Assembly: GCF_029688865.1 (NCBI RefSeq)
Contig: NZ_JARUKV010000001.1
Location: 124,001-188,000, forward strand
Source of the DNA: Natronococcus sp. A-GB7
Lineage (GTDB): Archaea; Halobacteriota; Halobacteria; Halobacteriales; Natrialbaceae
Reading direction: 5' to 3'
Length of the DNA stretch: 64,000 bases
Position 1 is the stretch's first letter. Each line of letters starts with the position of its first letter. A program made the translations under genes and the position numbers. This document shows, piece by piece, positions 1 to 64,000 of this stretch. The notes under the pieces were generated by a model. That model worked only from the letters and a program-made list of their open reading frames with translations, was not told where the DNA came from and did no database searches.

Positions 1-1
1 G

Positions 2-64
2 ATCGACGCGCCGCTGATCGCACAGGCCGAACGAATCCTCGAGCGGGCCGGTGGGGCGGACTAA
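2..64 (+). CDS. C-terminal end of an unidentified protein (partial)
   Basis: An open frame enters from the left edge and stops with TAA at 62-64, giving the last 20 residues, ending in ILERAGGAD. Too little is present to name a family. The codons fit the coding bias of the rest of the window and the stop lies about 100 bases before the next gene, so it is most likely the tail of a real upstream gene on the same strand. Confidence 0.5.
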   Translation: MDAPLIAQAERILERAGGAD

Positions 65-85
65 CAGAAAGGTCCCTATGATACC

Positions 86-96
86 CTAGTATATTC
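86..96 (+). promoter_or_regulatory. TATA-like promoter element of glutamate dehydrogenase gene
   Basis: An A+T-rich stretch (ctagtatattc) stands out in G+C-rich surroundings about 70 bases before the ATG at 161. If it is the TATA box, the transcript would begin near 115-120 and carry a leader of about 40 bases. Assigned by composition and spacing only. Confidence 0.4.
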
Positions 97-160
97 GCTG
101 TTTATCGGGTTGGCACCGATATTCGCTACGCTTATCCACCAGTCCGATAAACGCCTCCGT

Positions 161-1417
161 ATGACCGGGCAGGCGAACCCATTCGAGAGTCTCCAGTCCC
201 AGATCGACGAGGCCGCCGCCTATCTCGACGTCGAGGACGACGTCCTCGAGCGGCTCAAACACCCCGAGCGCGTTCTCGAGACGAACCTCACGATCGAACG
301 CGACGACGGCTCCCTCGAGCGGTTCAAGGCGTTTCGCTCGCAGTTCAACGGCGATCGCGGTCCCTACAAGGGCGGCATCCGCTACCACCCCGACGTCAAC
401 CGCGACGAAGTGAAGGCGCTGTCGGGCTGGATGGTCTACAAGTGTGCGACCGCCGACATCCCCTACGGCGGCGGGAAGGGCGGGATCGTCATCGACCCGA
501 AGGAGTACTCGGAAGCCGAACTCGAGCGCGTCACCCGCGCGTTCGCCAAGGAGCTCCGGCCGATGGTCGGCGAGGACCGGGACATCCCCGCTCCCGACGT
601 GAACACGGGCCAGCGGGAGATGAACTGGATCAAAGACACTTACGAGACCCTGGAGAACACCACCGAGCCGGGAGTCGTCACGGGCAAGAACCTCGCCAGC
701 GGCGGCAGCGAGGGTCGGGTCGAGGCCACCGGCCGCTCGACGGTGCTCGCCGCCCGTGAGGCCTTCGACTACCTCGGGAAGGACCTCGAGGGTGCGACCG
801 TCGCGGTCCAGGGGTACGGCAACGCCGGCTGGATCGCCGCCAAGCTGATCGACGAGATGGGCGCGACCGTCGTCGCCGCCAGCGACTCCAGCGGCGGGAT
901 CTACAACGCCGACGGCTTCGATCCCGTCGCCGCGAAGGAACACAAGAACGAAACCGGCAGCATCGTCGGCTACGAGGAAAGCGAGGAGGAACTCACCAAC
1001 GAGGACGTTCTGACACTCGACGTCGACCTGCTGATCCCCGCCGCCCTCGAGAACGCGATCGACGCCGACCTCGCCGAAGACGTCTCGGCCGACGTCATCT
1101 CGGAGGCCGCCAACGGCCCGCTCACCCCGGAGGCCGACGCCACCCTCGCCGAGGCGGACGTGTTCGTCATTCCGGACATCCTCGCCAATGCCGGCGGTGT
1201 CACCGTCTCGTACTTCGAGTGGGTCCAGAACCGCCAGCGCTTCTACTGGGACGAGGAGAAGGTCAACGAGGAACTCGAGGACCACATCGTCGACGCCTTC
1301 GACGCCCTCGTCGAGACGATCGAGGACAACGACCTCGAGAACCCCCGCACCGCGGCCTACGTGGTCGCGATCGAACGCGTCGCGAACGCCTTCGAGGAAG
1401 CCGGTAGCTTCCCGTAG
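161..1417 (+). CDS. gdh: Glutamate dehydrogenase (Glu/Leu/Phe/Val family)
   Basis: A 418-residue enzyme that interconverts glutamate and 2-oxoglutarate plus ammonia with NAD(P), linking nitrogen assimilation to the TCA cycle. The substrate-binding region has GPYKGG (Lys70) and the PYGGGKGG motif with the catalytic-type Lys106. The Rossmann domain carries GYGNAGW near residues 218-224 (GxGNxG dinucleotide fingerprint). Length is normal for the hexameric family. The ATG at 161 is preferred over an in-frame TTG at 110 because homologues normally begin shortly before the NPFESLQ segment. Cofactor preference cannot be read safely. It is monocistronic, with its own TATA-like element; the next gene starts 84 bases downstream. 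Confidence 0.95.
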
Positions 1418-1501
1418 CCCGCCTCGAGCTGTCGACCAGGCAACACGACCGCGAGCACGTCGACATGTTTTTCCCGACCCGGACGGACCGATCGACAGAG
1501 C

Positions 1502-2008
1502 GTGATCCGAGAACGGCTCTCCCGGTACCGCGAGCGCGTCCGCCGGGAGCTGACGACCGCCCTCCAGGAGGAGCATACTCCCCACGAGGTGGGGTTGAGT
1601 TTCGCGGTCGGGATCTTCGTGACGGCCATGCCGACCGGGGGGCTCGGAATCGGCCTGCTCGCCGGGCTCGCGGCGTGGCGATCCTGGGTCAGCAAGCCGG
1701 CGATCGTCGCCGCGATCGCCGTGCTCAATCCCCTCGTCAAGCCCGCCGTCTACGTCGGCAGCTACCAGGTCGGCGGCCTCATCTTCGGTGAGCGGCCGCT
1801 TCGCTCGAGCACCACCGACGCCTCGCTGCTCGAGACCGCGGGGATCGTCGTCAGGCAGCTCCTGGTCGGCAACCTTCTGATCGCCGCGGTGCTATCGGTC
1901 TCGAGTTACGTCGTCGTCGCCCGTTTGACCCGGCTTCACCGCGAACGGGCGGACGACCCTGCCGACCGGTCGTCCGCGTCGGCCGTCCTGGGACTGTTCC
2001 GACGCTAA
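1502..2008 (+). CDS. DUF2062 family membrane protein
   Basis: A 168-residue protein starting with GTG. A basic, amphipathic N-terminus (residues 1-25) is followed by hydrophobic segments around 30-55, 63-90 and 115-140, the usual layout of DUF2062, a small integral membrane family of unknown function that also occurs fused to glycosyltransferases. The TPHEVGLSFAVGIF segment with a following small-residue-rich PTGG turn is typical. It is a stand-alone version. It ends facing the small membrane gene at 2096 on the other strand, so it is probably a single-gene unit. Confidence 0.8.
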   Translation: MIRERLSRYRERVRRELTTALQEEHTPHEVGLSFAVGIFVTAMPTGGLGIGLLAGLAAWRSWVSKPAIVAAIAVLNPLVKPAVYVGSYQVGGLIFGERPLRSSTTDASLLETAGIVVRQLLVGNLLIAAVLSVSSYVVVARLTRLHRERADDPADRSSASAVLGLFRR

Positions 2009-2095
2009 CGCAACGGTTCTTTTGAGAAGCCGACCGCTCGTCGGGTGCTCGAGCCCAGCTTCGGGTCGACGACGTCGTCAGCGTTCCGCTCGCTT

Positions 2096-2314
2096 CTAGA
2101 CGACGCCCAGTCCGTAGACGAGCAAGGCGAGTCCCACCAGAACGGCGACGGCGCCCGTTCCTCGAGTGACGCTGACTCGGTCGGACGCCTCGAGTTCGGC
2201 GTCGTCGAACGGCGTCATCCCCTCCCGGCGCTGGGCCTCGACGATTGCGGGAGCGTACCGGATCCCCGCGAGACCGAACGCGAGGAAGACGACCCCCAGA
2301 GCCGTCACGAGCAT
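2096..2314 (-). CDS. Small two-helix membrane protein
   Basis: 72 residues with a hydrophobic helix at each end (about 2-20 and 53-72) and a polar, acidic middle. The ATG at 2314 lies one base beyond the stop codon of the acyl-CoA dehydrogenase gene (stop 2318-2316), so it is almost certainly the second gene of that operon and may be translated by reinitiation. No function is recognised. Small membrane proteins of this shape are common in haloarchaea. Confidence 0.75.
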   Translation of the reverse strand: MLVTALGVVFLAFGLAGIRYAPAIVEAQRREGMTPFDDAELEASDRVSVTRGTGAVAVLVGLALLVYGLGVV

Positions 2315-2315
2315 C

Positions 2316-3458
2316 CTACAGGCCGAGTTCGCGGCCGATGACGAGGTGTTGGATTTCGCTCGTCCCCTCACCGATCTCCATGAGCTTGGCGTCACGATAG
2401 AACCGCTGGGGCGCGAAGTCGGTGGTGTAGCCGTAGCCGCCCAGCACCTGCACCGCGTCCTCGGCGACCTCGCGGGCCGCCTCGCTGGCGTCGAGTTTCG
2501 CCAGCGCGGACTCGCGGGTGACCGGCTCGCCCTGGTCGTAGCGGTGGGCCGCCTGATGGGTGAGCAGTCGGGCGCGTTCGGTCTTGCGGTGCATGTCGAC
2601 GATCTTGTCCCGAACGGCGTCGAACTTCGAGATCGGCTGGTCGAACTGCTCGCGCTCCTGGCTGTACTCCTTGGCGTGCTCGTAAGCACCCTGGGCGAGC
2701 CCCGTCGACAGCGCCGCGATCGAGATCCGACCGCCGTCCAGGGTTTTCTTCGTCTGGTCCCAGCCCTCGCCCTTCTCGCCGAGCAGGCGATCCTCCGAGA
2801 GGCGGACGTCCTCGAGTTGAATCTCGCAGGTCGGCGAGGCGTTCAGCCCCATCTTGTCCCAGATCGTCGTCACCTCGAACCCGTCGTCCTCTCGAGGGTC
2901 GACGATGAACGTCGAGATCCCGTCGTAGCCGGCGCCGGGGTCGGTGACGGCCTTGACGAGTACCGAGCCCGCCTCGGAGGCGTTCGTGATGAACTGCTTC
3001 GTACCGTTTATCACCCACTCGTCGCCGTCTTTCTCCGCGACGGTGTCCATGTCGGAAGCGTCCGAGCCGCTGCTCGGTTCGGTCAGCGCCCAGCCGCCCA
3101 TATACTCGCCCTCGGCGAGCGGGCGCAGCCAGCGTTCCTTCTGCTCGGGGGTGCCGAACAGCTCGATCGGCTTCGAGGCAAGCGAGATGTGGGCGACGTA
3201 GGAGAGCCCGACCGAGCCGGAGACGCGCCCGATCTCCTCGGCGACCAGCGAGTACATCAGGGTGTCGCCGCCGAGTCCGCCGTACTCCTCGGAGATGGGG
3301 ACACCCATCATGTCGAGGTCGGCGAGCTGTTCGAAGATCTCCTCGGGGAACCGGTGGTCGTCCTCGATCTCCTGGGCGATCGGCTCGATCTCGCCCTGGC
3401 AGAACTCCCTGACCGTCTCCTGGATCATCCGGTGTTCGTCCGGCAGCTCGAAGTCCAT
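2316..3458 (-). CDS. acd: Acyl-CoA dehydrogenase
   Basis: A 380-residue FAD enzyme that introduces the alpha-beta double bond in acyl-CoA thioesters, as in fatty-acid or branched-chain amino-acid breakdown. It has the normal three parts: N-terminal helical domain, central beta domain with ALTEPSSGSD (a family signature) around residue 125, and C-terminal four-helix domain with QVLGGYGY and the GEGTSEIQ segment close to the C-terminus. The latter region contains the glutamate often used as catalytic base. The ATG at 3458 (MDFELPDEH) is preferred over the upstream TTG. Chain-length specificity cannot be told. It is followed after one base by a small membrane-protein gene. Confidence 0.93.
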   Translation of the reverse strand: MDFELPDEHRMIQETVREFCQGEIEPIAQEIEDDHRFPEEIFEQLADLDMMGVPISEEYGGLGGDTLMYSLVAEEIGRVSGSVGLSYVAHISLASKPIELFGTPEQKERWLRPLAEGEYMGGWALTEPSSGSDASDMDTVAEKDGDEWVINGTKQFITNASEAGSVLVKAVTDPGAGYDGISTFIVDPREDDGFEVTTIWDKMGLNASPTCEIQLEDVRLSEDRLLGEKGEGWDQTKKTLDGGRISIAALSTGLAQGAYEHAKEYSQEREQFDQPISKFDAVRDKIVDMHRKTERARLLTHQAAHRYDQGEPVTRESALAKLDASEAAREVAEDAVQVLGGYGYTTDFAPQRFYRDAKLMEIGEGTSEIQHLVIGRELGL

Positions 3459-3512
3459 ATGCAATACTTGCCAGGCCCCGGAATAAACGCTCCGGAAAAA
3501 TGATCAACTACG

Positions 3513-4721
3513 TTACCAGCCGCGGTCCCGATCGTCGTCCCCGGAGTCGTCGCGTTCCCGACGATCGTCGCGATCGCGGTCGTCCTCCTCACCCCAGCCG
3601 GCGTCGTCCCAGTCGTCGATCTCCTCGTCGTCGTCGTTCCAGCCGTAGTCGTCCGTCCAGTCGCCGTCGGCGTCGCGTTCGGACTCGTCCGGTTCGCGGT
3701 CCCGTTCCGTCCCGACTGACCGACTCGAGTCGTCCCGAACGGGCCCGGATGGCTCCTCGCCGCCGTCGGCTCTGATCGCCGCCCGTTGGTCGGGGATCAG
3801 ATCGAGTTCGGCGTTCGTGTCGCCGAGCAACAACAGCGCGTAGTACTTGAAGTAGGAGACGACGGGGACCTGGACGAGCAACGCGGCGAGCACGAACGCG
3901 AGGATCCCCGTCAGAACTACCACTGCGGCGAGGATGGCGCCGACGTCGCCGAGCGCGAACAGCAGGACCGCGACGACGACGAACGGGATCGCGACGACGA
4001 TACCCGCAACCAGCATGAGAATGCTGACGGCGATCCCGACCGCGGCCTGGATGATCCAGACGAGAACGAGGTAGACGACGTACTCGAGCCAGTTCGCCCG
4101 AACCGTCGGCCAGAACCGGCGCCACGCCGAGAGCACGCCCCGCTCCTCGAGGAGCATCACCGGGGCGACGAACTCGGAGGTAAAGCGGTTGATCACGGCG
4201 TAGACGAGGTAGACGCCGACTGCGAACAGCCCCGCAAAGCCCACGACTCCCACCCCGCCGTCGATGCCGCCGAGGCCGAACACCGTGGCCACGACGGGCG
4301 TCGCACCGACGAGCAGCGTGATCGCGAGGAGGGCCACCCGGAACCCGAACAGCCGGATCCCCCGGCCGACGTTCGCGTTCGAGTACCGACGAACGCGGAC
4401 CGTCTCGGAGCGAAGCGACTCGATGAAGACGAACTCCATGATGGCTGCGACGAACGCGTATCCAAGCCACAGCAAAGCCAGAAAGCCCACTACGAGGGCG
4501 GCTGCGAGAAGCGCTTCGTCGGGAACGGCCTCGGCTCCGGGACCCGGCGCTTGCTCGGCTGCCGGCCCGACGTCGCCGGTCGGAGCGGACGGAAACCCGG
4601 TTCCCAGCCCGCCGACGAACAGCGCGAGTATCGCCAGCCGGAGCCACAGCCCGGCCCGAACCGGCGTCAGGAAATTCCGCGTCGCGTCGATCGCGTCACC
4701 GAGGTCGTCGACAGCGTCCAT
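3513..4721 (-). CDS. Haloarchaeal multi-pass membrane protein with acidic C-terminal tail (DUF7544-like)
   Basis: 402 residues. A conserved-looking N-terminal segment (DLGDAIDATRNFLTP) precedes about six hydrophobic stretches, including a long Val/Ile/Ala-rich one in the second half. The last 80 or so residues are hydrophilic and dominated by Asp, Glu and Arg, presumably a disordered cytoplasmic tail. I recognise the architecture as a haloarchaeal uncharacterised family (I believe DUF7544), but no biochemical role is known to me. The ATG at 4721 fits the family start; the frame stays open far upstream but that part overlaps the opposite kinase gene. Confidence 0.7.
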   Translation of the reverse strand: MDAVDDLGDAIDATRNFLTPVRAGLWLRLAILALFVGGLGTGFPSAPTGDVGPAAEQAPGPGAEAVPDEALLAAALVVGFLALLWLGYAFVAAIMEFVFIESLRSETVRVRRYSNANVGRGIRLFGFRVALLAITLLVGATPVVATVFGLGGIDGGVGVVGFAGLFAVGVYLVYAVINRFTSEFVAPVMLLEERGVLSAWRRFWPTVRANWLEYVVYLVLVWIIQAAVGIAVSILMLVAGIVVAIPFVVVAVLLFALGDVGAILAAVVVLTGILAFVLAALLVQVPVVSYFKYYALLLLGDTNAELDLIPDQRAAIRADGGEEPSGPVRDDSSRSVGTERDREPDESERDADGDWTDDYGWNDDDEEIDDWDDAGWGEEDDRDRDDRRERDDSGDDDRDRGW

Positions 4722-4749
4722 GCGTACCGGACGGTACCGTCGCACCGCT

Positions 4750-4762
4750 GATAATAATACTG
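4750..4762 (-). promoter_or_regulatory. A+T-rich promoter element upstream of the membrane protein gene
   Basis: The run gataataatactg is the only A+T-rich block between the divergent genes starting at 4721 and 4872. Read on the minus strand it lies about 35 bases before the ATG at 4721, fitting a TATA box. Confidence 0.45.
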
Positions 4763-4840
4763 TTCCGACGGTCCGCGAGCAGTCGCGCCGAACCGCGAGC
4801 TTGCCCGCCCAACTGGTCTCGGCTGCGACAGTTCGAGAGG

Positions 4841-4850
4841 CATTTAACCC
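4841..4850 (+). promoter_or_regulatory. TATA-like element of the RIO-like kinase gene
   Basis: The sequence catttaaccc is centred 27 bases before the ATG at 4872, the spacing expected for a leaderless haloarchaeal transcript. This supports the chosen start codon. Confidence 0.55.
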
Positions 4851-4871
4851 CATCGCTCCTTCGTTCGACGT

Positions 4872-5684
4872 ATGGATATCCGCCAGCTCGCTCGCGGAAC
4901 CGTCGAGTGGAGCCGCATCGAGCGCGTCGTCCGGACGCTGGCGGAACGGTACGGTCGCGAGGAGGTCCGCGTCGAGTTCCTCGAGGCCGACAACTGGCTG
5001 TCGACGCCGTGTGTCATCGACGAGGAGTGGTTCGTCAAGATCGTCTCCCGGCAGAACGCGCTGGTCCACGCCCTGCTGACAACGGGTCGAAACGTCGGCG
5101 CCTTCTCTTCGGGCACGGAGGGGTTTTTCGACCGCTTCGACACGCCCCGGGAGATGGTCGAACACGAGTACGAGGCGACCAGACGGATGCGCGAGATCGG
5201 GATCAGCGCGCCCCGCCCGATCGACGCCTTCGAGGTCAACGGTCTGGGCGTGCTCGTCCTCGAGTATCTCCCGGCGTTCGAATCCCTCGACGAGGTCTCC
5301 GACGAGTTCGTCGCGGCCCGCGCCGTCGACCTCTTCGAGATGCTGGCGACGCTGCACGACCACGGGCTGGCCCACGGTGACCTGCGCGCCGAGAACATCC
5401 TGCTGTGTGACGGCGAACTGTACTTCATCGACGCCACCAGCGTCCACGAGGATCGGGTCGACGAGACGACCGCGTACGATATCGCCTGCGCGCTCGCGGT
5501 GCTCGAGCCCCGAATCGGCCCCCGAGACGCCGTCGATGCGGCCCTGTCGGTGTACGATCCGGAGACGCTGCTCTCGGCCCGTCGTTTTCTCGATTTCGTC
5601 CGGCTGCGCCCCGACCACGAGTTCGACTCGACGACGCTACGAAGCGAACTCGAGAAGGCGGCGGATCTGGGCCGACAGCGCTGA
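4872..5684 (+). CDS. RIO-type serine/threonine protein kinase-like protein
   Basis: 270 residues with a compact kinase fold like RIO and lipopolysaccharide kinases. The ATP-anchoring lysine is likely Lys56 (FVKIV). The catalytic loop is HGDLRAENIL with Asp170 and Asn175. The metal-binding motif reads FIDATS (Asp187), not DFG, as is usual in RIO proteins. A conserved ISAPRPIDAF segment and a hinge-like VLEYLP lie between. No HTH domain of the Rio2 type is seen. Substrates are unknown; RIO kinases act in ribosome maturation, but this divergent member need not. It is transcribed away from the membrane protein at 3513-4721. Confidence 0.75.
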   Translation: MDIRQLARGTVEWSRIERVVRTLAERYGREEVRVEFLEADNWLSTPCVIDEEWFVKIVSRQNALVHALLTTGRNVGAFSSGTEGFFDRFDTPREMVEHEYEATRRMREIGISAPRPIDAFEVNGLGVLVLEYLPAFESLDEVSDEFVAARAVDLFEMLATLHDHGLAHGDLRAENILLCDGELYFIDATSVHEDRVDETTAYDIACALAVLEPRIGPRDAVDAALSVYDPETLLSARRFLDFVRLRPDHEFDSTTLRSELEKAADLGRQR

Positions 5685-5767
5685 CGGCGCCACGTCTTCG
5701 GGCGGTCGATCCGCGACCCCGCGAGTGCAGGCACCGGCGGTTTTTCTCGCTCCCCGTTAGCCCGTCC

Positions 5768-6307
5768 ATGGGAACGCAACTCACCGAGGACGACGTCGGT
5801 AAACCGGTCGAAACCGCGGACGGTGAACGGGTCGGCGTAGTCGCCTCCCTCGAGGGCGTGACGGCCGAGATCGACCACGACTCCGGCGCGCTCGAGTCGC
5901 TCAGGGGAGCACTCGGTCAGAACGTCGACGACAGCGACGACACCGTCTCGTTCGGCGAGGACGACGTCGGCGCGGTCACCGACGAGACGGTTCGGCTCGA
6001 GCGCGCGGGCGACGACGGCAGCGCGAACGACGCCGAGGACGCCGGACGCGACGACGGTGAGCCGGTCATCGAACGCGACGAACGGACCGACGACGAGGGC
6101 TCCGGCGACGGCCGGCGCGACACCGGACAGGGGACCGCGGGAACCGACGACCTCCCCGACGAGTCCGGTCGCTCCGGCGAGGCTCTCGAGCCCGAGACCG
6201 AGGAGATGGACGAGGCCGGCGACGAGCGCCACCCCGACACCGAGGAGGCGCCACCCGAGGGCGATCGGACGGTGACGCGGGACCGCGGCAAGGACGAGGA
6301 TCGGTGA
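5768..6307 (+). CDS. PRC-barrel-like protein with long acidic tail
   Basis: 179 residues. The first 75 or so look like a small beta-barrel of the PRC type: LTEDDVGKPVETADGERVGVVASLEG is the usual opening. The remaining 100 residues are almost entirely Asp, Glu, Arg, Gly, Ser and Thr, and are probably disordered. PRC barrels bind partners in RNA processing or photosynthetic reaction centres; haloarchaeal versions are uncharacterised. The tail is strongly acidic, consistent with a soluble cytoplasmic protein in high salt. The start is the only ATG that preserves the barrel. Confidence 0.7.
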   Translation: MGTQLTEDDVGKPVETADGERVGVVASLEGVTAEIDHDSGALESLRGALGQNVDDSDDTVSFGEDDVGAVTDETVRLERAGDDGSANDAEDAGRDDGEPVIERDERTDDEGSGDGRRDTGQGTAGTDDLPDESGRSGEALEPETEEMDEAGDERHPDTEEAPPEGDRTVTRDRGKDEDR

Positions 6308-6469
6308 CTCCGCTCGGCCTGTCCCGTCCGTAGAACGACCTCGATCCGAGCCATCCGTTCCCGGAAGCAGTCGGTGTCCGACCAGCCGAAGCCGAAGCCA
6401 CCGATTCGATCCCCGACGGGACGGCTACCGGTCGTCCCGAGTGCTGGACTCCTCCTCGGGAGAACGTAA

Positions 6470-6501
6470 CACAAAAGCGCCTGCTCCGAGCAACGGGAGG
6501 T
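6470..6501 (+). promoter_or_regulatory. Promoter and start region of the Bat-type regulator
   Basis: An A-rich stretch (acacaaaag) is centred 27 bases before the ATG at 6502, compatible with a TATA box. The bases directly before the ATG read gggaggt; this resembles a ribosome-binding site but has no spacer, so it probably does not work as one. Confidence 0.4.
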
Positions 6502-7224
6502 ATGAGCCTGGACCGCGAGCTGTCGAGCGTTCGACTGACGCTCGATCTGTGGCATCCGAACTGCTGGGCCATCGAGGCGACCGATCGGACGGGGGGCGGC
6601 GTGCTCGCTCACGCGGTCTACAACTCGCCGAAAACCGACGAGGAGAGCCCGAACACCGTCAAGGGACTGTTCACGGCCTTCGGAGACACGTCCGCGGAGG
6701 TCGACGGACTGCTGGACGCGATCCGTGACTCCGAGCACTCGGGCGAGGTGTTCGAACTGCAGGAACGGTTCGGACGTGCCCGCAACGCGCCCGGAAACGT
6801 CGTTAGCGAGTTCTTCCTCGAGTACGATCCCGCCGAGATGATCTGTCCGACCCTGCTCGAGAACGGGTTCGTCCACAGCGCACCGGTTCGCATCGAGGAC
6901 GGCAGCGAGAAGTGGAAGCTGTGTTTCGCCGGTGATCGATCCGGCATCGAGGCCTCGCTGGACGACGTCCGCGAGACGACCGGTGCCGAAGTGACCGTGA
7001 CGTCGATCACGACCGCCGACGCGCCCGGACGGTCGACGCGTACCCAGCGCCTCGATACGCTGACGACCGCCCAGCGGGAAGTGTTCGAACACGCTCGCGA
7101 GACCGGCTACTACGAGTGGCCTCGAGAGACCACGACCCGGGAGCTCGCCGACGATCTCGATATCGCGAAATCGACGCTCCTCGAGCACCTGCGCAGGGCC
7201 GAATCGAAGCTACTGGATCCGTAG
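6502..7224 (+). CDS. Bat-type helix-turn-helix transcriptional regulator (probably of proline genes)
   Basis: 240 residues. The N-terminal 175 residues form the ligand/sensor-like domain of bacterioopsin-activator-type proteins. The C-terminal 55 residues are the HTH_10 domain: LTTAQREVFEHARETGYYEWPRE, then the recognition region with DIAKSTLLEHLRRAESKL. This class is specific to haloarchaea. It ends facing the proline dehydrogenase gene (stop at 7316), and a divergent P5C dehydrogenase lies beyond. The regulator's position suggests, but does not prove, that it controls proline catabolism. Confidence 0.82.
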   Translation: MSLDRELSSVRLTLDLWHPNCWAIEATDRTGGGVLAHAVYNSPKTDEESPNTVKGLFTAFGDTSAEVDGLLDAIRDSEHSGEVFELQERFGRARNAPGNVVSEFFLEYDPAEMICPTLLENGFVHSAPVRIEDGSEKWKLCFAGDRSGIEASLDDVRETTGAEVTVTSITTADAPGRSTRTQRLDTLTTAQREVFEHARETGYYEWPRETTTRELADDLDIAKSTLLEHLRRAESKLLDP

Positions 7225-7315
7225 ACGCGACGGGAGTCGGACTCGGCCACGGCCGGAGCCGTCGTCTTCGGCGCCGTCTCCGCTCGAGCAACCGAGCAAG
7301 GGCTGTTCGTTCGAC

Positions 7316-8152
7316 TCAGTTCAGGATCGCCCGCAGCGCGAACGCCAGATTCTCCTTGCGCTCGCGAACCCGCCGATAGAAGTAGGAGAACCAGTTCGGC
7401 CCGTAGGGAACGTACTGGTAGACGTCGACCCCGCGTGCGGCCAGTTCGTACTGGGTGTCGGTTCGAACGCCCGTCAGCATCTGGATCTCGTAGGGCGTCC
7501 CGTGCGTTCGGTGCAACTCGCGTGCGTGGGCGATGACGTCCGGATCGTGGCTCCCGATCGCGATCCCGTCGTCGAACGACTCGAACATGTACTCGAGGAG
7601 GTCCCGGTAGACGTCGTCGACGCGGTCCTTGTCGGTGTAGGCGATCTCGTCGGGTTCGTCGTAGGCGCCTTTGACGAGCCGGATCTTGCCGGGGGCGTCG
7701 GCGAGACGCTCGAGGTCCTCGCGGGTGCGCTTGAGATTCGCCTGGAGGCAGAGGCCCGCTCCGCCCCCGTGGCGACGGACGAGCGCTTCGTAGGCGTCGA
7801 GGGTGGCGTCGGTCGTCGTGTGGTCTTCCATGTCGACCCAGACGAACACGCCCCTGTTTGCGCCGTAGTCGACGATCTCGATGAGGTTCCGTTCGAACGT
7901 CTTCTCGTCGACGCCGAGGCCGATCTGGGACGGTTTCACCGAGATGCAGGCGTCGAGATCCGACGCCGCGATGTCGTCGATCAGTTCGACGTAGGCGTTC
8001 GTGTCCGCCGCCGCGTCCGATGGGTCGTCGTAGTGCTCGCCGAGCAGGTTGAGAATGCCCGCGACCTCGCGCTCGTTGAGCGTCCGAGTGTGCTCGAGTA
8101 CCTCGGCGGACGTCTCGCCCGCGACGAACTTGCTTGCGATAGGGGGTATCAT
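7316..8152 (-). CDS. Proline dehydrogenase
   Basis: 278 residues, a single-domain FAD enzyme of the PRODH/PutA barrel type that oxidises L-proline to 1-pyrroline-5-carboxylate. Recognisable segments are SVKPSQIGLG near residue 71, RLVKGAYDEPDEIAY in the middle, YEIQMLTGVR, and a C-terminal YVPYGPNW followed by FYRRVRER, which carries the substrate-carboxylate-binding arginines. The ATG at 8152 (MIPPIASKF) is preferred over the longer GTG form because a TATA-like element lies 29 bases before it and GAGGAG is nearby. It is divergent from the aldehyde dehydrogenase gene that should carry out the second step. Confidence 0.92.
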   Translation of the reverse strand: MIPPIASKFVAGETSAEVLEHTRTLNEREVAGILNLLGEHYDDPSDAAADTNAYVELIDDIAASDLDACISVKPSQIGLGVDEKTFERNLIEIVDYGANRGVFVWVDMEDHTTTDATLDAYEALVRRHGGGAGLCLQANLKRTREDLERLADAPGKIRLVKGAYDEPDEIAYTDKDRVDDVYRDLLEYMFESFDDGIAIGSHDPDVIAHARELHRTHGTPYEIQMLTGVRTDTQYELAARGVDVYQYVPYGPNWFSYFYRRVRERKENLAFALRAILN

Positions 8153-8177
8153 TCGTTCGTACTCCTCGAGACGGCCC

Positions 8178-8184
8178 ACATAAG
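8178..8184 (-). promoter_or_regulatory. TATA-like element of proline dehydrogenase gene
   Basis: On the minus strand this reads CTTATGT, centred 29 bases before the ATG at 8152, suggesting a leaderless transcript. The divergent gene has the similar CTTACAT at a matching distance. Confidence 0.5.
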
Positions 8185-8260
8185 CCACCACCCGACCAAT
8201 ACGTTCGATCTATCGTTGAGTGAAATCATCTCCGCACGGGGCCGACCATGATCGGTGGTG

Positions 8261-8268
8261 CTTACATA
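8261..8268 (+). promoter_or_regulatory. TATA-like element of the P5C/aldehyde dehydrogenase gene
   Basis: The sequence cttacata is centred 27 bases before the ATG at 8292, the spacing of a leaderless haloarchaeal promoter. A short inverted repeat, ccga-6-tcgg (8242-8255), sits immediately upstream and might bind a regulator. Confidence 0.55.
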
Positions 8269-8291
8269 GGTTCGGGGTGTGAGTACAAACC

Positions 8292-9827
8292 ATGTCGCAA
8301 CAAACCGGGACGCAACCCCACCAGCACTACATCGCGGGAGAGTGGACCGACGGAAGCGGTTCGGAGACGTTCGCAAGCGAGAACCCAGCAACGGGCGAGA
8401 CGCTGGCGGAGTTCCAGCGCGGGACCGCCGACGACGTCGACGAGGCCCTCGAGGCCGCAGAGGACGCCTTCGAGGAGTGGCGGGGCCTCTCGTACATCGA
8501 CCGTGCGGAGTACCTGTGGGACATCTACCACGAACTCCGCGAACGCCACCAGGAACTCGGCGAAATCGTCAGCCAGGAGTGTGGCAAGGAGATCAGCGAG
8601 GGGAAAGCTGACGTCACGGAGGCCTGGCATATGGTCGAGTGGGCCGCGGGCAACGCCCGCCATCCCCACGGGGACGTCGTCCCCAGCGAGGTCGCGAACA
8701 AGGACGCCTACATGCGCCGCAAGCCGCGTGGCGTGATCGGCTGTGTCACCCCGTGGAACTTCCCGGTCGCGATCCCGTTCTGGCACATGGCCATCGCCCT
8801 GGTCGAGGGCAACACGGTCGTCTGGAAGCCAGCAGAGCAGACCCCGTGGTGCGGCCAGATCATCGCCGAGATGTTCGAAGATTCGGGGATTCCCGAGGGC
8901 GTGTTCAACATGATCCAGGGGTACGGCGACGCCGGCGCCGCGATCACCGACGACGAGCGCGTCGACACCGTCCTCTTTACGGGCTCCGCCGAAGTGGGCC
9001 AGGAGATCGCCAGCAAGGTCGGCGGCGAACCCGGCAAGCTCGCGGCCTGCGAGATGGGCGGCAAGAACGGCATCATCGTCACCGAGGAGGCCGACCTCGA
9101 CATCGCCGTCCACTCGGCGATCATGTCGAGCTTCAAGACGACCGGGCAGCGCTGTGTCTCGAGCGAGCGCCTGATCGTCCACGAGGACCTCTACGACGAG
9201 TTCAAAGAGCGGTTCGTCGAGATCGCCGAGGACGTCGCCGTCGGCGACCCCCTCGAGGAGGACACGTTCATGGGGCCGGCGATCGAGGCCGACCACCTCG
9301 AGAAGATCGAGAAGCACAACGAACTCGCCCGCAAGGAGGGCGCCGAGGTGCTGGTCGACCGCTTCGAACTCGAGGACGGCGAGATCCCCGACGGTCACGA
9401 CGACGGCCACTGGGTCGGTCCGTTCGTCTACGAGATCGAGTACGACACCGACCTGCGCTGTCTGAAAGAGGAGTGTTTCGGCCCCCACGTCGCCCTGCTC
9501 GAGTACTCGGGTGACATCGAGGACGCCGTCGAGATCCACAACGACACCCCCTACGGACTGGCGGGCGCGATCGTCTCGGAGGACTACCGCCAGATCAACT
9601 ACTTCCGCGACCACGCCGAGATCGGCCTCGCGTACGCGAACCTGCCGTGTATCGGCGCCGAGGTCCAGCTCCCCTTCGGCGGCGTCAAGAAGTCGGGCAA
9701 CGGCTACCCCAGCGCCCGCGAGGCCATCGAGGCCGTCACCGAGCGCACCGCCTGGACGATGAACAACTCCAAGGACATCGAGATGGCCCAGGGGCTCTCC
9801 GCGGACATCCTCACCCGCGACGACTGA
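8292..9827 (+). CDS. Aldehyde dehydrogenase family protein, probable 1-pyrroline-5-carboxylate dehydrogenase
   Basis: 511 residues of the NAD(P)-dependent aldehyde dehydrogenase superfamily. Catalytic features are PWNFP (Asn156), the general base in CEMGGKN (Glu254) and the nucleophile in GQRCVSS (Cys288); the C-terminal PFGGVKKSGNG segment is also typical. By sequence alone it could oxidise several aldehydes. The divergent proline dehydrogenase, 139 bases away, makes P5C/glutamate semialdehyde the best substrate guess, so the pair would convert proline to glutamate, which can then enter the glutamate dehydrogenase reaction encoded upstream. Confidence 0.88.
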   Translation: MSQQTGTQPHQHYIAGEWTDGSGSETFASENPATGETLAEFQRGTADDVDEALEAAEDAFEEWRGLSYIDRAEYLWDIYHELRERHQELGEIVSQECGKEISEGKADVTEAWHMVEWAAGNARHPHGDVVPSEVANKDAYMRRKPRGVIGCVTPWNFPVAIPFWHMAIALVEGNTVVWKPAEQTPWCGQIIAEMFEDSGIPEGVFNMIQGYGDAGAAITDDERVDTVLFTGSAEVGQEIASKVGGEPGKLAACEMGGKNGIIVTEEADLDIAVHSAIMSSFKTTGQRCVSSERLIVHEDLYDEFKERFVEIAEDVAVGDPLEEDTFMGPAIEADHLEKIEKHNELARKEGAEVLVDRFELEDGEIPDGHDDGHWVGPFVYEIEYDTDLRCLKEECFGPHVALLEYSGDIEDAVEIHNDTPYGLAGAIVSEDYRQINYFRDHAEIGLAYANLPCIGAEVQLPFGGVKKSGNGYPSAREAIEAVTERTAWTMNNSKDIEMAQGLSADILTRDD

Positions 9828-9875
9828 GCGCCATCCTCCGATTTTGCTGGCAGTGAATCCGGCGGTTCCCTAACC

Positions 9876-10208
9876 TTAGTCGCGCGACGACTCCGTTCGG
9901 TGCTGTCCCCAGAATCCGCCGTGTTTCTCGACGGCCAGGTCGCCCCGCACTTCCGTCTGACAGGACAGCCGTAACCCGCTGTCGGAATCGTGTGGCGGCA
10001 CCGAGAGCCGGCGCTTCTCGCGGCTCGTCGGTTCGCTCACGGGGCCGTCGATCTCTACGGCGCAGGTGCCACAGGTCCCGTGGCCCCGGCAGTTCAGCAG
10101 GCTCGACCGCCCGTTGTGCGGCGACAGCCCCGCCTCGAGCAGGACGTCACGAAGGATCGCCCCCTCCTCGCAGTCGATCTCCCGGCCGTCGAAGGTAACC
10201 GTCGGCAT
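9876..10208 (-). CDS. [2Fe-2S] ferredoxin-like protein
   Basis: 110 residues starting MPTVTFDGREI. Cluster ligands are Cys40, Cys46 and Cys49 in CRGHGTCGTC (CX5CX2C) and a fourth Cys in RLSCQTE. The CX5C spacing is that of adrenodoxin-like rather than plant-type ferredoxins. The C-terminal part ends with a polar tail. It should be a soluble one-electron carrier; its partner is not shown by neighbours. The ATG at 10208 is chosen because the upstream extension to 10235 is not family-like. Cys13 also lies near the N-terminus but is not an expected ligand. Confidence 0.88.
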   Translation of the reverse strand: MPTVTFDGREIDCEEGAILRDVLLEAGLSPHNGRSSLLNCRGHGTCGTCAVEIDGPVSEPTSREKRRLSVPPHDSDSGLRLSCQTEVRGDLAVEKHGGFWGQHRTESSRD

Positions 10209-10334
10209 AGAACGGCGTACGAGACGCGGACCCAAAGCCGTTCGCGAGCCGGCAGTCTCGACGCGAGCGGTCGGGACGAGACTCGGTACCGACTCTCGAT
10301 CACGCTTACGGCGGTCGAGCGTGTGTCACACACT

Positions 10335-11036
10335 GTGACGACGCACGATCCGTTCGGCCGCGCCGTCCGCGACCACTACCGCGGCGAACGAACGGCGCCG
10401 CTGCTCGACCGCGACGGCGAGGCGACCCGCGAGCATGCCATCGAGGAGTGGTACTTTGGCGACCACGACGGGGACGCCTGGCGCGACGCGTGGCTCGAGG
10501 GACCGCTGCTCGACGTGGGTGCCGGCGCAGGGCGGGACAGCCTCTACTACCAGAAGCGGTTCGAGACCGTCGCCGTCGAAGTGAGCGACTTCCTCGTCGA
10601 CCTGATGCGGGAACGGGGCGTCGAGGACGCCAGACTCGCAGACATGTTCTCGCTTCGGGAGAGCTTCGGGCGCGACCGGTTCCGGTCGGCCCACGCGATC
10701 GGCACGCAGGTCGGACTGGCCGGTTCGATGGACGGTGTCCGGGAGTTTCTAGCCGATCTCGCGTTCGTGACGACTCCCGACGCTACCGCCGTGCTCGACA
10801 ACTACGCGCCCGAGCTGGCGGCGACCGCGGACGCCTTCGGCTACCGCGAGGACGCCGCGTCCGGGCTGGCCTACAGAGTGTACCACTGCGAGTACGAGGA
10901 CGTGGTCGGTCGGACGCTGCTGTTTCGACTGTTCAGCGTCGATCGGCTCCGTGAGGCGGCCGTCGGCACGCCGTGGACGGTCGTCGAGGCCCGGTACGGC
11001 GACGTCCAGTGGCGGGCCGTCCTCGAGAAGCGGTGA
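10335..11036 (+). CDS. SAM-dependent methyltransferase-like protein
   Basis: 233 residues, GTG start. The class I methyltransferase motif I is LLDVGAGAGRDSLYY, followed by an acidic strand end (VAVEVSD). Before it lies an N-terminal segment with HAIEEWYFGDHDGDAWRDAW, presumably a lid. The C-terminal half is less conserved and ends QWRAVLEKR. The substrate is unknown. The GTG at 10335 was chosen as the first start that leaves room for the divergent ferredoxin promoter; the open frame upstream overlaps that gene on the other strand. Confidence 0.75.
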   Translation: MTTHDPFGRAVRDHYRGERTAPLLDRDGEATREHAIEEWYFGDHDGDAWRDAWLEGPLLDVGAGAGRDSLYYQKRFETVAVEVSDFLVDLMRERGVEDARLADMFSLRESFGRDRFRSAHAIGTQVGLAGSMDGVREFLADLAFVTTPDATAVLDNYAPELAATADAFGYREDAASGLAYRVYHCEYEDVVGRTLLFRLFSVDRLREAAVGTPWTVVEARYGDVQWRAVLEKR

Positions 11037-11231
11037 CCCGTCGAGCCGAAGACTGCGCTCGAGGACGAAGGCGAAAGACGCGGGCGAAAGGAGTGGCGCG
11101 GGCGAAGGCGAGCCGACGGGAGTGGGTCGCTCGATTCCCGGGAGATCGAGCGAAGCGCGGCCGGAGCGACGCGCAGTGCCGGTCTGACGTGAAAAGCGCC
11201 TGTAACCGGCATCGAAGACAACGCCGTCAGT

Positions 11232-11240
11232 GGATAAAAA
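11232..11240 (-). terminator. T-run terminator after the nitrilase-family gene
   Basis: An uninterrupted run (aaaaaaa on the plus strand, T7 on the minus strand) lies about 20 bases past the stop codon at 11259. Archaeal termination commonly uses such T-runs. It lies in the convergent region between two genes. Confidence 0.55.
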
Positions 11241-11258
11241 AACAGCGGTCGAGGTCGA

Positions 11259-12083
11259 CTACAGCCGGCGGTCCCGAAGCGCGGGAAACTCCTCGCGGAT
11301 CGACGCGATCGTATCCGGATCGATCTCGGCGGTGACGAAGGCCGGATCGTCGCCGCTCGAGGCGAGCGTCACGCCCCAGGGGTCGTACACCGTCGACCGT
11401 CCCAGCAGCTCGGCGCCGGCGTCGTCGAACTCGCCGGAGCCGTTGACCGTCGCGACGTAACACTGGTTCTCGATCGCCCGCGCTCGAGAGAGGGTTTCCC
11501 AGTGTTCGATCCGCGGGTAGGGCCAGGCGCTGGGGACGATCAACAACTCGGCGCCGGCGTCGATCAGCTCCCGGTAGAGCTCGGGGAATCGCAGGTCGTA
11601 ACAGGTCGTCACGCCGATCGTGACGCCGCCGATCGAGGCGGTCTCGATTCGCTCGCCGGGAACGAGCAGCTCGGCTTCGGCCGAATCGTAACCGAAGAGG
11701 TGGTGTTTCCGGTAGACCAGCTGCAACTCGCCGCTGGCGTCGAACAGCGCCGCGGTGTTGGCCAGTCCCTCGTCGGCGGGCGTCTCGACGGATTCGGTCT
11801 CGGCGAGATCCTCGACGATGGTGCCCGCGAGAACGGCGATTCCGTGGTCGGCGGCAGCCTCGCCGAGTCGGGTAAACGTTTCCCCCTCGAACGGCTCCGC
11901 GTACCGTTCGTAGAGGTCGAACGCGAAGTAGCCGACGTTGAACAGCTCCGGCAGGGCGACCAGGTTGGCTCCCTCGTCGGCGGCCCGTTCGACCGCCTCG
12001 AGGGCGCGCTCGACGTTCCCCTCGACGTCGCCGGCCTCGATCTCGAGCTGTGCGAGCGCGAGGTCGAACCCGTCGGCGCTCAC
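11259..12083 (-). CDS. Carbon-nitrogen hydrolase (nitrilase superfamily amidohydrolase)
   Basis: 274 residues, GTG start. The catalytic triad is present: Glu46 in LPELFN, Lys126 in YRKHHLFG and Cys161 in TTCYDLRFPE. The family hydrolyses amides, nitriles or omega-amidated acids; the YRKxHLF and CYDLRFPELYR segments resemble omega-amidase/Nit2-like members, so an omega-amidase role is plausible but unproven. The GTG overlaps the stop of the SRPBCC gene by four bases (GTGA), showing translational coupling in a two-gene operon. It is cytoplasmic. Confidence 0.88.
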   Translation of the reverse strand: MSADGFDLALAQLEIEAGDVEGNVERALEAVERAADEGANLVALPELFNVGYFAFDLYERYAEPFEGETFTRLGEAAADHGIAVLAGTIVEDLAETESVETPADEGLANTAALFDASGELQLVYRKHHLFGYDSAEAELLVPGERIETASIGGVTIGVTTCYDLRFPELYRELIDAGAELLIVPSAWPYPRIEHWETLSRARAIENQCYVATVNGSGEFDDAGAELLGRSTVYDPWGVTLASSGDDPAFVTAEIDPDTIASIREEFPALRDRRL

Positions 12084-12514
12084 GGCGATCCCTCCAGATC
12101 CCGCTCGAGCGCGCGCCGGAGGTTCTCGAGCTCCTCGTCTAGATTGCGCTTGAAGAACTTCTCGACGCCCGGCAGCTTCCCGTCGACGACGAACTCGTTC
12201 TCGAGGCGGCTTCCGGTCTCGGTCTCGACGATCCGGTGTTCGCCGGTGACGTCCAACCCCGTCGATCGGCCGGTGAACTTGACGTACTCGGGGGGGTCGC
12301 GGGTGACGTCCTCGGTTTCGACGGCGACCGTCTGGCGGACGAGCGGAATCGGGAGCTCGACCTGCCAGGTCGCTCGGCGGCCCTCGGGCCCGTCGATGGA
12401 GTACTCCTGGACGACGCTGATCGCCCGGGCGCGGTTCTCCGGATCGACGATGAACTCCCAGACCCGTTCCGGCGGCGCCGCGAGCTCGAACGACCGGTCG
12501 ACGCGTACAGTCAT
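12080..12514 (-). CDS. SRPBCC-superfamily (START/polyketide cyclase-like) protein
   Basis: 144 residues, first gene of an operon with the nitrilase-family gene. The N-terminal strand VRVDRSFELAAPPERVWEFI is the usual opening of the helix-grip fold, with a long C-terminal amphipathic helix (LDEELENLRRALERDL). These proteins form a hydrophobic pocket and may bind lipids or transfer small molecules; the ligand is unknown. The ATG at 12514 is preferred over the 12-residue longer form, which has an unrelated sequence. Confidence 0.82.
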   Translation of the reverse strand: MTVRVDRSFELAAPPERVWEFIVDPENRARAISVVQEYSIDGPEGRRATWQVELPIPLVRQTVAVETEDVTRDPPEYVKFTGRSTGLDVTGEHRIVETETGSRLENEFVVDGKLPGVEKFFKRNLDEELENLRRALERDLEGSP

Positions 12515-12639
12515 GCAACTACGTCGGTCGTTCTCGGGTAAAAAGACCACGAACCCCTCAGACGGTCAGTCACAGCGAGTTCCGACGCAGCCTCGAGTCA
12601 CCGTGCGATCGCGTCGGAACCGACGTACCGCGGCTCGTC

Positions 12640-12864
12640 TCAGCTGACGGTGACCCGCCAGGTCGTCGATCGGGCTCGGCCCCACTTTTCGATGTCGACC
12701 TCATCGGACTTCTCGGCGAGATGGGGGAGGCGGGCGCCGACCTGCTTCGACGAGAGGCCGATCGCCTCCGCGATGTTTTTCGCCCGGAAGTACTGCTCGC
12801 CGCGGGCGGCACTCTCCCGGAGGTACGAGAGAATACGCTGCTCTTCGTCGGAGTAGTTCGTCAT
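12640..12864 (-). CDS. Small winged-helix-like protein (DUF7123-like)
   Basis: 74 residues. It opens MTNYSDEEQRILSYL and contains an HTH-like core: YFRAKNIAEAIGLSSKQVGARLPHL. It ends with a basic/aromatic strand, TTWRVTV. This is a haloarchaeal-specific small family, which I believe is catalogued as DUF7123, probably DNA binding. An A+T-rich block (agcagtattaac, 12889-12900) upstream on the minus strand could provide its promoter. No operon partner is evident. Confidence 0.75.
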   Translation of the reverse strand: MTNYSDEEQRILSYLRESAARGEQYFRAKNIAEAIGLSSKQVGARLPHLAEKSDEVDIEKWGRARSTTWRVTVS

Positions 12865-12952
12865 CGTCCGTACGCTCACTAGGTCGTCAGCAGTATTAAC
12901 TTTTGACGGCGGATCTCGAGCGATCGTCTCGAACGGAACCCCAGTCAACTCG

Positions 12953-13138
12953 TCAGTCCCAGTAGAGGTGAATCGCGACGACCGCCAGCGCGCTGAACAG
13001 CATCGCGCCGGCGAATCCCCACGCGGCTTCGATGTCGGGGGCGCCGACCAGCATGCCGAGCGCGCCGATGGTTGCGACCGCACCGAGTGCAAGCGCCAGT
13101 CCCAGGCCCTTGTCCGTCGACTCCGATTGCGTAGCCAT
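12953..13138 (-). CDS. Small two-helix membrane protein (DUF7525-like)
   Basis: 61 residues: a polar N-terminus (MATQSESTDK), a hydrophobic helix about 11-32, a short linker with PDIEAAW, and a second helix to residue 58. This shape matches a conserved haloarchaeal microprotein family (I believe DUF7525) of unknown role. It stands alone between the winged-helix gene and the symporter gene, all on the minus strand but with separating gaps of about 90 bases. Confidence 0.7.
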   Translation of the reverse strand: MATQSESTDKGLGLALALGAVATIGALGMLVGAPDIEAAWGFAGAMLFSALAVVAIHLYWD

Positions 13139-13230
13139 GCTCGAGGGTTCCGAGTGGCGTCGCTTAATTGCTTTCATTCGCGCAAGCGGACGGGTAGCCC
13201 ACGGCCGGAGCGCCGGCACCGGGGCGGCGA

Positions 13231-14088
13231 CTACCGACCGACGGAGGCGTCGAGGTGACGAACCAGGGAGCTGCTCACGAGCTGCTGGACGACGTAGAAG
13301 GCGGTAATGCTGGCGACGATCGTCCCCCCGCCCAGCACCGCGCCGATCATCACCGAGACGCTCATGTTCTTCATCGAACTCGAGAACAGGACGGTGACGC
13401 AGTCGTCCTGACGCATCCCGCGTGCGTACAGCCCGTACGCGACCGCCGCGCTGAGGCCGATCGCCGCGGCCCCGATCGCGCCGACGAACGCGAGCTGGGA
13501 GGGCTCGAGCGAGAGCGTCGAGCCGCCGACGCCGGCGTAGATCAGGGCGCCGATCGTGACGATCGAGAACCCGTCGAGCTGACTTTCGGAGACCGATCCG
13601 TCGGGGACGACGTACGCGAGCGCGCCGCCCGCGAGGACGATCGCGCCGAGCTCGAGGATCAGCTCCGAGGCCGAGACCTCGACCGCCGAGTCGGCGAACA
13701 GCGTGATGAGCGAGGGGGTGATCAGCGGCGCGAGCAGCATCGAGGCGAGGACGACGAGCGTCGTCAGAACGGTGTTCCCGCCGCCCAGGCGCGTCCAGAT
13801 GATCGAACTCCCGGCCGCCAGCGGCGCCGAGAGGACCACCAGGACGCCCAGTAGCATCTCCCCGGAGAGCACCGCGGCGGCGACGGGGTACAGCGCGACC
13901 GGAACGAGCAGGTAGAGACAGAGCAGGGAGGCGACGACGGGCAAGGAGACGCGCTGCTCCGTGGCTTCGCCGAGACTGAATCCGTAGAACCCGGTAAAGA
14001 TCAGCCCCGCGACGAGCACCGGCAGGAGCGGCTGGAGGGGGGCGGCGAGCGCCGGATACGCGACGCCCGCGAGCGTGGCGACGACCAC
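13231..14088 (-). CDS. Bile acid:sodium symporter-like membrane transporter
   Basis: 285 residues from the first usable start (GTG, 14088), with eight or nine hydrophobic helices. It resembles the SBF/BASS/ArsB-type Na+-coupled carrier superfamily: APLAAGSSIIWTRLGGGNT has the proline/glycine-rich break of a crossover motif, and SSSMKNMSVSVMIG is a second conserved loop. The transported solute is unknown. The frame stays open for another 90 bases upstream and encodes a plausible first helix (HIARLRN...STLL) but has no ATG, GTG or TTG, so the real start is uncertain. Confidence 0.7.
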   Translation of the reverse strand: MVVATLAGVAYPALAAPLQPLLPVLVAGLIFTGFYGFSLGEATEQRVSLPVVASLLCLYLLVPVALYPVAAAVLSGEMLLGVLVVLSAPLAAGSSIIWTRLGGGNTVLTTLVVLASMLLAPLITPSLITLFADSAVEVSASELILELGAIVLAGGALAYVVPDGSVSESQLDGFSIVTIGALIYAGVGGSTLSLEPSQLAFVGAIGAAAIGLSAAVAYGLYARGMRQDDCVTVLFSSSMKNMSVSVMIGAVLGGGTIVASITAFYVVQQLVSSSLVRHLDASVGR

Positions 14089-14366
14089 GACCAGGAGCGT
14101 ACTCTGTGATCGGACGGCGTTCCGGAGACGAGCGATGTGTCGGACGATGACAGCGAGTATTGGAACGGCCGTATATGTATCTTTTCAACCCTCTTCCATC
14201 CCGATTTAACATGATAGTCGGCCGCGCGACCGCGGTGAGTGGCCGGCAGGTTCGTCGTGGGACGAGCCCGCTGCACCGCAGCGACTCGAGCGCCCCCGAA
14301 CTCGGGATCGAGTGTAGCGATCTCGCTGACGGCGGCCCGTACGCATCGACGGCGTGTTCGGGACGT
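14089..14366. other. Intergenic region without a supported gene
   Basis: This 278-base stretch holds the possible 5' extension of the symporter frame (14089-14178), an A+T-rich block at 14165-14215 that may contain its promoter, and otherwise nothing I can support. The open frames across it have poor composition. Confidence 0.5.
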
Positions 14367-14714
14367 CTACGGACGGTCGTCCGGAAGTACGTCGGGGTGG
14401 TCGCGTAGTAACCGGAGTAGCGGCCGGAGCTCGTCGAAACGCCGCCCCGTTCGGATCTCGTTTGCGTCCCGTCGCCAGTCGACGACCGCCGTCGACTCGA
14501 GTTTCGGCAGGTGCAAGTGGTGCAGCCGAAGCTCGAGGTCGCGTCCCTCCGACTCCGCGAGGGCCTCCTCTACGGAGAGTCGCGCGTCGGCGCCGTCTCG
14601 CAGGTCGCGTTCCAGCAGCGCCATCAGGAGCTCCCGTCGGCGGGCGTCCGAAAGGAGTTCGAGAGCGGCGTCAGTCGAGAGTCCGCCGGAGAGGTCCACG
14701 CTCTTATCGATCAC
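14367..14714 (-). CDS. Winged-helix DNA-binding protein (DUF7344-like)
   Basis: 115 residues. The LSTDAALELLSDARRRELLMALLERD opening and the LHHLHLPKLESTAVVDWRRD wing region are those of a large haloarchaeal ArsR-like winged-helix family (DUF7344 type). It is expected to be a transcription factor that lacks an obvious ligand domain. It lies 152 bases downstream of the stop of the large PAS-domain regulator, on the same strand but in a separate unit; targets are unknown. Confidence 0.78.
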   Translation of the reverse strand: MIDKSVDLSGGLSTDAALELLSDARRRELLMALLERDLRDGADARLSVEEALAESEGRDLELRLHHLHLPKLESTAVVDWRRDANEIRTGRRFDELRPLLRLLRDHPDVLPDDRP

Positions 14715-14866
14715 GCTCCGGGATGGGCGAGACTCGGAAGAAAGCCTACTTTCGAACTATTTCGACTAACGACGGAACGGTATCGAACCATCTAGACCAC
14801 CGGGGTCACGGGCGGCGCGTCGTCGTCCGTTTCGTCGTCCCGGTGACGGTCCCGGCCGAGGACGGG

Positions 14867-17800
14867 TCAGGCGTTCTCGAACGCCAGCTCGCAGAGGCGG
14901 CGCTGCGCCTCCCGGAGGTGGTGCGAGAACGTCGGCTGGGCGATGTCCAGCGCCTCGGACAGCTCCCGTCCGGTTCGCACGCGCGGCGATTCGAAGAACC
15001 CGCTTCGGTACGCGGTCTCGAGCACCTCGCGCTGGCGGTCAGTGAATCGTTCGTCGAGCACGTCCCGCAGATCCTCCCGGGTCGTAATCGGACGATCGCG
15101 CGTCCGCCGGGAGACGAGATCGGTCCGAGTGTACTCCTCGCGAACGGCCTCGACGAACGTTCTGGCGCTGTCGGCCGCGGGGAGATCGACGACGAGGGTC
15201 GTCCCCCCGTCGGTCGCCGCGAGGGACCGCACGACGCCGCCGTTCTCGACGACGTGCGATGCGAGGGTGCCTCCGGTGACCGTCACCTCGAACTCGCACT
15301 TCCCGTTCCCGCTGCTGAGCGTTTGGATTTCGGCGACGTCTGGAACCCGAGATGCGGCGGTACGAACCGGCTCCGGATCCGCCCCCGTCGCGCGGAAGAA
15401 CAGGCGAGCGGTATCTCCCCGTTGGGGGACGAGACCCTCGAACTCGATCTCGCAGTCCGCCTCCCGAGCGAGCCGCGAGAGGACGTCGTCGGGCTCCCGA
15501 ACGTCGATCGTCAGCTCGATCACGCTGTCGGTGAGGAGGGTGCGCTTGGTCTCGACGGCGTTGAGCGCGTGTGCGATCGTCCGACCGAGCTCCCCGAAGA
15601 CGGCGTGGTCGCGCGCGTCGGGCTGGGGACGACTCGCGTACACCGCGAGGACGCCGTACCGCGAGCCGTTGTAGACCAGCGGGATGGCGATACACGAGCG
15701 CGCCCCTCGCTCGAGGGTCGCTTCCCGCCAGGGAGCGGCTCGCGGATCGATGGCGACGTCCGAGACGACCCGAAGCTCGCCCGTTCGTGCTGCCTCGGCG
15801 ATCGGGTCCGCGCCCGCCTGTCGTTCGTCCATCCCGGTCGGAAGCGTCTCGAGGTACCCCCGGTCGACGCCGGCGAACTCCCGTGGCGTAACCGCGCCCG
15901 TCCCGGGGTCACGGTCGCCGATCCAGGCGAACTCGTAGCGATCCGCCTCCGCGAGGCGCTCGCAGACGGCGTCGTCGATCGCCTCGAGGCTGTCGGCCTC
16001 CACGAGCGCCCGATCGATCCCCCTGATGAGAGTGTTGAGGCCGTCGAGTCGCTCGAGCTCCTCGTTTCGCTCCGCGAGCTGGCGTTCGCCCTCGGCGCGA
16101 TCCCACGCCGATTCGACGGTCGCTCCGATCGTCTCCGCGATATCGACCGTTCGCTCGTCGACCGCTTCCGGCCGCGGCGAGCCGCCACAGAGCACGCCGT
16201 GTCGTCCGAGGGGTATCAGAACCTTGCTCCGGAGGGTCAGGATGCCGGGCCCCGCCTCGGGGGCGGACGGGTCGCGAGCGACGGCGAGCTCGTCGCCGAC
16301 GAACACGTCCCAGGCCAGCTCGTCGATCTCGTCGGGGTACTCGACGGCGTCGACGTCCCGTCCGGCGCCGACCCGATTATCGTAGCGATCGAGATCGCCG
16401 GCGGTCTCGTCGTAGCGCCACAGCGCGGTGTGCTCGACGCCGAGGACCTCGCGAGCGAACTCAGCGACGCGACCGGCGATCTCCCCGCTGTCGGCACCGA
16501 TCAGCTCCTGGCTCGCCGCGCTGAGCCGCTCGAGCGCCGCTTTCGTCTCGTGATCGTCGTGGATATCGGTCGCCGTGCCGAACCAGTGGCTGATCGTCCC
16601 GTCGTCGTCCTCGATCGGCCTGGCCCGGACGAGAAACCAACGGTACTCGCCGTCGTGGCGGCGAACGCGGTGTTCACGTCGGAGCGGTTCACCCTCGTCG
16701 AGGGCGCGCTGGAAGCTCTCGAGGGACTGCTCGCGGTCCGCAGGGTGGATCGCGTCCAGCCAGCCGTCCCCGGTGGCGTCCTCGCGGGATTGCCCGGTGT
16801 ACTCGAACCACTGTTGGTTGTACCAGGTCACCGTGCCGTCCGGATCGTTGCTCCACATGAGGTCGGGAACGAGGTTCGCGATAGCTCGGAACCGCTTCTC
16901 GCTCTCGCGTAGCGCGTGTTCGATCCGTTTGCGCTCGGTTACGTCGGTCGCCGCTCCGAACCACTCGACGATCGCCCCGTCCTCGTCGCGGATCGGAACG
17001 GCTCGAGATTCGACCCACCCTCGCGTCCCGTCGGCTCGCAGGACCTCGTGTTCTAGCTCGAAGGCGCTCTCGCTTTCAACGGCGTCGTCGATCGCATCCC
17101 GAACGCGTCGTTGCTCGTCCTGCGGAATGTACTCCTCAAGCCAGGTGTCGAGGGGATCGTCCGTATCCTCGAGAAGTCCTCGTCCGTCGAGTTCGTACAT
17201 TTCGGCCCAGTCGGGACTCATCCGGTAGACGAGCTCAGTGGTCGCGGTCACGAACGCGTCGAGCCGCCGTTCGCTCTCGCGCAATCGCTCGTGCGCCCGC
17301 TCCTTGGCTCGCCGGAGTTCGTCGCCCTGGAGCACGGCGTCCGTAGCGAGGTGCGAGTCGCTCGGATCCGCTTCCTCGAGTATCCCCATCTCGCCGTCCG
17401 TCCGCAGCTCCCGAACGACGGGCGTGACGTCTTCGACCCGGTGGACGACGTACTCGAGGTCGCCGCTCGCGCCGAAGACCGGGGCGTTGACCGGAGTCCA
17501 CCAGCGGTCCTCGAACCCGCCGTTTCCGTTGTCCCGCCGCGGGATCGGGTAGTACGTCACCGGCATCGTGTCCTCCTCCCGTCGCGCCTTCACCCGTTCG
17601 AGCGACGCGCGTAGTTCGGACACCCCTTCGTGATCGGGGTCGCCGGGATCGGCGGGAAAGACGTCGAACAGCGCCTCGCCTATGATCTCGTCGCGGTCGG
17701 TCATCGTCGCCTTGAGGTACGCGTCGCTCGCCGCCACGATCTCGTAGTCGTTGGGCTTCAGGATGAGGTATCGGCCAGGTACGTTCTCGAACAGCCGGCG

Positions 17801-18061
17801 AAACGTCGACTCGGCGGATTCCGGCGCCGCTCCGCCGTCGGCGTCGAGTTCGGGGCGTCGCCACCACACCCGACCGCGGGAGCCGACCTTCTTCGTCTCG
17901 AGACGGCCGTCCTCGACGAGCGCGTCCAGTTTGTTGTAGATCGTTCGGCTCGTACAGTCGAACTTCTCGGCGACCTCCGTCGTCGTCAGCGGCGTCCCCG
18001 GCTCCGCGAGCGCGTCGAACGTCTCGAGGACCTCGGTCGGCGTCGGGGTTGACGAACTCAT
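14867..18061 (-). CDS. Multi-domain PAS/GAF sensor and Bat-type transcriptional regulator
   Basis: 1064 residues with, in order: an N-terminal winged HTH (about 10-70, LTTTEVAEKFDCTSRTIYNKL), three PAS domains (about 85-215, 265-385, 386-505), two GAF-like domains (about 510-660 and 690-850), the Bat-type effector-linking domain (about 860-1000) and the C-terminal HTH_10 domain (FTDRQREVLETAYRSGFFESP to the end). No histidine-kinase or receiver domain is present, so it is a one-component sensor. PAS and GAF ligands (haem, flavin, redox or light) cannot be read from sequence. A DNA-binding domain at both ends is unusual. Start ATG at 18061. Confidence 0.85.
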   Translation of the reverse strand: MSSSTPTPTEVLETFDALAEPGTPLTTTEVAEKFDCTSRTIYNKLDALVEDGRLETKKVGSRGRVWWRRPELDADGGAAPESAESTFRRLFENVPGRYLILKPNDYEIVAASDAYLKATMTDRDEIIGEALFDVFPADPGDPDHEGVSELRASLERVKARREEDTMPVTYYPIPRRDNGNGGFEDRWWTPVNAPVFGASGDLEYVVHRVEDVTPVVRELRTDGEMGILEEADPSDSHLATDAVLQGDELRRAKERAHERLRESERRLDAFVTATTELVYRMSPDWAEMYELDGRGLLEDTDDPLDTWLEEYIPQDEQRRVRDAIDDAVESESAFELEHEVLRADGTRGWVESRAVPIRDEDGAIVEWFGAATDVTERKRIEHALRESEKRFRAIANLVPDLMWSNDPDGTVTWYNQQWFEYTGQSREDATGDGWLDAIHPADREQSLESFQRALDEGEPLRREHRVRRHDGEYRWFLVRARPIEDDDGTISHWFGTATDIHDDHETKAALERLSAASQELIGADSGEIAGRVAEFAREVLGVEHTALWRYDETAGDLDRYDNRVGAGRDVDAVEYPDEIDELAWDVFVGDELAVARDPSAPEAGPGILTLRSKVLIPLGRHGVLCGGSPRPEAVDERTVDIAETIGATVESAWDRAEGERQLAERNEELERLDGLNTLIRGIDRALVEADSLEAIDDAVCERLAEADRYEFAWIGDRDPGTGAVTPREFAGVDRGYLETLPTGMDERQAGADPIAEAARTGELRVVSDVAIDPRAAPWREATLERGARSCIAIPLVYNGSRYGVLAVYASRPQPDARDHAVFGELGRTIAHALNAVETKRTLLTDSVIELTIDVREPDDVLSRLAREADCEIEFEGLVPQRGDTARLFFRATGADPEPVRTAASRVPDVAEIQTLSSGNGKCEFEVTVTGGTLASHVVENGGVVRSLAATDGGTTLVVDLPAADSARTFVEAVREEYTRTDLVSRRTRDRPITTREDLRDVLDERFTDRQREVLETAYRSGFFESPRVRTGRELSEALDIAQPTFSHHLREAQRRLCELAFENA

Positions 18062-18147
18062 TGCGTTGGAGACGACTCGGCAGGCCGCAACAAAAGGCTT
18101 CCGCCAACAGAAATTTGGCGTCGCCGACTCGCCGTGAGTCGGCCCGA

Positions 18148-19179
18148 TCAGCTGATCGTCGTGTGCTCGGACTCCTCGTTGAGCGCGAGGTTCGCCGAGA
18201 TCTCGGCGTTTCGCATCGCGTACTGGGCGGTCTGCTGGAGGCTGACGAGCACCTCGCGAACCCGCAGCAGGTCCTCGTTCGCCATCTCGGGGAGTTCGGC
18301 GAGGATCTCGTCCTCCCGGTCGGCGATCTCGTGGAACAACGCTCGGACTTCGTTAGACTTGTCGTAGTCCCGCTCGACGGCGGCCTCGACCGCCAGCGAG
18401 GTGATCTCGTCGACCGTTTCGTTCAGCTCGCGGATGTCCCGCATGACCGAGCTGTCGATGTCGAGGGTGTGCCCCTCCGTCTCCATGACGATGTCGGCGA
18501 TGTCCTCGGCGTTGTCGGCCGTGAGCTCGAGGTTCTTCGCGATCGAGCGGTAGCCGATCAGCGGAAAGCCGCTGTTGAGCCCGACGGCCCGCGCGAGGTT
18601 CGGGTTCTGGTAGGCGGTGAAGATCAGGCGCAACAGGAGCACGAAGATCTTGTTGGCCTGGCGCTCGCGGTTCAGGGCTCGCTGAGCGAGATCCGGGTTG
18701 CCGTGGGCCAGGGCCTTGATCGCCTCCCCGCGCATCGTCCGGCCGGTTCGCTCGAGGCGCTCGAGGAGGTTGTCGAGGGTGAAGTCCTCGGGGTCGACCG
18801 AGCAGCGAATCGAGATGTTCTCGGGGGTCTCCTCGATCACGCCCAGCCCCATCAGCTGGGTCTCGGCCTGATAGACCGCGTTGATGTGTTCGGACTCGAG
18901 GGCGCCGTCCTCACACTGAATCCGGATCACTCGGCGGCCGAGGACGTACTGGGCGACGATCGCCCGTTCGACGGCGGCCGCGTCGAGGTTGTCGACGTGG
19001 ATCGTCGCCTCCGTCTCCTCGGTGTTGGCCGACTCGGGCATCACCGTCAGCGTTCCCTTGCCGCTGGTCCGAATCGTCACTTCGTCTCCCTTCTCGACAT
19101 CGTGTTCGGACGCCCACTCCGCCGGAAGGGTCATCGCGAGCGTCGACGGACCGAGTCGCTGCACTTTCCGCGTTTCCAT
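18148..19179 (-). CDS. AbrB/SpoVT-PhoU fusion regulator (phosphate uptake regulator type)
   Basis: 343 residues. Residues 1-45 form a swapped-hairpin AbrB DNA-binding domain (METRKVQRLGPSTLAMTLPAEWA). Residues about 120-340 form the helical PhoU domain, with repeated Glu/Asp-rich helices that in PhoU bind metal clusters. In haloarchaea such proteins are thought to control phosphate transport genes. No pst transporter lies nearby, so it acts at a distance. The ATG at 19179 matches the conserved METRKVQ opening; the longer ORF upstream is not family-like. A perfect inverted repeat lies upstream (19216-19230). Confidence 0.85.
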   Translation of the reverse strand: METRKVQRLGPSTLAMTLPAEWASEHDVEKGDEVTIRTSGKGTLTVMPESANTEETEATIHVDNLDAAAVERAIVAQYVLGRRVIRIQCEDGALESEHINAVYQAETQLMGLGVIEETPENISIRCSVDPEDFTLDNLLERLERTGRTMRGEAIKALAHGNPDLAQRALNRERQANKIFVLLLRLIFTAYQNPNLARAVGLNSGFPLIGYRSIAKNLELTADNAEDIADIVMETEGHTLDIDSSVMRDIRELNETVDEITSLAVEAAVERDYDKSNEVRALFHEIADREDEILAELPEMANEDLLRVREVLVSLQQTAQYAMRNAEISANLALNEESEHTTIS

Positions 19180-19215
19180 GGGACGGGATAGGCTAGAGGA
19201 CACCTTAGTCCTGAC

Positions 19216-19230
19216 TATACACACAGTATA
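19216..19230. promoter_or_regulatory. Inverted repeat upstream of the AbrB-PhoU gene
   Basis: TATAC-acaca-GTATA is a perfect 5+5 inverted repeat in A+T-rich sequence, 37-51 bases before the ATG at 19179 on the minus strand. It may contain the TATA box and could be an autoregulatory operator. Function is inferred from position. Confidence 0.45.
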
Positions 19231-19282
19231 TTCGTGCCCGATGGTAATATCCTTGTCACAGAATCCACAGAACCGGCTCTCC

Positions 19283-20389
19283 TTAAACAACCTTCACGAG
19301 CCGCGTCGTGAACCGTCCCGTCCGCACCTTCATCCAGCCCCGTAGCTCCTCGTCGAGCTCGTCGTCGTCGGTGTCGACCCGGAGCGCGTCGATCGCGTCC
19401 AGTTTCTCGCCGGCGGCGACGACCGCGATCTCGTCGGCCCGCTCGATGACGGCGGGCGAGAGCTGGTGGTTGCCCCGGCCGAAGACGAATCCCTGGCCGC
19501 CGATCGGCGAGACGACGATCGTGACTGGATCCTCGAGGACTTCGAGAATCTCCGCTTCGGCCGCGTCCCGCGCGAGCACCTCGCCGTCGCGCCAGACGTC
19601 GACCCCGAGCGGGGAGGCGTCGACCCCGAGTTCGGCCTGGATCGCGCCGACCGTTCCGCCGGGACCGAAGACGTAGGTCCGCCCGTCCTCGACTTCGCGA
19701 GCGAATCCAGCCGCCAGCGATTCGGTACTGCCGCTCGAGACCTGCTTGCCCGACTGGACGTCCGGCGCGACGGGCACCGGGACGACCGCCCGCAGCTCGG
19801 ACCGAACCTCGCCCTCGCGGTAGGCCGCCTCGTCGATGTCGTTGACCTCGCGGGGCTCGACCGCGTCGAACCCGGCTGCGATCCGCCCGGCGTCTCTGGG
19901 CGTCACGGCGAACACCGACGAGTAGATCTTGACCCCCGCTGGTACGCCGAGCATCGGTGTCTCGTTACTCTGCTCCTCGAGCACCTCGGCGACGTCGACC
20001 GCCGTCCCGTCGCCGCCGACGAACAGGACGAGATCGACGTCCGCCTCGAGAAACGTCCGGACGGCAGCCCGCGTGTCCTCGGCGGTGGTCTCGGCGTCGC
20101 CGGGGTCATCGGGCGGTCCCTCGACGGACTCCGCCCACGGATCGTAGACGACCTCGGGCTCGAAACCGGCGTCTCGAGCCGCGTCCTCGCCCATCGGGCC
20201 CGCGGCCGCATACACCGTCAGCCCGTCGGTCTCGCGGGACAGCACCTCGAGCGCCCGGCGCGCTCGTTCTGGCGCCCGCGTGGTCGCACCGCGCCGACGC
20301 GCCTCCGTGACCTTCCCGTCTGTTCCCTTCAGTCCAACCCGCCCGCCCATGCCGGCGATCGGGTTGACGACGACGCCGATCGTGTCCAT
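19283..20389 (-). CDS. ATP-NAD kinase family protein
   Basis: 368 residues. The opening is GVVVNPIAGMGGRVGLKGTDG, and the family GGDGT motif occurs in LFVGGDGTAVDVAEVL, followed by the GVPAGVKIYSSVFA segment. The C-terminal half has SPIGGQGFVFGRGNHQLSP. This is the archaeal/bacterial AcoX-like branch of the NAD kinase/diacylglycerol kinase superfamily, and the real phosphoryl acceptor is uncertain. Length exceeds canonical NAD kinases (about 280-300). The ATG at 20389 is preferred since the ORF upstream lacks conserved character. It is divergent from a small membrane-protein gene at 20486. Confidence 0.82.
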   Translation of the reverse strand: MDTIGVVVNPIAGMGGRVGLKGTDGKVTEARRRGATTRAPERARRALEVLSRETDGLTVYAAAGPMGEDAARDAGFEPEVVYDPWAESVEGPPDDPGDAETTAEDTRAAVRTFLEADVDLVLFVGGDGTAVDVAEVLEEQSNETPMLGVPAGVKIYSSVFAVTPRDAGRIAAGFDAVEPREVNDIDEAAYREGEVRSELRAVVPVPVAPDVQSGKQVSSGSTESLAAGFAREVEDGRTYVFGPGGTVGAIQAELGVDASPLGVDVWRDGEVLARDAAEAEILEVLEDPVTIVVSPIGGQGFVFGRGNHQLSPAVIERADEIAVVAAGEKLDAIDALRVDTDDDELDEELRGWMKVRTGRFTTRLVKVV

Positions 20390-20485
20390 GGCGGGCTTTC
20401 GGAGGCGGCGACCAAAGCCGTGTGGCTTTTCACCGAACGACACGCTTTCTGAAAGACTAAGAGGGACCGGAACCGACCGCGACGC

Positions 20486-20611
20486 ATGAACGAACTGATT
20501 GCCGTCGTGCTCGAGGCCGAACCAACGCTCCCGATGGATATCGCTGGGTGGGGAACGCTCCTGTTGAGTCTCGTCGTCACGATCGTCTGGCTGGCGTACC
20601 TCTACCGATAG
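20486..20611 (+). CDS. Conserved-looking 41-residue membrane microprotein
   Basis: A short frame from ATG 20486 to TAG 20611 encodes 41 residues: a polar/acidic N-terminal third, then a single hydrophobic helix (WGTLLLSLVVTIVWLAYLY) ending in Arg. Codon third positions are mostly G or C, as in genes nearby. It starts about 96 bases from the divergent ATP-NAD kinase gene and ends 27 bases before the convergent CinA-like gene. An A-rich block, gaaagactaagaggg (20451-20465), precedes it and could hold its promoter. Function unknown. Confidence 0.65.
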   Translation: MNELIAVVLEAEPTLPMDIAGWGTLLLSLVVTIVWLAYLYR

Positions 20612-20637
20612 CGCGGCCCGACTGGTATCCGCGACCG

Positions 20638-21330
20638 CTACGACTCCTCGACCGTCTCCACTCGCTCGCGGAGCCACGTCGCCGCCGACGTGACCGTCTC
20701 CTCGTCAGGTCCGGAGAGCTCGAGTCTGACCGACTCGCCGGGGTAGCTCCCCACCGAGACGTCGAACTCCCGGTTGAGGGTCTCGAGGCGATCGAGCAGC
20801 GCGCTCTCGGGTTCGTCGGCGACGACCGTCTCCCGGTACACCCGGGTCCCGGCGAACTCCTCGGCGACCGTCTCGAACATCGCTCGCATCTCGGTGGGAA
20901 CCCCCGGGAGGACGTAGACGTTCTCGAGGACCGCGCCGGGAGCGACCCCCGCCTCGTTGTGTAGCGGCCGCGACCCCGCGGGCAGGTCGGCCGTCCCCGT
21001 CGTCAGATCCGACCGCGAGTAGCCGTGTTCCTCGAGCCACTCGAGGGCGGTCTCGTCGGTCTCGAGCTCCCGTCCGAACGTCGCCGCGATCCCCACCATC
21101 GTGACGTCGTCGTGGGTCGGCCCGAGCCCGCCCGTGACGAGGACGGCGTCGTAGGTCGCGCTGTAGTCGCCGACGACCGCCGAGATGTCCTCGATTCGGT
21201 CGGGGACGGTCGTCACGCGCTCGACGGTTACGCCTCGCTCCGCGAGCCGTTCGCAGAGCCAGGTGGCGTTCGTGTTCGTCGTCCGTCCGGCGAGCAGTTC
21301 GTCTCCGACCGTCACGACCGCGGCGTTCAT
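20638..21330 (-). CDS. CinA-like molybdopterin-binding domain protein
   Basis: 230 residues. The MoaB/MogA-like fold is shown by VVTVGDELLAGRTTNTNATWL at the N-terminus, LVTGGLGPTHDDVT (GGLGPTxDD motif) around residue 65-75 and VLPGVPTEMRAMF near 145. This is the COG1058 domain found in CinA; the nicotinamide-mononucleotide deamidase domain of full CinA is absent. COG1058 domains hydrolyse ADP-ribose in some bacteria, so a nucleotide-repair role is possible. The ATG at 21330 starts the domain directly; 27 bases separate it from a divergent small ORF. Confidence 0.88.
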   Translation of the reverse strand: MNAAVVTVGDELLAGRTTNTNATWLCERLAERGVTVERVTTVPDRIEDISAVVGDYSATYDAVLVTGGLGPTHDDVTMVGIAATFGRELETDETALEWLEEHGYSRSDLTTGTADLPAGSRPLHNEAGVAPGAVLENVYVLPGVPTEMRAMFETVAEEFAGTRVYRETVVADEPESALLDRLETLNREFDVSVGSYPGESVRLELSGPDEETVTSAATWLRERVETVEES

Positions 21331-21357
21331 ACCCTCGCCTTCGAACCGACGGTTCAA

Positions 21358-21546
21358 ATGGCTCCCGCCGGCCTGCTGACCTGCGCGGGGCAACGGCTCT
21401 CCGAGGCGGGCCGCCAGACGACCGTCTACCGGCGAACGGTCGACGAACTCGAGGTCGAGTTCTCGCTCGAGGGGCCGACCTGCTCCCGGGAGCGACGGAG
21501 CGAGGCGAGGGTTCGACTGCAGGACAGACTCGAGGGAGAACCGTAA
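21358..21546 (+). CDS. Possible small soluble protein of unknown function
   Basis: 62 residues, ATG 21358 to TAA 21546, with coding-like third positions and balanced composition, two cysteines (LTCAG and PTCSR) and an alternating strand-like segment (DELEVEFSLEG). Only 27 bases separate it from the divergent CinA-like start, which leaves little room for a promoter. The longer open frame in the same register reads antisense through that gene. It may be real; I cannot name a family. Confidence 0.4.
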   Translation: MAPAGLLTCAGQRLSEAGRQTTVYRRTVDELEVEFSLEGPTCSRERRSEARVRLQDRLEGEP

Positions 21547-21788
21547 CGGCGGTTGGGAGTACGGTTTCGATATCCAGTCCTGGCCGTGACTCCGAAGAAC
21601 AGTTCGTGCATTGCTACACCATCAAAGACTCCCTCAATCGCTCGACGGACGAACGCCAGCCGACGGGGCCTCAGCTGGACGGTTCCCTGTCGACTGACCG
21701 GGCAAGTCGCAAAAAACCACCCTCTTCTCGACGAAAGATCGATGCCGCTGAAGTCGATGCCGTCTCTCACCCGACCATGGGCTGCCGC

Positions 21789-21798
21789 CAATATATCC
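21789..21798 (+). promoter_or_regulatory. TATA-like element of the SNF-type transporter operon
   Basis: The sequence caatatatcc is centred about 39 bases before the ATG at 21833, suggesting a transcript with a leader of roughly 10 bases. Confidence 0.5.
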
Positions 21799-21832
21799 GG
21801 ATCGAATCGCTCAACGAATACGATGGAAAATC

Positions 21833-23302
21833 ATGGCTAACTCTGAGGCAAAGACGGCTCGAGCGGAGTGGGGAACTCGGTTCGGGTTCTTGATGGCGAT
21901 GATCGGTGGAGTGGTCGGTGCTGGGAACATCTGGCGGTTCCCGTATATAATGGGTGAGAACGGAGGGGGTGCTTTCATTCTCGCCTTCTTTACGCTGATG
22001 ATAGTCCTTGCAGTTCCAGGACTGATGGCTGAAGTTGCGCTCGGACGGTACGCAAGCAAAGGTGTGATCGGCGCGTTCCGCGACATTACTGGTCCGGGAG
22101 GATTGGTCGGATTTGGCGTCGTTGTCGTGTTAGTAAACATTGCGCTGATGTCCTACTACTCCCCCGTAGTTGGGTGGACGCTGTACTACGCAGTCCACTC
22201 GCTGTTGTTCACGTTCACAACGCCTGCCTTTGAGGCTGAGACCTTTATGAACGGGCTCTTCGCGAACTCGACGCTTCTAATCGGACTACATACGGTTGTG
22301 ATGGGGAGCATTGCAGCCATTCTTCTCCTCGGTATCCGCAAAGGTATCGAACGAATCGTCGTCTACGCTGTGCCAGCGTTGGTGGTTTCGCTGTTCATTA
22401 TGATGATTCGTGGACTCACGCTTCCTGGCGCAACCGACGGAATCGCGTTCGCATTTACCGTCGACTGGGCGTATCTTACCTACAGTAGTACTTGGATCGA
22501 GGCATTAGGGCAGGCTCTGTTTTCGACAGGTCTCGGCTGGGGGATAGCCCTGACCGTGGGCAGCTACCTTCGGGAGTATGACGATGTCCCACTCGGAGGA
22601 GGAGTTTTCACTGCGATTGGTGATTCGAGCATTGGTATCCTTGCATCGCTTGCGATCTTCCCAGTCGTCTTCGCTGTTGACGGGGTTGAGCCGGACGCTG
22701 GCGCCGGGCTCGCGTTCGTCTCGCTCGTGCAGGTGTTCCCGGAGATTCCGCTTGGTGGACTCGTTGGAATTGTGTTTTTCGTCGGCTTTTTCCTCGCAAC
22801 GTTCACATCGGGTGTGGTCATCACTGAAGTCAGCGTCACGACCGTTTATGAAGAAACACGGTTTACTCGACCGCAGACGATTTTTGGCGTTTGTGGGCTC
22901 ATCTGGGTAGCTGGCTTGCCAAGTGCGTACTCTGTCGATATCCTCGATTACGTTGATTTCGTCGTCGGGAGTTGGGGCCTGCCGCTCGCGACGCTATCGA
23001 TCATTACGGCAATCGGTTGGATAATGGGACCCGAGCGGCTCCGATTGCTTGTAGTGAACCGAAATGCAGGCATTCATATCGGTAGCTGGTGGGATCCAGT
23101 TATCAAGTATGTCGTCCCCGCGGTGATGCTCTTTATTATGGGGTACTACGCGTACGACCAGTTCGGATCTCCCGAAATGATCGGAGGTGTAGTCATACTG
23201 ATTACATTCCCGCTCGTCAGCTACGCGATCATGTCCGTTGCTGACCGGGATCAAACAGATTACGACGCCGAGCGGGCTCCCGTTTCGGGAGGTGACGATT
23301 GA
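21833..23302 (+). CDS. Sodium-dependent neurotransmitter:sodium symporter (SNF/NSS) family transporter
   Basis: 489 residues with about 11-12 hydrophobic helices. The first helix carries the NSS signature GGVVGAGNIWRFPYIMGENGGGAF, whose unwound region forms the Na+ and substrate sites in LeuT-type carriers. Substrate is probably an amino acid; it cannot be decided here. The codons use more A and T in third positions than neighbours, and the whole region 21547-23900 has lower G+C, which suggests acquisition from another lineage. The next gene overlaps its stop (TGATG) and looks like an accessory subunit. Confidence 0.9.
   Translation: MANSEAKTARAEWGTRFGFLMAMIGGVVGAGNIWRFPYIMGENGGGAFILAFFTLMIVLAVPGLMAEVALGRYASKGVIGAFRDITGPGGLVGFGVVVVLVNIALMSYYSPVVGWTLYYAVHSLLFTFTTPAFEAETFMNGLFANSTLLIGLHTVVMGSIAAILLLGIRKGIERIVVYAVPALVVSLFIMMIRGLTLPGATDGIAFAFTVDWAYLTYSSTWIEALGQALFSTGLGWGIALTVGSYLREYDDVPLGGGVFTAIGDSSIGILASLAIFPVVFAVDGVEPDAGAGLAFVSLVQVFPEIPLGGLVGIVFFVGFFLATFTSGVVITEVSVTTVYEETRFTRPQTIFGVCGLIWVAGLPSAYSVDILDYVDFVVGSWGLPLATLSIITAIGWIMGPERLRLLVVNRNAGIHIGSWWDPVIKYVVPAVMLFIMGYYAYDQFGSPEMIGGVVILITFPLVSYAIMSVADRDQTDYDAERAPVSGGDD
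23288..23295 (+). promoter_or_regulatory. Strong ribosome-binding site of the small NSS partner gene
   Basis: GGAGGTGA, a full match to the anti-Shine-Dalgarno core, lies six bases before the ATG at 23302 inside the end of the transporter gene. It decides the start of the small gene. Confidence 0.7.
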
Positions 23303-23619
23303 TGGATTTGACAACCGATGTACTCGCGATGCTTGTGTTCACCCTGTTATCGTTCTGGGGTGTCGCTACCGCAGCGCTCGTCCTGACGCTTCGCCAAGAA
23401 AGCCGAAAGGTAGAGATTTTGGAACACCAGGACCAGATGGACACGTACTCTCCAACAGCACTTGCGGAGTTACGTGAATGGATCGAGAAGAATCCGGATG
23501 ACCCGCTCGTCGAGGAAGCCCGCTCCCAGTACAACGAGTGCGTCAAAGCACTCAAGGAAACTGACAACCACTTTTACGACTGGGATCGGACAGCTATCGA
23601 GTCTCTCGAACAGCTCTAA
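23302..23619 (+). CDS. Small membrane protein, possible accessory subunit of the NSS transporter
   Basis: 105 residues. One N-terminal hydrophobic helix (about 6-31, MLVFTLLSFWGVATAALVLTL) is followed by a charged helical cytoplasmic part of 70 residues. The ATG overlaps the transporter stop codon and has a strong ribosome-binding site, so both proteins should be made together. Bacterial NSS transporters such as MetP work with a tiny one-helix subunit (MetS); this may be a longer archaeal analogue. That is inferred from position and topology, since no sequence signature is seen. Same lower-G+C codon use as the transporter. Confidence 0.75.
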   Translation: MDLTTDVLAMLVFTLLSFWGVATAALVLTLRQESRKVEILEHQDQMDTYSPTALAELREWIEKNPDDPLVEEARSQYNECVKALKETDNHFYDWDRTAIESLEQL

Positions 23620-23892
23620 CTCCAACTACTGTGGTTGAGAAGGCAACACTCCTTGAACACCTTCGAACGGTCACACGAATCTATTCACGAACCCGTTCGT
23701 ATGGTTCGTGGAACCTCTGGTTCCGCGCCACGCCTACTCTTTGCGGTCGCTCGCTCATCCACTGTCAGAGTAGGGTCTGAAAAGCCTTCTCTCACTTCGC
23801 TCGGGAAGACCGCAGACAGTGTCGTCGATCTCCCCCGCTCATGCCCACGGTTCCTGTCGGTCGCTGTCGGCTCGAGCGCGGACCGACCGGCC
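23620..23892. repeat. Intergenic region with several nested inverted repeats
   Basis: No gene is supported here. The stretch contains several inverted repeats: CACGAAC/GTTCGTG (23687-23711), GGAACC/GGTTCC (23710-23724), CTACTCT/AGAGTAG (23734-23773) and CACTGTC/GACAGTG (23760-23821). They could be terminators for the transporter operon or the remnant of a small mobile element at the edge of the lower-G+C segment. Confidence 0.45.
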
Positions 23893-23900
23893 TAAGTATT
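23891..23900 (+). promoter_or_regulatory. TATA-like element of the queD-queE-queC genes
   Basis: The sequence cctaagtatt is centred about 24 bases before the ATG at 23920, consistent with a leaderless transcript for the archaeosine precursor operon. Confidence 0.5.
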
Positions 23901-23919
23901 CCGAGAAGAATATCCAGGT

Positions 23920-24378
23920 ATGACCGAGACACTCTCCACTCGCGAGGACGCCGACGTCGTCGGCAGCCGTCGGATCCTCCACGTCGGCCGGGATCGCCCG
24001 ATTCGGATCAGCGCCGGCCATCGACTCCTCCACCACGACGGCAAGTGCGCCCGACCCCACGGTCACAACTACGAGGTGGCGGTCAGGGTCGAGGGCGAGC
24101 TCACCGAGGAGGGGTGGGTCGCCGACAAAGGCGATATTACCGCAGTGATCGACGAGTGGGATCACATGTTCCTGCTCGAGCGGGGCGACCCTCTGGTCGA
24201 GGCGTTCGAGGAAGCCGGCGACGACGACGGCGTCGTCGTCCTCGAGCACCCGCCCACGGCGGAGGTGATGAGCGTCCTCCTCGAGGAGAAACTCGAGGCG
24301 GCCCTGCCCGACACCGTGGTCGACGTCGCCGTCCAGGTAAACGAGACGAACGAGCTCTGCGGGGGAGGGCAGCTCTGA
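23920..24378 (+). CDS. queD: 6-carboxytetrahydropterin synthase family protein (QueD)
   Basis: 152 residues of the 6-pyruvoyltetrahydropterin synthase fold. Zinc ligands are likely His34 (SAGHRLL), His47 and His49 (RPHGHNY), with the nucleophilic Cys43 between. DEWDHMFLLE supplies the Asp/His pair, and a Glu-containing PTAEVMS segment follows. QueD makes 6-carboxy-tetrahydropterin from dihydroneopterin triphosphate, the first committed step toward preQ0. The gene is followed one base later by queE and then queC, so the operon supplies 7-deazaguanine for archaeosine in tRNA. The N-terminal 20-residue extension is longer than in bacterial QueD. Confidence 0.93.
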   Translation: MTETLSTREDADVVGSRRILHVGRDRPIRISAGHRLLHHDGKCARPHGHNYEVAVRVEGELTEEGWVADKGDITAVIDEWDHMFLLERGDPLVEAFEEAGDDDGVVVLEHPPTAEVMSVLLEEKLEAALPDTVVDVAVQVNETNELCGGGQL

Positions 24379-24379
24379 G

Positions 24380-25162
24380 ATGCCCGTCTCCGACTCCGTC
24401 GACCGGGAGGCAGTCGGCGAGACACGGCAAGCGGACCGCGAGGGCCTCCCGATCAACGAGCTGTTCTACTCGCTGCAGGGCGAGGGGACCCTCGCCGGCG
24501 TTCCGTCGGTGTTCGTCCGCACCAGCGGCTGCAATCTTCGATGCTGGTTCTGCGATTCGTACCACACCTCCTGGGAGCCGACCCACGCCTGGATGAGCCT
24601 CGAGGAGATCGTCGCCGAGGTCGACTCCCACGCCGAGGCCGACCACGTCGTCCTCACGGGCGGCGAGCCGCTGCTCCACGAGCGAAGCGTCGACCTGCTC
24701 GAGGCCCTCGAGGAGCGGGGCTACCACACCACCGTCGAGACCAACGGCACGATCCACCGCGAGGCGCCGATCGACCTCGCCTCGATCAGCCCGAAGCTCG
24801 AGAGTTCGACGCCGACGCCGGAGCGCGACCCTAAAGGCGACGGTGAGTGGGCCGAGCGCCACGAGAACGACCGCATCGACCTCGAAGCACTCGCCGCGCT
24901 CGTCGAGGACTACGAGTTCCAGCTGAAGTTCGTCGTCACCGACGCCGACGACATGCCCGAGATCCTCGAGCTCCTCGAGGAGCTTCGCGACGCGACAAGC
25001 GAACCGATCGGCGACGACGACGTCCTCCTGATGCCGGAGGGCGCCACCCGCGAGCGCCTCGCCGAAACCCGCAGTCGCGTCGCCGAGCTGGCGATGGACC
25101 ACGGCTTCCGGTATACTCCCCGACTCCACGTCGACCTCTGGAACGACGCCCCCGAAACGTAG
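24380..25162 (+). CDS. queE: 7-carboxy-7-deazaguanine synthase (QueE), radical SAM
   Basis: 260 residues. The radical SAM cluster motif is CNLRCWFC with Cys51, Cys55 and Cys58 (CX3CX2C). It follows the family opening FYSLQGEGTLAGVPSVFVRTSG. LTGGEPLL is the SAM-binding GGE-type motif. The enzyme contracts 6-carboxytetrahydropterin to 7-carboxy-7-deazaguanine. The start ATG is one base past the queD stop. A polar insertion with SSTPTPERDPKGDGEW is typical of halophilic versions. Cytoplasmic, oxygen-sensitive cluster expected. Confidence 0.93.
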   Translation: MPVSDSVDREAVGETRQADREGLPINELFYSLQGEGTLAGVPSVFVRTSGCNLRCWFCDSYHTSWEPTHAWMSLEEIVAEVDSHAEADHVVLTGGEPLLHERSVDLLEALEERGYHTTVETNGTIHREAPIDLASISPKLESSTPTPERDPKGDGEWAERHENDRIDLEALAALVEDYEFQLKFVVTDADDMPEILELLEELRDATSEPIGDDDVLLMPEGATRERLAETRSRVAELAMDHGFRYTPRLHVDLWNDAPET

Positions 25163-25182
25163 TCGACGACACCGATCGCACC

Positions 25183-25956
25183 ATGACCGACGACACCACC
25201 ACGACGACCAAAGACACGCCCGCACGAAACGACGAATCGACCGCAAAACGCGCCGTCGTCCTCCTCTCGGGAGGGATGGACAGCGCCACCGCTGCCGCCG
25301 TCGCCCGCGAACGGGGCTACGAGATCTACGCCCTGCACACCTCCTACGGCCAGCGCACCGAGGACCGCGAGCTCGAGTGTGCCCGTCGGCTCGCCGAGGC
25401 GTTCGACGCGGCCGACTTCCTGCGGATCGAGACGGGCCACCTCTCGGCGATCGGCGCCTCGAGTCTCACCGACGACGAGCTCGACGTCGCCGACGCCGAC
25501 ATGGACAGCGACGAGATCCCGACCTCCTACGTCCCGTTCCGAAACGCGAACCTGCTGGCGATGGCGGTCTCCTACGCCGAGGCCAACGGCTGCGAGGCGG
25601 TCTTTATCGGCGCCCACAGCGAGGACTTCTCGGGGTATCCCGACTGCCGACCCGAGTTCTTCGAGGCCTTCGAGCAGGTGGTCGACGTCGGCACGAAACC
25701 CGACACCGAGATCGCGATCGAGGCGCCGTTCGTCGAGCTATCGAAGACCGATATCGCCGAGCGGGGGCTCGAGCTCGAGGTCCCCTACGAACACACCTGG
25801 AGCTGTTACCGCGAGAACGAACCGGCCTGTGGCACCTGCGACGCCTGCGCCTACCGCCTGCAGGCGTTCCAGCGCCTCGGCGTTCGGGATCCGATCGAGT
25901 ACGAGCAGCGGCCGTCGTATCTCGAGGACGAGCCGACGGAGAACGAGTCGGCGTAG
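25183..25956 (+). CDS. queC: 7-cyano-7-deazaguanine synthase (QueC)
   Basis: 257 residues. An N-terminal Thr/Asp-rich extension of 22 residues precedes the ATP-pyrophosphatase loop LLSGGMDSAT (residues 28-37). Zinc-binding cysteines Cys208, Cys216, Cys219 and Cys222 stand in SCYRENEPACGTCDAC. It converts 7-carboxy-7-deazaguanine with ATP and ammonia to preQ0. In archaea preQ0 is inserted at position 15 of tRNA by ArcTGT and converted to archaeosine; those genes are not in the window. The start 20 bases after queE fits the same transcript. Confidence 0.93.
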   Translation: MTDDTTTTTKDTPARNDESTAKRAVVLLSGGMDSATAAAVARERGYEIYALHTSYGQRTEDRELECARRLAEAFDAADFLRIETGHLSAIGASSLTDDELDVADADMDSDEIPTSYVPFRNANLLAMAVSYAEANGCEAVFIGAHSEDFSGYPDCRPEFFEAFEQVVDVGTKPDTEIAIEAPFVELSKTDIAERGLELEVPYEHTWSCYRENEPACGTCDACAYRLQAFQRLGVRDPIEYEQRPSYLEDEPTENESA

Positions 25957-26009
25957 CGGTCGGTTCTCGCGACCCGAGTGTGGTCGATCCCGTCCCGGTC
26001 CCCGACGAG

Positions 26010-26018
26010 CTATAAGGA
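26010..26018 (+). promoter_or_regulatory. TATA box of the following membrane protein gene
   Basis: The sequence ctataagga is centred 30 bases before the ATG at 26044, a good match in form and spacing to a haloarchaeal TATA box, and supports that ATG as start. Confidence 0.6.
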
Positions 26019-26043
26019 ACCGCCTCACGTACGAACGGATGTC

Positions 26044-26811
26044 ATGGGAACGACACCAACCGAGCGGGTGGACGGGGAGAGACATCCGACCGCAGGCGGC
26101 CCGTTGCCGGAGGTCGTCGACTGGATCCTCGCGACCGTCGTCGCGCTGTTCGGCCTGCTCTCGGTCGTCACCGGCAGCGCGCTCGTCTTTCTCGTCGACC
26201 GGGACGAGCTCGCGGCTGGGATCGAGGACGGCACGGTGACGGTAACGGTCGGAACGACGGAACTGACCGACGCCGAGGCGCTCGAGGTGGCCGACGCCGT
26301 CGTCTCGTGGACGGGGACGGGACTGCTGGTGGTCGGCGTCGCGACGGTGCTGGTCGCCGTCGGCTACCTGGTCGCGAGACGGCGCGCCCACCGCCGAAAC
26401 GAGGCGGGCGAGCCAGCGAGTTCGTACGGAACGTACGCCCTCATCGGCGCCGTCGTCACCGTCGTGCTGTCGTTCGTCCCGTTCTCGCCGGCGCTGGGCG
26501 GCGCACTGGCGGGCTACCTCGAGCGCGGCGAGTCCGAGCGCACGGTCAGCGTCGGAGCGCTCGCCGGATTCTTGCCGGCGGCTCCGGTCCTCGCGATCCT
26601 TGCGTTCGTTCTGATCGGCCTGATCGCGGGGTTGTTGACGATCGGGCAGGTCGGAGAAGCGATCGTCGTCGGAGCGACCCTGTTTCTGACGGCGATGCTC
26701 GTCGCGACTCTCGTCGGCGCTCTCGGCGCGCTGGGGGGCTACGTCGGCGGCCGGTTCGCGGAGCGTCGAGCGGCGACGCCCCGCCCTCGAGGCACTCCCG
26801 ATGACGAGTAG
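26044..26811 (+). CDS. Multi-pass membrane protein (DUF5518-like)
   Basis: 255 residues with a polar N-terminus, two hydrophobic helices (about 27-50 and 85-110) separated by an extracytoplasmic-type acidic loop, and about four more helices from residue 125 on. The segment GGALAGYLERGESERTVSVGALAGFL resembles the glycine-rich repeat of DUF5518 proteins, common haloarchaeal membrane proteins of unknown function. The C-terminal tail is basic. It is preceded by its own TATA box and is not part of the que operon. Confidence 0.7.
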   Translation: MGTTPTERVDGERHPTAGGPLPEVVDWILATVVALFGLLSVVTGSALVFLVDRDELAAGIEDGTVTVTVGTTELTDAEALEVADAVVSWTGTGLLVVGVATVLVAVGYLVARRRAHRRNEAGEPASSYGTYALIGAVVTVVLSFVPFSPALGGALAGYLERGESERTVSVGALAGFLPAAPVLAILAFVLIGLIAGLLTIGQVGEAIVVGATLFLTAMLVATLVGALGALGGYVGGRFAERRAATPRPRGTPDDE

Positions 26812-26883
26812 CGACGCGCTCTCGAGGACGCTCCCGATCGGCCTCCACCACCTCTAGTTCAAACGACCCTTTTACCTTGCCCC

Positions 26884-26899
26884 GGGATTTTTCGATCCC
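26884..26899. terminator. Hairpin with T-rich loop between membrane protein and serpin genes
   Basis: GGGAT-tttttcg-ATCCC-type stem (five base pairs) lies 73 bases after the stop at 26811 and just before the serpin gene. With the T-rich run ctttta at 26868 it may end the upstream transcript. Weak evidence. Confidence 0.3.
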
Positions 26900-26917
26900 C
26901 GTCAACGAGTTAGTTGT

Positions 26918-28219
26918 GTGAAATTATCGCGACGGCGGCTCGCGACCGCGTCGGGGGCGGCCCTCGCGAGCGGCGCCCTCTGGTGGCGGTTCGGCCGCGA
27001 CGACGCCTCGAGTCCGAGCGTCGAGCCCGTTCCCGGCGTCGGTGCGGCGACCGATCACGACGGCGACGCCGTAGAGCGGGCGGTCGAGGGCAACGTCGAG
27101 TTCGGGCTCGCGCTGTTGGATCGGCTCGCCGGCGCCGATCCCGACGAGAACCTGCTGGTCTCGCCGGTGAGCGTCGGCTTCGCGCTCGGGATGACCGACG
27201 CGGGGGCTCGTGGGGAGACGGCCGAGGAGATCGCCGAGGCGCTCCGGTTCCCCGACGACCGCGAGGCGCTTCGGTCGGCCCACCAGCAGCTCCAGTACGA
27301 ATTAAACGAGCGCGCGGCCGCCGCGACGGACGGTGAGTTCGAACTCGCGGTCGCGAACGCTGTCTGGGGGCTCGAGGGGTACCCCTACCGCGAGTCGTAC
27401 CTCGAGACCCTCGAGGATCGGTACGGGGCCGAGCTACGGACCGTCGAGTTCGGCGCGGATCCCGAGGGCGCCCGCGAGGCAATCAACGGGTGGGTCGCCG
27501 AACGGACGAACGAGCGCATCGACGAGCTGTTTCCGGACGGCTCGTTCGACGGTCGGACGCGGCTCGTGCTGGCGAACGCCGTCTACCTGCTGGCCGACTG
27601 GTACCACCGGTTCGAGGAGAGCGACACGCGAGCGGAGGAGTTCACGCTGCTGGACGGCGAGACGATCGAGGTACCCCTGATGCGCCAGACCGAGACGTTC
27701 CCCTACGCCGAGGTCGACGGCCACCAGCTCGTCGAACTCCCCTACGTCGGCGAGGGAGTCGGCATGCTCGTCGTGCTCCCGGCGGAGGACGAGTTCGAAC
27801 GATTCGAGGACGAGCTCGACGCCGAATCGCTCGGGACGTCCGTCGACGCTCTCGAGGAACGGGAGGGCGAGGTCGTCCTCCCCCGGTTCGAGTTCGACGC
27901 CGGGTTCGGCCTGACCGACGCCCTCGCGGAGCTGGGGATCGAGCGGGCGTTCGATCCCGATCGGGCGAACTTCGACGGGATGGTCCCCCTCGAGGAGATC
28001 GACGAGAACCTGTTCGTCGACGACGTTCGCCACGAGGCCTACGTCGCCGTCGACGAGGAGGGGACTGAGGCCGCGGCGGCAACGGGTGCCGAGGTAGGTG
28101 CCGACTCCGCGCCCGCCGTCGACTTCCGGATGGTCGTCGACCGCCCGTTCCTGTTTCTGATCCGGGACCGCGAGACGGGCGCGACGCTGTTTCTCGGCCG
28201 CGTGGTCGACCCCCGGTAG
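26918..28219 (+). CDS. Serpin family protease inhibitor with Tat-like export signal
   Basis: 433 residues, GTG start. The N-terminus, SRRRLATASGAALASGALWW, resembles a twin-arginine signal, so export is likely. The serpin fold follows: NLLVSPVSVGFALGMTDAGA, RLVLANAVYLLADW, LMRQTETFPYAEV, and the C-terminal RPFLFLIRD. The reactive loop hinge VDEEGTEAAAATG (residues 378-390) has the small-residue pattern of inhibitory serpins. Counting from Gly382 as P15 gives Asp396-Ser397 as P1-P1', to be taken as an estimate. Serpins trap serine or cysteine proteases by a suicide mechanism. Possible targets are secreted halolysin-type proteases, though none is encoded here. Confidence 0.88.
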   Translation: MKLSRRRLATASGAALASGALWWRFGRDDASSPSVEPVPGVGAATDHDGDAVERAVEGNVEFGLALLDRLAGADPDENLLVSPVSVGFALGMTDAGARGETAEEIAEALRFPDDREALRSAHQQLQYELNERAAAATDGEFELAVANAVWGLEGYPYRESYLETLEDRYGAELRTVEFGADPEGAREAINGWVAERTNERIDELFPDGSFDGRTRLVLANAVYLLADWYHRFEESDTRAEEFTLLDGETIEVPLMRQTETFPYAEVDGHQLVELPYVGEGVGMLVVLPAEDEFERFEDELDAESLGTSVDALEEREGEVVLPRFEFDAGFGLTDALAELGIERAFDPDRANFDGMVPLEEIDENLFVDDVRHEAYVAVDEEGTEAAAATGAEVGADSAPAVDFRMVVDRPFLFLIRDRETGATLFLGRVVDPR

Positions 28220-28348
28220 CCCCCTCGAGCCGTCGAACTTACGGGGAGACGAATCGTCGAAGAACGGCCGTTTCGAGAGGCGCCGCGACAGCCGGCAATC
28301 GACGCCGGCTGCGGAAGGGTACTTCCGGGTCGGCCCCGAACGCCGCGT

Positions 28349-29398
28349 ATGAAACGGATCGGGATCGTCGGCGCGGGCGTCGGGGCGGCGGGCGCGGCGT
28401 TCGCCCTCGAGGAGTCGACCGACGACGTTTCGGTGACGGTACTCGAGAAGTCGGGCGGGCTCTGCGGGCGGGCCGCGACCCGTCGCCGGGACGACATCGT
28501 CTACGACTACGGGGCGAACTACCTGAAGGCCGACGACGAGCGGGTCGTCGAGCTGGTAACCGAGACGCTCCCGACGGAGGGGCTCGTCGATATCGAGGAA
28601 CCAGTCTGGACGTTCGACCAGGACGGCGCTATAGAACCGGGCCGCGACGCGGACGACCACAAGTGGACGTACCGGCGGGGACTGACCCAGCTCGCCAAGC
28701 GGCTGTTCGCCCGCACCGACGCGACAATCCACCGCGAGACGCGCGTCGAGCGACTGGTTCGGGACGACGACGCCGGAACGTGGACCCTCGAGGACGACGC
28801 CGGCAAACCGTGGGGGCCGTACGACATCGTTCTCCTGAACCCGCCGGCGCCCCAGACGGCGACCTTGCTCGAGTCGAGTAGCTGGGAGTCGGACCGACGG
28901 GAGTCGCTGCTCGAGGCGCTCGCCGACGTCTCCTACCGCTGCGTGTGGACCGGCGTCTTTCGCTACCCGTTCGAACTCGACGTCCCCTACTACGCGCTGG
29001 TCAACACCGACAAGGACCACGAGATCGGCTGGGTCAGCCGCGAGGAGTGCAAGTCCGGTCACGTCCCCGACGGCGACTCCCTGCTGATCGTCCAGGCCAA
29101 CCACGAGTGGTCGGTCGACAACTACGATCGCGACCCGGAGCGCAATCTCGCCGAGCTCGCCGCGCTGACCGCCGGACTGCTCGAGGACGACCGCCTCACC
29201 GAGCCCGAGTGGACCGACCACCAGGGCTGGCGCTACGCGATCCCCGAGGACGGCGTCTCGAGTGGCTCGCTGGAGCGAGCCGAGTCCGAGGGGCTGTACT
29301 GCGTCGGGGACTGGGTCGCCGGCGAGGGACGGATCCACGCGGCGCTGCGAAGCGGCCTCGAGGTCGGCGAACGGATCGCCGAGGGGCGTCGGGACTGA
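28349..29398 (+). CDS. FAD-dependent amine oxidase/renalase-like oxidoreductase
   Basis: 349 residues. The N-terminal GIVGAGVGAAGAAFALEE is the FAD/NAD(P) dinucleotide fingerprint (GxGxxG), followed by an acidic strand end (VLEKSGGLCGRAATRR, the GGxxGR motif of the amine-oxidase group). The C-terminus has the second FAD segment GLYCVGDWVAGEGRIHAALRSG. A central DYGANYLKAD motif resembles renalase-like proteins that reoxidise wrongly reduced NAD(P)H isomers, but substrate assignment is not firm. Monocistronic, 130 bases after the serpin. Confidence 0.82.
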   Translation: MKRIGIVGAGVGAAGAAFALEESTDDVSVTVLEKSGGLCGRAATRRRDDIVYDYGANYLKADDERVVELVTETLPTEGLVDIEEPVWTFDQDGAIEPGRDADDHKWTYRRGLTQLAKRLFARTDATIHRETRVERLVRDDDAGTWTLEDDAGKPWGPYDIVLLNPPAPQTATLLESSSWESDRRESLLEALADVSYRCVWTGVFRYPFELDVPYYALVNTDKDHEIGWVSREECKSGHVPDGDSLLIVQANHEWSVDNYDRDPERNLAELAALTAGLLEDDRLTEPEWTDHQGWRYAIPEDGVSSGSLERAESEGLYCVGDWVAGEGRIHAALRSGLEVGERIAEGRRD

Positions 29399-29508
29399 GC
29401 GGTCGATCGGGGTCGCTACCGAACGAAAAGGGGGGAAGAGGGGTGGATCAGCCGGGATGGCGTACCAGCGATTCGGACGCAGTGGGGGGAAATCGGTCCC
29501 GGCTACCT

Positions 29509-29527
29509 TTTCGTAGGTAGTGCCCGA
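29509..29527. terminator. Small hairpin with T-run between convergent genes
   Basis: CTACC-ttttcgta-GGTAG forms a short stem with an internal T4 run between the convergent oxidoreductase and M24 peptidase genes. It could serve as a terminator; the rest of 29399-29582 holds nothing else I can support. Confidence 0.3.
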
Positions 29528-29582
29528 TTAAATACTTTCTGCAGAATAGTGGATGAAATTAGGCCGCTGCGCCGCGAACCGC

Positions 29583-30767
29583 TCAGTTCGCTCGCGGCTC
29601 GAGCCGGATCGGGTACTCGGTGAGGTTCTCGTAGCCGTCCTCGGTGACGACCACCAGGTCCTCGATGCGGACTCCACCAACCTGGGGATCGTAGATGCCC
29701 GGTTCGACCGTGACGACGTGGCCCGGCTCGAGCTCCTCCCCGGTCGGCGAGAGGCTCGGCTGCTCGTGGATGTCGAGACCGACGCCGTGGCCGGTGCTGT
29801 GGATGAAGCCGGTTCCGGCGCTCGGGTCGCTTCGGAGCGTCTCGTAGCCGGCGTCCTCGATCACGTCACAGACCGCGTCGTGGACGGCCGCGCCGGTGAC
29901 GCCGGGCTCGATCGCCTCGAGCGCGGTCTCGAACGCCTCGCGAGTGACCTCGTAGCGGCGTTTCGCTTCCGCGGTGGGCTCGCCACGGACGAAGGTACGG
30001 GTCATGTCCCCGAAGTAGCCGGTTCCCTTGTCCCGGGGGAAGATGTCGATCACGATCAGTTCGCCGGCTTCTAACGTACCGCTACCGCGGTTGTGCGGGT
30101 CGGCGCCGTCGGCGCCGCAGGCGACGATCGTCTCGTCGAGCGCGCAGCCGTGGCGCAACAGCGCGATCTCGATCTCCTCCTTGACCCGTTCGCTGGTCAG
30201 TTCCTCGCCGTCGAGGACGAGCACACCGTCCTCGATTTCGGCCGTCGCGATGAGTCGTTCGGCGACGGCCATCGCGGCCTCGTTGGCCGACTGGGTGGCG
30301 CTGATCTGGTTTGCCTCCCAGGGCGTCTTGGTCGCGCGGATCCCCTCGACGACGCCCTCGCGTTCGACGGCGACCTCGAGCCCCCGCTCGCGGAGTCCGT
30401 CGGCGGTTCCCGTCGGGAAGTTCCGCGGGACGGCGACCGAGTCAACGCCGTGATCGGCGAGGAACGCGGCGATCGTTCGGACCGTCCCCTCGTAGGAGCC
30501 GTGCTCGGCGACCAGTTCCTGGTAGTCGTACTCCGATCGTCGGCTCACGGAGTCGGCGTCGGCCTCCTTCGTCGCACGGCCGTACTCGAGCCCCGAGACC
30601 AGCAGGTGAAGATCGCCGTCGTCGGTGACGAGCGTCTGGTAGGCGTCGGGTGCCGTAAAGCCGGAGACGTAGCGCTGATCGGAGTCGGAATCGTCGTCGT
30701 CAATGAGGTAGCCGTCGAGTCCGCCGTTCTCGAGGACGGCGAGCAGCGGGTCGAGATCGGGTTCCAT
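29583..30767 (-). CDS. M24 family metallopeptidase (Xaa-Pro aminopeptidase-like)
   Basis: 394 residues. The N-terminal creatinase-like domain (about 1-150) precedes the pita-bread catalytic domain. Metal ligands are visible in order: [22 protein letters not shown] (two Asp), [12 protein letters not shown] (His), [10 protein letters not shown] (Glu) and [10 protein letters not shown] (Glu). The enzyme should remove N-terminal residues before proline or act on a similar peptide. Stop is shared with a convergent arrangement. The ATG at 30767 begins MEPDLDPLL, a family-like start. Confidence 0.9.
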
Positions 30768-30825
30768 GTCACGTGGTTCCGGAACCGTCCCACATAATTA
30801 CGGGGGTTGCGAACCGGCGTCGCGC

Positions 30826-31137
30826 CTACGGACCCGAGCGCAGCGAGAGCAGTATCAGCACCATCCCGGTGGAGACGAGGGCGGCCTGGACGAGACCGGC
30901 CGCGGAGATCGAGATCCCGGCCAGTCCGTACAGCATTCCCTCGCAGATCGCCCCGGTACCGATGAGAACGAACCCGCCGGAGACGTACAGCATCGGCTCG
31001 CTCCCGCTCTGTCGGTAGCCGTGGTAGGCCAGGTACGCGATCGTCAGGCTCAACGCGAGGACGACCAGTTTCGCCCCGTAGGCGGCCAGCGTGTCCATCC
31101 CGGAGCCGATCGGCGTCCCGACGACGGTCGGCTCCAT
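30826..31137 (-). CDS. Small multi-helix membrane protein (DUF7521-like)
   Basis: 103 residues with three hydrophobic helices (about 20-40, 50-70 and 78-98). The start ATG overlaps the stop of the upstream winged-helix gene (TGATG), so the two are translationally coupled. Regulator plus small membrane protein pairs of this kind (I believe DUF7521) are common in haloarchaea and their function is unknown; a membrane sensor for the regulator is a reasonable guess. Confidence 0.78.
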   Translation of the reverse strand: MEPTVVGTPIGSGMDTLAAYGAKLVVLALSLTIAYLAYHGYRQSGSEPMLYVSGGFVLIGTGAICEGMLYGLAGISISAAGLVQAALVSTGMVLILLSLRSGP

Positions 31138-31496
31138 CAGTCCTCACCCCGGAGCTCCTCCCAGAGATCGGTGAAGTTCCCGGCGAGGTCGTCACGGGTG
31201 TCGACCACGACCCGGAGTTCGTCACCCTCGAGCGTCGCGCGGACGGATTCGACGGTCGTCCGGTAGACGCGTCGGTGCGAGCCGTCCGAATCGACGACCC
31301 GCGTCTCCTCGAGCAGTCCCTGCTCGTCGAGGGTGTCGACCCGGCGGTAGATCGTCGGGAGCGAGGCGTCGCAGGCCTCGCTGAGCGCCTTCGCGGTCAT
31401 CGGCTCGTCGTTGGCCGCCGTCAGAATGCGTCGGGCGTACGGATCCGCGAGCAGATCCAGCACTGGCCCGGGATCGTCACCGACGTTCGGTTGCAC
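31137..31496 (-). CDS. Winged-helix transcriptional regulator (ArsR-like)
   Basis: 119 residues from GTG 31496. VLDLLADPYARRILTAAND opens the winged helix, and the recognition helix is in KALSEACDASLPTIYRRVDTLDEQGLL. The C-terminal half is a strand-rich region ending in FTDLWEEL. A TATA-like tatat 29 bases before the GTG supports this start over the longer reading frame. It is the first gene of an operon with the three-helix membrane protein, and is divergent from the carbamoyltransferase gene, whose promoter it could control. Confidence 0.82.
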   Translation of the reverse strand: MQPNVGDDPGPVLDLLADPYARRILTAANDEPMTAKALSEACDASLPTIYRRVDTLDEQGLLEETRVVDSDGSHRRVYRTTVESVRATLEGDELRVVVDTRDDLAGNFTDLWEELRGED

Positions 31497-31520
31497 GACC
31501 GTCGATAGTGTCGAACCCAA

Positions 31521-31529
31521 TCTATATCC
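31521..31529 (-). promoter_or_regulatory. TATA-like element of the winged-helix regulator gene
   Basis: The stretch tctatatcc is centred 29 bases before the GTG at 31496 on the minus strand, pointing to a leaderless transcript. Confidence 0.5.
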
Positions 31530-31605
31530 GACGCTTTTCTGAGTGAGACGATTTCCGGGAAGACTTTCAACCCCCTTCACTGAGTGGTGGAACAAGTCCC
31601 CGCGA

Positions 31606-33387
31606 ATGAGTTCGCCATCGTATATCGTCGCCTGTAAGCCCGCGATCGGACTGTACGGCCAGCACGATCCAAGCGCCGTTCTCTTCGAGGACGGGACGCC
31701 GGTGTTCGGTATCGAAGAGGAGCGGCTGACGCGGGACAAACACGCCGTCGACACGTTCCCCGAGCGGGCGATCCGCGCCTGCCTCGACTTTCGGGATCTC
31801 GAGCTCGCGGACCTCGAGCGGATCCTCCTCCCCTACGACCCGAAACTCCGTGCGCGGATTCGACGCCACTACGTCACCGACGCGATCACGGCAGACGGGC
31901 TCGCCCGAAAGGTGTCGGCGCTCGAGGAGACCGTCGTCGACGAGATCCGGAGTCGGTTCTTCCCGACACAACAGGTCGAGAGCAAGCTCGAGTCGATCGG
32001 AACGCCCATCCCTCCCGTCGAGTGTCGCTCTCACCACCGCTGTCACGCCGCGAGCGCCTTCCACCCCTCCGGGTTCGACGACGCGTTGATCCTGACGCTC
32101 GACGCGAAAGGCGAGTACGATTCGACGGTGATCTGGCGGGGCACCCCCGACGGGCTGGCGCGGGTCCGGACCTACGAGCACCCGAACAGCCTCGGGCTCT
32201 TTTTCGCCATCGTCACCGAGTTCCTCGGCTACCGGATGTTCAACGGCGAGGGAAAGGTCATGGGGCTCGCCCCCTACGGCGAGCGACGCCCCGAGATCGA
32301 ACGCACCCTGCGGAGCCTGATCGACACCGGCGTCGACTACGACGTCACGGCGCTGACCAAACGCTGGGGGACCGGCTACGGCGTCCGCCAGCTCGAGGAG
32401 GCGTTCGGCCGGTCGCGAAACGACGAGCCCGGTCAGTTCGACCAGTGGGAGAAGGACCTCGCCCGCACGGCCCAGGAGCTGCTCGAGGAGACGGTCTGTG
32501 AGATCGTCGACGCCTACCTCGGCGCCTCCCGGTCGAGCAACGTCGCGCTCGCGGGCGGCGTCGCGCTGAACTGCAAGCTCAACAAGAGCGTGCGAGAGCT
32601 CGAGGCGGTCGACGACACGTTCATCCAGCCCGTCGCCCACGACGCGGGACTCGCGCTCGGCGCCGGCTGGCTCGAGCAGCGACCAGCCGACGTCGAGACC
32701 CAGACGACGGTCTACCTCGGCCCCGAGTACGGAACGGACGAGATCGAGTCGCTGCTCGAGACGAACAAGATCCGATACGGGAAACCCGACGACCTCGAGG
32801 CCTACGTCGCCGAGCGGCTCGCCGACGGCGATCTCGTGGGCTGGTTCCAGGGGCGGATGGAGATGGGGCCGCGAGCGCTGGGCGCCCGGAGCATCCTCGC
32901 CGACCCCCGCACCGCCGAATCCCGAGATCGGGTCAACAGGTACGTCAAACACCGCGAGGAGTGGCGGCCGTTCGCCCCCTCGATGCTCGAGTCCGCGGCC
33001 GAGGAGTACCTGATCGACGGCCAGCCCGCCCCGTTCATGATCGACACCTTCGACGTCCGCCCCGAGAAGGTCGACGAGCTCGAGGCGGTGCTTCACCCCG
33101 CCGACGACTCGACGCGGCCCCAGACCGTCCGCGAGGACCAGCACCCCCGCTACCACCGGCTGATCTCGGAGTTCGAGTCCATCACGGGTGTTCCGGTCGT
33201 CCTCAACACCTCATTTAACGACCACGCCGAACCGATCATCAACACCCCGACCGAGGCGATCAAGGACTTCTACGGGATGGGACTGGACGTCCTCGTCCTC
33301 GAGGACTGCGTCGTCGAGAAGGCGGCGGCGAAGACCGGCGAAGGCGCCCTCGAGGGCGACGCCGTGGCCGGCCCGACGGACGAGTAA
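31606..33387 (+). CDS. Carbamoyltransferase (NodU/CmcH/TobZ family)
   Basis: 593 residues. The N-terminal Kae1-like domain has the metal-binding signature HHRCHAASAF near residues 144-153 and LILTLDAKGEYDSTVIW after it. GEGKVMGLAPYG and LAGGVALNCKLN are conserved. The C-terminal YrdC-like domain carries FQGRMEMGPRALGARSIL and ends with VLNTSFN. Members transfer a carbamoyl group from carbamoyl phosphate through carbamoyl-AMP to a hydroxyl of a sugar or small molecule. The acceptor is unknown, and no biosynthetic cluster surrounds it. The ATG at 31606 matches the usual opening; upstream ORF residues look unrelated. Confidence 0.9.
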   Translation: MSSPSYIVACKPAIGLYGQHDPSAVLFEDGTPVFGIEEERLTRDKHAVDTFPERAIRACLDFRDLELADLERILLPYDPKLRARIRRHYVTDAITADGLARKVSALEETVVDEIRSRFFPTQQVESKLESIGTPIPPVECRSHHRCHAASAFHPSGFDDALILTLDAKGEYDSTVIWRGTPDGLARVRTYEHPNSLGLFFAIVTEFLGYRMFNGEGKVMGLAPYGERRPEIERTLRSLIDTGVDYDVTALTKRWGTGYGVRQLEEAFGRSRNDEPGQFDQWEKDLARTAQELLEETVCEIVDAYLGASRSSNVALAGGVALNCKLNKSVRELEAVDDTFIQPVAHDAGLALGAGWLEQRPADVETQTTVYLGPEYGTDEIESLLETNKIRYGKPDDLEAYVAERLADGDLVGWFQGRMEMGPRALGARSILADPRTAESRDRVNRYVKHREEWRPFAPSMLESAAEEYLIDGQPAPFMIDTFDVRPEKVDELEAVLHPADDSTRPQTVREDQHPRYHRLISEFESITGVPVVLNTSFNDHAEPIINTPTEAIKDFYGMGLDVLVLEDCVVEKAAAKTGEGALEGDAVAGPTDE

Positions 33388-33499
33388 CGCACCGGACTCG
33401 TCACTCTTCTCGGCGACGGTCTCTCGCGGCTCGAAATCGCTCGCCCGGGGTTCGCCGACCGCAGCATCTATTGATGGCGCCCTAGTGGGACGGCACACG

Positions 33500-34144
33500 A
33501 TGCACGTCGCAGTTATCGGCGCGAACGGTGGAATCGGCCGCGAGCTACTGCCCCGTCTCGCGGACGCCGGCCACGACCCGATCGGCGTCGTGCGAGACGA
33601 GTCGCAGTTCGACGAGATCCGCGAGCGCGGCGGCGAACCGCGCCTGGGCGACCTCGAGGGCGAGTTCGAGTCGGCCCTCGAGGGCGCCGACGCCGTCGTC
33701 TTTACGGCCGGTTCGGGCGGAGATACCGACTGGGGGAAGACGTTACTGATCGACCTCTGGGGCGCGCGACGAACCATCGATGCGTGCCTCGAGCACGGGA
33801 TCGACCGGTTCGTGATGATCAGCGCCTACCGGGCCAGCGAGCCGCTGGGCGATCCCGAGGCGATGCGTCCGTACTGGGTCGCCAAACGCTGTGCCGACGA
33901 CTTCCTCGAGGCGTCCGCGCTCGACGAGACGATCCTCCGGCCGACGGCGCTGACCGACGACGAAGGGACGGGCCGCGTCTCGGCGAGCTTCGAGTACGAC
34001 GGCGAGGGCGGCGACGACATCCCGCGGGCCGACGTCGCCCAGACGGTCGTCGCCGCGCTCGAGACCGACGAGACGATCGGGGAGACGATCAGGCTCTTCG
34101 GCGGCGACACCGCCGTCGAGGACGCGGTGCGTCCCGAGCGCTGA
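33500..34144 (+). CDS. NAD(P)-binding atypical short-chain dehydrogenase (NmrA/YwnB-like)
   Basis: 214 residues. [19 protein letters not shown] is the GxxGxxG dinucleotide motif, VVFTAGSGG follows, and the [15 protein letters not shown] segment holds the Tyr/Lys region (YxxxK-like: YWVAK). This is the SDR_a5-type group often annotated as NAD(P)H-binding or saccharopine-like epimerase; substrate unknown. Start ATG at 33500. It ends 105 bases before aroA on the same strand. Confidence 0.85.
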
Positions 34145-34248
34145 GCGCGCCGGTTGCCGTTTCGAGCTCTCGATCGATGGGGGAGCGCGCCGGCTGCAAT
34201 ATCACCAGCATCGGTACCGTGATAGGGCGCCCCTTCCCAGGAGTCGGT

Positions 34249-35544
34249 ATGGACGTCACCATCACTCCCTCCCGCGTCGCGGGACGGGCTCGAGCGCCAC
34301 CCTCGAAGAGCTACACTCACCGCGCGATCCTCGCGGCCGGCTACGCCTCGCAGACGACGGTCCGGGACGCCCTCTGGAGCGCCGACACGAAGGCTACGGC
34401 GCGCGCCGTCTCGCTGTTCGGCGGGAGCGTCGACCGCGACGACGACGCACTCGAGATCGAGGGCTTCGACGGCCAGCCGGGCGTCCCCGACGACGTCATC
34501 AACTGTGAGAACAGCGGGACGACGATGCGGCTGGTGACCGCGGCGGCGGCGCTGGCCGACGGTACGAGCGTCCTCACGGGCGACGCGTCGCTCCGGAGCC
34601 GTCCCCAGGGACCGCTGCTCGAGGCTATCGCCGACCTCGGCGGTGACGCGTTCAGCACCCGCGGGAACGGGCAGGCCCCGCTGGTCGTTACGGGACCGAT
34701 CTCGGGCACCGAGGTCTCCATTCCGGGCGACGTCTCCTCGCAGTACATCACCGCGCTGCTGATGGCGGGCGCGGTCACCGAGGACGGACTCGAGATCGAC
34801 CTCGAGACCGAGCTCAAGTCGGCGCCGTACGTCGACATCACCCTCGAGGTGCTCGACGACTTCGGCGTCGAGGCCCGCAAAACCGACTCCGGGTTCGCCG
34901 TCGACGGCGGTCAGCGCTACGATCCCGCGGACGGCGAGTATCGGGTTCCCGGCGACTTCTCCTCGATCTCGTACCTGCTCGCGGCGGGTGCGATCGCCGG
35001 CGCCGAGGACGAGGCCGTCCGGATCGAGGGCGCCCAGCCCAGCGCCCAGGGCGACAAGGCAATCGTCGAGATCGTCGCCGAGATGGGCGCCGACGTCGAC
35101 TGGGATCGGGAGAACGGAACCATCGACGTCTCGGCGACCGACCTCGAGGGGGTCGAGGTCTCCGTCGAGGACACGCCCGATCTGTTGCCGACGATCGCCA
35201 CGCTGGGCGCGGTCGCCGACGGCGACACGCGGATCACGAACGCCGAACACGTCCGCTACAAGGAGACCGATCGGGTGAGCGCGATGGCCGAGGAACTCGG
35301 GAAGATGGGCGTCGAGACGACCGAGGAGCGCGAATCGCTGACGATCCACGGGAGCGAGTCGACCCTCGAGGGCGCCGCGGTCGACGGGCGGGGCGATCAC
35401 CGCATCGTGATGGCGCTGGCGCTGGCGGGACTGGTCGCCGACGGCGAGACGACGGTCGCGGGCGCCGAGCACGTCGACGTCTCGTTTCCGAACTTCTTCG
35501 AGACGCTCGAGGAGCTGGGCACGACCCTAAAGCGCGACGACTGA
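34249..35544 (+). CDS. aroA: 3-phosphoshikimate 1-carboxyvinyltransferase (EPSP synthase)
   Basis: 431 residues with the two-domain inside-out barrel. It has [17 protein letters not shown] at the phosphate-binding N-terminus, NSGTTMRLV near residue 87, [12 protein letters not shown], and the C-terminal [17 protein letters not shown] motif. The enzyme joins phosphoenolpyruvate to shikimate-3-phosphate, the sixth step of the shikimate pathway. aroC, which uses its product, is encoded 3.4 kb downstream on the same strand but is not in the same operon. The ATG at 34249 gives the standard start MDVTITPS. Confidence 0.95.
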
Positions 35545-35582
35545 GCGGGACGCGAACCCGAAGTCGGCGACCCGAACGGTCC

Positions 35583-36314
35583 TCAGAACGTGTAGGCCAT
35601 CAACACTTCGTCGACGAACTCGTCGTCGATCGTGTAGTGGTTCCGGCGGATCCCCTCGGTGTTCCAGCCGTGGTCCTCGAGGAACGCCAGGGCCTCGTCG
35701 TTGGTCGCCGGAACGCTGTTGTACACCTTCCGGTAGCCGTTGGCCTCCGCCCAGTCGACCCCGCGGGTGAGCAGGGCGTCGCCGACGCCGCGTCTGCGGT
35801 GGTCGGGTCGGACGCCGACGGTGAGCTGGGCCGTCTCGCGGAGCTTCTCGACCTGCGGGAGATCGAGGTGAACCCAGCCTGCGATCTCGTCGTCGACCGT
35901 GGCGACGAAGAACACGCGGGACTCGACGGTGTTGTGGCGGGTCACCGCGTCCTCGTACAGCAGCTGCTCGGCGACGCTTTCGGCGACGACGTAGGACTCC
36001 TTCGCGGTCACGTCGCGGATCGCCTCGACCAGCCCGTCGAAGTCCCGATTCTGCCCGGGACGGATGAGGTAGGTTCCGTCGTCGGTCTCGTACTCCTCGA
36101 CCGAGCCGACGTCGAGTGCGAGCCGGATCGTGCCGCCGTCCTCCTCGAGGTAGCCCTTGGTCTCCAGCGCCTCGAGCTCCGATCGGAACTGCTCGGGCGG
36201 CAGCGACGTCATCTCCCGAATTCGGTGTCGAGCCGCCGTCCCGTGGCGCTCGACGTACTGGTAGATCGACCTGCTCGCCTCGCTCTCGAACGTCGGCCGC
36301 TCGGGTGCACGCAT
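35583..36314 (-). CDS. GNAT acetyltransferase with N-terminal winged-helix domain
   Basis: 243 residues from ATG 36314 (an ATG four codons upstream is equally possible). Residues about 1-70 form a winged helix (SIYQYVERHGTAARHRIREM, then LEALETKGYLEED). Residues 85-243 form a GNAT domain with VRPDHRRRGVGDALL (acetyl-CoA-binding RxxGxG/A) and a C-terminal HGWNTEGIRRNHY. It could be a transcription factor controlled by acetyl-CoA or an acetyltransferase with a DNA-binding module. The target is unknown. It is convergent with aroA and divergent from the phosphodiesterase-like gene. Confidence 0.85.
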   Translation of the reverse strand: MRAPERPTFESEASRSIYQYVERHGTAARHRIREMTSLPPEQFRSELEALETKGYLEEDGGTIRLALDVGSVEEYETDDGTYLIRPGQNRDFDGLVEAIRDVTAKESYVVAESVAEQLLYEDAVTRHNTVESRVFFVATVDDEIAGWVHLDLPQVEKLRETAQLTVGVRPDHRRRGVGDALLTRGVDWAEANGYRKVYNSVPATNDEALAFLEDHGWNTEGIRRNHYTIDDEFVDEVLMAYTF

Positions 36315-36422
36315 GAGAGAGGTCATCGGGTGGCGCGAGTATAGTCCTTGCCATTGGGTACCATACTTTCCGACCCCTCCCGTGCCGGTGGGACTATCCC
36401 CCACGGCGTCGTCGGAACCGGT

Positions 36423-37694
36423 ATGCGCGCGTCCCTCGAGTCGCGGCTCCGCGAGCGCCTGAGCGAGGACGGCTACCTGTTTCCCGACTACGACGGCTAC
36501 TGCGTCGCGAACGTGCCGGAGACGGCGCTGTCGCTGCTCGAGGACGGGTTCGAGCGACGGCTGCCCGACGACGCGCTCGAGGGCGTCGACGCCGACGTCG
36601 ACAACGTCGTCGTCTTCCTGCTGGACGGCTTCGGCTACGAACACTGGAAGCGCCACCGGCGGGTCCACCCGCTGCTCGAGCGCCTCTCGACCGTCGGCAC
36701 CGTGGCGCCGCTGACGACGATCTACCCATCCGAGACGGCCGCCGCGCTGACGACGATCAACACGACCGCTCCGCCCGTCGAGCACGGGCTGTTGGGCTGG
36801 TTCCAGTACCTCGAGTCCGCCGACGAGATCGTCGAGACGCTGCCGTTCCGAACGCTCGAGGGCGATCCCCTCGCGGACGTCTCGCCGTCGTCCGACGCGG
36901 CGGAGCTGTTCGCCGGATCGTCGATCTACGAGCGGGCCGAACGAGCGGGGATAGACACGTACGCGCTCCAGCCCGCCGAGTTCGTCGACTCGGGGTACAC
37001 CCGGGCGACGACCGCCGGTTCTACCCGGGTCGGCTACGACACTGCGACCGACCTCGCGCTGTCGATCCGGCGGGCCCTCGAGGAGTCCGCGACGCCGGCG
37101 TACGTCTACGCCTACGAGCCGACGATCGACGCCGTCTCCCACGCCGAGGGGACCGGTACCGAGCGCTACCGCCAGAACCTCGAGGCGATCCTCGAACGGC
37201 TGCAGTACGAACTGGTCGAGCGACTCGACTCCGATCTTGCGGAGCGGACGCTGCTGGTGGTGACGGCCGACCACGGGATCGTCGACACCGCGCCCGACGA
37301 GAACGTCGTCATGACCGACTGGGAGGCGTGGCCGGCGCTGCGGGAGACGTTCCGCCACGACGGGGCGGGCGAGCCCCGGTTGCCGACCGGAAGCCCGCGC
37401 AACGTCCACTTCCACGTGCGGCCGGATCGCCTCGAGGAGGCTCGTCGGATCGTCGACTCGGCTCTGGACGGCCGAACGTTCACCCGCGAGGACGCACTCG
37501 AGCGCGGACTGTTCGGTCCCGGCGAGCCCTCGGCGCTGTTCGACCGGCGCTGTGGCGACCTGCTCGCTGTCCACCGGAACCGCGGGCTGTGGTGGTCGGC
37601 GATGGATTCGATCGGGATGCACGGCGGACTCACCGATCAGGAGATGCTGGTCCCGCTGGCGGCAGCGCGTCTGGACGCACTGCAAGCGAAGTAG
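36423..37694 (+). CDS. Alkaline phosphatase superfamily / nucleotide pyrophosphatase-like protein
   Basis: 423 residues. Metal and nucleophile motifs of the type I phosphodiesterase group are seen in order: VVFLLDGFGY (Asp), TIYPSETAAALTTINT (nucleophilic Thr), YEPTIDAVSHAEG (Asp, His), VVTADHGIVDT (Asp, His) and a late MHGGLTDQEM (His). It is predicted to hydrolyse a phosphodiester or nucleotide. There is no signal peptide, so it acts in the cytoplasm. Start ATG at 36423; the ORF opens further upstream but the preceding residues are Gly/Pro-rich and unlike the family. Confidence 0.85.
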   Translation: MRASLESRLRERLSEDGYLFPDYDGYCVANVPETALSLLEDGFERRLPDDALEGVDADVDNVVVFLLDGFGYEHWKRHRRVHPLLERLSTVGTVAPLTTIYPSETAAALTTINTTAPPVEHGLLGWFQYLESADEIVETLPFRTLEGDPLADVSPSSDAAELFAGSSIYERAERAGIDTYALQPAEFVDSGYTRATTAGSTRVGYDTATDLALSIRRALEESATPAYVYAYEPTIDAVSHAEGTGTERYRQNLEAILERLQYELVERLDSDLAERTLLVVTADHGIVDTAPDENVVMTDWEAWPALRETFRHDGAGEPRLPTGSPRNVHFHVRPDRLEEARRIVDSALDGRTFTREDALERGLFGPGEPSALFDRRCGDLLAVHRNRGLWWSAMDSIGMHGGLTDQEMLVPLAAARLDALQAK

Positions 37695-37706
37695 TACGGG
37701 GAGAAG

Positions 37707-37714
37707 ACATATAC
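37707..37714 (+). promoter_or_regulatory. TATA-like element of the small membrane protein gene
   Basis: The sequence acatatac is centred 27 bases before the ATG at 37738, a leaderless-type arrangement supporting a separate promoter for the small downstream gene. Confidence 0.5.
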
Positions 37715-37737
37715 GCTCACTGTCCCGTATTCAGCGC

Positions 37738-37950
37738 ATGAGCCTCCCTGGCACGACCGACGTCCCGCCGGCCCTGGGGAACTTCCTCTATCTCGTCGGC
37801 GCGTTCTTCCTCACCGGAATGGCGACGCTGACGATCGTCGGTCTCACGGGTCTCGAGGGGGTCGTCGCCTACGCGGTCGCGGTCCCCGCGTTCGTCGCCG
37901 TCTTCGTCGGATTGCTCGCCGCGTACGAGCGCTACTACCTCGTCGAATGA
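37738..37950 (+). CDS. Small two-helix membrane protein
   Basis: 70 residues, with a polar start (MSLPGTTDVPP), helix one about 14-36 and helix two about 42-64, ending in YERYYLVE. No known family was recognised. Its own TATA-like element precedes it, and it converges with the lipoprotein gene after 21 bases. Confidence 0.7.
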   Translation: MSLPGTTDVPPALGNFLYLVGAFFLTGMATLTIVGLTGLEGVVAYAVAVPAFVAVFVGLLAAYERYYLVE

Positions 37951-37971
37951 GCCAAACGGAGGGCCGGAGAG

Positions 37972-38544
37972 CTACAGCGGGGTTCGCTCGACCGGTTCGG
38001 CCTCAACGATACCGATCGCGTAGCTCGCGATCCCCTCCTCGAGGGTCATCGCGCTGAACGCCCACTCCTCCTCGTCTGCCAGCTCGGAGGTGCTCGGCGT
38101 GGCGTCGTCGATCCGCTCGCCGTCGGCGTCGTAGAAGACGATCCCCACTCGAACGGACCGAACGTCCTCACCCGACTCATTGACGACGACCCCCTCGACC
38201 GACGCCGAGAGGTCGTCCTCGACGAGTTCGTGCTCCTCGAGCGCGAGCCCCTCGATCGGCGGTCCCTCCTCGATCCGCTCCTCGAGATCATCCGTTTCGT
38301 CTTCGTCCGTTTCGTCGTCCCCGTTCTCGTCGGCTTCCTCGTCCTCGCCACTATCGTCGTCGCCGTTTCCGCCGTCACCGTTCGCGTCATCGTCGCCGTT
38401 TGTGTCGTCAGTCTCGGTCTCTTCTCCATCGTCGGCTCCGACTTCGGTATCGTCGTCGGTCTCGTCCCCGTCCTCGGACGCGCATCCGGCGAGGAGCGCC
38501 GAGACTGCAACGCTCGTTCCAAATAGCACCGTTCGTCTGTGCAT
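37972..38544 (-). CDS. FxLYD-domain lipoprotein with acidic linker
   Basis: 190 residues. A basic N-terminus and hydrophobic core end in the lipobox LLAGC (Cys21), so it should be a lipid-anchored cell-surface protein. A linker of some 75 residues is almost all Asp, Glu, Gly and Asn. The C-terminal domain (about 100-190) has VEGVVVNESGEDVRSVRVGIVFYDADGERI, the FxLYD beta-sandwich signature, here VFYD. The first residues MHRRTVLFG hint at Tat export, as is common for haloarchaeal lipoproteins. Role unknown; FxLYD domains are thought to act in surface binding. Confidence 0.85.
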   Translation of the reverse strand: MHRRTVLFGTSVAVSALLAGCASEDGDETDDDTEVGADDGEETETDDTNGDDDANGDGGNGDDDSGEDEEADENGDDETDEDETDDLEERIEEGPPIEGLALEEHELVEDDLSASVEGVVVNESGEDVRSVRVGIVFYDADGERIDDATPSTSELADEEEWAFSAMTLEEGIASYAIGIVEAEPVERTPL

Positions 38545-38905
38545 GCGAGAGCGTATCCCGCTCGTGGAGTTGAGTATACGCCGCCTATCTCTGGACGGGA
38601 GCGCGGCCGCCGCCCGGGGGTCGTCGTACGCCGTGCCTATCTCGGCCGGAGGGAGTCCGTCCGTTCCGCACAGCCGAGACCCGGCTGCGCCGTCCGTCGG
38701 TCGGCCCGACTCTTCGGGGGCGCCGAACCCGCCTCGCTCGAGTCGGCCCGTTGCGCTGGTTCTCGGGCGCAGTAGGCGGTTCCTTCCCGTGGCGGGGCTG
38801 ACGTCCGCGGGTGGAAACGCCCTCGTAACTCCGGTTCGGTCCCGCGCTTCCGGATCTTGCACCGATCCTGCACCCATAAGTGTCCGCGTCCCCGAGGGGG
38901 TTCCA
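38545..38905. other. 361-base intergenic region upstream of aroC
   Basis: No gene is supported here: the open frames on both strands have poor composition. It holds the promoter of the lipoprotein gene (A+T-rich gagtatac near 38570) and, at 38874-38883, a TATA-like cccataagtg centred 27 bases before the aroC ATG. Long G+C-rich stretches contain several short inverted repeats but no clear RNA gene. Confidence 0.5.
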
Positions 38906-40057
38906 ATGAACGGCAACCGCTTCGGTCGCCTCTTCCAGGTGACCACGTTCGGCGAGAGCCACGGGGAGGCGATGGGCTGTACCGTCTCGGGCTGTCCCGC
39001 GGGTCTCGAGCTCTCGGAGGAGGACATCCAGGCCGACCTCGATCGGCGAAAGCCGGGCCAGTCGATGATCACAACCAGCCGCGGCGAGCCAGACGACGTC
39101 TCGATCAAGTCGGGCGTTCAGGACGGCTACACCACGGGGACGCCGATCGGCATGGTGATCCAGAACAAGGACGCCCGCTCGGGGAAGTACGAACCGTTCA
39201 TCACCGCGCCCCGACCGAGCCACGGCGACTTCACCTACTCGGCGAAGTTCGGCACACGCAACTGGGGCGGCGGCGGGCGCTCCTCGGCCCGCGAGACGGT
39301 CAACTGGGTCGCCGCGGGCGCCATCGCGAAGAAACTGCTCGCCCGGGAGGGAATCGAGCTCAAGGCTCACGTGAACCAGATCGGCGACGTCGAGGCACCC
39401 GAGGTGAGCTTCGAGGAGATCAAAGCACACAGCGAGGAGAACGACGTCCGCTGTGCTCACCCCGAGACCGCAGCGGAGATGCAGGAGCTGATCGAGGAGT
39501 ACCAGGACGAGGGCGACTCGATCGGCGGCTCGATCTACTTCGAGGTCCAGGGGGTTCCGGTCGGTCTCGGCGCGCCCCGGTTCGACTCCCTCTCCGCGCG
39601 GCTCGGACAGGCGATGATGTCGGTGCCGGCGACGACGGCCTTCGAGTTCGGACTCGGCACCGAGGCCGCGGAGTGGACCGGCAAGGACCGCAACGACGAC
39701 TGGGAGTTCGATGCCGAGGGGAACCCAACCCCCGTCGAGAACGATCACGGCGGGATCCAGGGCGGTCTCTCGAGCGGCGAGCCGATCTACGGCGAAGTGA
39801 CGCTTCACGCCCCGACCTCGATCCCCAAGAGCCAGCAGACGGCCGACTGGGAGACGGGCGAACTCAAGGAGGAGCAGGTCATCGGCCGCCACGACCCCGT
39901 TTTGCCGCCCCGCGGCGTCCCCGTGGTCGAGGCGATGCTCGCGCTGACGCTCGTGGATTTCATGCTGCTGTCTGGCCGGATGAACCCCGACCGGGTCGAC
40001 GATCAGCCCGGCGAGTACGACACGGAGTACCACCCGAGTAGCCCCCGCAACGAGTAA
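38906..40057 (+). CDS. aroC: Chorismate synthase
   Basis: 383 residues. It opens MNGNRFGRLFQVTTFGESHG, the signature containing the active-site His. RETVNWVAAGAIAKKLL and the C-terminal HDPVLPPRGVPVVEAM segment are also characteristic. The enzyme needs reduced FMN and converts EPSP to chorismate, the branch point to aromatic amino acids. It completes the step following AroA, encoded at 34249. The ATG at 38906 is well placed behind a TATA-like element. Length is normal (360-390). Confidence 0.95.
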   Translation: MNGNRFGRLFQVTTFGESHGEAMGCTVSGCPAGLELSEEDIQADLDRRKPGQSMITTSRGEPDDVSIKSGVQDGYTTGTPIGMVIQNKDARSGKYEPFITAPRPSHGDFTYSAKFGTRNWGGGGRSSARETVNWVAAGAIAKKLLAREGIELKAHVNQIGDVEAPEVSFEEIKAHSEENDVRCAHPETAAEMQELIEEYQDEGDSIGGSIYFEVQGVPVGLGAPRFDSLSARLGQAMMSVPATTAFEFGLGTEAAEWTGKDRNDDWEFDAEGNPTPVENDHGGIQGGLSSGEPIYGEVTLHAPTSIPKSQQTADWETGELKEEQVIGRHDPVLPPRGVPVVEAMLALTLVDFMLLSGRMNPDRVDDQPGEYDTEYHPSSPRNE

Positions 40058-40070
40058 CCGACGCGACCGC

Positions 40071-40076
40071 TTTTTT
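40071..40076 (+). terminator. T-run terminator after aroC
   Basis: A run of six T lies 14 bases beyond the aroC stop codon and is preceded by G+C-rich sequence; it is a likely transcription terminator. Confidence 0.5.
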
Positions 40077-40212
40077 GACGCCAGCGATACGTCCCGGAGC
40101 TCGAGCAGCGCGGATCGACCGTAGCGGGGCTGCGGTCCCGGATAGTCGCCGTCCGGCTGCCGGTGTCGGAGATCCGAACGCTTCCGTGGTACCAGTGCGT
40201 GGTGACTGCTAG

Positions 40213-40223
40213 CACATATTGTG
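40213..40223 (+). promoter_or_regulatory. TATA-like element with inverted repeat upstream of E1-alpha
   Basis: CACA-TAT-TGTG is a perfect 4+4 inverted repeat around an A+T core centred 30 bases before the ATG at 40248. It likely contains the TATA box and may bind a regulator. The minus-strand promoter of the E2-OsmC gene also contains TATTGTG (45266-45272). Confidence 0.45.
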
Positions 40224-40247
40224 GATGTTGTGTTACTCTCACACGCC

Positions 40248-41299
40248 ATGGGGAGACTTGACATAGAAACCGAAGAAGGACGACGGGAAGCGTTGCGCCG
40301 AATGCTGACGATCCGAGCGTTCGACAGCGAGGCCGGAGACCGCTTCGCGGACGGCGAGATTCCGGGCTTCGTCCACCTCTACATCGGCGAGGAGGCGGTC
40401 GGCGTCGGTACCTGCGCCTCGCTCGAGGACGACGACTACATCGCCAGCACGCACCGGGGTCACGGCCACTGCATCGCGAAGGGACTGGACCCGAAGTATA
40501 TGATGGCGGAGTTGTACGGAAGGCCGAGGGCTACTGCAACGGCAAGGGTGGCTCGATGCACATCGCGGACGTCGACGCGGGGATGCTCGGCGCCAACGGG
40601 ATCGTCGGCGCGGGGCCGCCGCTGGCCACCGGCGCGGCGCTGTCGATCGACTACCAGGACCGCGACCAGGTCGCGGTCGGCTTCCTCGGCGACGGCGCGG
40701 TCGCCCAGGGGCAGGTCCACGAAGCGATGAACCTCGCGGCGACCTGGGATCTGCCGGCGATCTTCGTCATCGAGAACAACCACTACGGCGAGGGGACGCC
40801 CGTCGAGGAACAGCACAACGTCGACAACCTGAGCGACACCGCCCAGGCCCACGATATCCCCGGGCTGACGGTCGACGGGATGGATATCACTGCGGTCGCG
40901 GAGGCCGTCGGCGAGGCTCGAGCGCGCGCCAGAGCCGGCGACGGGCCGACGCTGATCGAGGCCGAGACCTACCGCTACCGGGGCCACTACGAGGGCGACG
41001 AGGAGCCCTACCGCGACGAGGACGAACTCGAGCGCTGGAAGGCCCGCGACCCGATTGACTCCTTCAAGGAGCGGCTGATCGACCGAGGCGAACTCACCGC
41101 CGAGGAGTTCGATGAGCTCGAAGGCGAGATCGAGGCCGAGATCGATGCGGCGGTCGAGTACGCCCAGAACGCGGAGCCGCCGGCGCCCCACGAGGCCTAC
41201 GACGACATGTTCGCCGAGACACCCCCCGAGATCGAACGGTTTGCAACTGCTGCGCGGACCAGCACCGATGGTGGCCACCCCGGAGGTGAGCGACGATGA
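40248..41299 (+). pseudogene. acoA: 2-oxoacid/acetoin dehydrogenase E1-alpha subunit, frameshifted
   Basis: Two overlapping frames together encode about 350 residues of a thiamine-diphosphate E1-alpha. Frame one (40248 to about 40519) gives the N-terminus to KYMMAELYG. After 40519 the family sequence continues in another frame: KAEGYCNGKGGSMHI, the thiamine-diphosphate motif GDGAVAQG with NN at its end, and the C-terminus to TGA 41299. One base appears missing in tacggaag (expected tac ggc aag). This is either a genuine inactivating deletion or a sequencing error; the rest shows no other decay. E1-beta overlaps its stop by four bases (ATGA). Confidence 0.85.
41282..41289 (+). promoter_or_regulatory. 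Strong ribosome-binding site of E1-beta
   Basis: GGAGGTGA lies six bases before the ATG at 41296, within the last codons of E1-alpha. The distance and match are ideal, so E1-beta can be translated independently of the frameshift upstream. Confidence 0.7.
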
Positions 41300-42306
41300 C
41301 CGCACAGGCCGAACGCGAACTCGAGACCGAGACCGAGACGATGACCGTCCGGGAGGCCGTCCGCCAGGCGCTGCGCGAGGAACTCGAGCGCGACGAGGAC
41401 GTCTACATCATGGGCGAGGACGTCGGGCTCTTCGGCGGCGTCCTCGAAGTGACGAGCGGCCTGTTCGACGAGTTCGGCGGCGAGCGCGTACGGGACACGC
41501 CGATCAGCGAGGCCGGCTTCATGGGCGCCGCGACTGGTGCCGCCGCGACGGGCACCCGCCCGGTCGTCGAGCTCATGTTCTCCGACTTCGCGGGCGTCTC
41601 GATGGAGCAGATCATGAACCAGATGGCGAAGATGCGCTACATGTTCGGCGGGAAGGCCGAGATGCCGGTCACCGTTCGGACGACCGAGGGCGGCGGCATG
41701 GGTGCGGCGAGCCAGCACTCGGGGACGATCCACACCTGGATGGCCCACTTCCCCGGGCTCAAAGCCGTCGCCCCCGGAACCGCCGCGAGCGCGAAGGGGC
41801 TAACGAAGGCTGCGATCCGTTCCGACGACCCCGTCTTCGTCTTCGAAAACAAGATGATCTACGAGCAGCAGGGCGCAGTGCCGACCGACGAGGAGTTCAC
41901 CGTCCCGCTTGGCGAGGCCGCGATCGAACGCGAGGGCGAGGACGTCACCGTCGTCGCCACCCAGCGGCTGGTTGGCGAATCCCTACAGACCGCCGAGAGC
42001 CTCTCCGACGCCGGCGTCGAGGCCGAGGTAATCGATCCACGGTCGCTGTACCCCCTCGACACCGAGACGATCGTCGAGAGCGTCCGGAAGACCGGTCGGC
42101 TCGTGGTCGCCGACGAGAGTCCTCTGTCGTACGGGACCCACGCCGAGATCATCGCCCGCGTCCAGGAGGAGGCCTTCTTCAGCCTCGACGCGCCGATCCA
42201 GCGCGTCGGCACGCCGGACACCCACATGCCGTTTAGCACGCCCCTCGAGCAGGAGGTCCTGCCCGACGGCGACGACGTCCGCGAGGCGGTCGAGCGGGTG
42301 ACGTAG
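41296..42306 (+). CDS. acoB: 2-oxoacid/acetoin dehydrogenase E1-beta subunit
   Basis: 336 residues. The opening TVREAVRQALREELERDEDVYIMGEDVG is typical of transketolase-like E1-beta chains. GVLEVTSGLFDEFG, FSDFAGVSMEQIMNQMAKMRYM and HSGTIHTWMAHFPGLKAVAPG are conserved, and VVADESPLSYGTHAEI lies in the C-terminal domain. With E1-alpha it forms a heterotetramer that decarboxylates a 2-oxoacid or acetoin and passes the product to lipoyl-E2. Substrate cannot be assigned from motifs alone; the downstream AcoX-like gene favours acetoin. The gene is followed with a one-base overlap (TAGTG) by that gene. Confidence 0.9.
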   Translation: MTAQAERELETETETMTVREAVRQALREELERDEDVYIMGEDVGLFGGVLEVTSGLFDEFGGERVRDTPISEAGFMGAATGAAATGTRPVVELMFSDFAGVSMEQIMNQMAKMRYMFGGKAEMPVTVRTTEGGGMGAASQHSGTIHTWMAHFPGLKAVAPGTAASAKGLTKAAIRSDDPVFVFENKMIYEQQGAVPTDEEFTVPLGEAAIEREGEDVTVVATQRLVGESLQTAESLSDAGVEAEVIDPRSLYPLDTETIVESVRKTGRLVVADESPLSYGTHAEIIARVQEEAFFSLDAPIQRVGTPDTHMPFSTPLEQEVLPDGDDVREAVERVT

Positions 42307-43337
42307 TGGCCCGCGTCGGACTGGTCGTCAACCCCGCCGCCGGGCGCGACATCCGGCGGCTCACCGGCGGCGCCAGCGTCGTCGACGACTACGCGAAACG
42401 GCGGGTCGCCGACTGCGTCCTCGAGGGACTGACTGCGGTCCCCGACCCCCCGAGCGTTCGCGTCATGCCCGATCGATCCGGGATCGCCGACCACGTCCTC
42501 GAGGAGGCGCCCGACGCGATCGAGGCCGAAGCCCTCGATATCCCCCTCGAGCGGTCGGCAGCGGATACGCGCCGGGCGGCCGCACAGTTTCGCGCGGACG
42601 GCGCCGACGCCGTCGTCGTCCTCGGCGGGGACGGGACGACCCGCGACGTCGCCGGCGAGATCGGGTCGGTTCCGGTCGTCTCGGTCTCGACGGGAACGAA
42701 CAACGTCGTCCCCTCGGCCGTCGACGGCACCGTCGCGGGCGTCGCCGCGGCGCTGGTCGCGACGAGCACCGTCTCGGCCGCCGACGTCGTCGAGCGGCAC
42801 GGACGGATCGAGGCCCGCGCCGAGACCCCGAGCGGGGAGAAGCGACTCGCCGCGCTCGCGGCTGCCGAGGTCTCTTCCCGGTCGTTCATCGGTTCTCGGG
42901 CGCTGCTCGATCCCGACGACCTCGTCGGGGGCGTCGTCTCCCGGGCCCGTCCGGGCGACATCGGACTCCCCGCGGTCGCCGGCGCGCTCGAGTCCGTCGC
43001 ACCCGGCGAACCCGGTGGCGTCGCCCTCCGGCTGACCGATCCCGTCGACGCCCCGCGGACCGCTCGGGCGGTGCTGGCACCCGGCGTCGTGGCGACAGTC
43101 GGGATCGAGTCCTGCAAGCGGGTCGAACCCGACGAGCCGGTCGCGTTCGAGGTTCCGGATGGCGTCGTCGGCGCCGACGGCGAGCGCGAACTCGAGCTCA
43201 CCGATACGACGGTCGAGTTCCGGGTTCGCTCGGACGGTCCGCGACTGGTCGACGTCGACGCCGCGCTTGCGGCCGGAGCCGACGCCGGTACGTTCGCCCT
43301 CGAGGCGGTCGACGTGCCGCCGTCGCCGGAGGACTGA
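42306..43337 (+). CDS. acoX: AcoX-like ATP-NAD kinase superfamily protein
   Basis: 343 residues, GTG start overlapping the E1-beta stop. Opening MARVGLVVNPAAGRDIRRLTGGAS and VVVLGGDGTTRDVAGEIG (GGDGT) place it in the NAD kinase/AcoX group. VVSVSTGTNNVVP follows. AcoX-type proteins occur in acetoin dehydrogenase operons of bacteria, but their reaction is not known to me. Its coupling to E1-beta is the best clue for an acetoin function of this cluster. The C-terminal 90 residues are strand-rich and hydrophilic. A second, different family member is encoded at 19283-20389. Confidence 0.8.
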   Translation: MARVGLVVNPAAGRDIRRLTGGASVVDDYAKRRVADCVLEGLTAVPDPPSVRVMPDRSGIADHVLEEAPDAIEAEALDIPLERSAADTRRAAAQFRADGADAVVVLGGDGTTRDVAGEIGSVPVVSVSTGTNNVVPSAVDGTVAGVAAALVATSTVSAADVVERHGRIEARAETPSGEKRLAALAAAEVSSRSFIGSRALLDPDDLVGGVVSRARPGDIGLPAVAGALESVAPGEPGGVALRLTDPVDAPRTARAVLAPGVVATVGIESCKRVEPDEPVAFEVPDGVVGADGERELELTDTTVEFRVRSDGPRLVDVDAALAAGADAGTFALEAVDVPPSPED

Positions 43338-43437
43338 GCCCGAGCGTTCACTCGTTCGGGAGTACGCCAAACGCTATTTTCCCGGCGTCGGCACCATACC
43401 ATAACTAATCCCAACTAAACGGACCGCGCCGCTTCCC

Positions 43438-45255
43438 CTAGATTCGCTCCCAGGAGAGCTCGAGCGCCAGATCCTCGCGGAGCAGCTGTGAGACGTGACA
43501 GCCCCGCTCGCCGACTTCGACGATCCGCTCGAGGGTTCCGTCGTCGGCGTCGCTCTCCAGGCGAACCGTCGCGGCGATCTCTTCGACCGCCCCGTGCTCG
43601 GGCTCGGCGTCGGTCGTGACGTCGATCTCGCCGACGGCGGCGTCGCGCTTCTCGGCCTGGAACCGAATCGAGAGCGAGAGACAGGCGGCCAGCCCGCCGA
43701 GGAAGACGTCGACTGGCGTCGGACCCGTCTCCGTCCCGCCGGCGTCTTCGGGCTCGTCGTAGCGCCACTCGAAGGAGCCGGCCTCGATCCGGCCGGCCAT
43801 CCCCCCGGCGTTCGAGGCGGAGACGGTTCGGCCGGGCATCTCCGTTTCGGCCGTGTCCGCTCGGTCGCCGGCCGCAGCGGCGACCTCGTCCGGCAGCAGC
43901 GACCACGGCTCCTCGATGCGTTCGACCAGCGTCCCGAGGAACCTGGCGGCGTCGGCGCCGTCGACGACCCGGTGGTCGAAGGAGAGATCGAACGGGAGGT
44001 GACGGCGCCACTCGACGCCGTCGTCGGCGCCTCGCGTGGGTCGCTCGGCGACAGCGTCGACGCCGAGGATCGCGACCTGGGGCGGGTTGATGATCGGATC
44101 GAACGACTCGACACCGAGGACGCCGAGGTTCGTCACCGTGAACGTTCCGCCCCGCAGGTCGTCCATCGTGTACTCGCCCTCGGTCGCCGCGCCGACGAGC
44201 TCGCGGCGCTCGGTGGCGACTGCCTCGAGCGATTTCTCGTCGACGTTCCGGAGTACGGGGGCGATGAGCCCCTGCTCGATGTCGACGGCGACCCCGAGGT
44301 TGTGCTCGTTCCAGAGGCGGTGAGTGTCGTCCTCGAAGGTCGCGTTGAACTCGGGGTGATCCTCGAGCGCCGCCGAAATCGCGAGCAGGAGTACGTCTTG
44401 GACGGAGACGTCGACCTCGAGGGCGTCGTCCGCGGCGTCGACGGCCGAAAACAGCGCCTCGGCGTCGGCCTCGCGGTGGGTCGTGACGTGGACGGCCTCC
44501 CGGTAGCTCTCGCCGAGCCGCGAGGCGATCGTCCGGCGCATCCCGTCGAACGGGCGCTCCTCGCGAAGGGTCCGTCCGGCGTCGTCGGCCGACTCGGCGG
44601 CCGCCTCGACGTCCTCCTCGGTGACCGACCCCTGGTACCCCGTGCCGTCGACGGTCGCGAGGTCGACGCCCAACTCCTCGGCGCGCTTGCGGGCTCGCGG
44701 AGAGGCCTGGACGTCGCCTCCCGTCTCGCCCTCGTCGGCGTCGGCCGTCCGTTCGACGTCGTCCTCGGTGATCGCGCCCTGATACCCCGTTCCCTCCACG
44801 CCCTCGAGGTCGACGCCGAGCTCTTCGGCCCGTTTCCGTGCGCGCGGCGAAACCTTGCCTGCGTCGGCGGCCGACCCCGTCGCCGAGGCGGCGCCGTCGG
44901 TCGCGGCTTCGGCACTCGAACTCTCGGCCGGAGCCGGCTCGTCCGTGGGTTCGGCGCTCCCGTCGACGCCCTCGAGTTCCGCCTCGACCTCGGCCTCGAG
45001 GTCACCGATATCCGCGTCTGCGGGAGCGACGATCCCGATCGGGGTCCCCGGTGGCACCGTCTCGCCCGCCTCGAGGTAGGTCCGTCGGAGAACGCCGTGT
45101 TCCCGGGCCTCGATCTCTCCGATACTCTTCTCGGATTCGACCTCGGCGACGAGTTCTCCCTCTTCGATCGTCTCGCCCTCGTCGACCGCCCACTCGAGGA
45201 GCTCCCCGCGTTCCATCTCCAGACCGAGCTTCGGCATCTTGACAACGTACCCCAT
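43438..45255 (-). CDS. Dihydrolipoamide acyltransferase (E2) fused to a C-terminal OsmC domain
   Basis: 605 residues. Order: lipoyl domain 1-78 with lipoylation Lys43 (ESEKSIGE); Ala/Glu/Ser-rich linker; two near-identical peripheral-subunit-binding domains at about 134-170 and 184-219 (both SPRARKRAEELGVDL and GTGYQG); catalytic acyltransferase domain about 230-455 with DHRVVDG (His428, Asp432). An OsmC-like domain (472-605) follows, with Cys525 in GLAACLSLS and Cys586 in RGCHVSQ. OsmC/Ohr proteins reduce organic hydroperoxides using such cysteine pairs, and Ohr-type enzymes can take electrons from lipoylated proteins, so the fusion may unite donor and peroxidase. The ATG at 45255 opens the lipoyl domain. 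It converges with the E1/AcoX operon. Confidence 0.88.
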   Translation of the reverse strand: MGYVVKMPKLGLEMERGELLEWAVDEGETIEEGELVAEVESEKSIGEIEAREHGVLRRTYLEAGETVPPGTPIGIVAPADADIGDLEAEVEAELEGVDGSAEPTDEPAPAESSSAEAATDGAASATGSAADAGKVSPRARKRAEELGVDLEGVEGTGYQGAITEDDVERTADADEGETGGDVQASPRARKRAEELGVDLATVDGTGYQGSVTEEDVEAAAESADDAGRTLREERPFDGMRRTIASRLGESYREAVHVTTHREADAEALFSAVDAADDALEVDVSVQDVLLLAISAALEDHPEFNATFEDDTHRLWNEHNLGVAVDIEQGLIAPVLRNVDEKSLEAVATERRELVGAATEGEYTMDDLRGGTFTVTNLGVLGVESFDPIINPPQVAILGVDAVAERPTRGADDGVEWRRHLPFDLSFDHRVVDGADAARFLGTLVERIEEPWSLLPDEVAAAAGDRADTAETEMPGRTVSASNAGGMAGRIEAGSFEWRYDEPEDAGGTETGPTPVDVFLGGLAACLSLSIRFQAEKRDAAVGEIDVTTDAEPEHGAVEEIAATVRLESDADDGTLERIVEVGERGCHVSQLLREDLALELSWERI

Positions 45256-45265
45256 GTCACTTGCA

Positions 45266-45290
45266 CACAATACAGCTCGTCACTAAAGCG
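45266..45290 (-). promoter_or_regulatory. Promoter region of the E2-OsmC gene
   Basis: On the minus strand a CTTTAGTG-like TATA element is centred about 30 bases before the ATG at 45255, followed by CTGTATTGTGTGCAAG. The TATTGTG within it (45266-45272) also occurs in the E1-alpha promoter. Positional inference only. Confidence 0.4.
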
Positions 45291-45369
45291 TATCTCTCGT
45301 CCGGAGACGCCGAACGGCGCACCCGCCGCTCCGGGGAGCAGTTTCGGCCCGGCCCCCGTCGGCGAGTCC

Positions 45370-46182
45370 TCAGATGACGTTCTGGAGGATACCGCCGTCG
45401 ACGACGACCGACTCGCCGGTGATGTTGCGGTTCTTTGCGAGGAAGACGACCGCCCGACCCATATCCTCGGGGTCCTGATCGCGACCCATCGGGATCGCCC
45501 CCTCGACCGTCTCCTCGTAGGTCTCGTCGAGCGACGGAGTCAGCACGTCCTCCCACATCGGCGTCTCGACGATCCCCGGACAGACGGCGTTGACCGTGAC
45601 CTCGGGGGCGAGTTCCAGCGCCAGCGACTTCGTAAACCCGAGGACGGCGTGTTTCGATGCACAGTAGTGGGCGAGCCCGCCGGCGCCGATCTCGCCGGCG
45701 ATCGAGGCGGTGTTGACGATCGTCCCGTTCGACTCTCGGAGATACGGGATCGCGGCCCGGGCCACGAGGAACACGCCCTTCGCGTTGACGTCGACGATCG
45801 ACTCCCACTCCGCCTCGGCCATCTCCTCGACTGGGGCGACGGTGATAACACCGGCGTTGTTCGCCACGACGTCGATGCGGCCGAACTCGTCGACGACCTC
45901 CTCGACCATTCCCTCGACCTGCTCGGCGTCGGTCACGTCGCACTCGAGGACGTGTGCGCGCTGTCCCTCCTCCTCGACGCGATCCACGACCTCTCGGGTG
46001 CGTTCGATCCCTCCGACCGCCGTCGACGCCTGCTGGTTGTACTCCGTCTCGAGCACGTCTACGTCCGCGATCACGACGTCGCTCCCGGCGGCCGCGAGCT
46101 CGGCGGCGATCCCGGTTCCGATATCGCCACCGCCGCCGGTGACGATCGATACGCTTCCCTCGAGTGTCGATTCTTCAACCAT
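45370..46182 (-). CDS. Short-chain dehydrogenase/reductase (possible acetoin/2,3-butanediol dehydrogenase)
   Basis: 270 residues of the classical SDR fold: VTGGGGDIGTGIA (cofactor motif), NNAGV, and active-site TASIAGEIGAG with YCASKHAVL (Tyr/Lys catalytic pair). The C-terminus ITGESVVVDGGIL is the usual end. The acidic residue after beta-2 (VIADVD) favours NAD over NADP. The acetoin-type E1/E2 genes next door make an acetoin or butanediol dehydrogenase an attractive guess, but SDR sequences do not fix the substrate. Start ATG 46182; it lies 114 bases upstream of the E2-OsmC gene, on the same strand. Confidence 0.85.
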   Translation of the reverse strand: MVEESTLEGSVSIVTGGGGDIGTGIAAELAAAGSDVVIADVDVLETEYNQQASTAVGGIERTREVVDRVEEEGQRAHVLECDVTDAEQVEGMVEEVVDEFGRIDVVANNAGVITVAPVEEMAEAEWESIVDVNAKGVFLVARAAIPYLRESNGTIVNTASIAGEIGAGGLAHYCASKHAVLGFTKSLALELAPEVTVNAVCPGIVETPMWEDVLTPSLDETYEETVEGAIPMGRDQDPEDMGRAVVFLAKNRNITGESVVVDGGILQNVI

Positions 46183-46443
46183 GGCTATCGCCGATAGGGG
46201 AGCGAGTAGTATAGGAAAGCTAGTTGGTACCATATATCGCCCAGTTCGAAACGCTACGTACCGAGGGTAGAGCTATCAGTTTCGAACGACACAGAACGCT
46301 GCCTCGGGGTAGAAGGACTGTAGGCGACGTAAATTGGATGGTTGTACATTCTTCACGATAGATGCATGACAATCCATAGCAAAGGCTTTAGGCACGGTGA
46401 GACAAAAATTCGGATACGGCTGGCCAACTGGCCACTGATCTCA
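46183..46443. promoter_or_regulatory. Divergent promoter region between SDR and oxidoreductase genes
   Basis: This 261-base stretch is distinctly A+T-richer than the flanking genes. On the minus strand CCTATACTAC (46207-46216) lies 30 bases before the SDR ATG. On the plus strand A+T-rich tracts near 46330-46340 and 46382-46415 (ggctttaggc, gacaaaaattcgg) precede the ATG at 46444. No gene is supported within it. Confidence 0.45.
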
Positions 46444-48348
46444 ATGAGCGATGACGAACTCATCTGGCGAGTCTCAGGCGGTTCCGGAGACGGAATCGAC
46501 TCGACGAGCCAGAACTTCGCGAAGGCGCTGATGCGCTCGGGGCTCGACGTATTTACACACCGCCACTATCCGTCGCGGATCCGTGGTGGCCACACCTACG
46601 TCGAGATTCGGGCGGCAGCAGACGAGGTACAGTCACGGGGCGACGGCTACAACTTCCTCCTCGCGCTGGGGGACTCCTTCGCCCGGAACCCACAGGAGGA
46701 GGCCTACTACGGCAACGAGGAGATCAAACCCCTCTCGGAGAACTTAGACGAACTCCGCGAGGGCGGGGTCATCGTCTACGACGAGGGGCTGCTCAGCGAG
46801 GACGACGTCGCCGAGCTCGACTTAGAGGAGCGCGCCGAGGAGAACGACTGGCACGTCTACCCGGTCGACCTGCGCGGCCTCGCCAAGGAACACGGCCGCG
46901 AGGTCATGCGCAACACCGCCGGCGTCGGCATCACGGCCGGACTGCTCGATATGCAACTCGAGCACATCGAGGACCTGATGTCCGACGCGATGGGCGGGGA
47001 CATCCTCGAGGCGAACCTCGAGATCCTCCACGAGGCCTACGAGATGGTCGACGAGGAGTTCGAGACGACCCACGACCTCCGCGTCCCGACGGGCGAACAC
47101 GACACCGAACAGGCGCTGCTGTCGGGGTCGAACGCGATCGCCTACGGCGCCATCGACGGCGGCTGTCGCTTCATCGCGGGCTACCCGATGACGCCGTGGA
47201 CCGACGTCTTCACCATCCTCAGCCAGAACTTCCCCGACATCGGGGGCGTTTCCGAGCAGGTCGAAGACGAGATCGCCGCGGCCGCGCTCGCGGTAGGCGC
47301 GAGCCACGCCGGCGCGAAAGCCATGTCCGGCTCTTCGGGCGGTGGCTTCGCGCTGATGAGCGAACCGCTCGGTCTCGCGGAGATGACCGAGACGCCGCTC
47401 GTGCTCGTCGAATCGATGCGCGCCGGCCCCTCGACCGGGATGCCGACGAAACCCGAGCAGGGCGACCTCGAGTTCGTCCTCTACACGAGCCAGGGCGACT
47501 CCTCGCGGGTCGTCTTCGCTCCGGGCACCATCGAGGAGGCCTACGAGCAGACCCGACTCGCCTTCCACATCGCCTGGGAGTACCAGATCCCGACGATCAT
47601 CATCTACGACCAGAAGCTCTCCGGCGAGAACAAGAACGTCGACGTCGAGTTCTTCGACCGCGAGCCCGAGCCGGGACTGGGTACGACGCTCACCGAGGAG
47701 GAGCTCAAGGAGGCCGCACACGACAACTCCGGCAAGTTCGAGCGCTTCGGCTACGAGGACAACGAGAAGAACGTCAGCAAGCGCTCGCTGCCCGGCCAGA
47801 AGGGCGGGCGCTACCTCGCGACCGGCAACGAGCACTCGCCCGTCGGGCACATCAGCGAGGATCCCGACAACCGGGTCTACCAGATGACCCGCCGCATCGA
47901 GAAGCTCGACTCCATCCGCGAGGAGCTCGACGAGGAACACGACTCCAACCAGACCTACTTCGGCGACGAAGACGCCGAGTACGGTATCATCACCTGGGGC
48001 TCGAGCCAGGGCGCCGTCGTCGAGGCCGTCGAACGGCTGAACGACAGCGGCCACTCGGTGAAGGGTATCAGCGTCTCCGACATGATGCCGTTCGCCGAGG
48101 CCGAGGTGACGGAGTTCCTCGAGAGCGTCGACGAGGCGATGGTCGTCGAGATGAACGCCACCGCCCAGTTCCGCGGCCTGATCCAGAAGGAACTCGGCCG
48201 CTTCGGCGACAAGATGACGAGCCTGCTGAAGTACAACGGTAACCCGTTCGAACCGGCGGAGATCGTCGAGGGCTACGAGGTCAACGTCGCCGAGGAGGAC
48301 CGCGAACCGTCCGCACAGGTACGAATCGAACCCGCTGCAGGTGACTGA
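46444..48348 (+). CDS. porA: 2-oxoacid:ferredoxin oxidoreductase alpha subunit (gamma-alpha fusion, probably pyruvate)
   Basis: 634 residues. The first 190 residues are the gamma domain (VSGGSGDGIDSTSQNFAKALMRSG and YPSRIRGGHTYVEIR). The alpha part follows with ALLSGSNAIAYGAIDGGCRFIAGYPMTPWTD and the SSGGGFALMSE loop. The complex oxidatively decarboxylates a 2-oxoacid to an acyl-CoA and passes electrons to ferredoxin, the main route in haloarchaea. The length and partner size (311 residues) resemble the haloarchaeal pyruvate enzyme more than the 2-oxoglutarate one, but this comparison is from memory. The ATG at 46444 is preferred over an upstream extension. It is followed two bases later by the beta subunit. 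Confidence 0.9.
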   Translation: MSDDELIWRVSGGSGDGIDSTSQNFAKALMRSGLDVFTHRHYPSRIRGGHTYVEIRAAADEVQSRGDGYNFLLALGDSFARNPQEEAYYGNEEIKPLSENLDELREGGVIVYDEGLLSEDDVAELDLEERAEENDWHVYPVDLRGLAKEHGREVMRNTAGVGITAGLLDMQLEHIEDLMSDAMGGDILEANLEILHEAYEMVDEEFETTHDLRVPTGEHDTEQALLSGSNAIAYGAIDGGCRFIAGYPMTPWTDVFTILSQNFPDIGGVSEQVEDEIAAAALAVGASHAGAKAMSGSSGGGFALMSEPLGLAEMTETPLVLVESMRAGPSTGMPTKPEQGDLEFVLYTSQGDSSRVVFAPGTIEEAYEQTRLAFHIAWEYQIPTIIIYDQKLSGENKNVDVEFFDREPEPGLGTTLTEEELKEAAHDNSGKFERFGYEDNEKNVSKRSLPGQKGGRYLATGNEHSPVGHISEDPDNRVYQMTRRIEKLDSIREELDEEHDSNQTYFGDEDAEYGIITWGSSQGAVVEAVERLNDSGHSVKGISVSDMMPFAEAEVTEFLESVDEAMVVEMNATAQFRGLIQKELGRFGDKMTSLLKYNGNPFEPAEIVEGYEVNVAEEDREPSAQVRIEPAAGD

Positions 48349-48350
48349 AC

Positions 48351-49286
48351 ATGAGTGCATTCAACGCAATCGGTGAGGAACGAGAGATCGACCGGGACGA
48401 GTACACGCCCGGCGTCGAACCGCAGCCGACCTGGTGTCCTGGCTGTGGCGACTTCGGCGTACTGAAGTCGCTGAAGCAGGCGCTCCCGGAGGTCGGCAAG
48501 ACCCCCGAGGAGGTCCTGACGGTCACCGGGATCGGCTGTTCGGGCAAGCTCAACAGCTATCTCGACACGTACGGCTTCCACACGATCCACGGCCGCTCGC
48601 TACCCGTGGCCCGTGCGGCGAAGCTGGCCAACCCCGAACTCGAGGTCATCGCCGCTGGCGGTGACGGCGACGGCTACGGCATCGGTGGGAACCACTTCAT
48701 CCACACGGCCCGGGAGAACCACGACATGACGTACATCGTGTTCAACAACGAGATCTTCGGGCTGACGAAGGGCCAGACGTCGCCCACGAGCCCGAAGGGC
48801 CACAAGTCGAAGACCCAGCCCTCCGGCAGCGCGAAGTCGCCGCTTCGTCCGCTCTCGATGGGGCTGAACGCCGGTGCGACGTACGTCGCTCGCACCGCCG
48901 CGGTCAACCCCAACCAGGCAAAGGAGATCATCAAGGAGGCCATCGAGCACGACGGCTTCGCCCACGTCGACTTCCTGACCCAGTGTCCGACCTGGAACAA
49001 GGACGCCCGGCAGTACGTCCCCTACGTCGACGTCCAGGAGTCCGACGACTACGAGTTCGACGTCAACGATCGGGCGGAGGCCGCCGAGATGATGCGCGAG
49101 ACCGAGGACGTCCTCAACGAGGGCACCGTCCTCACCGGTCGGTACTACGTCGACGACGAGAGCCCCTCCTACACCGAGGAGAAGAAGGCCGTCGGCGAGA
49201 TGCCTGACCAGCCGGTCGCCGAACGGTACTTCGACGAGGACGCCGAGTGGGAGCGCAGCTACGACCTGCTCGAGCGCCACACGTAA
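48351..49286 (+). CDS. porB: 2-oxoacid:ferredoxin oxidoreductase beta subunit (probably pyruvate)
   Basis: 311 residues. TWCPGCGDFGVLKSLKQA supplies Cys29 and Cys32, GIGCSGK gives Cys63 and LTQCPTWN a fourth, the likely [4Fe-4S] ligands. The thiamine-diphosphate motif AGGDGDGYGIGGNHF begins near residue 102 and ends in VFNNEIFGLTKGQTSPTS. It forms the catalytic site with the alpha subunit, two bases upstream, in a tight operon. No separate ferredoxin-type delta subunit is present, as is usual in haloarchaea. The substrate is uncertain, as noted for the alpha subunit. Confidence 0.92.
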   Translation: MSAFNAIGEEREIDRDEYTPGVEPQPTWCPGCGDFGVLKSLKQALPEVGKTPEEVLTVTGIGCSGKLNSYLDTYGFHTIHGRSLPVARAAKLANPELEVIAAGGDGDGYGIGGNHFIHTARENHDMTYIVFNNEIFGLTKGQTSPTSPKGHKSKTQPSGSAKSPLRPLSMGLNAGATYVARTAAVNPNQAKEIIKEAIEHDGFAHVDFLTQCPTWNKDARQYVPYVDVQESDDYEFDVNDRAEAAEMMRETEDVLNEGTVLTGRYYVDDESPSYTEEKKAVGEMPDQPVAERYFDEDAEWERSYDLLERHT

Positions 49287-49303
49287 GACGACCCCGAGCG
49301 ATC

Positions 49304-49308
49304 TTTTT
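49304..49308 (+). terminator. T-run terminator after the oxidoreductase operon
   Basis: Five T bases about 18 bases past the beta-subunit stop codon, after the G+C-rich accccgagcg; a likely terminator. Confidence 0.4.
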
Positions 49309-49452
49309 CGCGGACGTGTCCGAGCCGACAGCGTCGCTTACCGATATGGATCCGGTTCGACGGTATCGGCTGTCGATGCTCGTCGTCGGCGTCGTAACCG
49401 TCGTCACCTACGCAGCCGGGAGCAACGGGTACCAGTGGTCGCCCCGCCCGAC

Positions 49453-49788
49453 TCACTCCGCCGTGGCGTCGTCGTCCGCGTCGTACCCCCACCCCTGCGC
49501 GAACCGCTTCGTGAGCGAGCTCAGGATCAACAGGGCGACGAGCAGACCGCCGAACGCCGTCGAGGAGAAGCCGTACAGCAGCTGGTGGGCGCCGTAGGCG
49601 ACGGTCACCAGCCCCATCAGCAGGGCCGTCGTCCCGGCCCGCCGCGAGACGTAGTCGGGATCGACGCTTTCGTCGTAGTGGACGTGGAGATCCGCTCGCC
49701 CGCCGAACGCGATTAGGACGGCAGGCGCGAGGATGACGAGCCCGCAGCCGATCCAGAACAGCCCCAGCAAGACGTTCGCGTCGACCAT
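49453..49788 (-). CDS. Small multi-helix membrane protein
   Basis: 111 residues: helix one about 3-26 (VLLGLFWIGCGLVILAPAVLIAFG), a polar stretch with HVHYDESVDPDYVSRRAG, then two close helices about 49-70 and 72-92 and a charged tail. The ATG at 49788 is taken because the extended frame upstream has no conserved character. It converges with the oxidoreductase operon and is divergent from the Lrp gene. No function is known to me. Confidence 0.7.
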   Translation of the reverse strand: MVDANVLLGLFWIGCGLVILAPAVLIAFGGRADLHVHYDESVDPDYVSRRAGTTALLMGLVTVAYGAHQLLYGFSSTAFGGLLVALLILSSLTKRFAQGWGYDADDDATAE

Positions 49789-49894
49789 CGACGGTCTTCG
49801 GCGGAGCGAGCGAATAAAACCGGCGATCTCCCCGCCGTCGGGGTCGACCGAAAGTGGACCTTCAGTCACGACAGCCGACGTTTTCGAATACAAA

Positions 49895-49903
49895 AGTTAT
49901 TTT
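49895..49903 (+). promoter_or_regulatory. TATA-like element of the Lrp-type regulator gene
   Basis: The sequence agttatttt is centred 29 bases before the ATG at 49928, in keeping with leaderless transcription. Confidence 0.5.
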
Positions 49904-49927
49904 CCGTCCGGAGCAAAACTATGCCGT

Positions 49928-50356
49928 ATGAGCACGCAAGCGACGGAAGACCGCATTCTTGCGGTTCTCGAGGAGGACGCACAGGCGTCCTACGCCGAGA
50001 TCGCCGACCGCGCGGACGTTTCGAAGCCGACGGTCCGCAAGTACATCAACCAGCTCGAGGACGAGGGGGTCATCGTCGGCTACTCGGCCGACGTCGACCC
50101 GAAGAAGCTCTCGAGCCAGACGATTGCGATGGTCGGACTCGACGTGGCCAGCGAGCGCTACGTCGAGGCGACGAAGGCGATCAAGGAACTCGAGGAGGTC
50201 GAGGCGCTGTACAGCTCCAGCGGCGACCACATGCTGATGGCCGAGGTGCGAGCCGAGGACGGCGACGCGCTCGGCGAGATCATCTCCGAGGAGCTGCTCG
50301 AGATCGAGGGCGTCACGGCCGCTCACCCCTCGTTCCTCCAGGAGCGACTGAAGTAA
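49928..50356 (+). CDS. Lrp/AsnC family transcriptional regulator
   Basis: 142 residues. The N-terminal HTH (about 5-50) includes ILAVLEEDAQASYAEIADRADVSKPTVRKYINQL. The C-terminal RAM (ligand-binding) domain follows, with the MVGLDVASERYVEATKAI strand-helix and SSSGDHMLMAEVRAEDG. Such proteins sense amino acids and form octamers or dimers. Target genes may include neighbouring central-carbon genes, but nothing in the sequence shows this. Start chosen by the TATA-like element and the conserved opening. Confidence 0.9.
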   Translation: MSTQATEDRILAVLEEDAQASYAEIADRADVSKPTVRKYINQLEDEGVIVGYSADVDPKKLSSQTIAMVGLDVASERYVEATKAIKELEEVEALYSSSGDHMLMAEVRAEDGDALGEIISEELLEIEGVTAAHPSFLQERLK

Positions 50357-50467
50357 CGCTCGCCGCGTCCGCCGTCGGCTCCGTCGCTTCTCGCCGCCGC
50401 CCCTGCTACGTTTTCCCGTCCCACTCTTTCCGTCGGATCCATACGCGCTCGGTCCGTAGCGGCCGCC

Positions 50468-51151
50468 GTGACGGAGACGATACTGCTCGATATGGACGGC
50501 GTCGTCCTCGAGGGACCGGGGACGCCGCAGTCGGTCTACGACCGCGCGGCCGACGCCGCGGCCGAGGAACTCGGGCTCGAGCCGACGGACCGACAGCGCC
50601 GCGAGCTCCGGAGCCACGGCTACGAGACCGTCGCATCGGCTTGTTCGGCACTCGGCGCGGACCCCCGGGAGTTCTGGCGCCGAAAAGAGGACGAGGCTTC
50701 CCGGCTCGCGGCCGAACGGATCCGTTCGGGCGAGCGGGGGATCTACGGGGACGTCGCGGCCCTGGAGTCACTCGCCGACGGAACGACGCTCGCGCTCGTC
50801 AGCAACAACCGCCACGAGACCGCCCGGTTCGTCGCCGACTTCCTTCCGGTGCCGTTCGCGGCCGCCAGGGGACGGCCGCCGACACCCGAGGGGTTCCGTC
50901 GGCGCAAGCCCGATCCCCACCTCCTCCGCGAGACGCTCGACGGGCTGGGGGTCGAGGACGGGCTGTACGTCGGCGACCGCGAGACCGACGTCCTCGCCGC
51001 CCGAAAAGTGGGTCTCGAGGCCGCCTACCTCAGACGACCGCACAACGCCGACGTCCCGCTGCCGGAGGGGGCGGTGTACGAACTCGAGGGGCTCGACGAA
51101 CTGCCCGACGTCCTCGAGGCGCCCGAGGATCGATCGCGGTCGTTTCGGTAG
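50468..51151 (+). CDS. HAD-superfamily hydrolase
   Basis: 227 residues, GTG start. Motif I is LLDMDGVVLEG (nucleophile Asp8, acid Asp10). Motif II is in LALVSNNRHETARF (Ser), motif III Lys in RKPDPHLL, and motif IV GLYVGDRETDVLAARKVGLEAAYL. The cap is a helical insertion after motif I, so it resembles phosphoglycolate phosphatase-like enzymes. Substrate is unknown. Monocistronic. Confidence 0.88.
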   Translation: MTETILLDMDGVVLEGPGTPQSVYDRAADAAAEELGLEPTDRQRRELRSHGYETVASACSALGADPREFWRRKEDEASRLAAERIRSGERGIYGDVAALESLADGTTLALVSNNRHETARFVADFLPVPFAAARGRPPTPEGFRRRKPDPHLLRETLDGLGVEDGLYVGDRETDVLAARKVGLEAAYLRRPHNADVPLPEGAVYELEGLDELPDVLEAPEDRSRSFR

Positions 51152-51261
51152 TCCGCGAGACCCGAACGACTACGACGAGTGTATGCGTACGAGTTACGTG
51201 AGCACTCGACGGGATCGGACTCCTCGAGCGCCCGGAACACTGGACGGAGGCGAGACTACCG

Positions 51262-52125
51262 ATGACCGAACGAACCGATCACGCGGACGAACGAGCGATC
51301 GCCGACAACTACGGCCGACCGGACCTCGAGCGGACGATCTTAGACGCCTACGAGAACGCGGGGATGGATACCACACGGCTCACCCGGGACGACACCGCCG
51401 CGCTCGACGAGTTCCACATCCAGGGACGCGACGCGACGAGAGCGCTCGCAGACCTCGCCGAACTCCGTCCCGGCGACCGGGTACTGGACGTCGGCAGCGG
51501 AATCGGCGGACCCGCGCGAACGCTCGCCGCCGAGTTCGACTGTCGCGTAACCGGAATCGACCTCGTGGAGGAGTACTGCCGGGTCGCCGAGACCCTCACC
51601 GAACGACTCGGGCTCGAGGACCGCGTGAGCGTTCGGCGCGGCAACGCCGTCGACCTGCCGTTCGACGACGGCGCGTTCGACGTCGTCTGGCTGCAACACG
51701 TTTCGATGAACGTCGCGGAGAAGGGACGACTGGCCGACGAACTCCACCGCGTCCTTCGACCCGGCGGACGGCTCGCCGTACACGAGGTCTGTGCCGGCCC
51801 CGGCGGCTCACCGCAGTTCCCGGTGCCGTGGGCGGACGATCCGTCCATCAGTTTCCTCACGACGGCCGAGGAGCTATCCCGGCTCCTGGCCGACGCGGGG
51901 TTCGAGGAACTCGAGTGGGTCGACGCGACCGACGACTCCCTGGAGTGGTTCCGGAGCAGGCTCGAGGCGATGGCTGCTCGACCGGCGGACGCACCCCCGC
52001 CGCTCGGCCTCAACCTGCTCATGGGCCCGGAGACGCCGACGAAGATGCAAAACGTCGTCCGAAACCTCGAGGACGAACGGATCGCGGTCGTGCGGGGCGT
52101 GGTGGAGAAGTCGGCCCAGCGGTAA
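51262..52125 (+). CDS. SAM-dependent methyltransferase (sterol/tocopherol/glycine-methyltransferase-like)
   Basis: 287 residues. Motif I is VLDVGSGIGGPARTLA, followed by the acidic VTGIDLVEEY. Post-motif GNAVDLPFDDGAFDVVWLQHVSMNV and the LRPGGRLAVHEVC segment are classical for the Methyltransf_11/25 group. It resembles small-molecule methyltransferases acting on sarcosine, tocopherol-like or quinone substrates. The N-terminal 50 residues contain a long helix, DLERTILDAYENAGMD. The true acceptor is unknown. It precedes an SRPBCC protein gene by about 100 bases on the same strand. Confidence 0.85.
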   Translation: MTERTDHADERAIADNYGRPDLERTILDAYENAGMDTTRLTRDDTAALDEFHIQGRDATRALADLAELRPGDRVLDVGSGIGGPARTLAAEFDCRVTGIDLVEEYCRVAETLTERLGLEDRVSVRRGNAVDLPFDDGAFDVVWLQHVSMNVAEKGRLADELHRVLRPGGRLAVHEVCAGPGGSPQFPVPWADDPSISFLTTAEELSRLLADAGFEELEWVDATDDSLEWFRSRLEAMAARPADAPPPLGLNLLMGPETPTKMQNVVRNLEDERIAVVRGVVEKSAQR

Positions 52126-52228
52126 CCTCGTCGTAGCTCGCTCTCGGCCGCCGCTGGGCCCTCGAAACGAGAGCGAACCGCGCGACGTAGGCCTCGCGCT
52201 TTTCCATCCAGCTGCCCTACCGGTTCGT

Positions 52229-52708
52229 ATGCCGACGTACGAACGGCAGACGCGGATCGAGGCCCCGCTGGAGGACGTCTGGGAGTTTCACTCGCGAGTA
52301 ACGGGACTCGAGGGGGTGACGCCTGCGTGGATGGGACTGACCGTCGAGTCGGTCGTCGGCCCCGACGGGGAGCCGGATCCGGGCGTCCTCGAGGCCGGCT
52401 CGGAGGTGACGCTGTCGACACGCCCGTTCGGCGTCGGACCGCGCCAGCGGTGGACGTCGATGATCACCGAGCGCGAACGAACCGACGGAACGGCGTACTT
52501 CCGCGACGAGATGGTTAGCGGGCCGTTCGAACGGTGGGTCCACACCCACGCCTTCTACGGCGACGGCGACGAGACGCTCATTCGGGACCGCGTCGAGTAC
52601 GAACTGCCGTTCGGTCCGCTGGGCAGGGCGGCGACGCCGTTCTCCCGGATCGGCTTCGAGACGATGTTCCGGGCTCGCCACCGGCTGACGAAGGAGCAAC
52701 TCGAGTGA
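52229..52708 (+). CDS. SRPBCC-superfamily cyclase/dehydrase-like protein
   Basis: 159 residues. RQTRIEAPLEDVWEFHSRVTGLEGVTPAWMGL opens the fold, and the C-terminal RIGFETMFRARHRLTKEQL helix closes it. The VHTHAFYGDGDETLIRDRVEYELPFGPLG segment is typical of the coenzyme Q-binding/cyclase-like group. It may carry a lipid or quinone-like ligand. Followed by a NosL-like lipoprotein gene 55 bases later; the same-strand array from 50468 may be partly co-transcribed. Confidence 0.82.
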   Translation: MPTYERQTRIEAPLEDVWEFHSRVTGLEGVTPAWMGLTVESVVGPDGEPDPGVLEAGSEVTLSTRPFGVGPRQRWTSMITERERTDGTAYFRDEMVSGPFERWVHTHAFYGDGDETLIRDRVEYELPFGPLGRAATPFSRIGFETMFRARHRLTKEQLE

Positions 52709-52763
52709 GCGGATCGACGGACGAACCACGCCTGTTTTGATCGCGGCGTCGCTACCTTCCTCT

Positions 52764-53396
52764 ATGAGTGCACGCGATCGCCGATCGCTCGCCCGGCGAC
52801 GGCTCCTGGGCGCACTGAGCGCGGGCGCCTGCGTCGCCGTCGCGGGCTGTCTGGACGGCGACGACGATGGGGACGATGGTGCCAGCGGAAACGGCGACGA
52901 CGGCGACGAGACGGACGACGGTGAGCATCCGAACGCGCCCCACCTCGAGGAGTCCGGCGACGAACCCCTCGAGTTCGAGCGCGACCAGAGTTGCGTCGTC
53001 TGTGCGATGACGCCGACGGACTACCCCGACTGGCACAGCCAGCTCGCCCACGAGAGCGGCGAGCGGGCGGTCTTCTGTTCCTCGGGCTGTATGACCGCCT
53101 ACCTCGCGGACGTTCCGGTCGACTCGGAGATCGTCGGCGCTTGGACGGTCGACTACGAGACCGGCGAACTGATCGACGCCACGGAGGCCCACTTCGTGAT
53201 CGTCACCGACGAGGACGGCGTCGACGACGAGGTGATGGGGCTCAATCCGCGGGCGTTCGCCGACGAGGACGACGCCGTCGCCTACCTCGAGGAGTGGGAC
53301 GCCGAGGAGCTCTCCGAGGACGATATCGTCGGCTTCGACGAGATCGACGCCGACGTCGCCTCGATCTACCGGGACGGTCGGTTCCCCGACGAGTAG
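52764..53396 (+). CDS. nosL: NosL-like copper-binding lipoprotein
   Basis: 210 residues. A twin-arginine-like start (SLARRRLLGALSAG) leads to a lipobox VAGC (Cys29). An acidic linker to residue 70 follows. The NosL-type domain carries CVVCAM (Cys77, Cys80, Met82) and CSSGCM (Cys105, Cys109, Met110), sulfur residues able to bind Cu(I). NosL delivers copper to nitrous oxide reductase in denitrifiers, but no nosZ or other denitrification gene lies here, and Ala replaces the Gly of the canonical CxxCGM. It could serve another copper protein. Anchored outside the cell. Confidence 0.8.
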   Translation: MSARDRRSLARRRLLGALSAGACVAVAGCLDGDDDGDDGASGNGDDGDETDDGEHPNAPHLEESGDEPLEFERDQSCVVCAMTPTDYPDWHSQLAHESGERAVFCSSGCMTAYLADVPVDSEIVGAWTVDYETGELIDATEAHFVIVTDEDGVDDEVMGLNPRAFADEDDAVAYLEEWDAEELSEDDIVGFDEIDADVASIYRDGRFPDE

Positions 53397-53476
53397 GATC
53401 GTTTCGGCGAGCTGGTACCGGCCCGCTCGGCCGGCGACCGGAACTCGTTTGTTCCGATCACGTATTGTGACACGAC

Positions 53477-54385
53477 GTGAACGCCGCCGACCTCGAGGTC
53501 ACGCCGCTGGCCGCCCTGGGATTCGCCGTCTTCGCCGCCAGCACGAGCGCCATCCTGGTACGCTGGAGCGCGGCCCCGAGTTCGGTCGCGGCCCTCTACC
53601 GGGTGCTGTTCACGACGGCTATCGTTGCTCCGATCGCTCTGGTGTGGTACCGCGAGGAGTTCGCCCGCCTCGAGAGGCGGGACCTGGGCTTTGCGATCGT
53701 CGCCGGCGTCGCCCTCGCGGTCCACTTCGCGGCCTGGTTCGAGAGTCTCAATCACACGAGCGTCGCCGCCAGCGTCACGCTGGTCCAGACCCAGCCGATC
53801 TTCGTCGCCCTAGGCGCGGGGCTGGTGCTCGGCGAGCACGTCAACCGCGAGACGATCGTCGGCATCGTCGTCGCCCTGATCGGCGCGACCGCGATGTCGC
53901 TCGGCGACGCCGGCGAGGCGCCGATCTCGGACGCGACGATGTACGGCAACGCCCTCGCGGTCCTGGGGGCGGTCACCGTCGCGGGCTACGTGCTCGCGGG
54001 GCGGTCGATCCGCCAGCGCGTCTCGCTGTTTCCGTACGTGACCGTCGTCTACGCGGCCTGTACGCTCACGCTGTTCGTCCTCGTCGGCGCGCAGGGCCAC
54101 GCCTACCTCGACTATCCACCGCGGGAGTGGCTGCTCTTTCTCGGGATGGCGATCGGGCCGGGGATCTTCGGACACACGATCGTCAACTGGGCGCTGAAAC
54201 ACCTCGAGTCGGTCGTCGTCAGCGTCACCTGGCTGGGCGAACCGGTCGGGTCGACCCTGCTGGCGCTCGTCTTGCTCGCGGAGGTGCCCGACGCGATCAC
54301 CGTCGCGGGCGGGCTCGTCGTCCTCGGCGGCATCTACGTCACGACGATCGAGCGCGAGCGCCGGCGCGCCTCGAGCGGGTCGTAG
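53477..54385 (+). CDS. DMT/EamA family transporter
   Basis: 302 residues, GTG start. Ten hydrophobic helices arranged as two EamA repeats (about 1-140 and 155-290). Signs are GFAVFAASTSAILVRWS at the first helix, FESLNHTSVAASVTLVQTQPIFVAL in repeat one and WALKHLESVVVSVTWLGEPVGSTLLA in repeat two. These are drug/metabolite exporters; the solute is unknown. A PEP-type permease function cannot be excluded. It converges with a small winged-helix gene two bases past its stop. Confidence 0.88.
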   Translation: MNAADLEVTPLAALGFAVFAASTSAILVRWSAAPSSVAALYRVLFTTAIVAPIALVWYREEFARLERRDLGFAIVAGVALAVHFAAWFESLNHTSVAASVTLVQTQPIFVALGAGLVLGEHVNRETIVGIVVALIGATAMSLGDAGEAPISDATMYGNALAVLGAVTVAGYVLAGRSIRQRVSLFPYVTVVYAACTLTLFVLVGAQGHAYLDYPPREWLLFLGMAIGPGIFGHTIVNWALKHLESVVVSVTWLGEPVGSTLLALVLLAEVPDAITVAGGLVVLGGIYVTTIERERRRASSGS

Positions 54386-54386
54386 C

Positions 54387-54602
54387 TCACTCCGAGAGCG
54401 TCTCAAGGTAGGCCCTGCCGTCGTCGGTGATCACGTAGACCCCGCCCGAGATCTGGCGAACGTGGCCGTCGGACTGAAGCTCGTAACAGCGTTCGGTGAT
54501 CGTCACGGGGTGGGTCTCGAACTCGTCGGCTAACGTCACCATCTCGGCCGGCCCCCGCTCGGCAAGCGTGGCTAACAGCGCTTGGTCCGAGCATCCTTGC
54601 AT
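54387..54602 (-). CDS. Small winged-helix regulator (MarR/phage-repressor-like)
   Basis: 71 residues from ATG 54602. The HTH core is ALLATLAERGPAEMVTLADEFETHPVTITERCYEL, followed by a short wing, HVRQISGGVYVITDDG. It is one of the tiny MarR-like proteins common in haloarchaea. A GTG seven codons upstream is possible, but the ATG lies closer to the expected transcript start. An inverted repeat spans the start region (54602-54622), suggesting autoregulation. It is convergent with the DMT transporter gene and shares its strand with the BKACE operon, 60 bases beyond. Confidence 0.78.
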   Translation of the reverse strand: MQGCSDQALLATLAERGPAEMVTLADEFETHPVTITERCYELQSDGHVRQISGGVYVITDDGRAYLETLSE

Positions 54603-54623
54603 GTGTGTTAATGCCTTACACAC
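54603..54623. promoter_or_regulatory. Inverted repeat at the start of the small regulator gene
   Basis: GTGTGT-taatgcctt-ACACAC is a perfect 6+6 inverted repeat next to the ATG at 54602. A TATA-like sequence, ggatataagg (54633-54642), lies about 35 bases before the ATG on the minus strand, so the repeat covers the predicted transcription start. It is a good candidate operator. Confidence 0.6.
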
Positions 54624-54661
54624 TAATGAGGGATATAAGGATTTCGACCACGAGCCGTCGG

Positions 54662-55504
54662 TCAGAGCCCAAGGATCGACCGCGCCTCCGCGGGTGTGGC
54701 GACGGGACGACCGAGTTCGTCGGCGATCCGGACGACCCGTTCGACCAGCTGGCCGTTGCTCTCGGCGAGTTCACCTCGCCGGTAGTAGACGTTGTCCTCG
54801 AGACCAACGCGGACGTGGCCGCCGAAGAGGGTCCCCATCGTCGCGAACGGCAGCTGGTGGCGCCCGAAGCCAAGCGTGTTGAACAGCGCGTCGTCGGGCA
54901 GGTTGGAGACGGCGGTCAGGAAGTTTCGCGGCGTCGGCGGGGTGAGCGTCCCCGGCCCGAAGATCAGCGTCGCGTAGACCGGGTCGGCGAGCTCGCGGCG
55001 CTCGAGCAGTCCCCGAACCTCGTTGGCGTGGCCGTCGTTGAACACCTCGAGTTCGGGCTTGATCCCGCGGTCGACCATCTCCTCGTGGAGGGCGTCGACC
55101 AGTCCGCGGGTGTTCTCGCTGGTGAGGTGGTCGTACCGGTTCAACGGACCCATGTCGAGCGAGGCCATCTCCGGTGGGGGATCGGTCCGCAGTGGGAGGT
55201 GGCGCCGGTCGTCGGGGGCGCCCGTTCCGCCGGTCGAGTGCTGGATGATCACGTCGTCGGCGTGTCGTCGAACCGCGTCGTCGATCTCCTGGAACCGCTC
55301 GGTCGCGAAGCTGCGCTCGCCGTTCGGCCGACGGGCGTGGAGGTGAACGACCGACGCGCCCGCCTTCTCGACCGCCGCGGCGGCCCGACCGATCTCCTCG
55401 GGCGTCTCCGGCAGGTTCGGGTTCGCCTCCTTCCCGTGGACGCCCCCGGTCAACGCCGCGGTGACGATCAGGGGCTCGCCGGCGAGGTAGGCGTCGTAGC
55501 TCAT
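54662..55504 (-). CDS. BKACE family protein (3-keto-5-aminohexanoate cleavage enzyme-like)
   Basis: 280 residues of the DUF849/BKACE TIM-barrel family. LIVTAALTGGVHGKEANPNLPETPEEI opens the barrel. Zinc ligands include the His54 and His56 pair in VVHLHARRP. IIQHSTGGTG and ELEVFNDGHANEV hold other family positions, and the C-terminal GGHVRVGLEDNVYY is a strong signature. These enzymes condense beta-keto acids with acetyl-CoA to give acetoacetate plus a CoA ester; the substrate of this one is unknown. Its ATG overlaps the upstream stop by four bases (ATGA), so it is coupled to the Cys-rich gene. Confidence 0.9.
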   Translation of the reverse strand: MSYDAYLAGEPLIVTAALTGGVHGKEANPNLPETPEEIGRAAAAVEKAGASVVHLHARRPNGERSFATERFQEIDDAVRRHADDVIIQHSTGGTGAPDDRRHLPLRTDPPPEMASLDMGPLNRYDHLTSENTRGLVDALHEEMVDRGIKPELEVFNDGHANEVRGLLERRELADPVYATLIFGPGTLTPPTPRNFLTAVSNLPDDALFNTLGFGRHQLPFATMGTLFGGHVRVGLEDNVYYRRGELAESNGQLVERVVRIADELGRPVATPAEARSILGL

Positions 55505-55770
55505 CCGTTCGCCGCCTCCGGGTCGTTGGCCTCGTCTCTCCCGTTGGTGTCGTCGCGAGCGCGCTCGAGGTAAATCTCGCAGTGGCGGTCGTGTGCGAGC
55601 TCGTACCGGTCGTTACAGACGTCGGCGCGCATCGGCTGGACGAACCGGTCGGCGACGGTACAGTACGCTCGCGGCTCGTCGAAGCGTCGGTCGTCGGTTC
55701 GGTCGCGGTACTCGAGGTGTGGGCAGGTCACGCCCGTCGGTACGTCTCGTTCGATGGTAACCGTTCTCAC
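55501..55770 (-). CDS. Small cysteine-motif protein coupled to BKACE gene
   Basis: 89 residues, GTG start at 55770. Four cysteines stand in VTCPHLEYRD, AYCTVADRF, DVCNDRYELA and RHCEIYLE, spaced evenly about 13-19 residues apart, as in small zinc or iron-sulfur modules. The last 25 residues are a polar tail. It is the first gene of an operon with the BKACE enzyme, with a four-base overlap. I do not recognise a named family; a role as a metal-binding partner of the enzyme is conjecture. Confidence 0.75.
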   Translation of the reverse strand: MRTVTIERDVPTGVTCPHLEYRDRTDDRRFDEPRAYCTVADRFVQPMRADVCNDRYELAHDRHCEIYLERARDDTNGRDEANDPEAANG

Positions 55771-55872
55771 TGGATAGGACTCGGGCGAGTCGCGGCGAAC
55801 CGGACAGAAAGATAGAGAATGGCTAGCTAGGTTATCGTCGCGGTCGTCGAAGAGAGAACCGGTGAGTCAACA

Positions 55873-56436
55873 ATGGCGACCAGAGAAGAACCCATAGTCA
55901 ACGGCGTCGACGTTTCCGGCCTCGAGGGTGCGATGGAGGCGATCGACAGCGACGCTACCGTCGGGGCGTTCACCTTCCGAGCCGAAACCGAGTGGGAGGA
56001 CGCGCTGAAGGCCACAACGACCATCGACGAGTTCGATCAGGCGGGAGAAACCGTCCACACACGCGAGTTTACGCTCCAGGGCGACGAACCGGAGGAGATC
56101 CTCGGGGAGCGAACGGGACCCAACGCCGTCGAGCTACTGCTGGGTGCGCTCGGCTCGTGTCTGACCGTCGGCTACGCGGCCAACGCCGCGGCCATGGGGA
56201 TCGAACTCGAGGACCTCCGCTTCGAGATGGAGGGCGATGTGGACCTGCGGGGCTTCCTCGGGCTCGACGAGGACGTCCGTCCCGGCTACGAGTCGATCAC
56301 CTGTACGACCCACATCGAGGCGGACGCGTCGGAGGAGCGCCTCGAGGAGCTACGCGAGCGCGTCGAGTCGACCTCGCCGCTGATGGACGCCATCACGAAC
56401 GAGGTGCCGCTCGTGACTCGGCTCGAAATCGAGTGA
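55873..56436 (+). CDS. OsmC family protein
   Basis: 187 residues. The OsmC fold is shown by ERTGPNAVELLLGALGSCLTVGYAANAAAMG, with Cys96 as the peroxidatic-type cysteine, and by the ESTSPLMDAITNEVP segment, where a Ser stands near the position usually held by the second Cys. A further Cys at YESITCTTH is not in the canonical place. It therefore may not cycle by the normal disulfide. Expected role: organic hydroperoxide or thiol chemistry in the cytoplasm. It is divergent from the BKACE operon. It is the second OsmC domain in the window, apart from the E2 fusion. Confidence 0.85.
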   Translation: MATREEPIVNGVDVSGLEGAMEAIDSDATVGAFTFRAETEWEDALKATTTIDEFDQAGETVHTREFTLQGDEPEEILGERTGPNAVELLLGALGSCLTVGYAANAAAMGIELEDLRFEMEGDVDLRGFLGLDEDVRPGYESITCTTHIEADASEERLEELRERVESTSPLMDAITNEVPLVTRLEIE

Positions 56437-56452
56437 GACGCCGAACCGGTTC

Positions 56453-56457
56453 TTTTT
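56453..56457 (+). terminator. T-run terminator after the osmC-like gene
   Basis: Five T bases about 17 bases past the stop at 56436; likely terminator. Confidence 0.4.
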
Positions 56458-56547
56458 GACCGATGGCTCCAGCACCGATAACGTCGGTGTCACCCCCTGA
56501 CGTCGGTGTGAGCGAAACGTCTCAAGGCTCGAGCGCCTCCTACCGGT

Positions 56548-57534
56548 ATGACACCCGAAACGCCCGGCCTTCACCACGTGACCGCGATCGCGGGCGATCC
56601 ACAGCGAAACGTCGACTTCTACGTCGACACGCTGGGCCTGCGCCTCGTCAAGAAGACCGTCAACCACGACGATCCCGGCACCTACCACCTCTACTTCGGC
56701 GACGGGGAGGGGACGCCCGGGACGAACATCACGTTCTTCCCGTGGACTGACGAGGGCCGGCCCGGGCAGTTCGGCACCGGGCAGACGGAGACGACCGCCT
56801 ACCGGATCCCGCCGAAGTCGGTCGACTACTGGCGCGACCGCCTCGAGTCACGGGACGTCGCGGTCGACGTCGCGGACCGGTTCGGCGAGACGGTGCTCCG
56901 GTTCGAGGATCCGGACGGGATCGGGCTCGAGCTGGTGGCTGCGGGCGAGGCGCAACGGGCCTCGGATAGTGCGAGCGGCGAATCGAACGCGACACCGTGG
57001 ACCGAGGGACCGGTTCCCGCGGAACACCAGCTGCGGGGCTTTTACGGCGTGACCCTCGCGGTCGATTCGATCGAGGCGACTGCGGCCGTGCTGACCGATG
57101 TGCTGGGGTACGAACTCGAGGACGAGGTCGACGGCCGACGGCGCTACCGGAGTGCAGCCGGCGGACCGGGCTCGATCGTCGACCTCGTCGAGACCGACGT
57201 CGGCCGCGGTCGGATGGGCGTCGGAACGGTCCACCACGTTGCGTTCACGGTCAAGAACGTCGAGGAACAGGAGGCGTGGCGCGAGGCCTTCGCCGACCAC
57301 GGGCTCTCGCCGACGGAAGTGATCGACCGAAAGTACTTCCAGTCGATCTACGTCCGCGAGCCCGGCGGGGTCCTCTTCGAGATGGCGACGACGGGGCCCG
57401 GGTTCGCCGTCGACGAAGACCCCGCGGAGCTCGGTACCGAACTCGTCCTTCCCGAGCACCTCGAGGACGAGCGCGAACGCATCGAGGCGCAGTTGCCGCC
57501 GTTCGACGACCCGACCGTTGACGCGAGCGACTGA
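56548..57534 (+). CDS. Ring-cleaving extradiol dioxygenase (VOC superfamily, MhqO/LinE-like)
   Basis: 328 residues with two vicinal-oxygen-chelate units. Metal ligands are the His in GLHHVTAIAGD near residue 7, the His in TVHHVAFTVKN and the Glu in FEMATTGPG. The family's YVREPGGVLFEM segment precedes that Glu. The C-terminal domain closes with FPEHLEDER-like residues (VLPEHLEDERERI). Such enzymes open hydroquinone or catechol rings; the true substrate is unknown. Downstream is an iron-ADH/maleylacetate-reductase-like gene, which might act on the ring-cleavage product, though it has its own promoter. Confidence 0.85.
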   Translation: MTPETPGLHHVTAIAGDPQRNVDFYVDTLGLRLVKKTVNHDDPGTYHLYFGDGEGTPGTNITFFPWTDEGRPGQFGTGQTETTAYRIPPKSVDYWRDRLESRDVAVDVADRFGETVLRFEDPDGIGLELVAAGEAQRASDSASGESNATPWTEGPVPAEHQLRGFYGVTLAVDSIEATAAVLTDVLGYELEDEVDGRRRYRSAAGGPGSIVDLVETDVGRGRMGVGTVHHVAFTVKNVEEQEAWREAFADHGLSPTEVIDRKYFQSIYVREPGGVLFEMATTGPGFAVDEDPAELGTELVLPEHLEDERERIEAQLPPFDDPTVDASD

Positions 57535-57569
57535 GCTCGCTCCCTCGGGCCGGCTGACGCCGCTGGTCC

Positions 57570-57576
57570 TTTTTAC
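57570..57576 (+). promoter_or_regulatory. T-rich element between dioxygenase and dehydrogenase genes
   Basis: The run ttttta lies 36 bases past the dioxygenase stop and is centred 28 bases before the ATG at 57601. It could serve both as terminator of the first gene and TATA element of the second. Confidence 0.45.
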
Positions 57577-57600
57577 TGCGGCCCCATCCTACGGGAAGTC

Positions 57601-58827
57601 ATGACTGCAACCGACGAGACGACGCGCGATCCGGCGTTCCGGTTCGAGTACCACCCGGCGACGATCAGGTTCGGTGCGGGCTGTGCCGACGCCCTCGAGA
57701 CCGAACTCGAGGCGCTGGACCTCGAGCGAGCGCTGGTCGTCTGTGGCTCCACGGTCGGGAGCACGCCAGAGGTGATCGACCCGGTTCGCGAGGGACTTGG
57801 CGATCGGCTGGCGGGCGTCTTCGACGAGACGACGCCCGACAAGCGCCTCGGAACGGCGTTCGACGGGCTCGATCGGCTCGAGACGGAGGAGGCGGACGTC
57901 CTCGTCAGTCTCGGCGGCGGGAGCAGCCTCGACGTCGCGAAGGCGGTCAGCGTCCTCGCGGCGAGCGACCGCTCGCGCGATCGGATCGCCGAGGAGTTCG
58001 CCCAGACGGGGACGATCGACGTCCCCGACGAGGGGCTGGTTCCGATCGTCGCGGTCCCGACGACGCTGGCCGGTGCCGACCTCTCGACGGGCGCCGGGAT
58101 CACGGCCGCACCCGACTCGGGGCTGGTCGACGAGGAGCTCGGTGGCGGGATCTCGGATCCCGGGCTGATGCCGACCGCGGCGTTCTACGACCCCGAACTG
58201 TTCGCGACGACCCCGGATTCGATCCTCGCGGGATCGGCGATGAACGGCTTCGACAAGGGGATCGAGACGATCTACGCGGCCAACGCAACCCCGGTGACCG
58301 ACGCGACGGCCAGGCACGGCCTCGAGAAGTTCGGGGACGGACTCGAAGCGTTCGGACGGGGCGATCGCGACGTCGAGACGTTCGAGACGCTGCTCGAGGG
58401 CCTGATCCTCGTTCAGTACGGGATCTCCCGTCCCGACGGGACGACGCTGTCGGTCGTCCACGCCTTCGGCCACGGCCTGCGGGACGCCTACGACCTCCAG
58501 CAGGGGGTCGCCCACGCGGTCGTCGTCCCCCACGTCCTGCGCTACCTCTTCGAGCAGGAGGGCGTCGACGCGCGGGCGGGGCTGCTCGCGAACGCGCTCG
58601 GGGTCGGCGAGGCCGCAGACCACGGCGCCGCGGTCGTCGACCGGGTCGCGGAGCTACGCGACGAACTCGGGCTCCCCGCCCGCCTGCGGGACCTCGAGTC
58701 CGTCGCGGACGACGAGTTCGGCGACGTCGCGGAGGCGATCCTCGCCGACGGCTTCATGGCCAACGCCCCGCCGGGACTGGACCCGACCGCCGCGGAGATC
58801 GAGGGCGTGCTCGAGGCGGCGTGGTAG
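57601..58827 (+). CDS. Iron-containing alcohol dehydrogenase/maleylacetate reductase-like protein
   Basis: 408 residues. The N-terminal nucleotide domain contains VLVSLGGGSSLDVAKAVSVL (GGGS motif) and PTTLAGADLSTGAG. In the helical domain AMNGFDKGIETIYAAN keeps the family Asp but appears to lack the normal first His ligand; HAFGHGLRDAYDLQQGVAHAVVVPHV keeps one His and has QQ where PH is usual. The metal site is therefore altered, or the protein is of the non-Fe maleylacetate-reductase type. The substrate is unknown; the dioxygenase gene upstream makes an aromatic-derived acid an interesting possibility. Confidence 0.82.
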   Translation: MTATDETTRDPAFRFEYHPATIRFGAGCADALETELEALDLERALVVCGSTVGSTPEVIDPVREGLGDRLAGVFDETTPDKRLGTAFDGLDRLETEEADVLVSLGGGSSLDVAKAVSVLAASDRSRDRIAEEFAQTGTIDVPDEGLVPIVAVPTTLAGADLSTGAGITAAPDSGLVDEELGGGISDPGLMPTAAFYDPELFATTPDSILAGSAMNGFDKGIETIYAANATPVTDATARHGLEKFGDGLEAFGRGDRDVETFETLLEGLILVQYGISRPDGTTLSVVHAFGHGLRDAYDLQQGVAHAVVVPHVLRYLFEQEGVDARAGLLANALGVGEAADHGAAVVDRVAELRDELGLPARLRDLESVADDEFGDVAEAILADGFMANAPPGLDPTAAEIEGVLEAAW

Positions 58828-59003
58828 TTCAGCGGCAATCGGTGATACGGGTTCGCCGTCCGGCTCCGGTGACGAATCCGACTCGTTCGGATCGTGCTGA
58901 TCATAGCGCGGTCGCCGCCATCGGAGGACGGTGCGAGCCGAGTACGCGGTGCGAACGGTGGGCGATGCGATCCGTTCGATCATCAGTCGCAGTCGTCGGC
59001 GGG

Positions 59004-59013
59004 GGTATTTACC
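59004..59013 (+). promoter_or_regulatory. TATA-like element of the Bat-type regulator gene
   Basis: The sequence ggtatttacc, itself a short palindrome, is centred 28 bases before the ATG at 59037, consistent with a leaderless transcript. Confidence 0.55.
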
Positions 59014-59036
59014 GATCGAAGGCGACGATTCGGACG

Positions 59037-59696
59037 ATGGCTACCGAGGCTACCTTCACGGTTCCCTCGCACCAGTTCCCCCTGGGAACCGTGTTCGAAC
59101 AGCTGCCGGACGTGACGGTTACGCTCGAGCGGATTATCCCGGCTCAGGACGTGGTGGTACCGTACTTCTGGGTGCGAGGGACCGTCGTCGACGACATCGA
59201 GGGCGCGTTTCTCGACCACCCCGGGGTGGAAGACGTCCGTCTCGTCGATTCCGTCGCGGACGAGTACTTGTTGCGCGTCGAGTGGACGCTGGAGTACGAC
59301 GGCGTCTTGAGCGCGCTGACGGAGACGGAGGTTCCGCTCATCAAAGCCGTCGGGACCGATCAGCAGTGGACGTTCGACGTACGCGGTGACGATCGAAGCG
59401 ATATTGCGGCCTTTCAGCACCGCTGTCGGGAGTCAGACGTTCCGGTCACGTTGACGAAGCTACACGCACTCACGCCGCTCGAGACGGAGACCGAGGCGGC
59501 GCTCACCGACACCCAACAGGAGGCGCTGGTTCTCGCCTACGATCGCGGCTACTTCGAATCACCGCGGGAGGTGACGATGGAAGATATCGGCGACGAACTC
59601 GGCATCTCTCAGCAAGCCGTCGCATCCCGACTCCGCCGCGGAATCAAGCACATCCTGGGAAGTACGATTCCCGAAACCGAGCGACTCCACCGGTAG
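59037..59696 (+). CDS. Bat-type helix-turn-helix transcriptional regulator
   Basis: 219 residues. The N-terminal 150 residues form a strand-rich domain starting ATFTVPSHQFPLGTVFEQLPDVTVTLERIIP, a common opening of this haloarchaeal family. The C-terminal HTH_10 is TDTQQEALVLAYDRGYFESPREVTMEDIGDELGISQQAVASRLRRGIKHIL. It is one of three Bat-type HTH proteins in the window. Its targets are unknown; it stands alone with its own TATA element. Confidence 0.85.
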   Translation: MATEATFTVPSHQFPLGTVFEQLPDVTVTLERIIPAQDVVVPYFWVRGTVVDDIEGAFLDHPGVEDVRLVDSVADEYLLRVEWTLEYDGVLSALTETEVPLIKAVGTDQQWTFDVRGDDRSDIAAFQHRCRESDVPVTLTKLHALTPLETETEAALTDTQQEALVLAYDRGYFESPREVTMEDIGDELGISQQAVASRLRRGIKHILGSTIPETERLHR

Positions 59697-59711
59697 ATTG
59701 TTTTAAAGGGT

Positions 59712-59724
59712 TTTGTATAATACC
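59712..59724 (+). promoter_or_regulatory. TATA-like element of the first zinc-ribbon gene
   Basis: An A+T-rich ttttgtataatac lies 45-55 bases before the ATG at 59766. A transcript from there would begin near 59745. Confidence 0.45.
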
Positions 59725-59765
59725 AAGCTACTTTGACTGCGCTAGCCGTTGCAGTGGGGAACAGA

Positions 59766-59963
59766 ATGCCCGGCGGTCAAAGCGAACGGATACTCGGCGA
59801 ATGTCTCGCCTGCAGGTCGGTCTACGCCGCTCAACAGTGGGCTGACGGAGCGATCAAACCGATCGGAGCCAAAAACGGCTGTCGATGCGGATCGACGGAG
59901 TTTCGAGCGATCGAGAATCCGACTCTCGACGGTCGTCAGGAGGAAGACCCGATCGGCGAGTGA
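59766..59963 (+). CDS. Small zinc-ribbon-like protein
   Basis: 65 residues from ATG 59766 (a TTG at 59733 would add 11). CLACRSVYA (CX2C) and CRCGSTEF (CXC plus following Cys) suggest a zinc knuckle of four cysteines; Ala/Gln/Trp lie between. No named family was recognised. The region from 59700 to 60480 has lower G+C than the rest, and a second zinc-ribbon microprotein follows at 60115. Confidence 0.6.
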   Translation: MPGGQSERILGECLACRSVYAAQQWADGAIKPIGAKNGCRCGSTEFRAIENPTLDGRQEEDPIGE

Positions 59964-60114
59964 GGGGGCTCTCTTAGAACGCTTCTCGTACTCATCGAAG
60001 TGACAGATACTGATTGACAATGTACTGCTAGGGAACGTATCTATCCCGCTCCTGATACTATTTCACCCTCAATTTTGCAGTTATTACTTGTGGCTGGCGA
60101 AACAAGGTGGATGT

Positions 60115-60270
60115 ATGCCCCACGATCAAGACATCGAAGGAGATACGTCTGGAATGACTTCCGAGTACGAGTGTCTCCAGTGCGGGAAAATCGTTCGGGC
60201 CGAAACCCATCCCGGAGAATGCTCTGAATGCAGCGGTGACTTCCATAATCGGGCAAAGTCGCTCGAATAG
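60115..60270 (+). CDS. Rubrerythrin-like-domain zinc-ribbon microprotein
   Basis: 51 residues. YECLQCGKIVRAETHPGECSECSGDFHNRA carries two CX2C pairs (CLQC and CSEC) in the rubrerythrin/rubredoxin-like knuckle pattern, a haloarchaeal microprotein family sometimes called DUF7129. It could bind Zn or Fe. An A+T-rich attttgcagttattacttg precedes the ATG. Start ATG 60115 is better than an upstream one nine codons earlier because it follows the family's short polar N-terminus. Function unknown. Confidence 0.7.
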   Translation: MPHDQDIEGDTSGMTSEYECLQCGKIVRAETHPGECSECSGDFHNRAKSLE

Positions 60271-60501
60271 AAACTCTTAGGATCTCCGGACGGACACCAC
60301 TTGCCACAATCCGTACATACAGAAGCGATAATCGCGTGCGCTACTTAGTCGCTTTACCAAGGCTATCTCTACTTAAGATAGCTCTAGTGTTCTGTTTGCA
60401 TTCTCACGTAACGAATCGACCAGCTCAGAGTCACGTCGGATAGTGAATAACGAAATCGTGCCACTCTCCACTGCTAAACTAAGAAGCTATGACGCTATCT
60501 G
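60271..60501. other. A+T-rich intergenic region with no supported gene
   Basis: This 231-base stretch is markedly richer in A and T than the window average. I see no gene, hairpin terminator or RNA gene in it; small open frames have no coding character. Confidence 0.4.
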
Positions 60502-60966
60502 CTACTCTCGCTCGAGGTCCGCGGACGCGGGCGGTTCGACGCCCCGTCGTTGCGGTTCCATCCCCTCGTGGAGCGGCGAGACGAGCCTGATCGCGGAGAC
60601 GGCGAGTACCGTCGTTCCGGCCGCGAGGGCGAACAGTGCCGTCGGCGCCCCGAGGTGGACGACCTCGAGGACGGAGAGGCCGAACCCGCCCGTGAAGAGT
60701 GAGACGAGGGTCCAACCGCCGAGGTGGTCGGGAACGGCCTCGAGCAGCCGCTCGCGGAAGAACACGGCGTAGGCGGACCCGGCCCAGACGCCGACGGCGA
60801 GCGCGAGCCAGCTCTCGCCGGGCGCGAGCCCGCCGAGGTCGCCGGAGGCGAACCAGGCGAACAGGGGCAGTCCGACGAGCAGGGCGAGGAACTCGCCTGC
60901 CCGTCCGGACGGGCTGGTCCAGTCGCCGTCCTCGTTGCGAAACGGTTCCAGTAGGACCCGCGTCAT
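60502..60966 (-). CDS. Multi-helix membrane protein
   Basis: 154 residues with four hydrophobic segments (about 25-45, 52-68, 80-100 and 105-128), a polar N-terminus (MTRVLLEPFRNEDGDWTSPS) and a hydrophilic tail. The shape is like a small four-helix membrane protein of unknown family. The ATG at 60966 excludes an unrelated 40-residue extension. Divergent from the quinone-oxidoreductase-like gene with 121 bases between. Confidence 0.7.
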   Translation of the reverse strand: MTRVLLEPFRNEDGDWTSPSGRAGEFLALLVGLPLFAWFASGDLGGLAPGESWLALAVGVWAGSAYAVFFRERLLEAVPDHLGGWTLVSLFTGGFGLSVLEVVHLGAPTALFALAAGTTVLAVSAIRLVSPLHEGMEPQRRGVEPPASADLERE

Positions 60967-61087
60967 TACCCGTCGGTTCGATGGCCACGAGGTTGAATGT
61001 TTCCCGAACCGACACGACGCTGTCGTTCCGGCACGTCCCTCCGCAAGCGCGGGATACTCCGGGCGGCAGCCCCTCGCTCGAGCCACG

Positions 61088-62089
61088 ATGAGCGAGATGA
61101 CTGCCTACGTGCTCGAGGAGTACGGCGATCCGGACAACTTCACCGAGACGACCGTCGAGGTCCCCGAGCCCGGTCCCGAGGAGATCCGCGTCGAGGTCGC
61201 CGCGACCAGCCTCAACCCGGTCGACTACAAGATCCGCCGGGGCGACCTCGCCGATATCGGTCCCGAGATGCCTGCAATCCTGCACTGTGACGTCTCGGGG
61301 GTCGTCGACGCCGTCGGCGAGGACGTCGAGGCCTTCGAGGAAGGCGACGAGGTCTACGGCATGCCCAGCGGCGCGGGCCGACAGGGCGCGCTCGCGGAGT
61401 ACGTCGTCGGCCACGCGGGGACGTTCGCCCACGCCCCGGAGGCGATTTCGCTCGAGGAGAGCGCGGCCCTGCCCGTCGTCGCGCTCACGGCGTGGGAGAT
61501 GCTCGCGGACAAGACGACCGTCGACATCGACGAGGAGGTGCTGGTCTACGGCGCCAGCGGCGGCGTCGGCCACATCGGGGTGCAAGTCGCGAAGTGGTTC
61601 GGCGCCGAGGTGACCGCGACGGGCTCGAGCGACGAGAAGCGCGAACTCGCCGCCGAGCTGGGCGCCGACGCGACCGTCGACTACACCGAGACCGACGTCG
61701 AGACGTACGTCGCCGAGCACGCCAGCGGCGACGGCTTCGACACCGTCTTCGACCCGATCGGCGACGACCATCTCGAGACGGCGTTCGAGGCGGTACGGCC
61801 GTTCGGAACCGTCGTAACGACCGAGTCGAGCGCGGCCGGAGAGCTCGATCTCTCGCCGATGCATATGAACTCGCTCGAGCTGGGAGTCGTGCTGGTCATC
61901 CTGCCGGTAATACTCGGCGAGCGCCGGGAACGGATCGGCGAGGAGCTCGCCGATATCGCGGCGCTGGTCGACGACGGCGCGGTCGAACCACACATCGACG
62001 AGCGGTTCGGGTTCGACGAGGTCGCCGCGGCCCACCGCCTGGGCGAGGACGGCGACTTCGTCGGGAAGCTGCTGCTGGTCACCGAGTGA
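61088..62089 (+). CDS. Quinone oxidoreductase/zinc-binding dehydrogenase-like protein (MDR family)
   Basis: 333 residues. N-terminal GroES-like domain (AATSLNPVDYKIRRGD, LHCDVSGVVDAVG) and Rossmann domain with VYGASGGVGHIGVQVAKWFG near residue 155. It lacks structural zinc cysteines, like NADPH:quinone oxidoreductases. It would reduce a quinone or alpha,beta-unsaturated carbonyl with NADPH. The start ATG at 61088 is taken; the next Met is three codons downstream and equally possible. It converges with the lipoyl-domain gene, 12 bases apart. Confidence 0.87.
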   Translation: MSEMTAYVLEEYGDPDNFTETTVEVPEPGPEEIRVEVAATSLNPVDYKIRRGDLADIGPEMPAILHCDVSGVVDAVGEDVEAFEEGDEVYGMPSGAGRQGALAEYVVGHAGTFAHAPEAISLEESAALPVVALTAWEMLADKTTVDIDEEVLVYGASGGVGHIGVQVAKWFGAEVTATGSSDEKRELAAELGADATVDYTETDVETYVAEHASGDGFDTVFDPIGDDHLETAFEAVRPFGTVVTTESSAAGELDLSPMHMNSLELGVVLVILPVILGERRERIGEELADIAALVDDGAVEPHIDERFGFDEVAAAHRLGEDGDFVGKLLLVTE

Positions 62090-62101
62090 CGAGAGCCCCC
62101 G

Positions 62102-62368
62102 TTAGCCGGGAGCGACGTAAGCGAGGACGTCCTCGCGCGTGAGTTCGGCGTCCTCGCCGCGTTCGATCGCGACGAGTTCCCCAGTGACGGGAGCCGGCAC
62201 GTCGATGCTGACCTTCTCGATCTGGATCTCGCAGATCGTCTCGCCCTCCTCGACCCGACGGCCCTCCCGGGCGAACCAGTTGACGACGACGGCCGTCTCG
62301 TCGTCCTCGACGTCCTCGGGCCAGACGCCGCTCGCGGCGACGGCGACGCGGTCGTCGGTCCCGCTCAT
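62102..62368 (-). CDS. Stand-alone lipoyl-domain protein
   Basis: 88 residues consisting of a single biotinyl/lipoyl domain. The modified lysine is likely Lys52 in QIEKVSIDVPAP, between the two usual hydrophobic strands. No acyltransferase domain is attached. Its ATG overlaps the E1-beta stop (ATGA), so it is the last gene known of an operon E1-alpha, E1-beta, lipoyl protein. It should act as a mobile lipoyl carrier, with an acyltransferase and E3 supplied elsewhere or the next gene outside the window. Confidence 0.88.
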   Translation of the reverse strand: MSGTDDRVAVAASGVWPEDVEDDETAVVVNWFAREGRRVEEGETICEIQIEKVSIDVPAPVTGELVAIERGEDAELTREDVLAYVAPG

Positions 62369-63393
62369 GCGTCGTGTGCGGAGCGAACCGCGCTTTCGAT
62401 ATCCTCGCTATCCGGAACGACCTCGTTTTCCATCGGACGGGCGTAGGGCAGCGGTACGTCCGGCACCGCGACCCGCTCGACGGCCTCGAGGTCGGCGAGT
62501 CCATCCTCGGCGACGCTGGCGATGATCTCGCCGGTGACGCCGTAGGACTGGTAGTCCTCGTCGACGACGACGAGTCGGCCCGTCTTCGCGACCGACTCGT
62601 GGATCGTCTCCGTGTCGAGCGGTACCAGCGTCCGGAGGTCGATCACCTCGGCGTCGATCCCGTCCTCGGCAAGGGCGTCGGCGGCCTCGAGCGCCCGGTG
62701 GACGTGCAGACCGAGCGTGACGACGGTGGCGTCCTCGCCCTCGCGTTTGACGTCGGCGCTGCCGAAGGGAATAGTATACTCCTCCTCGGGAACGGGCGTC
62801 TTCGGGCCGTCGGGGGCGGGCATCCAGCCGATCCCCATCAGCCGCTTGTGGAAGAGGTAGACGACGGGATCGTCGTCCCGGATTGCGTTGTGCATCAGGC
62901 CCTTGGCGTCGTAGGCCGTCGAGGGAACGACGACCTTCATTCCGGGAAGGTGGGCGAAGGTGCCGTACAGCGTCTGGGAGTGCTGGGCGGCGTCGTTGTA
63001 CGTGCCCCCGACTGCGGCCGTCAACACCATCGGGACGTTGACCGCCCCGCCGCTCATGTAGGTGTTTTTGGCCATCTGGTTGTAGATCTGGTCCATCGCG
63101 ACGCCGAAGAAGTCGACGAACATCAGCTCTGCAATGGGGCGCATCCCCTCCTGTGCGGCGCCGACGGCCGCGCCGAGGTAGGCCGTCTCGCTGATCGGCA
63201 CGTCCATGATCCGGTCGCGCCCGAACTCCTCGAGCAGCCCCTCCGTGCTGTCGAAGATGCCGCCGTAGTCGGCGACGTCCTCGCCCATGTAGAAGACCTC
63301 CTCGTCCTCGCGCATCTCGTGGGCGACGGCCTCGACCATCGCGCGGCTCATCGTCAGTTCGCGCTCGACCGCCCGCTGTTCCTGTTCCGACAT
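62365..63393 (-). CDS. 2-oxoacid dehydrogenase E1-beta subunit (second set)
   Basis: 342 residues. MSRAMVEAVAHEMREDEEVFYMGEDVADYGG opens the chain; GLLEEFGRDRIMDVPISE, FVDFFGVAMDQIYNQMAKNTYMSGG and HSQTLYGTFAHLPGMKVVVP are conserved, as in the other E1-beta at 41296. It pairs with E1-alpha just upstream: one-base overlap TGATG and a GGAGGTGA ribosome-binding site six bases before the ATG. Divergence from the first set is considerable, so substrates probably differ; the sequence does not name the 2-oxoacid. Confidence 0.9.
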   Translation of the reverse strand: MSEQEQRAVERELTMSRAMVEAVAHEMREDEEVFYMGEDVADYGGIFDSTEGLLEEFGRDRIMDVPISETAYLGAAVGAAQEGMRPIAELMFVDFFGVAMDQIYNQMAKNTYMSGGAVNVPMVLTAAVGGTYNDAAQHSQTLYGTFAHLPGMKVVVPSTAYDAKGLMHNAIRDDDPVVYLFHKRLMGIGWMPAPDGPKTPVPEEEYTIPFGSADVKREGEDATVVTLGLHVHRALEAADALAEDGIDAEVIDLRTLVPLDTETIHESVAKTGRLVVVDEDYQSYGVTGEIIASVAEDGLADLEAVERVAVPDVPLPYARPMENEVVPDSEDIESAVRSAHDA

Positions 63394-64000
63394 CAGTCGT
63401 CACCTCCGGCGAGTTCGTGATCCGGCTCCTGGGCCGTCACGCCCGACGGCGGGTTGACGAAGACGTCCTCGTAGGCCGCGTCCGGATCGGGTTCGGGTTG
63501 CTCTTTCGCCCACTCGATGGCCTCGTCGACGCGCTCGCGGGCCTCCTCGCGGATCGCCTCGAGTTCGTCGTCCTCGACGCCCTCGCTTCGAAGGTCGTCG
63601 GCGAGGCGCTCGATCGAGTCGCGCTGCTCGGCGGCTGCCACGTCCTCGTCGGGCCGGTAGCTCTCGGGATCGCCCATGAAGTGACCCATCCGTCGGTGGA
63701 CCTGCACCTCGAGTAGCGTCGGCCCGTTGCCGGCTCGCGCCCGTCCGACGGCCTCCTTCGCAGCGTCGTAGACCGCCGTCGCGTCGTCGTAGTCGACGCG
63801 GACACCCGGCATGTCAAACCCGCCCGCTCGCCGGGAGCCGTCGGCGACGTCGGTGACGCGCTCTTTGGGCATGCTGATCGCCCAGTCGTTGTCCTCGATC
63901 ACGAAGACGACGGGGAGCTGCTGTACTGCGGCCAGGTTCAGCGACTCGAGGAAGGCGCCCTGGCTGATCGCCCCCTCGCCGAGGAAGGCGACGGCCACGC
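63393..64000 (-). CDS. 2-oxoacid dehydrogenase E1-alpha subunit (second set, N-terminus cut by window end)
   Basis: 202 residues of the C-terminal part are present. The thiamine-diphosphate motif FLGEGAISQG...VIEDNDW is complete, followed by PGVRVDYDDATAVYDAAKEAV and the HRRMGHFMGDPESYRPDED segment, which includes a phosphorylation-loop-like region in eukaryotic PDH but here is only conserved sequence. The N-terminal 150 or so residues lie beyond position 64000. It overlaps E1-beta by one base and carries that gene's ribosome-binding site. Confidence 0.88.
   Translation of the reverse strand, partial: VAVAFLGEGAISQGAFLESLNLAAVQQLPVVFVIEDNDWAISMPKERVTDVADGSRRAGGFDMPGVRVDYDDATAVYDAAKEAVGRARAGNGPTLLEVQVHRRMGHFMGDPESYRPDEDVAAAEQRDSIERLADDLRSEGVEDDELEAIREEARERVDEAIEWAKEQPEPDPDAAYEDVFVNPPSGVTAQEPDHELAGGDD
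63400..63407 (-). promoter_or_regulatory. Strong ribosome-binding site of the second E1-beta
   Basis: GGAGGTGA on the minus strand, six bases before the ATG at 63393 and inside E1-alpha. The same motif at the same spacing precedes the E1-beta at 41296 and the small gene at 23302. Confidence 0.7.

Follow-up and report, generated by a model that had tools for sequence, protein, structure and literature searches.

A conserved haloarchaeal fusion of a predicted E2 acyltransferase with a C-terminal OsmC-like domain

The window analysed here is a stretch of 64,000 nucleotides from Natronococcus sp. A-GB7, and all positions refer to it. On its minus strand, the gene at 43438..45255 encodes a chain of 605 amino acids, identified from its open frame and its Pfam domains as a fusion of an E2 acyltransferase with an OsmC domain. 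Translation runs without an internal stop from position 45255 down to the stop at 43438. The N-terminal lipoyl domain (residues 1-78; 45022..45255) matches Pfam Biotin_lipoyl over residues 5-74 with 51 bits, above the curated cut-off, and Lys43 (45127..45129), in the lipoyl motif ESEKS, is the lipoylation site predicted from the translation and its alignment column. It is followed by two E3/peripheral-subunit-binding domains, residues 135-176 (44728..44853) and residues 182-217 (44605..44712, the best E3_binding stretch), both scoring above the curated cut-off of Pfam E3_binding. The acyltransferase catalytic core (residues 232-454; 43894..44562) matches 2-oxoacid_dh with 227 bits, again above the curated cut-off, and contains the active-site motif DHRVVDG at residues 427-433 (43957..43977). 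The core ends in the ordinary way, with EEPWSLL, and about 20 residues further on begins an OsmC-like domain (residues 472-605; 43441..43842), supported by Pfam OsmC (residues 507-600, 54 bits, above the curated cut-off), by a structural model and by a fold match. Cys525 (43681..43683) aligns with the peroxidatic cysteine of OsmC/Ohr proteins and Cys586 (43498..43500) with the resolving one; the chain contains no other cysteine. The first-pass annotation had placed all these parts in one chain with no frameshift needed to join them, and Pfam and the translation agree with it on both points. Judged by its sequence, the protein has the marks of an E2: a lipoyl domain with the lipoylation lysine, an E3-binding domain and a core with DHRxxDG.

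Convergent with this gene, on the plus strand, lie genes for E1 alpha (40221..41299; E1_dh on two overlapping open reading frames), E1 beta (41296..42306; Transket_pyr and Transketolase_C) and an AcoX-like member of the NAD-kinase family (42306..43337; NAD_kinase). The E1 alpha frame is broken near 40478-40523 in this assembly and is a single intact frame in relatives; the break may be a sequencing error or a real lesion. Upstream of the E2-OsmC gene and on the same strand is a short-chain dehydrogenase gene (45370..46233), similar to 2,3-butanediol dehydrogenases at scores below their cut-offs; such a gene is also present beside loci L077, L142 and L154. The slot is flanked, as its synteny indicates, by a plus-strand gene at 38906..40057, which we take to be aroC (chorismate synthase), and by two further plus-strand genes at 46444..48348 and 48351..49286, presumably the korA-like and korB-like subunits of a 2-oxoacid:ferredoxin oxidoreductase. 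Elsewhere in the genome there are two lipoamide dehydrogenases, one of them directly preceded by a second, conventional E2 that has no OsmC domain.

An AcoX-like gene, E1 alpha, E1 beta and E2 thus stand together at this locus. A bacterial operon has a NAD-kinase-family gene, E1 alpha, E1 beta and an annotated acetoin dehydrogenase E2 side by side, and because it has the same neighbours, we assign this arrangement to the acetoin dehydrogenase (aco) type. Acetoin as the substrate is inferred from this analogy. As part of the reading preferred below, we predict that the gene product serves an acetoin-dehydrogenase-type complex as its E2 and carries a YhfA-like OsmC domain as a fixed C-terminal tail.

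The fusion is widespread among haloarchaea. The full form was found in 50 of 391 sampled Halobacteria genomes, 42 of which also have an AcoX-like gene, and in the sampled haloarchaea it usually adjoins E1 alpha, E1 beta and the AcoX-like gene. It spans at least four family-level groups of Halobacteria, in genera that include Natronococcus, Natronorubrum, Halobiforma, Halobellus, Halorubrum, Halogranum, Halomarina, Halegenticoccus and Natribaculum. Three other OsmC proteins (L064:6201, L072 and L074) were excluded from these family counts. All 74 fused rows have the lipoyl lysine, a figure in which some genomes are counted twice through two collections. Among Natronococcus and its near kin, the dN/dS ratio of the OsmC part was 0.16-0.30 by our own Nei-Gojobori script, like that of the core; on these ratios, the OsmC part is under purifying selection. 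A chance event, an assembly join or a recent accident was ruled out, as the same domain order in one open frame recurs in the 50 sampled genomes and in several genera. We conclude that the fusion is genuine, ancient and conserved. Conservation among archaeal relatives had been raised beforehand as the point to search, uniqueness being the sign of an accident; the fused state turned out to be the common one among relatives, though in one genus, Haloterrigena, the cluster contains OsmC as a gene of its own.

Outside Halobacteria, a metagenome-assembled genome labelled bacterial (L141:4714-6387) carries lipoyl, E3-binding, core and OsmC domains in one frame of 557 amino acids, adjoining E1 alpha and E1 beta. 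The same genome also has, at L163, a standalone OsmC in a frame of 152 amino acids that groups with the L141 OsmC domain. No second fusion was recognised among 297 genomes of the phylum of this assembly. Viral contigs, searched for close relatives, gave no match to the whole protein, and plasmids gave no fused form covering over 80% of the chain. Two further loci deserve mention for their own sake. At L044:1275-13460, an E2-OsmC fusion with E1 alpha and E1 beta lies amid eight short-chain dehydrogenase frames, which suggest another substrate. At L074:5147-6964, an open frame of 605 amino acids has at its end an OsmC domain belonging to a different subfamily; Pfam recognised nothing in its first 500 residues, and the frame may be over-long. 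E2, OsmC, lipoyl-driven Ohr and OsmC fused to hydrolases are already known as separate elements; a search of open-access papers, which left out subscription journals, turned up none that describes an E2-OsmC fusion.

The OsmC part was modelled by AlphaFold2 at a pLDDT of 95.4. The best structural matches of the model were OsmC-like proteins of Mycoplasma pneumoniae and Thermoplasma and E. coli YhfA, followed by Ohr and OsmC, with Z about 12.6-15.5 against OsmC/Ohr/YhfA structures; crystal structures of OhrB with dihydrolipoamide were among the matches. In this confident model, the domain has the Ohr/OsmC/YhfA fold. Across 48 aligned domains, the only invariant columns were P514, C525, P552 and C586. 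Ohr has its catalytic Glu51 ten residues before the peroxidatic Cys61 (PMC5962072). In an alignment with Ohr/OsmC, this glutamate was absent from the fused domain, which has V515 there and D516 next. Likewise, the catalytic arginine between strands 1 and 2 was not seen in the sequence alignment, where the loop reads NAGGMA with no conserved Arg. Membership of Ohr was therefore ruled out by residues. Since the fold and cysteines of the OsmC superfamily are present and the Glu and Arg of the proven peroxidases are missing, the domain appears nearer to the YhfA type. Two cysteines without the Arg/Glu pair are what defines that type; YhfA proteins have neither residue, and their activity has not been investigated (PMC8945050). 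YhfA has also been described as the exception to peroxidase activity within the family (PMC4069020). Identity to E. coli YhfA is 17%, the best OsmC-type NCBIfam match (NF041052) falls below its cut-off, and the outgroup branches in the tree were too long.

The position of the domain raises the possibility of a structural role, in which OsmC domains would join E2 trimers to each other or act as decoration on the core. At their C-terminus, E2 cores engage in two-fold contacts, and the OsmC domain starts about where such contacts would lie. The active form of OsmC/Ohr, moreover, is a homodimer (PMC8945050). A purely structural role would leave the invariant cysteines unexplained, and unfused and truncated forms exist; we regard it as improbable. 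Equally improbable, in our judgement, is an action on the complex's thiols or thioesters instead of on peroxides, for example by clearing dead-end acyl or oxidised lipoyl forms. Among the nearest sequence relatives is the OsmC tail of bifunctional alpha/beta hydrolase/OsmC proteins, and the Ohr residues for hydroperoxide chemistry are lacking, both of which would suit this role, but relatives that have lost the complex keep the domain.

These relatives are informative. In eight sampled genomes, the fusion is replaced by a short lipoyl-OsmC protein of 244-271 amino acids (loci L042, L065, L088, L095, L096, L099, L103 and L104). By synteny, seven of the eight sit in the slot of the fused gene, between aroC and korAB, and these slots are without E1 alpha, E1 beta, AcoX, binding domains and E2 core; AcoX was found in none of the eight genomes. 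Two further short rows came from named genomes, one being the same gene as L088, for a total of 10 rows and 9 distinct genes. The lipoyl lysine was present in none of the 10 rows and the OsmC cysteines were retained; all short forms preserve a lipoyl-like fold. In pairs with a short form, the lipoyl part evolves faster, with dN/dS ratios of 0.26-0.38 versus 0.05-0.11 between fused pairs, and the rate of the OsmC part rises only a little, to 0.19-0.29 from 0.14-0.18. The tree, which is built on few columns and leaves many forks unresolved, needs six changes to the short state, five of them forced by well-supported branches, so truncation was most likely repeated. Many other genomes of the family have neither AcoX nor this OsmC; retention of the OsmC is thus not the rule.

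Because the OsmC domain was kept after loss of both the complex and the lipoyl lysine, it has a function that can be separated both from the complex, which it outlives in some lineages, and from a cis lipoyl arm, and the loss of the lysine in every short form indicates that the cis arm is not needed there. The short forms had been considered as proof of lipoyl coupling; this use was dropped, as none has the lysine. That the lysine is always present in the fused form and never in the short form agrees with its serving the complex; the pattern neither proves nor excludes transfer from lipoyl to OsmC. These findings bear on the idea that OsmC is an independent thiol enzyme, a peroxidase or another, fused mainly for co-expression or co-location and drawing its reductant from elsewhere than the lipoyl arm of its own complex. 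At least five separate truncations in the aroC-korAB slot retained OsmC after loss of E1, AcoX and E2 core, its selection persists where the lysine is gone, and Haloterrigena has the OsmC gene on its own, beside E1 alpha in that slot. Yet even after truncation OsmC retains a lipoyl fold as its neighbour, and the lysine is present in every fused form. We consider this explanation unlikely, if the strongest of the alternatives.

The same lineages weigh against a regulatory role. The first-pass annotation had offered, as one of two functions, a redox sensor of the complex. In such a sensor, disulfide formation by the cysteine pair would alter E2 activity or assembly. The OsmC domain does lie directly behind the core C-terminus, with two invariant cysteines as the only ones in the chain. 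However, the domain persists with its cysteines in lineages without E1, AcoX and E2 core, which makes a pure sensor of the complex less likely, and sister complexes without OsmC exist; we assign the sensor a low probability.

Where haloarchaeal aco-like loci lack this OsmC, their E2 is either ordinary or has a core minus DHRxxDG. The latter, with TYDxRAI and similar sequences instead, was seen in 15 loci that form one clade (L038-L041, L142, L143, L145-L147, L151, L153-L155, L160 and L161). A conserved alpha/beta-hydrolase gene lies nearby in all 15 (365-553 bits) and in no scanned locus with an intact core; at L160 (9332-10948, 538 amino acids), a lipoyl domain precedes the hydrolase in one fused chain, as in bacterial AcoC. 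In these loci, it looks like the acyltransferase core has been swapped for a hydrolase-type enzyme.

The reading we prefer, held tentatively and at a little under an even chance, is that the OsmC tail is a lipoyl-coupled dithiol redox module on E2. The fusion would put a user of dithiols beside the complex's own dithiol supply. Cys525 would attack an oxidant and then form a disulfide with Cys586; the oxidant might be an organic hydroperoxide, as guessed from the superfamily, or some other electrophilic oxidised species. A dihydrolipoyl arm, on the same E2 chain or on a neighbouring one, would reduce this disulfide, and E3 would restore the arm from NADH. As truncated relatives keep the domain minus the lipoyl lysine, the OsmC chemistry can presumably run without an arm of its own, probably on dithiols in trans; lipoyl dithiols would thus be drawn on in cis where the arm exists and in trans where it is missing. 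Consistent with this module are the uninterrupted and conserved fusion, often accompanied by AcoX, its invariant cysteines in an OsmC fold, the lipoyl lysine present in every fused row, the purifying selection on the OsmC part, the OhrB-dihydrolipoamide matches, the precedent of Ohr and OsmC reduced by lipoylated proteins, the two lipoamide dehydrogenases and the bacterial assembly with the same architecture. Counting against it are the missing Glu and Arg, YhfA as the closest characterised type, the lysine-less short forms and the related haloarchaeal complexes without any OsmC.

The other function first suggested was a built-in peroxidase driven by the complex's dithiol. Its premise is documented: Ohr-type proteins and OsmC are reduced by lipoylated E2/E3 proteins, with electrons from NADH (PMC4069020, PMC8945050). 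This precedent, the conserved fusion and the aligned cysteine pair speak for it, and the absence of the Glu and Arg of Ohr/OsmC peroxidases speaks against it. A peroxidase covalently built into E2, driven by the complex's lipoyl arms and using a variant active site without the Arg/Glu pair, is in our view rather unlikely.

A conserved covalent version, if true, would make the E2 complex a metabolic and antioxidant machine in one chain. To our knowledge, all descriptions of peroxide removal driven by lipoyl groups concern proteins that are separate. E2-OsmC would further provide a tethered system for direct testing of the lipoyl-to-OsmC step and a way into the YhfA-type OsmC proteins. With its fused, separate and truncated forms, the last without the lipoyl lysine, nature has already set up an experiment on what OsmC requires.

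Among known systems, Ohr of Xylella fastidiosa and Chromobacterium violaceum shares the fold and the cysteine pair with the OsmC domain of E2, and has both documented reduction by lipoylated E2/E3 and OhrB structures with dihydrolipoamide; Ohr, however, is a separate small protein with catalytic Arg19 and Glu51, both of which the fused domain lacks. E. coli YhfA (1ml8; Z 15) resembles the fused domain in having two cysteines and no Arg/Glu pair, and in its SPMEM motif the acid comes one residue later, matching D516; it differs in being a standalone protein of low identity, whereas the fused domain is the tail of an E2. A similar C-terminal OsmC behind an enzyme occurs in bifunctional alpha/beta hydrolase/OsmC proteins (PDB 9wo1; Sinorhizobium plasmids), where the partner is a hydrolase rather than a lipoylated E2. 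The bacterial acetoin dehydrogenase operon has an AcoX-like kinase, E1 alpha, E1 beta and a lipoylated E2 side by side, as here, but its AcoC consists of lipoyl and alpha/beta-hydrolase domains, with no OsmC and no classical core, unlike E2-OsmC. In the mycobacterial DlaT-AhpD-AhpC system, the lipoyl dithiols of an E2 feed a peroxidase, as proposed for E2-OsmC, through separate proteins and with a peroxidase of a different family from OsmC.
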